A DNA stretch of 36,080 bases from Candidatus Nomurabacteria bacterium (lineage in GTDB: Bacteria; Patescibacteriota; Minisyncoccia; Phycocordibacterales; UBA9973): positions 1 through 36,080 of the forward strand of contig JAHFNO010000015.1 in the NCBI GenBank assembly GCA_023267275.1, in the 5' to 3' direction. Positions 1 through 36,080 of this stretch are shown in pieces. Under the pieces are notes generated by a model. The model was not told where the DNA came from. It saw only the letters and a program-made list of their open reading frames with translations, and made no database searches. Position 1 is the first letter of the stretch; each line of letters begins with the position of its first letter. Made by a program: the position numbers and the translations under genes.

Positions 1-136
1 CATCCACGCTTTTTTAATATGTAAATTTGATTTCTGTCTTCCTTCTGTATTCGAGAAATTTTTTTTTGCTTTCATACAATACAGAATACTTTGATGCAAT
101 ACAAAACGGAAATTCGGAAACCTAAATGTACATTTT

Positions 137-541
137 ATGAGCAAGATTAAAAAAGTCGTTCTCTCCCCGGGAGATGAAATAGAAATTGACCTCAATGGAG
201 GTGATCGTCCAAAAAGTTTTTTCAGGGTTACAGGAGAAATTGTTTTTGGACTTGTGCCTTGCGAGAATGAAAGAAAGGGTATTGTATACCTCTTTCAAAA
301 ACATTCAGATGGCACTTATCATTTTGCCGGCATTCTGGATATCGAACCACTTAAAACGACGCATGAGATTAAAGGTGTAAAAAATCCATTCCAGATAACC
401 GGATTAATGGATTTCCGTAATGCAGGATTGTCTGTTTCAGAAGAATTAGCACAACATGTGCGACTGATGTTTGAGGACACCGATGTGTTACCGAACGTTA
501 TAAACCCCAAAGAGATAAAATTTATCTTGGGGGTGGAGTAA
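137..541 (+). CDS. hypothetical protein, 134 aa
   Basis: Not recognised. The protein is soluble, with no signal peptide or membrane segment. It looks beta-rich, with alternating hydrophobic residues and glycines, and could be a small beta-barrel or sandwich. The ATG start is AT-flanked with no Shine-Dalgarno sequence. The gene is a single-gene unit closed by the strong terminator at 565-593. The 136 bases before it are AT-rich and hold no gene I can see. The reading frame is open throughout and looks coding, but no function can be given. Confidence 0.7.
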   Translation: MSKIKKVVLSPGDEIEIDLNGGDRPKSFFRVTGEIVFGLVPCENERKGIVYLFQKHSDGTYHFAGILDIEPLKTTHEIKGVKNPFQITGLMDFRNAGLSVSEELAQHVRLMFEDTDVLPNVINPKEIKFILGVE

Positions 542-564
542 AAATATTTTCAGTATAAAACAAA

Positions 565-593
565 AGCCCGCGACTAATGTCGCGGGCTTTTTT
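565..593. terminator. intrinsic terminator, GC-rich hairpin
   Basis: Stem AGCCCGCGAC / GTCGCGGGCT with loop TAAT, followed by T7 on the plus strand and preceded by an A-run. It can serve both the plus gene ending at 541 and the minus gene ending at 603. Confidence 0.9.
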
Positions 594-602
594 AACGCAC
601 TA

Positions 603-896
603 TTATTTTCCAGATTTTGACATTACTTTTTGTTCAATTTTATTGAAACGAATGAGTAAACTATCAAATTCCATACGTGAAATAAATCGGTCTCCAATAT
701 CAAGCATTTCATGTCTCGTTACCTGAACCAACTCTTTCACCTCTTTTATTTCATTTTCAACTTTTTCAAATCGCTTATCAACTTGCTCGAATCGTTTATC
801 AACACTAGCAAATCCCTTCGCTGTGCTTTGGGCGAGCGATTCTATCATTCCAGCCAAGTCTCTCATTGAAATGTCTTTTTTTACGATTTTCTTCAT
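603..896 (-). CDS. small coiled-coil protein, 97 aa
   Basis: Starts MKKIVKKDIS. A longer form from base 932 is possible, but a GAGGAG purine run sits about 12 bases before the ATG at 896, which favours this start. The middle is a heptad-patterned coiled coil with a repeated motif (VDKRFEQVDKRFEKVENEIKEV), so it probably oligomerises. Small proteins of this type, built on tandem VDKRF-like repeats, are common in Parcubacteria and lack a known function. It lies 39 bases downstream of clpP on the same strand, so co-transcription is likely. Its last residues (SKSGK) and last roughly 20 bases nearly copy the end of ClpP. Confidence 0.75.
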   Translation of the reverse strand: MKKIVKKDISMRDLAGMIESLAQSTAKGFASVDKRFEQVDKRFEKVENEIKEVKELVQVTRHEMLDIGDRFISRMEFDSLLIRFNKIEQKVMSKSGK

Positions 897-935
897 ATGA
901 TAAGTATACTCCTCGTAAATAGAACCAGTCAAATA

Positions 936-1526
936 TTATTTCCCAGATTTTGATTTCACAACGATTTCGTCTACGATGCCGTATTTTTTTGCTTCGTCGG
1001 CAGTCATGAAGTAGTCGCGATCAGAATCTTTTTCTATTTGCTGTGGAGTTTTGCCAGTAGCCTTCGCAAGAATCTTGTTGAGATTTTCTTTGGTGCGAAG
1101 AATATGTTTTGCGGCGATGGCGATGTCTGATGCCTGACCTTCTGTGCCACCCATCACTTGATGGATCATCACTTCAGAATTTGGCAGACAGAAACGTTTG
1201 CCTTTTGCTCCAGCGGAGAGGAGTACGGCTGCAGCTGATGCGGCGATGCCGACACACACAGTAGAGACGTCAGGTTTGATGTGGTTCATGGTATCGTACA
1301 TTGCCATTGCGGCAGTGACCGAACCACCAGGGGAGTTGATGTAGAGTTTGATATCTTTCTTTGGGTCTTCGTTTTCCAAAAAGAGCAGCTGTGCAATAAC
1401 GATGTTTGCCATGTGGTCATCGATTGGACCACCCAAGAAGATGATGCGCTCACGCAAAAGACGCGAGTAGATATCGTACGCTCGCTCACCAAATTGAGAT
1501 TTTTCGATTACGGTTGGGATTAACAT
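936..1526 (-). CDS. clpP: ATP-dependent Clp protease proteolytic subunit ClpP
   Basis: Cytosolic serine peptidase that forms the tetradecameric barrel and degrades proteins fed by a Clp ATPase. The 196 aa are full length for the family. The catalytic triad is present: Ser97 in GIAASAAA, His122 in MIHQ, and Asp171 in DSDRDYF. The oxyanion and handle-region motifs SPGGSV and [11 protein letters not shown] are conserved. No propeptide extension is seen before LIPTVIE. No clpX is adjacent. The trigger-factor gene lies about 1.4 kb away, separated by two plus-strand genes, so the common tig-clpP-clpX arrangement is broken. The promoter on the minus strand is TTGTCA-17-TATAGT, and its -35 overlaps that of the divergent regulator gene. 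Confidence 0.97.
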
Positions 1527-1535
1527 AGAAGATGA

Positions 1536-1563
1536 ATGACTAATTACTAATATCTAATGACTA
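1536..1563 (-). repeat. heptad tandem repeat in clpP leader
   Basis: Four 7-bp units on the plus strand (ATGACTA, ATTACTA, ATATCTA, ATGACTA), read as TAGTCAT-type on the clpP strand. The array ends ten bases before the clpP start codon. It belongs to the same structural class as the GCCTAAA arrays elsewhere in this window. Confidence 0.75.
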
Positions 1564-1572
1564 ACAGGACAA

Positions 1573-1623
1573 ACTATACCAGAATCGAATAATATTGACA
1601 AGTTTTACCATGCGTGTTAGTTT
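1573..1623. promoter_or_regulatory. divergent promoters with overlapping -35 boxes
   Basis: Plus strand: TTGACA (1595-1600), 17-bp spacer, TAGTTT (1618-1623), for the regulator gene at 1659. Minus strand: TTGTCA (1601-1596), 17-bp spacer, TATAGT (1578-1573), for clpP. The two -35 hexamers share five bases, so polymerase can probably occupy only one promoter at a time. Confidence 0.7.
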
Positions 1624-1658
1624 TTATATATTCTTCATACATTAAAAACAACATAGTT

Positions 1659-2183
1659 ATGGAATTAAAAAGGAACGATCCGTTACCATTGTCGCTTATC
1701 GGTCTTATACTGGACGTATTATTTCATGCCGGTGCGATTAAGGAAAGAAATTACCATGTCTACAAAGATTATTTTATCAGCGGCATGGCGCTTGATGATA
1801 TTGCTATGAAGTATGACTGGAAAGTGTCAAAAGTAAAACGGGTTTTGGATACCACAAGAGATTCGCTTTCGGCTTGCCAGGAAAAAGTAAAAGTTTTTTT
1901 GACAGCTGATTGGATTCAAGCAATTCAGATTCTTGAAAAAAAGAATATTTCTTCGGTCGAGATGCTGGCTTGTGTATATAAGCGTCATGTCAGTGCTATA
2001 CCCATTGAGAATTTACCTCTTTCGGTAAAAGCATTCACAAAATTGCGGACACTTAAAGTAAGCTATGCAAGCGAGATCGTTCAATTTTCCGAAGCTGAAT
2101 TACTGAAAAGAGGATTCAGTCAAAAAATTATTGATGAAATAAAAGAGGTATTGGGAAAAAAAATGCTCGAGCTTAAAAAATAA
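1659..2183 (+). CDS. putative regulator: sigma-like HTH plus RNAP alpha-CTD-like domain
   Basis: 174 aa from MELKRNDPLP. A longer frame opens at 1614, but that start lies within the promoter. Residues about 38-70 (YFISGMALDDIAMKYDWKVSKVKRVL) look like a helix-turn-helix of sigma region 4 type. Residues about 118-172 (ENLPLSVKAFTKLRTLKV...LLKRGFSQKIIDEIKEVL) match the helix-hairpin-helix pattern of the RNA polymerase alpha C-terminal domain (LSVRAYNCLKR...GRKSLEEIKEKL). A free-standing HTH plus alpha-CTD fusion suggests a promoter-binding accessory factor. It is divergent from clpP with overlapping promoters. Domain calls are by eye; the function is inference. Confidence 0.65.
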   Translation: MELKRNDPLPLSLIGLILDVLFHAGAIKERNYHVYKDYFISGMALDDIAMKYDWKVSKVKRVLDTTRDSLSACQEKVKVFLTADWIQAIQILEKKNISSVEMLACVYKRHVSAIPIENLPLSVKAFTKLRTLKVSYASEIVQFSEAELLKRGFSQKIIDEIKEVLGKKMLELKK

Positions 2184-2205
2184 TGTATTACTCATAAAAA
2201 ATAAA

Positions 2206-2230
2206 AACCAGTCTCGCGACTGGTTTTTTT
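2206..2230 (+). terminator. intrinsic terminator
   Basis: AACCAGTC / GACTGGTT stem with a four-base loop and a T7 tail, just after the regulator gene. Confidence 0.9.
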
Positions 2231-2308
2231 CTTACAAATATAGACATTCAAAGGAAATCTTGTATATTAAGTATAAATATATCTTCTCACAATAATAAAT
2301 ATGTTTGT

Positions 2309-2890
2309 ATGAGCTCTAATAATAAATATGGTATTGGAAAAATCGATGTGTATATATTGGGTAAGTTTCAAAAATTTTCCAACTTCTGCCAGACTAATTT
2401 CGGATATACGTGCTATATGTTATGCGATATCAGTCTGATACTCTGGGTTATTGTCGGTATAATCAATATTGTTTTTGCTTGGCAACAAAAAGATTGGCTT
2501 ACCTTTGCCATGCTTACAGTCTTGATGCCGCTCGCGTATTGGTTTGTAAAAAGACATATTTTTATGACGACGCGCAGTTCGATAAGCAATCCAACATTGA
2601 AGAGCTTGGGAGAATCGATATATGAACCAATAAGACAAGCGTTATTGATACTCTTTCCGATTTTTCTCTGGAAAATAGTTCAGGCTGTTACAGGAAATAA
2701 TTGGCTTGTAATTGGTAAAACGGATTCAACATGGATTGGTATTTTGACAACTGTATTGAATGCGATAGTTTTTTTCTTTCAATTATGCGCAATTTACTTC
2801 GCTTCGTGCACACCACTGCCTCCCGGCATGAGCAAGCTTAAGATGCTAGGCAATCGCTTGCGAAAAAAAGGTGTTGTAAGTACAGTATAA
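2309..2890 (+). CDS. membrane protein of unknown function, 193 aa
   Basis: Not recognised. About four hydrophobic segments are visible, at residues about 36-58, 64-82, 107-125 and 142-167. The N-terminus is short and polar and the C-terminal tail is basic (KLKMLGNRLRKKG), so the tail is probably cytoplasmic. There is no signal peptidase site and there are no catalytic motifs. The gene stands alone between terminators. It converges with tig and is followed by a terminator that overlaps the end of the intergenic space. Confidence 0.65.
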   Translation: MSSNNKYGIGKIDVYILGKFQKFSNFCQTNFGYTCYMLCDISLILWVIVGIINIVFAWQQKDWLTFAMLTVLMPLAYWFVKRHIFMTTRSSISNPTLKSLGESIYEPIRQALLILFPIFLWKIVQAVTGNNWLVIGKTDSTWIGILTTVLNAIVFFFQLCAIYFASCTPLPPGMSKLKMLGNRLRKKGVVSTV

Positions 2891-2898
2891 TAAACGCT

Positions 2899-2926
2899 AA
2901 ACCGGCAACTTTGTCGGTTTTTTCTT
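2899..2926. terminator. intrinsic terminator between convergent genes
   Basis: Stem AAACCGGCAA / TTGTCGGTTT with one G-T wobble and loop CT, followed by a T-rich tail. It terminates the membrane-protein gene and may also serve tig in the other direction. Confidence 0.8.
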
Positions 2927-2934
2927 TTCCAAAA

Positions 2935-3978
2935 TTATTTCTGTCCTTCGAGGAATTTGAAGATTTCTTCGTTGGTGAGCATGTGGGTGACATAGGCGCG
3001 GGCACGGAGAGGATCGGCATCTTGGTATGTTTGAATGAGACGCTTGGTTTCAAATTCGATTGCATCTTCGGCTGGTTTAAGTTTTTCAACTTCGGCGATC
3101 TTTACCATGATGAGTTCCATCTTTGAACGCTTCTCGGCATCCGGTCGTAAATCGGCGCGAATGTCGGCTTCTGTTTTTTTGATGTGTTTCAAATATTCTT
3201 CAAACGGAATGCCGGCATTTGCAATATCTACTTTCAAGCGACCAATAAGATTTTCGAGTTCACTTTCAACGAGTACATCGGGAAGTTCAACAGAAACTTT
3301 TTCGCCGATTGCTTCGAGAATGGCAACGCGTCGCTTTTCTTTGTCGCGTGCATCTTTTTCAGTGCGAATATTTTCACGGAATTTTTCACGGAAATCTTCG
3401 ACAGATTCGAATGGTCCGAGTTGTTTCACATATTCATCGGTGAGTGTTGCGTCAAATTCCTGTTTCTCAAATTCTTCATGATTGTGCTCGGCTCCACTCT
3501 GATGAATCTCATTGTGTGCACGTGCTTTCTTGAGTTCCTTGATTGCGCCATCGAGTTCTTCATCAGTAACTTCGTTGACTACAACAGTTTCATTTTCTTT
3601 TGCCGCAATCTTTTTGTAGTCGGGGAGTTTGATTTCGGGAAGTACGGCAACAGTCGCAGTAAATTCCAAATCTTCGCCCTTGGCGATTTTGGTGATGGTG
3701 ATTGCAGGGCGACCTACGGCATCAATCTTTTCATCAACAAGAATTTTTGGAAAATGTTCGTTGATAGCGAGATCGGCCATTTCTTCGAGAAGAGCCATCG
3801 GCTTCAATTCTTTTTCAAGAATGTGGGCAGGCGCTTTGCCTTTGCGAAATCCAGGAAGTTCGACTTCTGCACCAGCACGTTCGAGTGCCTTTGCGCGATA
3901 TGATTCAAATACATCTCCTGGAATTGAAACATCAATCCCGACTTCGCTTTTTGGTAATTGTTTGATTTTGTGTGTCAT
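2935..3978 (-). CDS. tig: trigger factor lacking the PPIase domain
   Basis: Ribosome-bound chaperone that shields nascent chains. The ribosome-docking signature GFRKGKAP is at residues 43-50, inside a complete N-terminal domain (about 1-115). The chain then runs straight into the helical C-terminal chaperone domain (FESVEDFREKFRENI...). The FKBP-like peptidyl-prolyl isomerase domain normally between them is missing: 347 aa against about 430 in E. coli. In its place is a short acidic and histidine-containing linker (AHNEIHQSGAEHNHEEFEKQEFD). This looks like a natural domain loss, since the frame is clean. A -10-like TAGTAT lies 9 bases before the ATG, so the transcript leader is very short. 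Confidence 0.93.
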   Translation of the reverse strand: MTHKIKQLPKSEVGIDVSIPGDVFESYRAKALERAGAEVELPGFRKGKAPAHILEKELKPMALLEEMADLAINEHFPKILVDEKIDAVGRPAITITKIAKGEDLEFTATVAVLPEIKLPDYKKIAAKENETVVVNEVTDEELDGAIKELKKARAHNEIHQSGAEHNHEEFEKQEFDATLTDEYVKQLGPFESVEDFREKFRENIRTEKDARDKEKRRVAILEAIGEKVSVELPDVLVESELENLIGRLKVDIANAGIPFEEYLKHIKKTEADIRADLRPDAEKRSKMELIMVKIAEVEKLKPAEDAIEFETKRLIQTYQDADPLRARAYVTHMLTNEEIFKFLEGQK

Positions 3979-4014
3979 AGTAAACGCATACTAGCATAAG
4001 AGGCGGAAAAATAA

Positions 4015-4037
4015 AAAAGGCCTGATTTTCGTCAGGC
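4015..4037 (-). terminator. intrinsic terminator of the 4050-4481 gene
   Basis: Stem GCCTGA / TCAGGC with a six-base loop, followed on the minus strand by a T-run (the A-rich stretch below 4020 on the plus strand). Confidence 0.8.
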
Positions 4038-4049
4038 TTTGATTGCGTT

Positions 4050-4481
4050 TTATTCAACCCGTGCATTGAATTCACCTTCGGTCTCAACACCCTCCTCGTT
4101 TTTGTATTTATATGAGAGGGTATAATAGTTTGGCCACCCTTCTGTTGGCGATACCTTTACATCATATATTTTTCCAAAAACACTAGTTCCCGAATTTGTA
4201 TGGGTAGTACCACTGGGGTAAGAGGATATTTTCCATATTTGATCGCCGGTATACTCATTTGTTCCTTTCTCGTAGCTTCTCGTGGTGAGAAAAAAATGTT
4301 TAGTTTTCCCGCTTACATGGGGGATTTCATAAGCCATGATATTCTCATATCGGTTGACTTCTCTTTTATAATCGCCGATCGCCCACTTAAACGCCTTTTC
4401 CGCAAGGAAAAATAATTCTCCAGGCTCAAAAATTGGTTTCTTTTCAGTATGATCGTCTTTATTTTCAATGTAGTTCTCCAT
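4050..4481 (-). CDS. hypothetical protein, 143 aa
   Basis: Not recognised. Soluble, with an acidic N-terminus (MENYIENKDDHTEKK). A predicted helix (residues about 20-35) is followed by a beta-strand-rich body with many Tyr, Thr and Gly residues. No signal peptide. The minus-strand promoter looks like TTGTCA-17-TATACT within the shared intergenic region with the divergent TrmB-like gene. The two may be co-regulated, but that is inference from layout only. Confidence 0.7.
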   Translation of the reverse strand: MENYIENKDDHTEKKPIFEPGELFFLAEKAFKWAIGDYKREVNRYENIMAYEIPHVSGKTKHFFLTTRSYEKGTNEYTGDQIWKISSYPSGTTHTNSGTSVFGKIYDVKVSPTEGWPNYYTLSYKYKNEEGVETEGEFNARVE

Positions 4482-4564
4482 AAAAATTTGCTTTAATTAT
4501 GATTAATGATTTCTTGACATAAGTATAATATGTTGAAGAATATATGACAAAAATAGGCAATGGG

Positions 4565-4647
4565 TTTTGTAAAAAGTATAAAAAATCCTTATTTTTCAAT
4601 ATATTATTGATTTATACCTTTACAAAAAAAGTGTCGAAGAGTATTCT
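4565..4647 (+). promoter_or_regulatory. promoter and inverted-repeat operator of first TrmB-like gene
   Basis: Promoter TTTACA (4619-4624), 17-bp spacer, TATTCT (4642-4647), eight bases before the ATG, so the mRNA is nearly leaderless. An inverted repeat has left arm TTTTGTAAAAAGTATAAA (4565-4582) and right arm TTTATACCTTTACAAAA (4611-4627), differing at one site plus one extra base. The right arm covers the -35 box. This fits autorepression by the HTH protein encoded next. Confidence 0.65.
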
Positions 4648-4655
4648 ACATTTAT

Positions 4656-5456
4656 ATGAAAAGCATCGATAAGCAACATATTGTCGTTCAATTAAAGCGG
4701 TTCAACTGCAGTGAATCCGAGGCTGATCTCTACGCATATTGTCTTTCCATAGAGCCGGAAACCATTCAAAAGATAGCCAAGGGTATGGGACGCAATAGGA
4801 CTACGGTATATAGCGAAGTGGAACAGCTCCTAAAAAAAGGCTTGCTGTTTGAAACTCGCAAGAATAAGAAGCGGTACATCGGAGCTGAGAATCCAAATGT
4901 GCTCTATAGCCTGCTTCAACAGCGGGAAAACGAACTTGTCACTCTGAAAAACAATATCGGCTATGCAGTGGAGCTTTTGAATGCCATCAAGCCAAGCGAC
5001 ACGAGTGTGCCGGTGGTCAAACTCTACGAAGGAGTGGATGGATTTAAAAAAATGCTCGAAGAGACGCTCTCGGCAAAAGGAGAAGTGTTAGTGTTCACGT
5101 ATGTGAAACTTTTTTCCGAACTGCTTGATCCGGAATACCTCGAGGGATATTTCAAACGGAGATCGGCAAAGGGAATCCATACGAGGCTGATTTTTCCACC
5201 ATGCGATTTTGCGAATAGAGTGAATGCAAAAGCTGATCAATATAAAATTCAAGTTCGCCTCATGCCGGAAGATATGGAATGGAAGGCAGGGATTTTCAGT
5301 TGGAATGATTCAATCGCAATCCAGTCTTTTACCGAAGGGAAATTCACTTGCACGGTCATTGAGAACAAGGATATCGCGCATTTCTATCGAAAAATAATGT
5401 TTGAACTCGTTTGGGGACAAGCAAGAAAAATGGATTCTGAATCAAGTTCAGAATGA
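4656..5456 (+). CDS. TrmB-family-like transcriptional regulator
   Basis: 266 aa. The N-terminal winged HTH (residues about 10-70: LKRFNCSESEADLYAYCLS...IAKGMGRNRTTVYSEVEQLLKKGLL) has the TrmB arrangement. A coiled-coil linker (about 85-105) follows, then a C-terminal domain (VKLYEGVDGFKKMLEETL...) that resembles the phospholipase D-like effector part of TrmB proteins without HKD motifs. TrmB proteins in archaea sense sugars; what this one senses is unknown. The last residues (KMDSESSSE) are encoded by a dispersed repeat, so the original stop was probably slightly upstream. A related regulator lies at 9252. Confidence 0.85.
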   Translation: MKSIDKQHIVVQLKRFNCSESEADLYAYCLSIEPETIQKIAKGMGRNRTTVYSEVEQLLKKGLLFETRKNKKRYIGAENPNVLYSLLQQRENELVTLKNNIGYAVELLNAIKPSDTSVPVVKLYEGVDGFKKMLEETLSAKGEVLVFTYVKLFSELLDPEYLEGYFKRRSAKGIHTRLIFPPCDFANRVNAKADQYKIQVRLMPEDMEWKAGIFSWNDSIAIQSFTEGKFTCTVIENKDIAHFYRKIMFELVWGQARKMDSESSSE

Positions 5457-5457
5457 C
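5430..5457. repeat. dispersed palindromic repeat (family R1), degenerate copy
   Basis: Imperfect copy of the element with core GGATCCTGAAACAAGTTCAG found also near 9163-9243, 10007-10033, 13917-13945 and 22287-22359. Here it forms the last codons and the stop region of the TrmB-like gene. Confidence 0.7.
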
Positions 5458-5472
5458 GCAAAAAAGTATATA

Positions 5473-5526
5473 AATACCAAATATCGTTCCACTTTACTCA
5501 AGTAAAGTGGAACGATATTTGGTATT
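5473..5526. repeat. perfect palindrome with 26-bp arms
   Basis: Arms 5473-5498 and 5501-5526 are exact reverse complements around the two-base centre CA. The outer part reads AATACCAAATATCG. There is no T-run on either side. It sits immediately before the weak promoter (TAAAAT at 5553-5558) of the HigA-like gene, so it could be its operator or a foldback repeat. Confidence 0.9.
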
Positions 5527-5564
5527 GTTTATATAGTAGATAAGTTGTATGTTAAAATTATCTC

Positions 5565-5837
5565 ATGACTAAGTGGAATACAATTAAAAAGAAAATACTA
5601 AAGGATAAGGCGACAAAAAAAGCGTATGACGATCTTGAGCTTGAATTTTCTATTATCGACCAGATAATCGCCAAACGAATCAAAAATGGTATGTCACAAA
5701 AAGATTTGGCATTGAAAATGGGCACGCAACAGCCGTCCATCGCCCGCTTTGAATCCGGAGATTACAACCCAACCATCGGATTTTTGAAAAAAGTTTCTGA
5801 AGCGTTGGGGAGTAGGCTTGAGATAACATTTAAATAA
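5565..5837 (+). CDS. HigA/XRE-type antitoxin-like HTH protein, orphan
   Basis: 90 aa. The HTH_XRE domain spans residues about 32-88 (IIAKRIKNGMSQKDLALKMGTQQPSIARFESGDYNPTIGFLKKVSEALG), with a C-terminal strand LEITFK typical of HigA antitoxins. HigA usually follows a RelE/HigB toxin gene; none is present on either side, so this is an orphan antitoxin or a stand-alone repressor. The -10 TAAAAT ends six bases before the ATG, so the mRNA is probably leaderless. It is flanked by a 26-bp-arm palindrome upstream and a terminator downstream. Confidence 0.85.
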   Translation: MTKWNTIKKKILKDKATKKAYDDLELEFSIIDQIIAKRIKNGMSQKDLALKMGTQQPSIARFESGDYNPTIGFLKKVSEALGSRLEITFK

Positions 5838-5843
5838 AAAAAG

Positions 5844-5862
5844 CAACCGCGCGGTTGTTTTT
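5844..5862 (+). terminator. intrinsic terminator
   Basis: CAACCGC / GCGGTTG with almost no loop, A-run before and T5 after, directly behind the HigA-like gene. Confidence 0.8.
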
Positions 5863-5911
5863 GTGTTATTTTTTAGAATCAAGTCTTCTTTTTCCACAAC
5901 TTTTTTCAGGA

Positions 5912-6120
5912 AGAAATAGAAAGGGCCGCGAATATTTTGTCGCCGGCCCAATCGCTTTTTTGCCAATGCTATATCATCGGTCTTTTTTATTACACCTTCT
6001 TTCAAAGGTGTTTAGTTTAAGCCGTCACCCCCTCTCTCGTTTAGAGGCGCACGGCTACGATAAAACAATCCTAGTAAGGAGTCATGGGAACCGAGGACAA
6101 ACTAGGACCATGTAAAGAAC
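5912..6120 (-). ncRNA. candidate structured non-coding RNA, about 210 nt
   Basis: A minus-strand transcript is predicted by a strong promoter upstream (TTGACA-17-TATTAT, start near 6120) and by the absence of a convincing gene. It holds four hairpins. They are TCCTAGT/ACTAGGA (6069-6075 with 6101-6107), AGCCGT/ACGGCT enclosing CCTCT/AGAGG (6020-6056), and ACACCTT/AAGGTGT (5992-6011). The last is a GC-rich hairpin, GGGCCG/CGGCCC (5923-5949), followed on the minus strand by a U-rich tail that would end the RNA. I found no hallmarks of RNase P RNA, SRP RNA, tmRNA or 6S RNA. Strand and ends are inferred. Confidence 0.5.
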
Positions 6121-6127
6121 TATTTTT

Positions 6128-6156
6128 ATAATATATTATTGTTCAGTTTCTGTCAA
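6128..6156 (-). promoter_or_regulatory. strong sigma70-type promoter for candidate ncRNA
   Basis: Minus strand TTGACA (6156-6151), 17-bp spacer, TATTAT (6133-6128). It points away from ppa and into the gene-free stretch 5838-6244. Confidence 0.7.
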
Positions 6157-6194
6157 TTTTTGTTTTGCGTTAAACAAGTACTATCCTTACATCG

Positions 6195-6225
6195 AAAAAT
6201 AGCCCCTCTCGAAATGAGAAGGGCT
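6195..6225 (-). terminator. intrinsic terminator of ppa
   Basis: Stem AGCCC(C/T)TCTC / GAGA(A/G)GGGCT with a short loop, followed on the minus strand by a run of T. It lies 20 bases after the ppa stop. Confidence 0.85.
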
Positions 6226-6244
6226 ATTTTCTGCGTGAATAAGA

Positions 6245-6781
6245 TTATTTCCCAAATTTTTCTTTGTAGAGTCCTATTGATCGAACGACTGCATCGCTTG
6301 CTTCTTTCTTTCCCATAATGGAATTGATTGAAACAGGAGATGGCTTTCCTTTGAGGAGTTTGTAAGTCTCAAAGAAGTGAGTAAATTCCTTCAACATGTG
6401 TTTGTTGATATCGTTGATGTCGAGAATATCATCCCAGCGCTTGTCGTTTACAGGAACAGCAATCACTTTGTAGTCTGACTCGCCTGAATCCGTCATATCC
6501 ATTACGGCAACAGGACGAACTTTTACCAGGATGCCTGGATTGAGTGGAAACGTGGTGAGAACGATTACATCAAGTGCATCGTCATCATCCCAAAGTGTTT
6601 GTGGAACAAATCCGTAATCAAATGGGTATGGAGCATAGGAATAATTTGCGCGATCAAGTGCAATCAATCCTGTTTCCTTATCGATTTCATATTTGTTGTA
6701 TGAATTCTTTGGAATTTCGATGATGCAATTGAATTCTTCAGGAACATTACTGCCAACTGGTATGTCGTGCCACAAGTTCAT
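6245..6781 (-). CDS. ppa: soluble inorganic pyrophosphatase (family I)
   Basis: Cytosolic Mg-dependent enzyme that hydrolyses pyrophosphate and drives biosynthetic reactions. The 178 aa are the usual length. The metal-binding signature at residues 66-71 reads DDDALD, where the family normally has D-x-D-P-x-D, so the proline is replaced by alanine. Other family blocks are present: EIPKNSYNKYEIDKETG, YPFDYGFVP, and VPVNDKRWDDI. It follows nusA on the same strand with a 60-base gap that contains a GCCTAAA heptad array, so it may be read from its own promoter or from nusA read-through. Confidence 0.96.
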   Translation of the reverse strand: MNLWHDIPVGSNVPEEFNCIIEIPKNSYNKYEIDKETGLIALDRANYSYAPYPFDYGFVPQTLWDDDDALDVIVLTTFPLNPGILVKVRPVAVMDMTDSGESDYKVIAVPVNDKRWDDILDINDINKHMLKEFTHFFETYKLLKGKPSPVSINSIMGKKEASDAVVRSIGLYKEKFGK

Positions 6782-6797
6782 ATATATTTTAGAAGAT

Positions 6798-6825
6798 TAG
6801 GCGCTAGGCTTTAGGCTCTAGCTAA
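6798..6825 (-). repeat. GCCTAAA-type heptad array in ppa leader
   Basis: Four 7-bp units, TAGGCGC, TAGGCTT, TAGGCTC, TAGCTAA on the plus strand. Read on the ppa strand they end in GCGCCTAAT, 16 bases before the ATG. Same orientation to the gene as in the SOD, fusA and tuf leaders. Confidence 0.8.
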
Positions 6826-6841
6826 AATTAATACAATACAA

Positions 6842-8014
6842 TTATACCGCTTCAGCTTCTGTTGCGACAGGTGATTCGATGACCGCTTCGCCATCTGAAG
6901 AAACAGTTTCACCACCTACGCCTTTGATATCGATTCTCCAACCAGTGAGTTTTGCGGCGAGACGAACATTCTGTCCGCCTTTTCCGATTGCGAGTGAGAG
7001 CTGGTCTTCTGCAACTTCAACGGTTGCAGTATGTTCTGCGTCGTTGATGACAACTGAAAGTGCTTTTGCTGGAGAGAGTGCGGCTGAAACAAATTTTGCT
7101 GGATCAGCATTCCATTCAATGATGTCGATTTTTTCGTTACCGAGCTCACTCATGACTGTTGTTACACGAATTCCTTTTTGACCCACACATGATCCGACTG
7201 GATCAACATGTTCATCAGCTGAGAAGACTGCGATTTTTGTGCGAGCACCAGCTTCGCGGGCGATTGATTTGATTTCAACCACACCTGATGCGATTTCCGG
7301 AGCTTCTTGTGCAAAGAGTGATTGAATAAATTTTGGATGCGTGCGAGAAACTTTGAGAGAAATTCCACGAGGAGTTTCTTCTACGGCATAGAGGTATGCA
7401 CGCAAACGTTCACCACGACGATAGAATTCATTTGGAATTTGTTCTTCGCGAGGAAGGATAGCAGTGACGCGACCAATATCGATGAATACTGTTCCACGTT
7501 CCATTTTTTGAACGATTCCAGAAACAATATCACCTTCATGTCCACCGAATTCAGTCATGATTGCACCATGTTCTGCTTCGCGGATGCGCTGGATGATCAC
7601 TTGCTTTGCTGTTTGTGCGGCAATACGTCCGTAATCTTCCTTTGATTCAAGTGGAAAACTGATTTCTTCACCAACAGTAGCATCAGCTTTCATTTTTTGT
7701 GCATCTTCAAGGAGAATGTGGTGTTCAGGGTTGTAGCGAACGCGTTCATCGCCTTCTGGAAGTTCTGGAGTGTCTTCACCTTCTTCAACAAAGTACACCG
7801 TAGATTCATCAACGACGATTTTTACTTGGAAGAATTCAGTTTGACCGGTTTCAAGGTTGAAATGGGCGCGAACGATTTGACCACGTTTGCCGTAGTCTTT
7901 TTTGTACGCCGCTGCGAGTGCTTGCTCGATAGCGTCGATGATTTTTTCACGAGGCACGCGACGCTCTGTTTCAAGCTGGTCGAGTGCAATATTGAGGGCT
8001 TTGAGGTCTAACAT
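6842..8014 (-). CDS. nusA: transcription termination/antitermination protein NusA
   Basis: Binds RNA polymerase and nascent RNA, acting in pausing, termination and antitermination. The 390 aa hold the N-terminal polymerase-binding domain (residues 1 to about 140), an S1 domain (about 155-225, GDIVSGIVQKMERGTVFIDIG), KH1 (VGSCVGQKGIRV, about 268-300) and KH2 (LAIGKGGQNVRLAA, from about residue 341). The C-terminal acidic repeats of the E. coli protein are absent, as in many bacteria. The tail is alanine- and glutamate-rich. No rimP, infB or rbfA is adjacent, so the usual nusA operon is not kept. Confidence 0.97.
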   Translation of the reverse strand: MLDLKALNIALDQLETERRVPREKIIDAIEQALAAAYKKDYGKRGQIVRAHFNLETGQTEFFQVKIVVDESTVYFVEEGEDTPELPEGDERVRYNPEHHILLEDAQKMKADATVGEEISFPLESKEDYGRIAAQTAKQVIIQRIREAEHGAIMTEFGGHEGDIVSGIVQKMERGTVFIDIGRVTAILPREEQIPNEFYRRGERLRAYLYAVEETPRGISLKVSRTHPKFIQSLFAQEAPEIASGVVEIKSIAREAGARTKIAVFSADEHVDPVGSCVGQKGIRVTTVMSELGNEKIDIIEWNADPAKFVSAALSPAKALSVVINDAEHTATVEVAEDQLSLAIGKGGQNVRLAAKLTGWRIDIKGVGGETVSSDGEAVIESPVATEAEAV

Positions 8015-8055
8015 GGCTGATATATAAGGAACGTAGTGACTATATATATATCGCC

Positions 8056-8187
8056 ACCCTGTTAAATAACATTTGGCAATCTATTGTAGGCACCTGTCCT
8101 TTTGTAACTGTACAAAATATGAACAGTACACTATTAATTTGTAATGCCTGCCAAATGTTGTTTTGTAAACAAAACATTTAACAGGGT
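8056..8187. repeat. 132-bp foldback (MITE-like) element
   Basis: Left end ACCCTGTTAAAT then AACATTTGGCA (8056-8078); right end TGCCAAATGTT (8149-8159) and ATTTAACAGGGT (8176-8187), exact reverse complements. The right end is split by a 16-bp near-palindrome GTTTTGTAAACAAAAC. A further inner pair AGGCA/TGCCT lies inside. It fills much of the gene-free 8015-8378 stretch upstream of nusA and contains no gene. Confidence 0.75.
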
Positions 8188-8344
8188 TTGAAAAATATAC
8201 TCGTAAAAACTCGTTATTTTCCTAAAAAAATGCCGGTCTCACTGGGAGCCGACTTACTCTAAAAACCTATTAATAACTAACATGCTCATTGTACTCTTGT
8301 TGAAAAAAATGTCAAATACAATACATACATATTTTATGACAGAA
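8188..8344. other. gene-free AT-rich stretch upstream of nusA
   Basis: No gene seen. A GC-rich imperfect hairpin (GCCGGTCTCACTGGGAGCCG, near 8231-8250) is preceded on the plus strand by A7, so on the minus strand it resembles a weak terminator. The nusA promoter was not identified with confidence. Confidence 0.5.
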
Positions 8345-8375
8345 AATAAAAAAGCCAGGGATTGCCTGGCTTTTT
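8345..8375. terminator. intrinsic terminator, bidirectional
   Basis: GCCAGG / CCTGGC stem with A-run on one side and T5 on the other, four bases after the stop of the minus-strand gene at 8379. Confidence 0.85.
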
Positions 8376-8378
8376 AAA

Positions 8379-8591
8379 TTATCCTACATGTTTGAAAATA
8401 AACACTTTCTCGAGTTCTGCTTTGGGAAATTTTTCCCCTAATTCCATATGCAGTTGCCATTCTTCTTTGTTGAAAATATAAGCATTTTTTTCATCGAGAA
8501 TAAATTCTTCTTCGTTTTGTGAAATAAAATACTTTTTGCCATCTACCGTGGCAATAACAATTAAGCCGATGTCATCATATTGAGGTATCAT
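8379..8591 (-). CDS. hypothetical protein, 70 aa
   Basis: Not recognised. Small, acidic and soluble (MIPQYDDIGLIVIATVDGKKYF...), mostly predicted beta with one helix (KEEWQLHMELGEKF). Its own terminator and the preserved reading frame support it as a real gene. Confidence 0.6.
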   Translation of the reverse strand: MIPQYDDIGLIVIATVDGKKYFISQNEEEFILDEKNAYIFNKEEWQLHMELGEKFPKAELEKVFIFKHVG

Positions 8592-8698
8592 TTTTTACTT
8601 GGTTTTAAATGAACAAATATTTTTTTCACTATCAGCTCGCGAATTTCGCGAACTGAATAATGAGGGCGAACTATGTGCTCGCCCTGTATGATACAAAT
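8592..8698. other. intergenic hairpins
   Basis: Contains the palindrome CGCGAATTTCGCG and a hairpin GGGCGA/TCGCCC that probably ends the minus-strand gene at 8699. No gene seen. Confidence 0.5.
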
Positions 8699-8980
8699 TT
8701 AATAAAATATTCGTGCATGGATTAAGATATGTAAATCATCTTCGTCCAAACCCGGATAAAATCGCTCTGCCTCTTTGTATATGAGAGACATATCAGTTGA
8801 AGATGCCAGTCCTTCGTACGTTGAATTTGGAATGTTCTCTTTGATTAATAAGGAGATTTGATTCAAATTGGCAGTAGAATGATTACAGCAAAGACATCTG
8901 GTTCCAAAACATGCATTACTTTGTTTTATTATTTCATTCAATTTTTTACAAAAATTGATAAAGTCTTGTTTGTTTTCCAT
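8699..8980 (-). CDS. hypothetical protein with cysteine cluster, 93 aa
   Basis: Not recognised. A CFGTRCLCCNH cluster at residues about 24-34 could bind a metal (Cys4 or Cys3His). The rest is helical and acidic. No signal peptide. The -10 region is AT-rich and no strong ribosome-binding site is seen. Confidence 0.6.
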   Translation of the reverse strand: MENKQDFINFCKKLNEIIKQSNACFGTRCLCCNHSTANLNQISLLIKENIPNSTYEGLASSTDMSLIYKEAERFYPGLDEDDLHILIHARIFY

Positions 8981-9062
8981 ATATTGAGTTTGTTTAAATG
9001 AACAATTTATTTCGAGTATAGTATAGCACTATAAATATATATTGTCAATATAATAAAACACT

Positions 9063-9153
9063 AATTCTATAAATATCCTTATAAATAAAGGTATTTATAT
9101 ATAAAGTATTATTTGTCAGAATAATTGACAAATTGAACACGAGAGAATAGACT
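9063..9153 (+). promoter_or_regulatory. operator candidates and promoter of second TrmB-like gene
   Basis: Promoter TTGACA (9125-9130), 17-bp spacer, TAGACT (9148-9153). Upstream are two inverted repeats: TATAAATATCC with GGTATTTATA (about 9068-9099), and ATTTGTCA with TTGACAAAT, the latter covering the -35 box. This mirrors the layout in front of the first TrmB-like gene. Confidence 0.6.
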
Positions 9154-9162
9154 ATAGTCGGG

Positions 9163-9243
9163 TGTCATTCCCGGCTTGACTGGGAATCCAGACTAACGAG
9201 CGTAATACAAATCTGGATCCTGAAACAAGTTCAGGATGACCCG
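9163..9243. repeat. paired inverted copies of dispersed repeat R1
   Basis: Two facing copies of the R1 element (TCATTCCCGGCTTGACTGGG and GGATCCTGAAACAAGTTCAG) with a short spacer. They can fold into one long hairpin in the leader of the TrmB-like gene. Confidence 0.8.
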
Positions 9244-9251
9244 AAAAAATT

Positions 9252-10022
9252 ATGACACTTGAACTTATCCATTCACTCGAAAAGCTGGGGCTCTCGGAAA
9301 AAGAGTCCAAAATATATGTTGCCGGGCTCGAACTCGGCAAGTTTTCCGTGATTGCCATTGCAGATAAGACTGGAATCAAACGTCCAACTTGCTATCTCAT
9401 ACTTGAAGAATTGAAGAAAAAGGGACTCATTACTACCTTTCCAAAGGCGAAAAAGGTATTGTATGTTGCTGAACATCCAAATAATCTTTTGAAAAATACC
9501 GCAGATGCATACGATACGGCCAAGCAACTTATGCCGGAATTGCAGAGTTTGATGGGTTCGGCTTCAGAAAAACCGATTCTTAAGGTCTATGCGGGGCAAA
9601 AGGGAATTCAAAATATATATGAAGATATATTAGCTGAGAGTAAGGATTTCTATTATATTGCTTCGGTTACCGACCTTGTGGAATCTGTTGGACAGGAATT
9701 TTTGGACGAGTGGATCAAAAGACGAATCTCGAAGGGATTGCGTTCAACCAGTATTCGTATCAAGGAAAACGAGATGGATTATCGCCTGTACAACGATGCT
9801 CCGGAAAATTTGCGAAACATTCGTTACGCGCCGGATGGATTTGCCATGCCGTACACTATCTTTATTTATACAAACAAAGTGGCTTTTGTTTCAACAAAGA
9901 AAGAATTGTTTGGATTTATTGTTGAGAGTATGGATTTGGCAAAATCAATGCAGGCGCTGTTCGACGTTGTGTGGGGAGTATCAAAAGATAGAATTCAAAA
10001 TACAAACCTGGATTCCAAATAA
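9252..10022 (+). CDS. TrmB-family-like transcriptional regulator, second copy
   Basis: 256 aa with the same plan as the protein at 4656: HTH (residues about 5-65, LEKLGLSEKESKIYVAGLELGKFSVIAIADKTGIKRPTCYLILEELKKKGLI), linker helix (about 78-100) and effector-like domain (LKVYAGQKGIQNIYEDIL...). The two proteins also share the C-terminal motif FDVVWG / FELVWG before the tail. The last residues (NTNLDSK) come from a degenerate R1 repeat. The ligand is unknown. Confidence 0.85.
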   Translation: MTLELIHSLEKLGLSEKESKIYVAGLELGKFSVIAIADKTGIKRPTCYLILEELKKKGLITTFPKAKKVLYVAEHPNNLLKNTADAYDTAKQLMPELQSLMGSASEKPILKVYAGQKGIQNIYEDILAESKDFYYIASVTDLVESVGQEFLDEWIKRRISKGLRSTSIRIKENEMDYRLYNDAPENLRNIRYAPDGFAMPYTIFIYTNKVAFVSTKKELFGFIVESMDLAKSMQALFDVVWGVSKDRIQNTNLDSK

Positions 10023-10060
10023 AGTTTGGGATGACCGCGCCTAATGGCGCGGTCACTTTT
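10007..10060 (+). terminator. degenerate R1 repeat followed by terminator
   Basis: R1-like sequence (10007-10033) is followed by GACCGCGCC / GGCGCGGTC with a TAAT loop and a T-rich tail. Confidence 0.75.
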
Positions 10061-10115
10061 CCACAACCCAAAAAATACATACATTCTTTTTAATAAATGG
10101 TACAATATTGCGTAT

Positions 10116-10505
10116 ATGGATTCTCCTATCATGCAAACACAAACACCAATTGTTCCTCCTTCAATTTCTCCTGTTGAAAAGCATACACGCCGTGGAATTA
10201 CGATTGTGATAATCGTTGTAATTCTTGCCGGTGCTGGTTGGTTTGCGTACCAAAAATATATTTTGCCAAAAGTCGCACAACCCATTCCATTTTCACAATT
10301 GAGCCCCGAAGAACAAGAAAAACAGAAGGCGATTGCCGCTCAGCAAATGGCAACGTACAATGCAACTCTCACACAGCCAACGGAAAAACAAAAAGAGTCT
10401 GCTGCTGTACAGATGAAAAAATACAATGCGACAGTGACACAACCAACGGAAGTAGAAAAGGCAGTAGCTGCGGCTGAGATGGCTGCATATGCGCAAAAAA
10501 AATAA
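10116..10505 (+). CDS. small membrane-anchored protein with internal repeats, 129 aa
   Basis: Starts MDSPIMQTQ, nine bases after a TACAAT -10 box. A Pro/Thr-rich N-terminus is followed by one transmembrane helix (residues about 28-47, ITIVIIVVILAGAGWFAYQKY). The outer part carries three related units of about 28 aa (MATYNATLTQPTEKQKESAA, MKKYNATVTQPTEVEKAVAA, then a short MAAYAQKK). It is probably a surface or cell-wall-facing protein. The gene precedes the two secreted-protein genes and ends five bases before the next start, so an operon is likely. Confidence 0.75.
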   Translation: MDSPIMQTQTPIVPPSISPVEKHTRRGITIVIIVVILAGAGWFAYQKYILPKVAQPIPFSQLSPEEQEKQKAIAAQQMATYNATLTQPTEKQKESAAVQMKKYNATVTQPTEVEKAVAAAEMAAYAQKK

Positions 10506-10509
10506 TTAT

Positions 10510-11823
10510 ATGTTGAAAAAAAAGAACATCTTTTCATTTCGCATTGTCTCAATTGTTGCAGTTTTTCTCCTGGTTTTCATCTCATTTACTCCTTCTTTTG
10601 ATAAAAAGGCCGAAGCCACTGGTTCGACCGGAGATTTGCACGGCTACGCATGGAGCATGGGTATTGGTTGGATCAGTCTCAACTGTGCAGAAGGAAATGT
10701 TGGCACTACAACAATGACAAGTATTTGTTCGACTTCAAACTACAAAGTGAGCGTAAATACTTCTGGCGCAATGACCGGCTATGCATGGAGTCCAAGCATC
10801 GGTTGGATTGGTTTTGATTCTGCAAATACGAGTGCCTGTGGTTCACTATCGGCAAATCTTGATACAACATCTGGAATAATGTCTGGTTGGGCACGTGCTC
10901 TCACCGGCGGTACTGCAGGATCTGGTGGCTGGGATGGTTGTATTAAATTGCATTCAACAAGCAGTGATACCTACGCTTTTGGAGTGACGTATAATCCTGC
11001 TTCTACAGCTACAAGTACATTTGGTCCTGGTATTCCTTTTAATTCCGGTGGTACAAATTATGCGTGGGGAGATATGAATCTTGGTTGGATTGATTTTAGT
11101 CATGCAACTTTCAACGCAACGGCAACGACAGTAGATATTAAAATCGATATATTTGATGGTGCTGGTGCAGTAGATGGTCCAGTAACAATGACTTCTTCAG
11201 GTGGTCCAGCAAATCTTACGTGGACATCTACTGGTGCCACTTCATGTACAGCTAGTGCAAACTCGTCACTGACCGGTTCGTTTGCCTCTGGTTGGTCTGG
11301 ATCAAAACCTTTAGTTAGTCCAAGTCCATTTGGTATAACCGTTCCGGCAAATACAACATCATCTACTATCGACTATCAATACATTATTACATGTTCAGGA
11401 ATTTCTGATTTGGTGATTGTCCATGTTCCACCACCAACAATCGCAGCATGTTCTATTAGCCCAGCATCAACAACACTTACTCCGACGAGTTCATCAGTGA
11501 GTTACGATCCAGGATTTACTGCCTCATGGACGGGAACGGGTGGTACATTTCCACTCACCAGTCTTTCTGTTGATACTGGTGGAAGTAGTAGTATTTCGGC
11601 AAGTGTTGATAGTGGAGGAACGGTTTCTGCACCGGGATCATTCACTGTTTCCATTACAGGAACGGCAACAAGTTCGACGCAGACGGTTACCGTGAACGGA
11701 TCGGGAACCTATTCTGGAAGTACTGTTACCTGTGCTCCAGCCACAATTACCATTGGTCCGTTTGGAACGGGAACAGGAACGGGAACTACAGGAACACATC
11801 GTCCACCCTGGATTGAATTTTAA
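10510..11823 (+). CDS. secreted GWI-repeat surface protein
   Basis: 437 aa. The N-terminus MLKKKNIFSFRIVSIVAVFL leads into a hydrophobic stretch and a likely cleavage site after KKAEA (about residue 36). Three related segments follow, with aromatic signature GYAW(S)xxIGWIxx (residues about 43-60, 87-105, 180-200), a repeat seen in many Parcubacteria cell-surface proteins. Then come Ig-like Ser/Thr/Gly-rich regions and a low-complexity TGTGTGT tail ending HRPPWIEF. No C-terminal anchor is seen. It is probably a surface or adhesion protein. Confidence 0.8.
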   Translation: MLKKKNIFSFRIVSIVAVFLLVFISFTPSFDKKAEATGSTGDLHGYAWSMGIGWISLNCAEGNVGTTTMTSICSTSNYKVSVNTSGAMTGYAWSPSIGWIGFDSANTSACGSLSANLDTTSGIMSGWARALTGGTAGSGGWDGCIKLHSTSSDTYAFGVTYNPASTATSTFGPGIPFNSGGTNYAWGDMNLGWIDFSHATFNATATTVDIKIDIFDGAGAVDGPVTMTSSGGPANLTWTSTGATSCTASANSSLTGSFASGWSGSKPLVSPSPFGITVPANTTSSTIDYQYIITCSGISDLVIVHVPPPTIAACSISPASTTLTPTSSSVSYDPGFTASWTGTGGTFPLTSLSVDTGGSSSISASVDSGGTVSAPGSFTVSITGTATSSTQTVTVNGSGTYSGSTVTCAPATITIGPFGTGTGTGTTGTHRPPWIEF

Positions 11824-11865
11824 GAAAAATCATTACCAATTAATTTATTAGCAAACAACATTATT

Positions 11866-13059
11866 ATGAAAAACAACATCATACAAATTACAAAAATCGC
11901 TCTCGTAGTCGGAACACTCACCTTCGGCAGTATTGCACTTGCTGCATGGACAACACCCCCCGCAGCTCCTACGACATGTCCGGCTGGAACAGATGGTTGT
12001 AACGCACCAATCAATGTGGGCGCAACTGGTCAAGGAAAGTCCGGTAGTCTTCGTTTGGGTGGATCGGGAGCGCCAACAACTGGTTATGTTCTCGACACGC
12101 TCGGTCTCACTGGAACACAAGGACTAACAAATACTGGTGCAAGTAAACTCGCTGGCAATACATCTATCGGTGCAGCAATCTCTGCAGCTATTCCAGGAGC
12201 AATGCTTTCTGTTGGAGCTACTGAACTCACTGGATCACCCGTTTCAACTATTTTTAAAACAAATGCTGGTTCAACTCTCGGTGGTACAATGGGCAGTAAA
12301 GTTACGCTTGCAAGTTTGGGATATAAGAGTCCAACAAATACTGTTTCGTTTGGAGTGCATGCTCTGCGTACAACAGGCGGAACAAGTTGGGATACCTCAG
12401 CAATCGGACTTATGATGGATGTTGATAATGTTGAGCAAGCTGGCCCCGGAGGAACTCCCGGATCTGGTGCATCACTTTGGTTTAATCCAAACGGTTTTCT
12501 TGGAATAAATACTTCTTCGCCAACGCAACGATTGCACGTGAACGGAAACGTGCGAGCTGATGGATTTTGTATCGGCAGTGGGGCGTGTATCACTTCATGG
12601 CCGTCAGGAGGCAGTGCTGGAATCACCGGCAGTGGTACAACCAACCACCTTGCAAAATGGTCAGGAACAAGTCTTGTCGACTCGGCCGTGGTTGAAGGAG
12701 GTGAATCGCGTTTTTGGAATGGTACATATGTTGATCCTGACATAAGTACGACTTACGCTATTAAAGCAACCTCGATTAGTGCAGGAACGCTTAGACAAGG
12801 AAATATTCCGGTTTGTTTGCAAACTGGAACGAATTGCCCGATACTTTCGACCAATATATACATAGCAATACATCGTCCCGGATACACAGGGACTAATTCG
12901 TTTTGTCATGTTCTTTCAACTAGCGCAAGTTCTGCTGGTATAATAGGAGGACAATTTGGTGATGATCATGCGGGCGAATTAACTACGGCTGAATATTGCG
13001 GAATTCCATCTATTGGAGCATGGTGGTCAAATACAGTGATAGGTCATTTAAATCAATAA
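11866..13059 (+). CDS. secreted tail-fibre-like surface protein
   Basis: 397 aa. The signal peptide occupies residues 1-27 (TKIALVVGTLTFGSIALA, then AWTTPP). Gly/Ser/Thr-rich collagen- or fibre-like body. Residues about 210-225 (GFLGINTSSPTQRLHVNGNV) match the trimeric beta-helix segment often found just before peptidase S74 intramolecular chaperones in phage tail spikes, but the S74 domain itself is absent. Instead there is a Cys-containing C-terminal domain (CLQTGTNCP...FCHVLS...EYCG). It forms a unit with the two upstream surface-protein genes and ends at a strong terminator. Confidence 0.8.
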   Translation: MKNNIIQITKIALVVGTLTFGSIALAAWTTPPAAPTTCPAGTDGCNAPINVGATGQGKSGSLRLGGSGAPTTGYVLDTLGLTGTQGLTNTGASKLAGNTSIGAAISAAIPGAMLSVGATELTGSPVSTIFKTNAGSTLGGTMGSKVTLASLGYKSPTNTVSFGVHALRTTGGTSWDTSAIGLMMDVDNVEQAGPGGTPGSGASLWFNPNGFLGINTSSPTQRLHVNGNVRADGFCIGSGACITSWPSGGSAGITGSGTTNHLAKWSGTSLVDSAVVEGGESRFWNGTYVDPDISTTYAIKATSISAGTLRQGNIPVCLQTGTNCPILSTNIYIAIHRPGYTGTNSFCHVLSTSASSAGIIGGQFGDDHAGELTTAEYCGIPSIGAWWSNTVIGHLNQ

Positions 13060-13077
13060 AAAAAGAAACAACAAAAA

Positions 13078-13106
13078 ATCCCGCGACAGTCGCGGGATTT
13101 TTTGTT
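13078..13106 (+). terminator. intrinsic terminator of surface-protein unit
   Basis: ATCCCGCGAC / GTCGCGGGAT stem with a two-base loop, followed by T6. Confidence 0.9.
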
Positions 13107-13132
13107 GGTGACACCCGTGATACAATACGCAC

Positions 13133-13903
13133 ATGCGAAAGAAAAAACTCATCATCGGGAATTGGAAAATGAATCCAAAGACCCTAGCTCTTGCTCGAAG
13201 CAATTTTACTTCTATCAAAAAAGAATCTGGTACAAATAAAAATGTAGAGGCGGTCATAGCCGCACCCTTTGTGTATTTGCCAGAACTTTCAAAACTTTCA
13301 TCTGCTACTCTTTCTCTTGGTGCACAAAATGTATCTGCAGAAAAAGAAGGAGCGTTCACTGGAGAAATTTCTGCGGGAATGATCGCATCGCTCAAAACAA
13401 AATATGTCATCATCGGCCATTCAGAACGCCGTGAACTTGGTGAATCAAATGAATTCATTAGTCGAAAAATAAAAATGACGCTTGCTTCTGGTATGACACC
13501 CGTATTGTGTGTGGGGGAGCGCGAGCGTGATCAAGGCATGTGGTATTTGAGTGCGGTGAAGACGCAACTCGAAGAGTGTCTTGCTGGAGTTGCGAAAAAT
13601 GCGATTTCTAAAATCGTAATCGCATACGAACCAGTGTGGGCGATATCTTCAACCCAAAATCATCGTGACGCGTCACCGGAAGATTTTCAGGAAATGCGCA
13701 TTTATATCCGCAAAATTCTTTCTGATTTTGTAAGTGCAAGTGTGGCAGAATCGGTTGCAATTTTGTATGGAGGATCAGTTGATGAAAAAAATGCAGTTGG
13801 ATTTTTGGTTGCAGGTGGTGCCGACGGATTGCTTGTTGGAAAATCGAGTTTGACTCCAAAAATATTTCTTAAAATTCTAAAAATCGCGAATGAAATAAAA
13901 TAA
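13133..13903 (+). CDS. tpiA: triosephosphate isomerase with altered loop 6
   Basis: Glycolytic enzyme that interconverts DHAP and glyceraldehyde 3-phosphate. The 256 aa form a complete barrel. Catalytic residues are Asn10 and Lys12 (GNWKMN), His96 (GHSERRELGE) and Glu166 (AYEPVWAI). The flexible phosphate-gripping loop 6, normally AIGTGKxA, reads AISSTQNHRDAS: the GTG is gone and the loop is longer. The phosphate site GGSVDEKN and LVGKSSL are kept. TACAAT (13121-13126) ends six bases before the ATG, so the mRNA is leaderless. It precedes pgk, with an R1 repeat between. Confidence 0.95.
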   Translation: MRKKKLIIGNWKMNPKTLALARSNFTSIKKESGTNKNVEAVIAAPFVYLPELSKLSSATLSLGAQNVSAEKEGAFTGEISAGMIASLKTKYVIIGHSERRELGESNEFISRKIKMTLASGMTPVLCVGERERDQGMWYLSAVKTQLEECLAGVAKNAISKIVIAYEPVWAISSTQNHRDASPEDFQEMRIYIRKILSDFVSASVAESVAILYGGSVDEKNAVGFLVAGGADGLLVGKSSLTPKIFLKILKIANEIK

Positions 13904-13916
13904 CAACCTTGCATTG

Positions 13917-13945
13917 TGTCATCCCGGACTTGATCCGGGATCCAT
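13917..13945. repeat. dispersed palindromic repeat R1, variant
   Basis: TCATCCCGGACTTGATCCGG and following bases form a short hairpin between tpiA and pgk. There is no T-run, so it is not a typical terminator. Confidence 0.7.
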
Positions 13946-13956
13946 GCTGAACTACT

Positions 13957-15072
13957 ATGAAATCAATCAAAAATCTGAAGGGAATCAAAGGCAAAAAAGT
14001 ACTCGTGCGAGCAGATTTCAATGTACCACTCAAGGGCAATCGGGTACTCGACACTACGCGTATCACGGCAGCTCTTCCGACAATCGCCTACTTGCGAAAA
14101 GCTGGAGCAAAAGTAATTCTCATAAGTCATATTGGGCGTGATCCAAAAGAATCACTGAAACCTGTGTATTCGCTTTTGAAAAAGCATTTTCCTCTCCAAT
14201 TTGTTTCAGACATTACTGGAGAAAAAGCACAAAAGGCAATTGCTGAAATGAAAAACGGAGAAGTGATTCTTCTCGAAAATCTTCGCAGTGATGAACGCGA
14301 AAAAGAAAATAATAAAAGTTTTGCCAAAGAACTCGCCAGCCTTGCCGATATATATGTAAACGAGGCATTTCCTGTTTCGCACCGAGAAGATACATCTATT
14401 GTTGGTGTGCCGAAGCTTCTTCCATCGTATGCGGGAATACAATTCGAACGTGAAGTACAAGCACTTTCAAAAATTCTGCAACCAAAGCATCCGTTTCTCT
14501 TTATCCAAGGTGGAGCAAAAGCGGAAACAAAAATTCCGTTGTTGAAGCGCTATTTGAAAGAAGCTGACCAGGTATTTATTGGAGGTGAACTCGCCAATGA
14601 TTTTTTTCAGGCCAAAGGAATCGCTATTGGAAAATCTGTGGTGGACGAACATATTCCACCACTCAAAGCATTTTTGAAAAATCCAAAACTCATCTTGCCA
14701 CAGAGTATTGTTGTTTCTCGCGGCGGCAAAAAGCAAACGATTTCCGTGGACGATGTTCGTGAAAGTGAATCTATTTTTGACATTGGACTTCCAAGTATTC
14801 ATGCACTCGCCGTGTTGATTAAAAAAGCCAAGCTCATTGTTTGGAATGGACCGATGGGTTGGTATGAAGGCGGATATGTAAAAGGCACGGAAGAAGTTAT
14901 CAAACTGCTCGCAAATGCAAAAGGCGAAACGATTATTGGCGGGGGAGATACTGCGGTTTTGATTGAAAAAAAGAAACTCGCCGACAAATTTACCTTTGTT
15001 TCCACTGCTGGAGGTGCAGCACTCGAATTTATGGCGAAAGGAACGCTCCCAGGAATTAAGGCTCTTAAGTAG
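13957..15072 (+). CDS. pgk: phosphoglycerate kinase
   Basis: Glycolytic kinase that makes ATP from 1,3-bisphosphoglycerate. At 371 aa it is shorter than the usual 390-415 but complete. Residues 18-24 are RADFNVP, followed by TRITAALPTI, SHIGRD, the ENLRS/E block, YVNEAFPVSHRED (family usually YVNDAFGTAHRA), IQGGAK, WNGPMGWYE and the nucleotide-binding GGGDT near residue 328. Family position changes such as GTAHRA to PVSHRE are typical of divergent lineages. It probably shares a transcript with tpiA. No gap or eno is in the window. Confidence 0.96.
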   Translation: MKSIKNLKGIKGKKVLVRADFNVPLKGNRVLDTTRITAALPTIAYLRKAGAKVILISHIGRDPKESLKPVYSLLKKHFPLQFVSDITGEKAQKAIAEMKNGEVILLENLRSDEREKENNKSFAKELASLADIYVNEAFPVSHREDTSIVGVPKLLPSYAGIQFEREVQALSKILQPKHPFLFIQGGAKAETKIPLLKRYLKEADQVFIGGELANDFFQAKGIAIGKSVVDEHIPPLKAFLKNPKLILPQSIVVSRGGKKQTISVDDVRESESIFDIGLPSIHALAVLIKKAKLIVWNGPMGWYEGGYVKGTEEVIKLLANAKGETIIGGGDTAVLIEKKKLADKFTFVSTAGGAALEFMAKGTLPGIKALK

Positions 15073-15090
15073 ATCTCTGATAAAATAAAA

Positions 15091-15118
15091 AAAGCGCTTA
15101 GAGCGCTTTTTTTATTTT
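15091..15118. terminator. bidirectional terminator between pgk and HIT gene
   Basis: AAAGCGCT / AGCGCTTT with loop TAG, and T-runs on both strands. The stop codon of the minus-strand HIT gene starts in the loop. Confidence 0.85.
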
Positions 15119-15508
15119 TTCTGCGATAATTTTTGCTTCGCCTTCTTTGTATGGTTTACCGTGCCACATCTCGTGACCGTCTCCTTCAAGTCGGGGGATG
15201 AGATGAATGTGTAGATGAAAAATTCGTTGACCAGAATGGTACCCGTTGTTTACGTTGATGTTGATATCGCTTGTATTCATTGCTTGGCAGATTGCTGGAG
15301 CAATTTTTTTTGCTGTACGCATACTTTTTTCCCAGAATGCTTCCGGGGTATCAAATATGTTTTCGTAGTGTTGTTTTGTAATAACAAGAGCATGACCAGG
15401 ATTTACTGGAGCGACTATGTCGAGAATAACCATTGTTTCATCGTTTTCATAGATTTTTTCTGAAGGCAATTCACCTGCAATTACTTTGCAAAAAATACAA
15501 TTTTCCAT
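15098..15508 (-). CDS. HIT-family nucleotide hydrolase/transferase (Hint-like)
   Basis: 136 aa from MENCIFCKVI. A longer frame to 15541 is possible, but TATACT ends six bases before this ATG, which suggests a leaderless start. The histidine-triad motif is HLHIHL (His98, His100, His102), and CxxC (Cys4, Cys7) gives the zinc pair of Hint-type proteins. Such enzymes act on AMP-lysine or other adenosine phosphoramidates; the physiological substrate is unknown. Confidence 0.92.
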   Translation of the reverse strand: MENCIFCKVIAGELPSEKIYENDETMVILDIVAPVNPGHALVITKQHYENIFDTPEAFWEKSMRTAKKIAPAICQAMNTSDININVNNGYHSGQRIFHLHIHLIPRLEGDGHEMWHGKPYKEGEAKIIAEKIKKAL

Positions 15509-15524
15509 TTGGTCAGTATAGCAA

Positions 15525-15557
15525 TAAAAAAATACGGACACAAAATTGCGTCCGTAT
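15525..15557 (-). terminator. intrinsic terminator of the 15574-16170 gene
   Basis: ATACGGAC / GTCCGTAT stem, with a T-run on the minus strand (A7 at 15525-15531 on plus). Confidence 0.8.
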
Positions 15558-15573
15558 GCATTGATTGCACAAA

Positions 15574-16170
15574 TTAACTTCGTGCAAATTCCAGTTTGTA
15601 GTAAGCATCAAGTTTTATAAATAGTTTTTTACCACCAATTTCACGATATAGATAACAATTATAGGTTGTTTGATGATCTGAATTGGGAAATACATCACGA
15701 ATAATTAATGTTGGCATTTTCATGTCCAGGCCTTTTGCCATAGATTGTAAAAAAGAATTATTTTCATCAACGCTCTTAATTTCACAAGTATGAGTAAGTT
15801 TTTTGAAAATATTTTCAATTCCTTGCTCAAAGTTAGCACCCCCGACATAAAATTCTTGGGGTATCGTGTTGTATAAACCTGCAAGTAGCTTTATATATTC
15901 CTTTTGAGCTTCCTTTTGCGAGGCTTGCACAAGATCAACATATAGTTGAAGGCCATCCTTGATCCAACTAGTGGCTTCAAGCAGGTTTATCACTTTGAAA
16001 CCCGCGGGCAACCTCCACTGCAAATTGAGAATTTCCTCCTCTGGATATTCTACCAGTCCTGGGGTATACGAGAATCGAATCATATCTTTCGCATGGCCCG
16101 AAAATAGAGGAAGGAATGATTTTAGTTTTTCCTGAATATCCATCGGCATATCTACATATTTTGTTGTCAT
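15574..16170 (-). CDS. hypothetical protein, 198 aa
   Basis: Not recognised. Soluble. The N-terminus has helical and aromatic segments (IQEKLKSFLPLFSGHAKDMIRFSYTPGL), the middle is helical (residues about 60-125), and the end is beta-rich (LIIRDVFPNSDHQTTYNCYLYREIGGKKLFIKLDAYY). The last part could be a small beta-sheet binding domain. A single-gene unit with its own terminator. Confidence 0.65.
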   Translation of the reverse strand: MTTKYVDMPMDIQEKLKSFLPLFSGHAKDMIRFSYTPGLVEYPEEEILNLQWRLPAGFKVINLLEATSWIKDGLQLYVDLVQASQKEAQKEYIKLLAGLYNTIPQEFYVGGANFEQGIENIFKKLTHTCEIKSVDENNSFLQSMAKGLDMKMPTLIIRDVFPNSDHQTTYNCYLYREIGGKKLFIKLDAYYKLEFARS

Positions 16171-16219
16171 AATGTGTTTGTTTTCTTCAATCTACCACCT
16201 GGTACACAAAAGTCAAAAA

Positions 16220-16269
16220 TTCCCAAAATACATTTAAGGAACAGCTGTTCCTTAAATGGCATATGGGAA
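16220..16269. repeat. palindrome P1, 3' side of PaaX/Cas2-like gene
   Basis: A 28-bp perfect palindrome (arm CATTTAAGGAACAG, 16231-16258) with outer arms TTCCCA/TGGGAA. It begins just after the stop of the minus-strand gene and is followed on the minus strand by T5, so it can act as a terminator. The same 28 bp is repeated at the other end of the gene. Confidence 0.9.
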
Positions 16270-16270
16270 A

Positions 16271-16852
16271 TTAGTTGAGTTTAAATTTTTTTCTTAACAA
16301 ATTGTCATTTTCGAGTGAGTCTACTCTCAAATAAAGTACCTCATTTCCAAGTTCAAAATGACTTTTTATCAATGTAACAATTTCCTCGCATGGGAACGGA
16401 TATGCCCATACACTTGCCTGTACTTGAATAAAACCAAGGCGTTTTAAATGATGTCGAAGCAGATTGCGCGATACATGCTTCTTTTGTGGAATATCAAAGA
16501 TCACTATATGCCATTTCCTATCCCATACTTTTGGACGATTTGGCATTTGGGGTGCAAATACATATTCTTCCGCAAGATTTTTTCCTTTGCGAGTGAGTGA
16601 TGCAACTACTTCTCCATTGCGGTTTTTAAAAGTAACCAATTTTTTCTTTTTCAGATTATGTATGACATAGGAAAAATTTCTTTTTTGCCGAGCGGTAGTC
16701 AAAATATCAGCAAAAGTATCTCCGTAACCTCCTTTTGGAAGTTCAATGTCTTTTATTCCAAGAAACAATTGCAAAAGCCCTTTTTCAATTGTTCCCATCC
16801 GATATCCCTTATACGAAATTGGCATGCGAACATTGTACACCGCATCTGCCAT
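16271..16852 (-). CDS. winged-HTH plus Cas2-like (PaaX-type) protein
   Basis: 193 aa. An N-terminal winged helix (residues about 25-95, FADILTTARQKRNFSYVIHNLKKKKLVTFKNRNGEVVASLTRKGKNLA) is joined to a C-terminal ferredoxin-like domain (about 110-185, KWHIVIFDIPQKKHVSRNLLRHHLKRLGFIQVQASVWAYPFP) of the type shared by PaaX repressors and Cas2. Cas2 nucleases have a catalytic Asp at the first strand, and FDIP has it, but no cas1 or CRISPR array is nearby, so a DNA-binding regulator is more likely. The start codon lies inside a 42-bp palindrome, a natural autoregulatory site. Confidence 0.8.
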   Translation of the reverse strand: MADAVYNVRMPISYKGYRMGTIEKGLLQLFLGIKDIELPKGGYGDTFADILTTARQKRNFSYVIHNLKKKKLVTFKNRNGEVVASLTRKGKNLAEEYVFAPQMPNRPKVWDRKWHIVIFDIPQKKHVSRNLLRHHLKRLGFIQVQASVWAYPFPCEEIVTLIKSHFELGNEVLYLRVDSLENDNLLRKKFKLN

Positions 16853-16884
16853 TTAAGGAACAGCTGTTCCTTAAATGGCAGATG
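16843..16884. promoter_or_regulatory. 42-bp perfect palindrome P2 in divergent PaaX/Cas2-like and recJ region
   Basis: Arms 16843-16863 and 16864-16884 are exact reverse complements with no loop; the core is CATTTAAGGAACAG. It overlaps the start codon of the PaaX/Cas2-like gene and ends 12 bp before the recJ -10 box. It probably controls both genes. The core equals P1 at 16231-16258. Confidence 0.85.
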
Positions 16885-16895
16885 AGCAGGTGTGA

Positions 16896-16901
16896 TATAC
16901 T
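16896..16901 (+). promoter_or_regulatory. recJ -10 box, leaderless start
   Basis: TATACT preceded by TGTGA, ending seven bases before the recJ ATG, so transcription should begin at or next to the start codon. Confidence 0.6.
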
Positions 16902-16908
16902 GATTTTT

Positions 16909-18726
16909 ATGCAACGAACTTTCGCCCATGCTCCGGAAATTGAGGACGATTCACACTCGCTTGTGGGCTATAGTCCACTACTCACACGACTTCTTTTAAA
17001 TCGCGGAATACGTACAGCAGAAGATGCGGAACGATATTTGAAACCGAGCTATGAACGCGACATGCATGATCCGCTTACGATGCACGATATGGAAAAGGCA
17101 GTTGTTCGCATTTTTGAGGCAATCGAAGGGAAAGAAAAAATTGTTGTGTATGCCGACTACGACTGCGACGGAATTCCTGGAGCAGTAATTTTGCATGATT
17201 TATTTACAAAAATTGGTGTTCCAGTTTCAATTTACCCGCACACCAACCATGATGATGGCGCTTCACGCGCCGAGCAGAGCTCCTCATCATGGTATGGTGT
17301 TCGGGTATACATTCCAGATCGACATGAAGAAGGGTACGGACTCAACAAAGAATCCATAGAGCAATTTATTGGCAATGAGGTAAAACTTATTATCACCATC
17401 GATCTCGGTACCACCGATCACGAAGATATAGCGGAAGCGCAAGCAAACGGTATCGATGTGATTGTGACCGACCATCATATTCCACACGAACATCTTCCGA
17501 ACGCTTTTGCAATTGTGAATCCAAAACTCGGCCGCGTTTCAATGGACAGTACGCGGCACGAATCTGCTGATTCGTACGCAGAACCAATGCTTTGTGGTTC
17601 GGGTGTGGCATTTAAACTCGTACAAGCATTTGTAAAAAAATACGGAGAATATTTCAAGATCAACGAGGGTTGGGAAAAATGGTTGCTTGATATGGCAGGA
17701 CTCGCCACACTTTCAGATATGGTGCCACTTGTTGGCGAGAATCGCACGATTGCTTCATTTGGTATGCAAGTGTTTCGCAAGTCGCCACGACCAGGACTTC
17801 AGCAATTGCTCCGTAAACTCAATATCGACCAACGCACAATCGTGGAAGATGACATTACCTTCATGGTGACTCCACGCATCAATGCAGCTTCTCGTATGGA
17901 CTCTCCTATGCGTGCATTTGAAATGCTCTCCGAACGTGACGAAGCAAAAGCGGGAGCACTTGCAGAACATCTCACAAAGATAAATGACGAACGCAAAACA
18001 CTTGTCGCGGGAATTATGAAAGATGTGAAGCACACGCTTGCCGAACGTGAACTCGGGCCAATCATCGTGATAGGCAATCCAAAGTGGCGTGTGGGCATTC
18101 TTGGGCTTGTGGCGGGAAAGATTATGGACGAATTTGATCGACCGGTGTTTGTGTGGGGGCGCGAGGGTACGAACGGTGACACAGTGGTGAAAGGTTCATG
18201 TCGCAGTAATGGCGCAGTAAATGTGGTGCGACTCATGGAGACGGCAAAAGAACACTTTTTGGATTTTGGCGGACATGAGCTTGCGGGTGGATTTTCTGTT
18301 TCGCAAGAGTCAGTGCATTTTCTTGAGGAAAAACTCTGCACAATTTTTGCCACCATGGAACAAGGTGGCGCACTCCCTCCTTCGATGATCGATGCCACAC
18401 TCTCGCTCTCTGATATCAATGAGAAAACATCGCAGCTCATATCGACACTCGCGCCGTTTGGTCTTGGAAATGCGAAGCCCACATTTTTGTTTTCACAGGT
18501 GCGGGTGGAGAGAATAAAAATGTTTGGAAAAGAAAAAAATCATTTAGAACTTACTTTGGGCGACAGTACAGCTCCTGAAAAAGTGGCCATCGCCTTTTTT
18601 GCCAATGAAAATAGTTTTTCGAAACCTGTGCAGATAGGGCAAGCGATTGATTTGGTTGCGACGATTGAGAAATCATATTTTGCCGGACGTACGACAATAC
18701 GGCTCAGGATTGTTGACATACAATGA
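16909..18726 (+). CDS. recJ: single-stranded-DNA-specific exonuclease RecJ
   Basis: 5'-3' exonuclease acting in recombination and mismatch repair. 605 aa from MQRTFAHAPE. The frame stays open further upstream, through the palindrome and the neighbouring gene, but a -10 box sits just before this ATG. DHH-family motifs: YADYDCDG (about residue 80), DLGTT, TDHHIP, and SDMVPL with downstream DHHA1 motif FGGHELAGGF. An OB-fold-like C-terminus follows (FLFSQVRVERIKMFGKEKNHLELTL). Residues about 113-128 (HDDGASRAEQSSSSW) are encoded by a palindromic insertion that keeps the frame. Confidence 0.95.
   Translation: MQRTFAHAPEIEDDSHSLVGYSPLLTRLLLNRGIRTAEDAERYLKPSYERDMHDPLTMHDMEKAVVRIFEAIEGKEKIVVYADYDCDGIPGAVILHDLFTKIGVPVSIYPHTNHDDGASRAEQSSSSWYGVRVYIPDRHEEGYGLNKESIEQFIGNEVKLIITIDLGTTDHEDIAEAQANGIDVIVTDHHIPHEHLPNAFAIVNPKLGRVSMDSTRHESADSYAEPMLCGSGVAFKLVQAFVKKYGEYFKINEGWEKWLLDMAGLATLSDMVPLVGENRTIASFGMQVFRKSPRPGLQQLLRKLNIDQRTIVEDDITFMVTPRINAASRMDSPMRAFEMLSERDEAKAGALAEHLTKINDERKTLVAGIMKDVKHTLAERELGPIIVIGNPKWRVGILGLVAGKIMDEFDRPVFVWGREGTNGDTVVKGSCRSNGAVNVVRLMETAKEHFLDFGGHELAGGFSVSQESVHFLEEKLCTIFATMEQGGALPPSMIDATLSLSDINEKTSQLISTLAPFGLGNAKPTFLFSQVRVERIKMFGKEKNHLELTLGDSTAPEKVAIAFFANENSFSKPVQIGQAIDLVATIEKSYFAGRTTIRLRIVDIQ
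17246..17293. repeat. palindromic insertion inside recJ
   Basis: Outer arms ACCATGATGA/TCATCATGGT enclose two small hairpins (GGCGC/GCGCC and GAGC/GCTC), a three-way-junction fold. The 48 bp are a multiple of three, so the reading frame is kept. Confidence 0.75.
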
Positions 18727-18728
18727 TT

Positions 18729-18760
18729 TAAAATGTATTTTGTGTACAAAATACATTTTA
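18729..18760. promoter_or_regulatory. palindrome overlapping start of histidine phosphatase gene
   Basis: Arms TAAAATGTATTTTG and CAAAATACATTTTA around TGTA. The last base is the A of the start codon. It could be an operator, or a hairpin that limits initiation; no T-run follows. Confidence 0.75.
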
Positions 18761-19221
18761 TGGAAAATCAAAGTAATATTAATAATCAGGAACTATTAAT
18801 CGTTGTTCGTCATGGTGAATATTATTCAAACACTAAGGATTTAACTCCTGTTGGAATAAGACAAATATCTGGTCTTGGTTCAAAAATCCTTCCTTTCGTA
18901 AAAGGTAAAACGGTTGGAATTATTCATGCACCGGCGCCAAGAACAACTCAAAGTGCTGAGATTTTAGCAAAAGTTTTAGGTGTTAATATCATCACTCAAT
19001 TATACGAGCTTGATCCCGAGCAACGATATGGTGATGATGATGTTATCCTTGCAATCAAGGAGCAGAAATTTAATATAGTGATTGCAGTAACTCATGATTC
19101 GTATGCCGAATGGTTGCCCTGTCGTTTTATAAAGGGATATATGAAGAAAAAAATTTCACACGCAAACGCGTGGTTAATCGACCTAAAACGCTTGAATGTG
19201 GAATTGATAAAGCCAGACTGA
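18760..19221 (+). CDS. histidine phosphatase superfamily protein (SixA/PGAM-like)
   Basis: 153 aa from MENQSNINNQ. The family signature VVRHGEYYSN has the phosphate-accepting His18 with Arg17. The second Arg is in the APAPRTTQSA block (Arg61), and the second His is in VTHDSY (His112). Short, like SixA phosphohistidine phosphatases. Substrate unknown. It lies four bases past the end of the recJ region and may be partly co-transcribed, but a palindrome separates them. Confidence 0.88.
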   Translation: MENQSNINNQELLIVVRHGEYYSNTKDLTPVGIRQISGLGSKILPFVKGKTVGIIHAPAPRTTQSAEILAKVLGVNIITQLYELDPEQRYGDDDVILAIKEQKFNIVIAVTHDSYAEWLPCRFIKGYMKKKISHANAWLIDLKRLNVELIKPD

Positions 19222-19237
19222 ATAGTATTATAAATTA

Positions 19238-19267
19238 AACTCACGATTTGTTTCGTGAGTTTTTTTG
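19238..19267 (+). terminator. intrinsic terminator
   Basis: AACTCACGA / TCGTGAGTT stem with a T7 tail. Confidence 0.9.
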
Positions 19268-19282
19268 TTACAATACTAAAAT

Positions 19283-20104
19283 ATGAAAAAAGGCACTATT
19301 ACGGTATTTACTGACGGGTCGTCCCGGGGGAATCCTGGACCAGGCGGATGGGGAGCACTCATCATTTACCCAGTAAATGATGAAGCAAATACCAAACACC
19401 AAATACCAAACACCAAGGTCACTGAGCTCGGTGGGCGAGAAGAACACACTACCAACAACCGCATGGAGCTCATGGCAGCACAACAGGCACTCTCATTTAT
19501 AGAAACACGCAAGATTGAGGGTCGACCTAATTCGTCCAACGGCGAACGGTCAAGAATCGAGATATATACCGATTCTGCATATTTACTGCAAGGAGTGATT
19601 GGCTGGATGTATGGCTGGGAGAAGAACGGTTGGAAAACTAAAACTGGAGAAGATGTACTCAATCAAGATATTTGGAAAGAAATTGCTGCGCTGGTGTTTC
19701 GATTGAAATTGAAACATGAAATTGATTGGGTAAAAGTGGAAGGACACAGTGGTCTTCGTGGTAACGAACGAGTGGATGAAATCTGTACAAACGCTGCCGA
19801 CCAAAAACAACAAATCTTGTTTGTTGGATCTCTGGATTCCTATGAGAAGTATATCGGAGGAGGAGTATTTGATGCTGATCCGGAATTGAAGAACCTAAAA
19901 CCTAAAACCAAACACCAAAAACCAGGATCTGCGTATTCCTATGTATCAATGATTGGCGGACTCATTCAAACACACAAGACGTGGCCAGAATGTGAGGCGC
20001 GAGTAAAAGGAAAGAAAGGCGCAAAGTATCAAAAAGTATTTTCAAAAGAGGAAGAAAATAATTTGATTGGTGAGTGGACGAAGAGTAATTTGGAAAAAGA
20101 ATAG
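19283..20104 (+). CDS. rnhA: ribonuclease HI with C-terminal viroplasmin-like domain
   Basis: Cleaves RNA in RNA-DNA hybrids. The RNase H fold has catalytic Asp11 (FTDGSSRGNPGPGGWG), Glu62 (NNRMELMA), Asp97 (YTDSAY), His155 (EGHSG) and Asp165 (NERVDE). A C-terminal domain (residues about 216-262, AYSYVSMIGGLIQTHKTWPECEARVKGKKGAKYQKVFSKEEE) resembles the viroplasmin/hybrid-binding domain that is N-terminal in eukaryotic RNase H1. Two low-complexity insertions (residues 35-45 and 204-213) are made of 7-bp DNA repeats. TACAAT ends eight bases before the ATG, so the mRNA is nearly leaderless. Confidence 0.92.
   Translation: MKKGTITVFTDGSSRGNPGPGGWGALIIYPVNDEANTKHQIPNTKVTELGGREEHTTNNRMELMAAQQALSFIETRKIEGRPNSSNGERSRIEIYTDSAYLLQGVIGWMYGWEKNGWKTKTGEDVLNQDIWKEIAALVFRLKLKHEIDWVKVEGHSGLRGNERVDEICTNAADQKQQILFVGSLDSYEKYIGGGVFDADPELKNLKPKTKHQKPGSAYSYVSMIGGLIQTHKTWPECEARVKGKKGAKYQKVFSKEEENNLIGEWTKSNLEKE
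19386..19416. repeat. heptad tandem repeat inside rnhA, first
   Basis: Alternating 7-bp units CAAATAC and CAAACAC, four full units. It encodes residues ANTKHQIPNTK in an RNase H loop. Confidence 0.85.
19894..19921. repeat. heptad tandem repeat inside rnhA, second
   Basis: Units CCTAAAA, CCTAAAA, CCAAACA, CCAAAAA in the linker between the RNase H and viroplasmin-like domains. Confidence 0.85.
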
Positions 20105-20105
20105 T

Positions 20106-20208
20106 CACCCCACCTCAATCCTCCCCTCAGTAAGGGGAGGAGGAACTCAAATACTTTCGTGTATGTACTCCCCCTCCTTGTCGAGGAGGGGATTGAGGGG
20201 AGGTGATT
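20106..20208. repeat. dispersed repeat R2, inverted pair; supplies comEC ribosome-binding site
   Basis: Facing copies of a C-rich/G-rich element (CACCCCACCTCAATCCTCCC on one side and its near reverse complement on the other). The right end reads GGGGAGGTGATT directly before the comEC ATG, so the repeat itself gives the Shine-Dalgarno sequence. A further copy lies at 24165-24206. Confidence 0.75.
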
Positions 20209-21717
20209 ATGAATAAGCAAAATAATCAAGCAATAATTTTAGACGGATTATTTTTTGCAATTATTCTTGGCTTTGCGTCGGGAATTGTTTTTGAATCTAT
20301 CGTTTCGATTTCGCAATATTATTATATCGGGGCTGGGTTTTTTGTATTGGGAATTAGCTTTTTTCTAACACCTAACACCAAAAAGCAAATAGCTGTATTT
20401 ATTGGGATTTTTTTGTTTGCCGTGCTTCTCGGCGGGTCGCGCCTAAGCGCGACCCGCCCCGATGCATCTCTCTATGCAAACGATATCGACACAAAAATTT
20501 CAGTCACTGGCATAGCCGAGCAGCCGACAATAAAAACTACAGGTGTGCAATTTGTACTTGATACTAAGGATGACGTGAATATTTCAGTGACTGCAAATAT
20601 TGGCACAATGGTCGCATACGGCGACAAAGTAACAGTGACCGGAGTCTTGGAACAACCGCAAAACTTCATGACCGATCAAGGCACGGAATTTGATTACATT
20701 TCGTATTTATATAAAGACAATATTTTGTATCAAATGCGTCATGCAAGTGTGCAGACTATTTCTTCGGGCAATGGCAGCTGGATTATTGCTCATCTCATTC
20801 CCGTGAAGGAAAAAATTGTGCAGAGTTTTCAAAATGTGTTGCCGTCTACTGATGCAGATTTGCTCGCCGGACTCAATCTGGGCGAGAAGAGTGCTATTGA
20901 TAAAAACTTGCGCAACGACTTGGTAACTACTGGAACAATTCATATCATCGCCCTTTCAGGCTATAACGTAACTATCGTCGCCAATGCATTGCGCGATTTG
21001 TTTGTTGATATTCTTGGTTTGTCAGTACACATTGCCTCAGTTGCTGGAGGAATATGTATTATTCTTTTTGTTGTGATGACTGGTATGCAGTCGTCTGCGG
21101 TACGCGCAGGAATTATGGCGCTGATCGGACTCTTTGCTCGCGGTGGAGGAAGAACCTACAATGCATTTCGTGCACTCCTCTTTGCCGGATTTTTGATGGT
21201 AGTTTGGAATCCAAAATATTTGGTTTACGATGTTTCGTTTCAACTTTCTTTTTTGGCAACACTCGGCATTATTTTCATCACGCCGATTCTCGAATACAAA
21301 TTTCGTCGAGTGCCAAGAAAAATATTGTTTATACTTCCATTGCGTGAACTCATGTCAGTGACGCTTGGCGCACAGATTGGTGTGCTTCCATTCATTCTAT
21401 ACAAGATGGGTACGCTCTCACTCATTTCACTCGTTGCCAACATTCTCATTTTGCCCGCGATTCCATTTGCGATGGGTCTTGGAGCACTTGCCGGACTGAT
21501 TGGATTTTTCTCGGTCGGACTTGCATATCCAATAGCCTGGCTCACGTCACAACTGCTTAAATATATTATCGGTATGGTTTCATTTTTTGCTAAAGTTCCG
21601 TTTGCCTCTATTACACTCACACACGTGCCGGTGCTCCTCTGTCTTTCTTTGTATGGAATCATCGGCATGCTTGTGTTTCGGGAATGGAGGGAATATAGTG
21701 AAGAAAAACTTCATTGA
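20209..21717 (+). CDS. comEC: ComEC/Rec2-type DNA uptake channel, no metallo-beta-lactamase domain
   Basis: 503 aa from MNKQNNQAII, start set by the strong SD GGGAGGTGATT. The N-terminal transmembrane pair and an OB-like DUF4131 region (residues about 90-170, DTKISVTGIAEQPT...) lead into the multi-helix Competence core (ALSGYNVTIVANALRD, RAGIMALIGLFARGGGRTYNAFRALLFAG). The usual C-terminal metallo-beta-lactamase nuclease domain is missing. It probably moves single-stranded DNA across the inner membrane. Residues about 75-84 come from a palindromic insertion. Confidence 0.92.
   Translation: MNKQNNQAIILDGLFFAIILGFASGIVFESIVSISQYYYIGAGFFVLGISFFLTPNTKKQIAVFIGIFLFAVLLGGSRLSATRPDASLYANDIDTKISVTGIAEQPTIKTTGVQFVLDTKDDVNISVTANIGTMVAYGDKVTVTGVLEQPQNFMTDQGTEFDYISYLYKDNILYQMRHASVQTISSGNGSWIIAHLIPVKEKIVQSFQNVLPSTDADLLAGLNLGEKSAIDKNLRNDLVTTGTIHIIALSGYNVTIVANALRDLFVDILGLSVHIASVAGGICIILFVVMTGMQSSAVRAGIMALIGLFARGGGRTYNAFRALLFAGFLMVVWNPKYLVYDVSFQLSFLATLGIIFITPILEYKFRRVPRKILFILPLRELMSVTLGAQIGVLPFILYKMGTLSLISLVANILILPAIPFAMGLGALAGLIGFFSVGLAYPIAWLTSQLLKYIIGMVSFFAKVPFASITLTHVPVLLCLSLYGIIGMLVFREWREYSEEKLH
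20365..20385. repeat. short heptad repeat inside comEC
   Basis: CTAACAC, CTAACAC, CAAAAAG, in the segment encoding the loop LTPNTKK between early transmembrane helices. Confidence 0.7.
20431..20458. repeat. GC-rich palindrome inside comEC
   Basis: Arms GGCGGGTCGCGC and GCGCGACCCGCC with loop CTAA, encoding GGSRLSATRP. It is far more GC-rich than the gene around it. Confidence 0.9.
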
Positions 21718-21718
21718 T

Positions 21719-22243
21719 ATGACAACACCAAATCTGGTATTCGCCCTTCCTTCCTACTGGTCATCTATTTTTCAGAAATTAAATCTGGATACCTTGGAAA
21801 CGGAAATAATCAATAAACTTGTTGCGGCAGGTTTTGAAAAATCAAACAGTTGGATTTTTGTAGAACAATGTTTACTTCTTGTTGGATTAAACGAAAATGC
21901 TGAACTTTTATTTGATGAATCATTTTTAGAAAAAGTCATCGAGTATCGCACCAAGACTATTTCCTGGATTCCTATAAAATTGCCTTATTGTCCTGCAAGG
22001 CTATATGGAAACGATCTACAAGAAAATGTAAAAATCAGAACTGCTATTCTTGAAAACAAAGTCCCAGGGTTAGATTTTCAGAAATTACAAAAATGGATTT
22101 GTCTTGAATTGACCATGTCTGAAAATCGGTCTACCTTTTTTCATCGCAAGCCGGTATTGTACAACGCAGTTCTTTATGATGCTGAGCCACGAAGATTTTT
22201 TGATTGTTTCGTTGATCCAGATTTACCACTAAAAAGAATATAA
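21719..22243 (+). CDS. hypothetical protein, 174 aa
   Basis: Not recognised. Soluble, with aromatic and charged residues (LPSYWSSIFQKLNLDTLETEIINKLVAAGFEKSNSWIFVEQCLLLVGL). Two starts are possible: this ATG, which overlaps nothing, or the in-frame GTG at 21698, which overlaps comEC by 20 bases and has GGAGGG six bases upstream. The GTG is a serious alternative. It is coupled to comEC, so a link to DNA uptake is possible but not shown. Confidence 0.6.
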   Translation: MTTPNLVFALPSYWSSIFQKLNLDTLETEIINKLVAAGFEKSNSWIFVEQCLLLVGLNENAELLFDESFLEKVIEYRTKTISWIPIKLPYCPARLYGNDLQENVKIRTAILENKVPGLDFQKLQKWICLELTMSENRSTFFHRKPVLYNAVLYDAEPRRFFDCFVDPDLPLKRI

Positions 22244-22250
22244 AATCAAA

Positions 22251-22276
22251 AGCGCGACCGTAGGTCGCGCTTTTTC
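22251..22276 (+). terminator. intrinsic terminator
   Basis: AGCGCGACC / GGTCGCGCT with loop GTA and a T-rich tail. Confidence 0.9.
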
Positions 22277-22286
22277 TTTTTGTATT

Positions 22287-22359
22287 GTCATCCTGAACTT
22301 GTTTCAGGATCTAGTATTAGGTTTGAAATTCATGGATCCTGAAACAAGTTCAGGATGAC
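22287..22359. repeat. paired inverted copies of dispersed repeat R1
   Basis: GTCATCCTGAACTTGTTTCA and its facing copy GGATCCTGAAACAAGTTCAG, spacer about 20 bases, between the comEC unit and the SOD gene. Confidence 0.85.
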
Positions 22360-22378
22360 CCGTAGAGGGAGAGAGGTA

Positions 22379-23002
22379 CTAATTTCCGAATCGTTCTTCT
22401 ACTTTACTCCAGTTTAAGTTTGCGAAGAAATCTTCTACGTATTGCTTCTTACCACTTGGCTGATAGTCGAAGACAAATGAATGCTCCCACATATCGATTG
22501 CAAGAATACATTTTGGTCCGTTGAGATGTCCAAGATGTTGTTCATCTACCCATTGTGTGAGGAGATGTCCTGTCTCAGAACAATAGTAGAGCATTGCCCA
22601 ACCGACACCGCGAGTCATAGCGAGTGCTTTGAGACGAGCGAGGAATGCATCATATGAACCGAAATCTTTTATAACTTGCAGCCCTAAACCACTTTCCATA
22701 GAAAGTGGTCGGGCGCCTCCTTCAAGGGAGGCGAAATAAATCTCATGGTTTTTCATTCCGTCGTGTTCGAAAGCAAAGCGACGCTGGAGCTCGGCGATTT
22801 CGTATGCATTTTTTTCTGCATCCCCGCCCGACTGAACGCCGTCAGTCGTTCGGGCGGGAGCGCTGAGTTCTTTTATTTTTGTTTGAATATAGTTTGCGAA
22901 TTTCACATAGCCAGCATAGAGCTTCATATGTTCCTCGATATTTTTTGCAGAGATGCCAATGAGAGCCGGTATCTGAAATGTTTTTGCGGTGAAGTAGTCC
23001 AT
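22379..23002 (-). CDS. sod: Fe/Mn-type superoxide dismutase
   Basis: Cytosolic enzyme removing superoxide. 207 aa. Metal ligands are recognisable: His in NIEEHMKLY (residue about 25), His in KNHEIYF, and Asp and His in AIDMWEHSF. Two insertions relative to E. coli SodA/B fall in loops: residues about 49-60 (APARTTDGVQSG) and 90-105 (EGGARPLSMESG). Both are encoded by DNA palindromes. The second aromatic/His cluster of the canonical HYGKHH is reduced to HMKLYAGY. A GCCTAAA array lies directly before the ATG. Metal preference cannot be read by eye. Confidence 0.93.
   Translation of the reverse strand: MDYFTAKTFQIPALIGISAKNIEEHMKLYAGYVKFANYIQTKIKELSAPARTTDGVQSGGDAEKNAYEIAELQRRFAFEHDGMKNHEIYFASLEGGARPLSMESGLGLQVIKDFGSYDAFLARLKALAMTRGVGWAMLYYCSETGHLLTQWVDEQHLGHLNGPKCILAIDMWEHSFVFDYQPSGKKQYVEDFFANLNWSKVEERFGN
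22688..22733. repeat. two adjacent palindromes inside the SOD gene
   Basis: ACCACTTTC/GAAAGTGGT with loop CATA (22688-22709), then CGCCTCC/GGAGGCG (22714-22733). They encode a surface loop. Confidence 0.8.
22823..22858. repeat. GC-rich palindrome inside the SOD gene
   Basis: Outer arms CCCGCCCGA/TCGGGCGGG, inner GACTGA/TCAGTC. The GC content is much above the gene average. It encodes PARTTDGVQSGG. Confidence 0.85.
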
Positions 23003-23006
23003 AAAT

Positions 23007-23039
23007 TAGGCGTTAGGCTTTAGGCACTAGGCTTTAGCC
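23007..23039 (-). repeat. GCCTAAA heptad array in SOD leader
   Basis: TAGGCGT, TAGGCTT, TAGGCAC, TAGGCTT, TAGCC on the plus strand. On the gene strand it ends CGCCTAATTT directly before the ATG. Confidence 0.85.
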
Positions 23040-23080
23040 ATTCATAAATACTAATGTTTTGATTATATCAGAATAACACA

Positions 23081-23111
23081 AAACCCCGGCGACATAGTCG
23101 CCGGGGTTTTG
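23081..23111. terminator. terminator between rpmB and the SOD gene
   Basis: AAAACCCCGGCGAC / GTCGCCGGGGTTTT, loop ATA, 14-bp arms. It ends rpmB transcripts on the minus strand. Confidence 0.85.
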
Positions 23112-23131
23112 TGTAGTTTTGAATTTTGCTG

Positions 23132-23159
23132 GTGCCTAAAGCCTAATGCCTAGAGTCTG
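23132..23159 (+). repeat. GCCTAAA heptad array, opposite orientation, at rpmB 3' end
   Basis: GTGCCTA, AAGCCTA, ATGCCTA, GAGTCTG. It faces the SOD leader array across the terminator and lies just past the rpmB stop codon. Confidence 0.8.
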
Positions 23160-23160
23160 A

Positions 23161-23406
23161 TTATTTTATGATTCCAGCTTTTTTGAGGGTAGCGAATGCT
23201 CCGAGCTTGTTGATTGTGCGGAGACCGCGAGTAGATACTGGGAGAACAAAAGTCTTTTTGAGTTCAGCAACATAGACACGCTTTTTCTGGATGTTTGGGT
23301 ATTTGCGTACCATACCTGTTGGGTTGAATTTGGTAGCACGAGTACGGTTGGAGAAACCTCCAGCCATAATCGAACCTTTTTTAGTTATTGCGCATACTTT
23401 TGCCAT
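23161..23406 (-). CDS. rpmB: 50S ribosomal protein L28
   Basis: 81 aa from MAKVCAITKKGS. A longer frame to 23445 is possible, but its first residues do not match the family. L28 hallmarks: MAKVCxITKKG (family CQVTGK), SNRTRATKFNP (SHARNATKR), NIQKKRV, and VSTRGLRTINKLG (VSAKGMRVIDKKG). It lacks the CxxC zinc pair found in some L28 proteins. It stands alone here without rpmG. Confidence 0.94.
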   Translation of the reverse strand: MAKVCAITKKGSIMAGGFSNRTRATKFNPTGMVRKYPNIQKKRVYVAELKKTFVLPVSTRGLRTINKLGAFATLKKAGIIK

Positions 23407-23483
23407 ATAATATGTTTCGTTTACTTGTGCGTTGCATGCTATCATATCGTAAGCAGGAATGCAATTGTTTGGTATTTTTGCTA

Positions 23484-23517
23484 GTGCCTAAAGCCTAATT
23501 ATCTAACGCCTAATTTT
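23484..23517 (+). repeat. GCCTAAA-type heptad array in site-2 protease leader
   Basis: GTGCCTA, AAGCCTA, ATTATCT, then AACGCCTAATTTTT, running into the ATG at 23519. Confidence 0.8.
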
Positions 23518-23518
23518 T

Positions 23519-24154
23519 ATGTCACTCACCAACACCGTCTTTTATGTGATAGTGCTCATCATGTCGATCGTGGTTCACGAAGTAGCACACGGCTTTGCTG
23601 CCGAGTCGCAAGGGGATCCAACAGCTCGATATGCCGGCCGACTCACACTAAACCCACTCAAACATATAGATCTTGTGGGTTCTATCTTATTGCCGCTATT
23701 TCTTATCATTACTCACTCAGGCTTTATTATTGGTTGGGCAAAGCCAGTACCATATAACGAACGCAATCTTCGCGACAAGAAATGGGGAACTATCGCCGTA
23801 GCTAGTGCTGGAATCATTGCAAACCTTGGCCTGGCATTCATTTTCGGTGTAGCGATCCGATTTGCCGGCGTCTTGGGAAGTGCAGGCCCTGCATTTATGT
23901 CTATTGCCACTACTATTGTATTGGTAAATCTCTTGCTGGCGCTCTTTAACCTCATTCCGATTCCACCACTCGACGGATCAAAGATTCTTTTTTCATTATT
24001 GCCAGAGAAAACCGCCACAGCCGCATTCCGCGCTCGCGTAGAATATCTCGCATTGCCTCTTCTTATTGTATTTATCATTTTCCTTTGGCCAGCTATTGTT
24101 CCAGTGATTGGATGGATGTTTACTTTGCTTACTGGGATACCAATGTCATTTTAG
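23519..24154 (+). CDS. site-2 protease family protein (M50)
   Basis: Intramembrane zinc metalloprotease, 211 aa, short form without PDZ domain. HExxH motif at residues 20-24 (VVHEVAHGFAA) in the first transmembrane helix. The third ligand and signature are NLIPIPPLDGSKIL (Asn144, Asp152). Five to six hydrophobic segments. Short M50 proteins of this kind process membrane-bound regulators or stress signals; the substrate here is unknown. Confidence 0.92.
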   Translation: MSLTNTVFYVIVLIMSIVVHEVAHGFAAESQGDPTARYAGRLTLNPLKHIDLVGSILLPLFLIITHSGFIIGWAKPVPYNERNLRDKKWGTIAVASAGIIANLGLAFIFGVAIRFAGVLGSAGPAFMSIATTIVLVNLLLALFNLIPIPPLDGSKILFSLLPEKTATAAFRARVEYLALPLLIVFIIFLWPAIVPVIGWMFTLLTGIPMSF

Positions 24155-24164
24155 TTTAAATCAC

Positions 24165-24206
24165 CCCACCTCAATCCTCCTCCTCGAAAAGGGGAGGAAG
24201 GCACTA
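24165..24206. repeat. dispersed repeat R2, single copy
   Basis: ATCACCCCACCTCAATCCTC then CTCCTCGAAAAGGGGAGGA, matching the unit before comEC. It folds as a small hairpin after the protease gene. Confidence 0.75.
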
Positions 24207-24207
24207 T

Positions 24208-24461
24208 TTGCTTTTTATCAAGACATTAGGTATAGTAATGCCCGTCTGGTTTCACTCTAGATCGGAACCCTAAAGTCTATGGGATTCGAGTTGCACTAGT
24301 TATTTGGATCCAGCTTTTTTAAATCTAAAAATAAGAATTTCAGAATTGACGCATTTCTTTGTTGCTTCGTTCGTTTGTTCCCGCGGAGTATATTTATACA
24401 CCTTGGTCGCAAGCCTCGCTCGCGCCTCGAACTGCATTCATTTCTAAAATTCTTACCAAAT
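24208..24461 (+). promoter_or_regulatory. rpsL promoter and structured 5' leader
   Basis: Promoter TTGCTT (24208-24213), 17-bp spacer, TATAGT (24231-24236). The leader, about 220 nt, holds an imperfect stem (CGGAACCC with GGGATTCG) inside CTAG ends and a U6 run at 24315-24320. It could be an autoregulatory or attenuation site for ribosomal protein S12. There is no gene in this stretch. The last part contains a GC-rich repeat-like segment (TCGCAAGCCTCGCTCGCG). Confidence 0.55.
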
Positions 24462-24890
24462 ATGCCAACAATAAATCAATTAGCAAAAAAGGGTCGCGTA
24501 AAAGTGACACAAAAATCTCGAGCAACAGCATTGTCTCGCGGTTTCAATGCGCTTAAAAACAAGCCAATCTACTACCCATCTCCATTTAAGCGTGGTGTGT
24601 GTACAAAAGTTACAACTACTACTCCAAAGAAGCCAAACTCAGCGCTCCGAAAAATTGCCCGCGTTCGCCTATCAAACGGAATGGAAGTAACTGCATATAT
24701 CCCAGGTGAAGGACACAATCTTCAAGAACACTCAGTGGTTATGCTTCGCGGAGGTCGCGTGAAAGACCTTATCGGAGTTCGTTACCACATTGTTCGTGGA
24801 CGTCTCGATACTTCTGGTGTTGAAAAGCGTCGTAAGGCTCGCTCACGTTACGGTAACAAGCGTCCTAAGGCAGCTGCAGCAAAGAAGTAG
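24462..24890 (+). CDS. rpsL: 30S ribosomal protein S12
   Basis: 142 aa from [11 protein letters not shown]. The frame opens 29 codons earlier but only the part from this ATG matches S12. Decoding-centre motifs are conserved ([50 protein letters not shown]). The usual KDLPGVRY reads KDLIGVRY, so the proline is isoleucine. About a dozen extra residues lie between the N-terminus and KRGVCT compared with E. coli. First gene of the str cluster, followed by rpsG. Confidence 0.96.
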
Positions 24891-24892
24891 AA

Positions 24893-25013
24893 AGTTCATA
24901 AAGTCTATAAAGTTCATAAAGTAAATGCGTTTTGTATCTCTTTATAAACTTTAAAAACTTTTAACTTTATAAACCAACTTTAAACTTTACAAACTTTCAA
25001 CTTTATAACTCAT
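24893..25013. repeat. degenerate AT-rich tandem repeat between rpsL and rpsG
   Basis: Runs of AAAGTTCAT-type 9-bp units are followed by the complementary CTTTATAAA/ACTTT-type units. The whole stretch can fold back on itself and ends three bases before the rpsG ATG. Confidence 0.75.
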
Positions 25014-25015
25014 TT

Positions 25016-25486
25016 ATGCGACGACCAGTCAAAAAACGAAATATTCCAGGTCCAGACATCATGTTCGGATCTGAGCGTCTCGAAAAATTCATCAACAATG
25101 TTATGTGGGATGGAAAGAAAGAGACTGCACGAAAGTGTGTCTACGGAGCACTTGCTATTATCAAAGAAAAGACAGGCAATGAAAATCCTCTCGAAGTATT
25201 CGATGCAGCAATCAAGAACGTAGGTCCAGCTATCGAAGTTCGCTCACGCCGCGTTGGTGGAGCAAACTATCAGGTTCCTCGCGAAGTTCGCCCAGAACGA
25301 AAACAGGCACTTGCATACCGATGGATCATCGATGCAGCTCGCAACGGAAAGGGAAAGCCAATGGCAGAAAAACTCGCATCTGAAATCATGGCCGCATTCA
25401 ACAATGAAGGCGCAGCGATCAAGAAACGAGACGACACAAAGAAAATGGCAGACTCAAACAAAGCGTTCGCACACCTGGCTTGGTAA
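25016..25486 (+). CDS. rpsG: 30S ribosomal protein S7
   Basis: 156 aa, normal length. Motifs RRPVKKRNIPGPDIMFGSERLEKFINNVMWDGKKETA, VRSRRVGGANYQVPREVRP and AFAHLAW are all present. S7 organises the 3' domain of 16S rRNA and contacts the decoding region. In most bacteria fusA follows directly; here about 5.7 kb of accessory DNA intervenes. Confidence 0.97.
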   Translation: MRRPVKKRNIPGPDIMFGSERLEKFINNVMWDGKKETARKCVYGALAIIKEKTGNENPLEVFDAAIKNVGPAIEVRSRRVGGANYQVPREVRPERKQALAYRWIIDAARNGKGKPMAEKLASEIMAAFNNEGAAIKKRDDTKKMADSNKAFAHLAW

Positions 25487-25505
25487 CAAAATATACTCAA
25501 CAAAA

Positions 25506-25536
25506 AAATACTTCTCTTTGAGAAGTATTTTTTTGT
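25506..25536 (+). terminator. terminator of rpsL-rpsG unit
   Basis: AAATACTTCTC / GAGAAGTATTT with loop TTT, followed by T-run. Confidence 0.9.
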
Positions 25537-25565
25537 TGACACCCAGACAAATATAATAATATAAT
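25536..25565 (+). promoter_or_regulatory. promoter of the gene at 25597
   Basis: TTGACA (25536-25541), 18-bp spacer, TATAAT (25560-25565). Confidence 0.75.
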
Positions 25566-25596
25566 CTATATTATTATTCTTAATTGAAGAAAAATC

Positions 25597-25953
25597 ATGA
25601 CTGAAGGAATGCCATCAATGGAGTCTAAGAATGATCCGATTAAAGTAATGCGTTATATGGAGCAAATGGGTAGCGATATTTCGAGGCATGCTCGAACTGT
25701 GATTGCTATGATTGAATTCGCTAAAAAGAATAATATTCCGATTGATTTGTCAGGGAATAAACTCCAAAAGTTTGCTTCGGGAGGAGAAAATGAAGTTAAA
25801 CTTATCAATTTGCGCGGTGACCTAGCAGAGTTTGAGTCAATTCTTTTCAGACAAGGTGTTAAAATGAAAATGGCGGATCTTGAAGCTCAACATTTGCCAA
25901 ATGAGAATGATAAAATTGCGCAAAATCTGAATTCAAAAGAGGGTCGTAACTAA
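25597..25953 (+). CDS. hypothetical protein, 118 aa
   Basis: Not recognised. Helical and charged (DPIKVMRYMEQMGSDISRHARTVIAMIEFAKKNN), no membrane segment. An ATG closer to the body (MESKND) is a possible alternative start. First gene of the accessory block between rpsG and fusA, with its own promoter and terminator. Confidence 0.65.
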   Translation: MTEGMPSMESKNDPIKVMRYMEQMGSDISRHARTVIAMIEFAKKNNIPIDLSGNKLQKFASGGENEVKLINLRGDLAEFESILFRQGVKMKMADLEAQHLPNENDKIAQNLNSKEGRN

Positions 25954-25988
25954 ATTAAAAAGCTCGGGTAACCCCGAGCTTTTTAATT
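25953..25988 (+). terminator. intrinsic terminator, 16-bp arms
   Basis: AATTAAAAAGCTCGGG with its exact complement and loop TAAC, starting in the last base of the stop codon. Confidence 0.9.
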
Positions 25989-26014
25989 TATAAATAACCT
26001 ACGTATTTTTTTAT

Positions 26015-26042
26015 TTGACATTCATTCGCTAGGTGCTACATT
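26015..26042 (+). promoter_or_regulatory. promoter of the gene at 26074
   Basis: TTGACA (26015-26020), 16-bp spacer, TACATT (26037-26042). Confidence 0.65.
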
Positions 26043-26073
26043 TGAGTTAAATTTCACCTAAAATTCATTTGGT

Positions 26074-26484
26074 ATGGATAAAAATATTTTGGCATTTGAT
26101 CCTCATCCTGAGCATGAACGGGGTTTACGGCAAATAACTGTTTTTAGCACCCGATTTCTTAAGGAAGAACTCTGGGAACACGATGGAGCTGAAGGAGTCC
26201 TTCATATTATTGAGGAATCCTTTTATGGCTTTTTGAAAAAAGTTGATGGTCTTACTGATGAGGAAGCGAAAAAAATTCTTCCTGATTTCGCTTTTGCAGA
26301 AACAAGGGATTTGGAAGCGGAGAAAAAAGTCGGGCGTATTTTTCAACAAGATCCATCACTAAGAAGAATCCTGGCAAGAAAATTTCTTGTCGCCAAGAAA
26401 CAGGGAACTCTTATTTCGGATGAGGAGATCATAAAAAGAAATCTCTTTCGGCGTGAAAAATTTAAGTATATTGGAACAGGATAA
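26074..26484 (+). CDS. hypothetical protein, 136 aa
   Basis: Not recognised. Mostly helical (KEELWEHDGAEGVLHIIEESFYGFLKKVDGLTDEEAKKILPDF) with a basic C-terminus (KRNLFRREKFKYIGTG). No known motif. A single-gene unit with promoter and terminator. Confidence 0.65.
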   Translation: MDKNILAFDPHPEHERGLRQITVFSTRFLKEELWEHDGAEGVLHIIEESFYGFLKKVDGLTDEEAKKILPDFAFAETRDLEAEKKVGRIFQQDPSLRRILARKFLVAKKQGTLISDEEIIKRNLFRREKFKYIGTG

Positions 26485-26502
26485 ATAATTTTTCAAAAAT
26501 CA

Positions 26503-26530
26503 AAGGAGTCCCATAAAGGCTCCTTTTTCT
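26503..26530 (+). terminator. intrinsic terminator
   Basis: AAAGGAG / CTCCTTT stem with a T-rich tail. Confidence 0.85.
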
Positions 26531-26571
26531 TTTTTTAAAATAATGTAGTATTTCATTTAAATCCCGCTCCT

Positions 26572-26745
26572 ATGGCAAAGCAACCCACATTCGCACCACC
26601 GAAGATGAATGCAATCAAACGGTACATTTGCAAAAAGAAAAAGAAAAGAATCCATGATGTTTTTGTAAAGTGTAGAGGTAGGTCAAGAATAGTTATTGAT
26701 CCATCAGCACTCCCTTTTATCAAAAAGAGAATAAACCCAACCTAA
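26572..26745 (+). CDS. small basic protein MAKQP-1, 57 aa
   Basis: A 57-codon frame starting MAKQPTFAPPKMNA and containing KKKKKRIHDVF. Related by its start (MAKQPxxxAPKMNA) to the 39-aa frame at 27245, and the bases before both starts are alike (GCTCCTATGGCAAA and GCTCCCATGGCAAA). Very rich in Lys/Arg, so it probably binds nucleic acid. The terminator overlaps its stop. Two cysteines (RYICKK and VKCRGR) are spaced 16 residues apart; the second is shared by the paralogue (VRCKGE). Function unknown. Confidence 0.6.
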   Translation: MAKQPTFAPPKMNAIKRYICKKKKKRIHDVFVKCRGRSRIVIDPSALPFIKKRINPT

Positions 26746-26765
26746 GAAGGAAGGGTTTTTATTTT
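26733..26765 (+). terminator. terminator overlapping end of MAKQP-1
   Basis: AAACCC ... GGGTTT with inner CC/GG pair and a T-rich tail. The homologous terminator after MAKQP-2 keeps the same pairs with changed loops. Confidence 0.75.
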
Positions 26766-26774
26766 GTTTACACT

Positions 26775-26892
26775 GGGTTTGCCCGGTAGTAGATCTTTTT
26801 GATATTGCTACGCAATGCACCAAAGGTGCTTCAAAAAGTCTCACTACCGGGTTTGACAAAGAATATGTGGATGGTAGTGTAAAGAAAAACTT
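26775..26892 (+). repeat. cloverleaf repeat copy 1 with promoter region
   Basis: 118 bp that match 27417-27534 with a single difference. The core 26782-26851 (70 bp) folds as outer stem CCCGGTAGT/ACTACCGGG, continued by AGAxCTTTTTGA/TCAAAAAGTCT, with two inner hairpins ATTGC-TAC-GCAAT and GCACC-AAA-GGTGC. The shared part then includes TTGACA and the start of a downstream promoter. See also copy 3 at 30591. Confidence 0.9.
26853..26880 (+). promoter_or_regulatory. promoter after cloverleaf copy 1
   Basis: TTGACA (26853-26858), 16-bp spacer, TAGTGT (26875-26880), followed by AAAGAAAAAC. The same TAGTGT-RAAGAAAAAC box lies before the gene at 28638, which suggests shared control. Confidence 0.6.
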
Positions 26893-26899
26893 TTACATT

Positions 26900-27214
26900 A
26901 TGTCAATACCGAAACTCGAAGCCGTAATACGTGAGCTTCATGAAAAAAATGATATCAAAAGTATCGAAAAAAAGAGACAAGCATGTATGAAGCTTTTGGA
27001 TAGTTATTGTCTTCTTAAACGAGCTACCGAAAAACATATTTCCGCATGCAAATACGCAGTCTCAGTACTCGTTCTAATTCCTGGAAAGAAAAATGCGGAT
27101 GAGATAGGTATGTGGCTTAAAATGAAAGGCCTCGCTGTTGTTTCTGGCATTGCACGGCAGTTGCCAGATAATACAAATGATTTACTGCATGCAAAGGCCG
27201 TGCTTGGACATTAA
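26900..27214 (+). CDS. small helical protein A (CCYA-like family), 104 aa
   Basis: From MSIPKLEAVIRELHEKN. Helical, with ISACKYAVSVLV at residues about 48-58 aligning to SACCYAALVVSG of protein B and VVCCYASVVLSH of protein C. The preceding helix carrying LLDSYCLL aligns to IMEGYTEL in B. A diverged member of a three-gene family in this block. Soluble, no signal peptide. Function unknown. Confidence 0.65.
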   Translation: MSIPKLEAVIRELHEKNDIKSIEKKRQACMKLLDSYCLLKRATEKHISACKYAVSVLVLIPGKKNADEIGMWLKMKGLAVVSGIARQLPDNTNDLLHAKAVLGH

Positions 27215-27244
27215 TTCATTTTTTCACAACTCAATTTTGCTCCC

Positions 27245-27364
27245 ATGGCAAAACAACCCAAATCTACAGCGCCCAAAATGAACGCCAAAAGAAAACGTGC
27301 AAAAAAGAAGTTAGAACCGCGAGTAAGATGTAAAGGAGAATCAAAATTGATAATCATCGTTTAA
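27245..27364 (+). CDS. small basic protein MAKQP-2, 39 aa
   Basis: A 39-codon frame, MAKQPKSTAPKMNAKRKRAK and on to VRCKGESKLIIIV. Paralogue of MAKQP-1. Lys/Arg-rich. Both paralogues lie immediately 5' of a cloverleaf copy. Too short for certainty, but two related frames in the same position support each other. Confidence 0.5.
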   Translation: MAKQPKSTAPKMNAKRKRAKKKLEPRVRCKGESKLIIIV

Positions 27365-27374
27365 AAGACAAATG

Positions 27375-27406
27375 AAACCCGACCTACCAAGGAAGGGTTT
27401 TTATTT
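27375..27406 (+). terminator. terminator after MAKQP-2
   Basis: AAACCC / GGGTTT with inner CC/GG pair and a T-rich tail; homologue of the one at 26733. Confidence 0.75.
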
Positions 27407-27416
27407 TGCATACATC

Positions 27417-27534
27417 GGGTTTGCCCGGTAGTAGATCTTTTTGATATTGCTACGCAATGCACCAAAGGTGCTTCAAAAAGTCTCACTACCGGGTTTGACA
27501 AAGAATATGTGGATGGTAGGGTAAAGAAAAACTT
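27417..27534 (+). repeat. cloverleaf repeat copy 2 with promoter region
   Basis: Same 118 bp as copy 1 with one base changed. Core 27424-27493. The promoter is TTGACA (27495-27500) and TAGGGT (27517-27522). Copies 1 and 2 are 642 bp apart while the coding frames between and around them are diverged. Confidence 0.9.
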
Positions 27535-27542
27535 ATCTGACA

Positions 27543-28556
27543 ATGAAAAATAGCAAAGAACAAATTATGAAGGAGCTTCAAGAGAATATCCTCCTCATGC
27601 CGATTGTAAAATTATGGTTTGCATTAACTCAGCTTGATTCTGAAAGGCTTAATCAAATCCTGAAAATTCTCACACCAAAAAGATTCCGAGCAGTTATTGC
27701 TTGTGATTTGCGAATGCAAAATTACAAGAAACGCCTCAATACTAGCGATCTTCACTCACTGTACTTTTCGAAACCAATCGATCGAAAATTACTCGACGCG
27801 CTGTCTGTTCCGCTCTTGGTTCATATCGGAAATAAGATGGGGTACAGTCATAATTGGGGGTATTGGCATGATTTAGACGCTAAAAAAATTCCAAGAAATC
27901 AATGCAAAGATCTCTGTGATTATTTCTATGGAGCACCGACTAAACGAATTGCCACAGTTTTAGAGTTTTTAATCGACAGTACTGTGGGAGTTACTGCACC
28001 AGCGTCAGAAAGGGAATATGACATCTTTAAATACAAAGAGGGAAAGCAATTTCCTTTTGAGATGATTTGGATGCTTTCTTGTGTTCATCCAAAGTTTCTT
28101 TTTCCTGCGCTAAATATCATTCCACTATCGAAAATCAAGCGAATGCTTTATCTTTGTAAAAAAGGGCATGACGGATATTTGGAGGCAGATTTTCTTCATG
28201 AATATAAAAAAAATAGCTCTGGCCGTCATTACGCAGATAAAATGGAACCGTTTGCAAAATACGCATATATACTCAAAGACGAGATATTATTTGCTATGCT
28301 GAAGCTTTTCCATGAAGATGTCCAGCTTGTTATTACAAAATCATTAGGAGAAGAGCGTGTTCGTTTAATGTATAAGAAAAAACTATTCAACGATACCATT
28401 TCTTTTCCTGAGAACTTTACTTTATTTGTCGACAAGAATTCAAATGAAGGAATTCTTGAAAAGATACAGGCCGGAAAAGTTGCAGTTAAATCAATCGATG
28501 CAAAGAAAACAGTAGAATTACTTGGTGAGTTGTTGCTAAATGAATCCGCCGCATAA
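27543..28556 (+). CDS. hypothetical protein, 337 aa
   Basis: Not recognised. Soluble and mostly helical, with several aromatic motifs (NWGYWHDLDAKKIPRNQCKDLCDYFYGAPTKR; VHPKFLFPALNIIPLSKIKRMLYLCKKGHDGYLEADFLHEYKK). No nucleotide-binding loop or known catalytic site. It follows cloverleaf copy 2 and is the largest unknown gene of the block. It ends in a terminator. Confidence 0.7.
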   Translation: MKNSKEQIMKELQENILLMPIVKLWFALTQLDSERLNQILKILTPKRFRAVIACDLRMQNYKKRLNTSDLHSLYFSKPIDRKLLDALSVPLLVHIGNKMGYSHNWGYWHDLDAKKIPRNQCKDLCDYFYGAPTKRIATVLEFLIDSTVGVTAPASEREYDIFKYKEGKQFPFEMIWMLSCVHPKFLFPALNIIPLSKIKRMLYLCKKGHDGYLEADFLHEYKKNSSGRHYADKMEPFAKYAYILKDEILFAMLKLFHEDVQLVITKSLGEERVRLMYKKKLFNDTISFPENFTLFVDKNSNEGILEKIQAGKVAVKSIDAKKTVELLGELLLNESAA

Positions 28557-28561
28557 TTTTA

Positions 28562-28590
28562 GAGCCCCGCTACTACAGCAGGGCTTTTTT
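28562..28590 (+). terminator. intrinsic terminator
   Basis: AGCCCcGCT / AGCaGGGCT stem with a T6 tail. Confidence 0.85.
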
Positions 28591-28591
28591 C

Positions 28592-28620
28592 TTGCAAAAA
28601 ATATTGATGTGATTTAGTGT
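28592..28620 (+). promoter_or_regulatory. promoter of gene B
   Basis: TTGCAA (28592-28597), 17-bp spacer, TAGTGT (28615-28620), then GAAGAAAAAC. Matches the box before gene A. Confidence 0.65.
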
Positions 28621-28637
28621 GAAGAAAAACACTCATT

Positions 28638-28955
28638 ATGTCAGGGAAAAAACCAACGATACTGGAACTGAATGAAAAATTGCGCCTTCTTCACGGACAA
28701 CAGCTTGCCGAAAAAATGGACGAGGAGATAGATCTGGCTTTCAAAATTATGGAAGGCTATACGGAACTTTTGGAAAAGAAAATTAAGGATTCACACAGGA
28801 GTGCCTGTTGTTATGCCGCACTTGTAGTTTCCGGTTTTATCAAGGAAGGATTGGCGGATAGGACGAAAGAGTTTCTTAGAGAATATGAAGATTTTATTCA
28901 TCCTCGAGCAGCTGAAATCCTTAGAGCCAGTATGTTAAGAATGTCTGGATTCTAA
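28638..28955 (+). CDS. small helical protein B (CCYA family), 105 aa
   Basis: MSGKKPTILELNEKLRLLHG start. Pattern IDLAFKIMEGYTELLEKKI, then SACCYAALVVSG (Cys57, Cys58), and FLREYEDFIHPRAAEIL. Clearly homologous to protein C (same order of IDLAFxIxExY, CCYAxxV, FLxxYxxxIxPRA). All-helical and soluble. Unknown function. Confidence 0.75.
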   Translation: MSGKKPTILELNEKLRLLHGQQLAEKMDEEIDLAFKIMEGYTELLEKKIKDSHRSACCYAALVVSGFIKEGLADRTKEFLREYEDFIHPRAAEILRASMLRMSGF

Positions 28956-29110
28956 ATTTCACGCCAGCGCCTTTAGCTGAAGTGTCTGATTCTGGGATAA
29001 AAGAGGAAGACATATTTGGCGTCCGAAAAAGGGGCAGTAAATTGCTTGTTTATGCTGTAGAAGCCGATGTAATCAAAAAAGCCCTATTTTATAAGGGCTT
29101 TTTCTATTGA
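28925..29110 (+). pseudogene. possible gene remnant after B
   Basis: Open frame without a normal start codon, overlapping the end of B in another frame. It reads coding-like sequence (PLAEVSDSGIKEEDIFGVRK, then SKLLVYAVEADVIKKAL) up to the terminator, into which it runs. It may be the 3' end of a lost gene or chance. Confidence 0.25.
29077..29103 (+). terminator. intrinsic terminator
   Basis: AAGCCCT / AGGGCTT stem, T-rich tail. Confidence 0.85.
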
Positions 29111-29135
29111 CTTTATACTTTGATTATGCTATAAT
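29107..29135 (+). promoter_or_regulatory. promoter of helicase gene
   Basis: TTGACT (29107-29112), 17-bp spacer, TATAAT (29130-29135). Confidence 0.75.
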
Positions 29136-29175
29136 ATCGGCATAAAAATGGTAACTTAAAAACTTCATATATAAA

Positions 29176-30393
29176 ATGGAACACACACCTTCTACAGAGC
29201 AAGCTCTGGCAATGATGAAAATTCGCCAGGGATATTCCTTGGTAATCAACGGTGAAGCTGGTACTGGAAAAAGCGCCTTGATAAAACAAATAGCTAAAAC
29301 CAAGAACCGAAAAGTAATCGTGACTGCCGTTACAGGAATGGCCGCACGCAAAATTGGAGGAACGACGATCAGTAGCTTTCTCAAGCTTGGTCTGTATCGC
29401 CATTCGGATGAGCTCATCCAATGGAACAACCGAGAATACCTCGATGTTGAAATACTCATTATTGATGAATATTTCACACTGAGTATTGATCAACTTCGTC
29501 AGGTGGATCTTGCATTGCGGACTGCAAAAAAACGCAAGCATGAACCATTCGGTGGGGTTCAAATAATTCTCGTTGGAGACAACGGGCAACTAGAGCCATA
29601 CGAAGGATTGCCGATTACTCCGGAAGCGGAAATTGTATCTGGTTTTACCTGGATGCAATTTACAACCGTATTTCGGCAGGAAGATATTGCTGATGTTGCA
29701 ATGTTGCGCAAGATCAGGAATTACGGAATATCACAGAGTGTAATTGCAGATTTGCGAACAAAAACTTCGTCATGCGAAATGGAAGGGGTTGTGCTTGCAG
29801 CTCATTGGAACGAAGCCGAACAAATAAATGCAGAGTTCCTTGCCGATTTTGCAGGTGAAGAATTTTTGGAGCATACAGCTTCATCTTCTGGCAAATATAC
29901 TGCTGATTTGCCATACGAAACAATCAGATTGTATGTAGGCATGCAGGTCATGCACACGCATAATCTGACGTATGGATCGTATGAAGATCCGGATTACATT
30001 GTAAATGGAGATGTCGGAATTGTTGAAGAAATTTGTTATGACGGAGGGTCGGTACGTGTACAATTTGATCATTGTAGCGTGTGGATATCCGAAAGATATT
30101 TTTCTGAAAACGAAACTTCTTTTGTCAAAGAAGAGAATTATGCTACTGGCTACGAAAAAAGACTTCCAGTTATAGAAGAAGTCGGCCATGCATCTTTCTT
30201 TCCTTTACGGCCATGTTATGCACTCACGGTGCGTAAGGCGCAAGGCATTGGTTTTGAGCGAGGAAACATTACTGAAGGAGTGTTGCGAAGCAATAACAGA
30301 AGATTGTTGTACACTGCACTTTCGCGGTTTGAAAAGTTTTCTGATCTGCATATCCTTTACATAGGTCCCAAACGGTTAATGTTTGCCGCTTGA
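29176..30393 (+). CDS. Pif1/RecD-like superfamily 1B helicase, small
   Basis: 405 aa. Walker A is GEAGTGKS (residues 26-33), Walker B IIDEYF (95-100), motif III VGDNGQLEP (133-141), motif IV-like TTVFRQ, motif V YALTVRKAQGIGFERGNI (SQG box as AQG), and motif VI LLYTALSRFEKF. The core resembles Pif1 and RecD2 5'-3' DNA helicases without extra domains. It lies inside the accessory block, flanked by repeats and an sRNA candidate, so it may act on that element or on DNA repair generally. Confidence 0.88.
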   Translation: MEHTPSTEQALAMMKIRQGYSLVINGEAGTGKSALIKQIAKTKNRKVIVTAVTGMAARKIGGTTISSFLKLGLYRHSDELIQWNNREYLDVEILIIDEYFTLSIDQLRQVDLALRTAKKRKHEPFGGVQIILVGDNGQLEPYEGLPITPEAEIVSGFTWMQFTTVFRQEDIADVAMLRKIRNYGISQSVIADLRTKTSSCEMEGVVLAAHWNEAEQINAEFLADFAGEEFLEHTASSSGKYTADLPYETIRLYVGMQVMHTHNLTYGSYEDPDYIVNGDVGIVEEICYDGGSVRVQFDHCSVWISERYFSENETSFVKEENYATGYEKRLPVIEEVGHASFFPLRPCYALTVRKAQGIGFERGNITEGVLRSNNRRLLYTALSRFEKFSDLHILYIGPKRLMFAA

Positions 30394-30418
30394 CAGATTC
30401 TATGATTTGGTATATGCT
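30390..30418 (+). promoter_or_regulatory. promoter of candidate small RNA
   Basis: TTGACA (30390-30395) overlapping the helicase stop, 17-bp spacer, TATGCT (30413-30418). Confidence 0.65.
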
Positions 30419-30423
30419 ACGAA

Positions 30424-30585
30424 GTAATTAGTTCATTGCATTCTTTTGTTGCCGGATCCCTATTTTTGTAAGGGAAATGCAACTTCAGTGCTAATGAGAA
30501 TATGTGTGAGTTGCGGTAAAGATCCCAATTTTGTAGGGTGATCACCGCTATTATCTTAAGAAGCCCCTAAAAAAGGCTTCTTTTT
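30424..30585 (+). ncRNA. candidate small RNA, about 160 nt
   Basis: Promoter at 30390-30418 and terminator GAAGCC/GGCTTC with T5 at 30560-30585 enclose a gene-free stretch. Two nested hairpins share a pattern: the first has TTGCATT/AATGCAA around TCCCT/AGGGA (30436-30482); the second has GCGGT/ACCGC around GATC...GATC and CCC/GGG (30513-30548). Both carry a GATCCC-(T/A)ATTTT-GTA-GGG core, as if duplicated. No known RNA family was recognised. Confidence 0.5.
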
Positions 30586-30590
30586 ATTTA

Positions 30591-30660
30591 CCCGGTAGTA
30601 GATCTTTTTGATATTGCTACGCAATATACTAAAGGTGTTTCAAAAAGGCTCACTACCAGG
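30591..30660 (+). repeat. cloverleaf repeat copy 3
   Basis: Same 70-bp length as copies 1 and 2, with several changes. In the second inner hairpin the GCACC/GGTGC stem has become ATACT/GGTGT, which still pairs through A-U and G-U pairs; one mismatch appears in each outer-stem part. It lies after the small RNA terminator and before protein C. Confidence 0.85.
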
Positions 30661-30709
30661 TTTGCCAAACAAAAATGACAGGTATAGACTTTTGGCAAAA
30701 CCTGATTCT

Positions 30710-31036
30710 ATGGGAAAGACACTCTGTGCGCTGGGGCAGAAGCTTCATAGGCTCGACCGGCAAGACGAAAAGAAATATATGCAAGTCAAAATTGACCTCG
30801 CATTCCAGATTTTGGAAGCATATGCAGCGCTTCCAAAGGAAAAGAAAAAAGAGCGACAAAACGTAGTATGTTGTTATGCTTCAGTTGTTTTGTCACACAT
30901 TGTTGATTTACAGCTTGCAAAGAGAATATTCGATTTTCTGGAAAAATATCAATATGATATTTTTCCACGGGCGAAGCAGATGCTCGCTATGCGATTACCA
31001 ATTACCGCTGGATTTGTAAAAGAAATTACAGAATAA
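30710..31036 (+). CDS. small helical protein C (CCYA family), 108 aa
   Basis: From MGKTLCALGQKLHRLDRQD. The frame is open further upstream through the cloverleaf, but the homology to B starts here. VKIDLAFQILEAYAAL, VVCCYASVVLSH (Cys54, Cys55) and FLEKYQYDIFPRAKQML match B. A likely promoter, TTGCCA-17-TAGACT, starts at the end of cloverleaf copy 3. A hairpin AGGTTTGCCAAA/TTTGGCAAAACCT ends just before the ATG and could limit translation. Confidence 0.72.
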   Translation: MGKTLCALGQKLHRLDRQDEKKYMQVKIDLAFQILEAYAALPKEKKKERQNVVCCYASVVLSHIVDLQLAKRIFDFLEKYQYDIFPRAKQMLAMRLPITAGFVKEITE

Positions 31037-31056
31037 GCCCCACCTTGGGGGCTTTT
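31036..31056 (+). terminator. intrinsic terminator
   Basis: AGCCCC / GGGGGCT with a T-rich tail, at the stop of gene C. Confidence 0.85.
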
Positions 31057-31084
31057 ATTTTTTTAAACACGATTATTTGTTGGG

Positions 31085-31147
31085 TTGCAAAAATGCCCAA
31101 CTTTAGGTATAGTTTCGGACACAAGTGGACTCGGTGTCCTCTTTTTT
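31085..31147 (+). promoter_or_regulatory. fusA promoter followed at once by hairpin and T-run
   Basis: Promoter TTGCAA (31085-31090), 17-bp spacer, TATAGT (31108-31113). Hairpin GGACAC/GTGTCC (31117-31139) then TCTTTTTTATT. The RNA would start with a terminator-like hairpin before the roughly 60-nt rest of the leader, which suggests attenuation of fusA. Confidence 0.6.
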
Positions 31148-31171
31148 ATTAATCTATTTGCATTTTCGCTA

Positions 31172-31199
31172 GAGCCTAAAGCCTAGCGCCTAAAGCCTA
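31172..31199 (+). repeat. GCCTAAA heptad array in fusA leader
   Basis: GAGCCTA, AAGCCTA, GCGCCTA, AAGCCTA, then ATTTAT and the ATG at 31206. Confidence 0.85.
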
Positions 31200-31205
31200 A
31201 TTTAT

Positions 31206-33368
31206 ATGGATCGCGACTACCCTCTTAATAAAGTTCGAAATTTCGGTATCATTGCCCACATTGATGCTGGTAAAACCACTACTTCAGAACGTGTGCTTTT
31301 TTACACTGGTGTGTCACACAAAATCGGTGAAGTGCATGAAGGTGAAGCGGTGATGGACTGGATGGAACAAGAACGTGAACGTGGAATCACGATCACTTCT
31401 GCTGCGACAACATGTTTTTGGACACCGACCTACGTTGAGGACAAAAAAGATGCGAACAAAAAGTTCCGCTTCAACCTCATCGATACTCCTGGGCACATCG
31501 ACTTTACTGTGGAAGTGAAGCGCTCGCTTCGCGTGCTCGACGGTGCTGTTGTGGTATTCGACGGCGTTGCCGGAGTAGAACCACAATCAGAAACAAACTG
31601 GCGCTACGCCGACGAAGCCAATGTGCCTCGCGTATGTTTCATCAACAAGCTCGACCGTACTGGTGCAAACTTTGAAAAATCTTTTGCCTCAATCATCGAC
31701 CGTCTCAGTAAGAAGGCAGTTCGTCTTCAGCTTCCAATCGGACTCGAAGACAAATTTGAAGGAGTCGTTGATCTTCTCGCAAACAAGGCAGTTCGCTTTG
31801 AAGGGGACAAGGGTGAGAAAGTTGTTGTTTCAGACAATATTCCAGAAGAGATGAAAGCCGATGTTGCAAAATATCGCGCAGAACTCATCGAAGCAATCGT
31901 TGCAAACGACGATGCGATGATGACTGCATACCTCGATGGAAAAGAGCCTACTCTCGCCGAACTCAAAGTGGTTCTCCGCAAAGCTGTTATTGCAAACGCA
32001 ATCTTCCCAGTGCTCGCTGGAACAGCGCTTAAAAACAAAGGTGTTCAGCTCGTACTCGATGCCGTTGTTGACTACCTCCCAGCTCCAGTCGACATGCCAC
32101 CAATGCATGCAATCAATCCAGACACAGATGAAGAAGTTATTCTCACTGCAAAAGATGATGGTCCACTCGCAGCACTCGCTTTCAAAGTGGCATCAGACCC
32201 ATTCGTTGGTCAGCTCATTTTCTTCCGTGTCTACCAAGGAACACTTTCAGCTGGATCATATGTATACAACCCACGCACTCGCAACAAAGAACGCGTAGGA
32301 CGTATTGTTCGTATGCACGCAAACGAACGTGAAGAAGTGAAGAAAGTATTTGCTGGAGAAATCGCCGCAGCGGTAGGTCTCAAAGAAGCAATCACTTCTG
32401 ACACACTTTGTGAACCAGAATTTCCAATCGCACTCGACCGTATCGTGTTCCCAGAACCAGTTATCTCGATGCGTATCGAACCAAAGACAAAGGCCGACCA
32501 AGAAAAAATGGGTATGGCACTCAACCGTCTTGGACAAGAAGATCCTACATTCCGTGTTTCAACAGATCAGGAAACAGGTGAGACAATCATCGCCGGAATG
32601 GGAGAATTGCACCTCGAAATCATCGTTGATCGTTTGAAGCGCGAATTTACTGTAGAAGTGAACGTTGGTAAGCCACAGGTTGCATACCGCGAAACAATTT
32701 CTGGTGAATCAGAAGCTGAAGGTAAATACATCAAGCAGACTGGAGGTCGTGGAAACTACGGTCACGTGAAAATCAAGATGAAGCCAATGCAACATCTTAC
32801 AAAAGAAGAAATCGAAGATCTTCCACGCAACACGAAACACGAAGATCACTTCGAATTCATCAACACAATCAAAGGAGGAGCTATTCCACTCGAATACATT
32901 CCAGCTTGTGAAAAGGGATTCCGAGAAGGTCTTGACCGTGGAGTTGTTGCCGGATTTAAAATGGTGGACGTATCCGTCGAACTTTGGGACGGAAGTTACC
33001 ACGATGTGGACTCAAACGAAATGGCTTTCAAGATTGCAGCCTCAATGGCAATCCAAGAAGCAGCGAAGCGTGCAAACCCTGTTATTCTTGAACCAATGAT
33101 GAGTGTTGAAGTGGTAACACCAGACAAATTCATGGGAGATGTTACAGGATCACTTTCATCAAAGCGTGGAATCATCGAAGGAATGGAACAACGTGGTCTC
33201 AACCAAGCAGTGAAAGCTGTCGTTCCACTTTCTGAAATGTTCGGATACATGACAAGCCTTCGCTCGATGACAGAAGGTCGTGCAGGATTCACAATGGAAT
33301 TCTTGCGATACGATGTAGTACCAAGGAATGTAGCTGATGAGATAGTAAAATCTCGTACATCAGCATAG
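31206..33368 (+). CDS. fusA: elongation factor G
   Basis: Translocase GTPase of translation. 720 aa, full length. G1 AHIDAGKTT (residues 17-25), switch region GITITSAATT, G3 DTPGHIDF, G4 NKLD. Domains II-V follow in the usual order, with the domain IV loop GGRGNYGHVKIKM and RGVVAGFKMVDVSVELWDGSYHDVDSNEMAF. The encoded end is VADEIVKSRTSA. Diverged copies of that tail occur after the stop. No rpsG or tuf is directly adjacent. Confidence 0.97.
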   Translation: MDRDYPLNKVRNFGIIAHIDAGKTTTSERVLFYTGVSHKIGEVHEGEAVMDWMEQERERGITITSAATTCFWTPTYVEDKKDANKKFRFNLIDTPGHIDFTVEVKRSLRVLDGAVVVFDGVAGVEPQSETNWRYADEANVPRVCFINKLDRTGANFEKSFASIIDRLSKKAVRLQLPIGLEDKFEGVVDLLANKAVRFEGDKGEKVVVSDNIPEEMKADVAKYRAELIEAIVANDDAMMTAYLDGKEPTLAELKVVLRKAVIANAIFPVLAGTALKNKGVQLVLDAVVDYLPAPVDMPPMHAINPDTDEEVILTAKDDGPLAALAFKVASDPFVGQLIFFRVYQGTLSAGSYVYNPRTRNKERVGRIVRMHANEREEVKKVFAGEIAAAVGLKEAITSDTLCEPEFPIALDRIVFPEPVISMRIEPKTKADQEKMGMALNRLGQEDPTFRVSTDQETGETIIAGMGELHLEIIVDRLKREFTVEVNVGKPQVAYRETISGESEAEGKYIKQTGGRGNYGHVKIKMKPMQHLTKEEIEDLPRNTKHEDHFEFINTIKGGAIPLEYIPACEKGFREGLDRGVVAGFKMVDVSVELWDGSYHDVDSNEMAFKIAASMAIQEAAKRANPVILEPMMSVEVVTPDKFMGDVTGSLSSKRGIIEGMEQRGLNQAVKAVVPLSEMFGYMTSLRSMTEGRAGFTMEFLRYDVVPRNVADEIVKSRTSA

Positions 33369-33560
33369 GTGGCACTTTCCGAGAAATGCCTGCCCCGTAG
33401 GGAACACTGACGTACTCGTTAAAGATGTTTTCCTACTGGGGTGGCCGACGAAATAGTCAAAAGTAGAACAACAGCATAGTTCTTGAGAGCCTGTCCCGTA
33501 GTGAGCCGAGTGCGTATTCGACACGAGGGTTTACTACTGGGATGAAGTCACGAATTACTG
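33369..33560 (+). other. repeat-flanked remnants of the fusA 3' end
   Basis: Two hairpin elements of about 54 bp beginning GCCTG(C/T)CCCGTAG and ending CTACTGGG. The first is followed at 33441-33479 by codons for VADEIVKSRTTA plus stop, using different synonymous codons from fusA. The second is followed near 33540-33563 by MKSRITA plus stop. They look like scars of repeated recombination or element insertion at the gene end. Confidence 0.7.
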
Positions 33561-33564
33561 CGTA

Positions 33565-33656
33565 GGAATCACGAGAACAGAGAACACGAAAACATAAAAG
33601 CAATGAACAAAGAACAAAACAGCCCCGCTCGCCATTAGGCGAGCGGGGCTGTTGCA
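33565..33656. repeat. A-rich short tandem repeats and GC hairpin before mazEF
   Basis: A-rich units of about seven bases (GAGAACA, CAAAGAA type) at 33571-33619 are followed by hairpin CAGCCCCGCTCGCC / GGCGAGCGGGGCTG, loop ATTA (33620-33651), without a good T-run. No gene is seen. Confidence 0.6.
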
Positions 33657-33684
33657 TTGACACTGTATATACAGAGTATATACT
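33657..33684 (+). promoter_or_regulatory. mazEF promoter and operator
   Basis: TTGACA (33657-33662), 16-bp spacer, TATACT (33679-33684), ending six bases before the mazE ATG. The spacer contains the palindrome CTGTATATACAG, and a second GTATATAC overlaps the -10. Tandem palindromes fit MazE/MazEF autorepression. Confidence 0.75.
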
Positions 33685-33690
33685 TTCCGT

Positions 33691-33936
33691 ATGACAACCA
33701 AAGTACAAAAGTGGGGCAATAGCTTGGCGGTGCGTTTGCCAAAAGAGCTTGCTAAAAGTTTGGATTTGAAATCCGGAACAGTTGTTCGTTTTGTAAAAAA
33801 AGGAGCCAATGTAGAAATGCAACCAATATCAACAGTAAAGCAGTACTCCCTTGAAGAATTACTAAAAGGTATGACCAAGAAAAATTTACATTCTGAAACT
33901 GATTGGGGTAAACCTGTAGGAAAAGAGGTATGGTAA
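33691..33936 (+). CDS. mazE: MazE-like antitoxin (AbrB/SpoVT fold)
   Basis: 81 aa. N-terminal swapped-hairpin DNA-binding domain (TTKVQKWGNSLAVRLPKELAKSLDLKSGTVVRFVKKGANVEMQP), C-terminal toxin-binding tail (YSLEELLKGMTKKNLHSETDWGKPVGKEVW). Its stop overlaps the mazF start by seven bases, as in many TA operons. Leaderless transcript likely. Confidence 0.9.
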   Translation: MTTKVQKWGNSLAVRLPKELAKSLDLKSGTVVRFVKKGANVEMQPISTVKQYSLEELLKGMTKKNLHSETDWGKPVGKEVW

Positions 33937-34274
33937 AAGAAAAATATATTCCGGAACGTGGCGATATTATATGGTTAACTTTTTCGCCTACACAGGGTCA
34001 CGAACAGTCAGGACGAAGACCAGCGTTGGTTTTGTCTCCGATTTCGTATAATAAACTCACAGGGCTTGCTGTTGTTGTTCCAGTTACAAAAGTGAAGAAA
34101 GGATTTAACTTTGAAATTCCGATTGTAACAAGTAAAAATATCGGAGTAATTTTGTCCGATCACGTTCATTCTCTTGCCTATGAAAAACGTGGGGCAGAAT
34201 ACATCGAAAGGGCTAGTCAATTTGTTGTAGAGGAAGTCTGTAATAACATTAAGTCACTTATACAAGTAGTTTGA
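33930..34274 (+). CDS. mazF: MazF-like mRNA interferase toxin
   Basis: 114 aa. PemK/MazF motifs: ERGDIIWLTFSPTQGHEQSGRRPALVLSP (residues 9-37, with the conserved GxxxxxxRPALV), VVPVTKVKKGF and ILSDHVHSLAYEKRGAEYIERAS. It cleaves RNA at short sequence motifs in related systems. Paired with mazE. The TA pair sits between fusA and tuf, in what is normally a contiguous cluster. Confidence 0.92.
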   Translation: MVKEKYIPERGDIIWLTFSPTQGHEQSGRRPALVLSPISYNKLTGLAVVVPVTKVKKGFNFEIPIVTSKNIGVILSDHVHSLAYEKRGAEYIERASQFVVEEVCNNIKSLIQVV

Positions 34275-34311
34275 ACACATTTAGATTGAAAAATAAGGTT
34301 TTTCTAGGTAC

Positions 34312-34463
34312 TTGACTTTTTGTACTTATATGTGCTATAATATACGCGATTTATACCTTGAAAAATAACGGTTTTTTGGTTGGGGATTATGAATTTCTTT
34401 GAGCTTCTTGAGCGGGGATTTCAAAGAAATTCATATATTCTTAACTTTTAAAAAACCAAAAAA
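34312..34463 (+). promoter_or_regulatory. promoter and structured leader of membrane-protein gene
   Basis: Promoter TTGACT (34312-34317), 18-bp spacer, TATAAT (34336-34341). The leader has a 14-bp perfect stem (ATGAATTTCTTTGA at 34389-34402 with 34421-34434) inside an outer stem GGTTTTTT/AAAAAACC (34370-34377 with 34450-34457) that ends six bases before the ATG of the next gene. This could act as a riboregulator or thermosensor-like switch. Confidence 0.6.
34389..34451 (+). CDS. possible 20-residue leader peptide
   Basis: ATG opens a frame MNFFELLERGFQRNSYILNF ending 12 bases before the next gene. The start codon lies in the first arm of the leader hairpin. It may be a translated upstream frame that opens the hairpin, or just chance. 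Confidence 0.25.
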   Translation: MNFFELLERGFQRNSYILNF

Positions 34464-35084
34464 ATGAAAAAGATATCAAAAAGCACAAGAATTAAAATAG
34501 TAATGCTTCTTGTGGGAGTCGTAGTAAGCTCCGCAGGTTTGTTCTTGAATCTCCGTATCGAGGAGGTTCATAAAAAACACCCGAGCCATTACTCCTGGGG
34601 CAGTTCGATGATGACTCTAAAAGAGTCAATGATGAGTGATCTGTTCCTGGTTGTAGGGTTTATCGGTTTGGGGCTCGCACTGACGGCTATAATTCTTTCC
34701 TTGATCGATTACCTTGCCGAAGGAAAAAAATTAAGGGCTTGGCTAATCACTTTAATTGGAAGCCCAATGTTTTTGATGATGGGCATTTATTTATATCCCC
34801 AAAAACCTTTGGACCATTTTGGTCAACAAAGGTTATCAATTGCCTTCATTATCCTAGGGATAATAATTCTAGGGATAATGCTGCTGGTTCTCTTGTACAA
34901 GAGGATACAGGTGCCCTCAAAGACTCTTACTTTTACGCCAATGCGTGAGGACGGGCCATTATCCAGAGGTTTTAATGACCGCTGGAACTATATTGTAAAC
35001 GGGGGCTTATCACCACGTAATCCTTATAAAAAGGGGACATCGGAACACCGGTGCTGGTATGAGTCGTTTAGTGGGAGCGTATAA
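34464..35084 (+). CDS. membrane protein of unknown function, 206 aa
   Basis: Not recognised. Four transmembrane segments (residues about 11-29, 58-82, 92-111, 124-145), a loop with HKKHPSHYSWGSSMMTLKESMM, and a polar C-terminal tail (TFTPMREDGPLSRGFNDRWNYIVNGGLSPRNPYKKGTSEH). It is followed by a terminator. No known family was recognised. Confidence 0.65.
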   Translation: MKKISKSTRIKIVMLLVGVVVSSAGLFLNLRIEEVHKKHPSHYSWGSSMMTLKESMMSDLFLVVGFIGLGLALTAIILSLIDYLAEGKKLRAWLITLIGSPMFLMMGIYLYPQKPLDHFGQQRLSIAFIILGIIILGIMLLVLLYKRIQVPSKTLTFTPMREDGPLSRGFNDRWNYIVNGGLSPRNPYKKGTSEHRCWYESFSGSV

Positions 35085-35104
35085 AAGTTTCCACAATTAA
35101 TTTT

Positions 35105-35134
35105 AAGAGCTATCAGTAATGACAGCTCTTTTTT
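35105..35134 (+). terminator. intrinsic terminator
   Basis: AAGAGCT / AGCTCTT stem with a T-run, just before the tuf promoter. Confidence 0.85.
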
Positions 35135-35135
35135 A

Positions 35136-35365
35136 TTGACATCCATCTCAATTCTGCTATATTTAATCTCGATAGCTCTCCCCAGGGCTTTTTTCGTGCC
35201 CGAAAAGGGAATATCGCACTTGGTTAGTGGCTGTGGCAGAGGTAGTTTGTAGGGCGGAAAAATGTGTTTACACATTTTTCCGCCCGCACACAAGCTTGGT
35301 TGCCTCCGCTTTCGTCATTAACCAAAATTATTAGTTCTTAATTCGCATTAGTATTTGGGTGGCTA
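35136..35365 (+). promoter_or_regulatory. tuf promoter and long structured leader
   Basis: Promoter TTGACA (35136-35141), spacer 16, TATATT (35158-35163). The RNA starts with hairpin AGCTC/GGGCT and T6 (35174-35194), an attenuator-like element as in fusA. Further on is the perfect palindrome with arms GGGCGGAAAAATGTGT (35252-35267) and its complement (35270-35285), inside outer arms TTGGTTA/TAACCAA and GCAGAGG/CCTC. No gene is seen in this stretch. Confidence 0.6.
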
Positions 35366-35399
35366 GTGCCTAGCGCCTAAAGCCTAAAGCCTAATTTTT
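35366..35399 (+). repeat. GCCTAAA heptad array in tuf leader
   Basis: GTGCCTA, GCGCCTA, AAGCCTA, AAGCCTA, then ATTTTTA and the ATG at 35400. Confidence 0.85.

Positions 35400-36080
<681 letters not shown>

Follow-up and report, generated by a model that had tools for sequence, protein, structure and literature searches.

Three copies of a 70-bp element lie between rpsG and fusA in the window, the whole stretch of 36,080 nucleotides that was analyzed from a Candidatus Nomurabacteria genome (G000). They occupy positions 26782-26851, 27424-27493, and 30591-30660, and the common length of 70 bp given for them in an earlier note on this DNA was confirmed for each. The rpsG-fusA interval is unusual in its length: it measures 5.7 kb here, compared with roughly 140-530 bp in four of the five congeners. 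The features of the interval are as follows (positions in the window; strand in brackets, "." where none applies).

26572..26745 (+): small basic ORF of 57 aa ahead of copy 1, without a Pfam match
26722..26892 (+): first duplicated segment, holds element copy 1, 92% identity
26778..26781 (.): TTTG on the left of copy 1, a direct repeat from target duplication
26782..26851 (+): element copy 1, CCCGGTAGTAGATC...GTCTCACTACCGGG, 70 bp
26852..26855 (.): right direct repeat TTTG of copy 1
27245..27364 (+): small basic ORF, 39 aa, upstream of copy 2, start resembling that of the 57-aa ORF
27364..27534 (+): second duplicated segment, holds element copy 2, 92% identity
27420..27423 (.): TTTG on the left of copy 2, carried along by the duplication
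27424..27493 (+): element copy 2, same sequence as copy 1, brought by local duplication
27494..27497 (.): TTTG on the right of copy 2
30587..30590 (.): TTTA on the left of copy 3; TTTG on its right (30661-30664) matches at three of four positions
30591..30660 (+): element copy 3, 90-91% identity, second hairpin partly decayed

Copy 2 has the same sequence as copy 1, and copy 3 is 90-91% identical to both. The near-identity of copies 1 and 2 over 118 bp, noted earlier, is real, but it lies within a longer match of 171 bp with 92% identity (26722-26892 and 27364-27534) that spans both copies and their flanks. Because this similarity takes in the flanks, the two copies were ascribed to a local duplication of at least 171 bp, not to two insertions. 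A terminator-like hairpin before each copy, also reported earlier, was visible by eye. When the rpsG-fusA interval was compared with those of the five congeners, no swapping of genes between copies could be demonstrated, and the short element was absent from all five congeners.

Copy 1 folds at -34.2 kcal/mol into a long stem that bears a pair of inner hairpins, as had been described (z = -8.5, with none of 200 shuffles as good). The fold of copy 3 was weaker (-23.3, z = -4.1), and its second hairpin is held by G-T wobble pairs only and was absent from the minimum-energy fold. The earlier statement that one inner stem of copy 3 changes sequence and still pairs was thus too strong for that copy, but compensatory change was found across genomes. 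Pairs were counted from a MAFFT alignment and by direct comparison of the arms. The outer 9-bp stem (CCCGGTAGT/ACTACCGGG) is near-invariant across copies, and the AGA/CTC mismatch is invariant or nearly so, while the inner stem varies in sequence (29 distinct arm sequences) and is 98% paired, compared with 65% after shuffling. In alignment A2, changes on both sides of a pair were counted in 44 cells (13.2 when shuffled), and pairing stood at 97% (30-50% when the arms were slid). The two hairpins were present on top of the stem in 24 of 31 elements.

Whole-genome searches of G000 detected seven copies of 68-71 bp on five contigs, five longer versions of 124-130 bp, each placed precisely at a start codon, and a single copy of about 320 bp. 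The short elements (65-81 bp) are gene-less and have inverted ends, CCCGGTAGT and ACTACCGGG, as is typical of MITEs in both size and termini, and their dispersal at unrelated loci, on the five G000 contigs and in many genomes, is also that of a MITE. An exact-pattern scan of GTDB r220 returned 22 stretches, of which about 20 are credible Patescibacteria copies, from Nomurabacteria, Vogelbacteria, and Saccharibacteria; two (L027 and L036) resemble chance matches and one (L037) is without a good target duplication. No copy was found in viral contigs, and no orthologous empty site was seen for the 70-bp copies. Direct repeats of 4 bp flank the insertions and differ from copy to copy. They were perfect, in a fixed register, in 21 of 42 cases (null mean 1.2, maximum 7.2 in 20,000 mispairings), which gives the element the fixed-length target-site duplication of a MITE. 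Mobility of the element is well supported, and of the options raised in the earlier note, the bacterial MITE proved to be the correct one, given the dispersed copies, inverted termini, and 4-bp target duplications.

The orientation of genes around the elements was random (left and right genes both forward in 11 cases, both reverse in 10). For this reason a cis-acting RNA element (a terminator, a leader, or an RNase III-type intervening sequence) that spread along with genes is quite unlikely and was rejected, in spite of the strong RNA fold and the compensatory pairing. It would also fit such an RNA that short insertions without an explanation are numerous in the rRNA genes of CPR bacteria, and that every GIY-YIG gene in those rRNA genes is found in an insertion other than an intron (PMC11270868); however, the copy-specific direct repeats mark insertion events, and Rfam scans gave no family match for the element. 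Excision of the hairpin from transcripts after insertion may be compatible with the evidence against a cis-acting RNA.

The other proposal of the earlier note, an integron-like attC site or gene-cassette boundary, is highly improbable. A single strand folded into a hairpin, its unpaired bases conserved, would suit it, as would three copies flanking small genes within an interval that measures 5.7 kb here but is short in most congeners. It was rejected, since the GTTRRRY core is absent from every copy, no integrase is nearby, and elsewhere solitary copies sit at many loci, in random orientation and with target duplications, while copies 1 and 2 arose by tandem duplication. The suggested check for linked recombinases located the three tyrosine recombinases of G000 on contigs C10, C30, and C31, none of them near a window copy.

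Movement by a Y1 (HUH) transposase, as in REP/RAYT systems, is scarcely credible. The genome does encode Y1_Tnp proteins (two short TnpA and three RAYT-like), GTAG lies within the stem, and the bulges show conservation like that of REP hairpins; as with REPINs, hairpin DNA is scattered between genes and a nuclease-like gene family is tied to the hairpins. Nevertheless, the target duplication is clear here, whereas Y1 enzymes are not known to make one. The Y1 genes do not adjoin copies: contigs C21 and C28 hold no known copy, and on C2 gene and copy are 7 kb apart. The elements also differ from REP sequences in their Y shape of 65-81 bp with a three-way junction, and a GIY-YIG protein takes the place of the HUH enzyme. 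The REP/RAYT reading was accordingly rejected.

The longer versions were revealed by searching 16 genomes with the pattern CCGGTAGTRRG, which reads the right end only. In these relatives the ends are kept and the two hairpins are swapped for a longer loop (124-130 bp) or for a GIY-YIG gene (about 310-320 bp). The copy of about 320 bp in G000 lies on contig C29 at the rny stop codon, shares its ends with the short elements, and encloses a gene for an 85-aa GIY-YIG nuclease (Pfam PF01541, E = 6e-16). A nuclease gene inside the insert, as in GIY-YIG homing elements, was found in this copy and its relatives, while the 70-bp copies carry no gene. The rny stop site is filled in G000, in G014/G064 (L087, L110), and in G158 (L111), holds remnants in G007 and G020, and is empty in five of five congeners, so that, as in homing, a conserved site is filled in some relatives and empty in others. 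The junction reads TAC G/CC CGG TAG (slash at the junction), that is Tyr-Ala-Arg-stop, and the insertion is harmless because the left end of the element rebuilds the lost C-terminus. With respect to the ends, the GIY-YIG gene can face either way (L112).

Small GIY-YIG genes were common in the CPR genomes searched, and those of other clades each lie inside inverted repeats of their own sequence. Scores exceeded 99% of the partner-swapped inverted-repeat scores at 20 of 73 GIY-YIG loci (about 0.7 expected); about half of the loci showed no clear inverted repeat. Perfect 4-bp repeats flank 18 of 31 GIY-YIG elements (1.7 expected), and the arm class tracks the GIY-YIG protein tree with 13 changes, compared with 30.3 when shuffled. 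Gene-less copies of Y shape, several of them with two hairpins, occur in at least one other arm class as well. A PDB sequence search with the GIY-YIG protein gave no match at E ≤ 0.01.

From these data, the 70-bp repeats are probably non-autonomous, structured, MITE-like members of a superfamily of palindromic mobile elements linked to GIY-YIG genes. The GIY-YIG-bearing copies share the ends of the short elements, and we infer that the GIY-YIG protein moves the elements, as a putative transposase that is missing from some copy-bearing genomes. Against this reading, same-ended GIY-YIG copies are absent from several genomes with abundant short copies: the best GIY-YIG protein of G062 is 44% identical, and G074 gave no GIY-YIG match at E ≤ 0.001. 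Such genomes would fit an ordinary MITE moved by another transposase, e.g. a DDE enzyme, with the GIY-YIG genes as passengers settled in palindrome loops like homing genes in introns. The 4-bp target duplications and inverted ends typical of DDE elements and the either-way orientation of the gene (L112) point the same way. This alternative is rather unlikely: a single-end search of the 16 genomes, with one end sequence only, found no known transposase with these ends, GIY-YIG genes of several clades each lie in their own arms with target duplications, and two hairpins kept by compensatory change are not expected of ordinary MITEs.

If the GIY-YIG protein is the mover, it would recognize the stem, which would probably take the form of a cruciform or of a single-stranded hairpin, and make a staggered cut in the target with an offset of about 4 nt. 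The element would then be joined into the cut and the gaps filled, leaving the 4-bp repeat. Gene-less Y-shaped copies would move in trans, which would account for selection on ends and shape and not on sequence. We tentatively consider, at somewhat less than even chances, a new class of bacterial transposable element in which a single-domain GIY-YIG protein is the transposition enzyme acting on Y-shaped palindromic DNA, each nuclease clade combines an arm sequence of its own with its particular gene-less Y-shaped satellites, and genes are left undamaged by insertions, which fall at promoter boxes and at start and stop codons. Against a GIY-YIG-linked superfamily, an arm class that follows the protein tree is also expected if the gene is just a passenger of the element. 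The GIY-YIG homing enzymes that are known leave 2-nt 3' overhangs, which do not readily account for a 4-bp duplication. Movement itself is deduced from sequence, none having been observed.

Bacterial MITEs (Correia/NEMIS, ERIC, RUP, MITEAba12, and others) are likewise short, non-coding, and intergenic, with inverted ends, a target duplication, and ends common with a gene-bearing relative. Here, in contrast, a three-way-junction shape is kept by compensatory change, and the relative that bears a gene codes for a GIY-YIG nuclease instead of a DDE transposase. Genes for homing endonucleases (free-standing or within group I introns and inteins; I-TevI, SegA) resemble the rny copy in placing a GIY-YIG gene at a conserved site with the product restored; unlike them, the elements have no intron or intein, a 4-bp duplication, many non-allelic sites, and gene-less mobile relatives. 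Rickettsia palindromic elements are likewise palindromic and occur at gene edges in reduced genomes, and are not known to have a nuclease-bearing version. In Penelope-like retroelements a GIY-YIG nuclease opens the target, but those are eukaryotic and have a reverse transcriptase, and none was found here.

In the same phylum, a survey of CPR rRNA genes described GIY-YIG genes in non-intron insertions with many short gene-less insertions beside them, their spread being unexplained (PMC11270868). Palindromic ends or gene-less Y-shaped relatives are not described there ("palindrom" and "hairpin" are absent from the text), and the elements studied here differ in lying at intergenic and gene-edge sites. 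Literature searches of openly available PMC text found no account of GIY-YIG genes residing in palindromic mobile elements. If GIY-YIG genes do drive palindromic mobile elements, their spread in CPR bacteria would be explained, and many dispersed hairpin repeats of reduced genomes would have an origin. The very small 85-aa enzyme would then be a candidate DNA-insertion tool, and the 4-bp repeats and start-codon inserts offer clean footprints for measuring insertion in unculturable bacteria.

The three 70-bp copies were confirmed at 26782, 27424 and 30591, where the earlier note had placed them. The long stem with two inner hairpins described there was recovered for copy 1, which folded far better than shuffled sequence; copy 3 folded more weakly. 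G000, the genome to which the window belongs (1.02 Mb, 33 contigs), contained seven copies of 68–71 bp across five contigs, three of them in the window. The others were:

L004, at the end of dprA
L005, at the end of a membrane-protein gene
L006, adjoining an rseP-like gene
L007, at the end of tgt

Among 60 relatives, a copy was present only in G018, of the same family (L008). GTDB r220 was scanned with the exact pattern CGGTAGTAGA-N30-60-CTCACTACCG, and 22 stretches were obtained, nearly all from MAGs of Candidatus Nomurabacteria, Vogelbacteria and Saccharibacteria; about 20 appeared genuine, judged on fold and flanks. The 70-bp repeat is a dispersed element. Copies of ~38 bp with the same ends and a simple loop were also seen (L085, L089, L091, L096), L091 with a TTGA target duplication.

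The ends CCCGGTAGT/ACTACCGGG were common to the genuine copies with few exceptions; the AGA/CTC mismatch was shared too, as was an inner stem of roughly 8 bp, and most copies carried two hairpins. Inner arms were 98% paired in 42 elements, which had 29 distinct left inner arms, against 65% when arms were redealt (maximum 77% in 5,000). In a 23-sequence alignment, both-side changes were counted in 44 cells (13.2 expected; reached in 0 of 500 shuffles), and pairing fell from 97% to 30–50% when partner columns were slid by 1–3. The minimum-energy fold had a two-hairpin top in 24 of 31 short copies, and short-copy interiors were more stably folded than shuffled sequence (mean z = −2.5). The structure of the element is under selection.

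Most copies were flanked by 4-bp direct repeats that differed from copy to copy (TCAA, TTGA, CAAG, CTTG, TTTT, AACA and TTTG, for example). Perfect repeats in a fixed register were found in 21 of 42 elements (1.2 expected; at most 7.2 in 20,000 mispairings), and in 29 when a one-base shift was allowed (2.4 expected). Orientation relative to the flanking genes was random (++ 11, -- 10, divergent 7, convergent 3), which speaks against a cis-acting RNA. A -35-like TTGACA box (at most one mismatch) was abutted by 8 of 32 short copies (0.8 expected). Five short copies from Nomurabacteria MAGs (L025, L028, L030, L034, L042) directly followed TGTGGATAA (the DnaA-box sequence TTATCCACA in reverse), which may point to a preference in targeting. 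Five versions of 124–130 bp were located exactly in start codons of G000 (L076–L080; contigs C1, C2, C8, C14, C20), in greA, smpB, mreB, murB and one more gene; the ATG region (ATGNN) was repeated on both sides, and a -10-like box immediately preceded each. At such sites the gene stays usable, so selection and targeting are so far indistinguishable. In rplU of G061 (L092), the opening codons of ribosomal protein L21 seem to derive from half an element (MSFGDVQSTTGGKQY).

A single-end search led to contig C29 of G000, where CCCGGTAGTAGATCTTTAATT...AATTAAAGTCTCACTACCGGG enclosed an 85-aa ORF matching Pfam GIY-YIG (6e-16). The insert was located at the rny stop codon; without it, this RNase Y gene ends Glu-Tyr-Ala-Arg-stop (e.g. 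...GAATACGCGAGATAG) in 5/5 congeners. In G000, G014/G064 and G158, TACG precedes the element and its own first bases, CCCGGTAG, restore Ala-Arg-stop, which makes the rny 3' end a plausible origin of this element end. A second TACG follows the element (TATG in G000), and G007 and G020 retained element remnants at the site.

Of the 147 genomes of the family, 116 had a GIY-YIG relative. At 73 loci the pair of arms around the gene was scored, with swapped partners as the null, and 20 exceeded the 99% level (about 0.7 expected). This null is conservative because relatives share arms. Arm sequence tracked the GIY-YIG protein tree (13 changes vs 30.3 shuffled): classes CCCGGTAGTAGA and CCCGTAGTAGA were neighbours, and CCCGTTAGAGAT formed one clade of 11. 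Perfect 4-bp repeats flanked 18 of 31 gene-bearing elements (1.7 expected; flanks hand-transcribed). Several were in start codons, with frames read by eye, for example:

ATGGA|TCCCG...CGGGA|TGGA, before a recR-like reading frame
ATGAA|TCCCG...CGGGA|TGAA, before an rpiB-like reading frame

Two further GIY-YIG genes of G000 (L103 on C23, L104 on C10) were each enclosed by a perfect inverted repeat (22 and 27 nt), unrelated in sequence; downstream of the C29 element lies a solo palindrome similar to the L104 arm GTCATCCTGAACTTGTTTCAGGATCTA.

Gene-less copies of a different arm class were searched for with TCCCGTTAGA-N18-48-TCTAACGGGA in 397 genomes of the order and found in 28, with up to 9 in one genome. 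Of 17 examined, 8 had 4-bp repeats (1.8 expected), and several had the two-hairpin top. Thus, in at least two arm classes the arms enclose two hairpins in some elements and a GIY-YIG gene in others.

The elements inserted with 4-bp duplication, their ends and shape are conserved, and GIY-YIG genes lie inside elements with the same ends. A different transposase possibly moves the short copies: G062, for example, has many without a same-ended GIY-YIG gene and G074 has no related GIY-YIG, although many assemblies are incomplete. GIY-YIG-driven movement is the most likely mechanism, with the enzyme as its weakest link; the nuclease would recognise the folded stem and make a staggered cut, and gene-less copies would be moved in trans. 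In CPR rRNA genes, all GIY-YIG genes were in insertions that were neither group I nor group II introns, the other unclassified insertions were mostly short (<200 bp), and these GIY-YIG genes seemed to lie outside spread by homing (PMC11270868). No description of palindromic GIY-YIG elements was found in the open PMC literature.

The rpsG-fusA interval spans 5.7 kb (window 25487-31205), against about 140–530 bp in 4/5 congeners, and is a lineage-specific islet. It encodes three related small proteins (~105 aa each; 28638 and 30710 with 37% identity, 26900 matching weakly) and:

29176-30393, PIF1-like helicase

A putative MazE/MazF-like pair was recognised from sequence downstream of fusA (33691-34274). 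Copies 1 and 2 lie inside a local duplication (at least 171 bp, 92% identity), so their near-identity, previously taken to suggest a recombination site, is no sign of one; the gene-cassette exchange proposed with it was not shown. The element copies may have aided growth of the islet via duplication.
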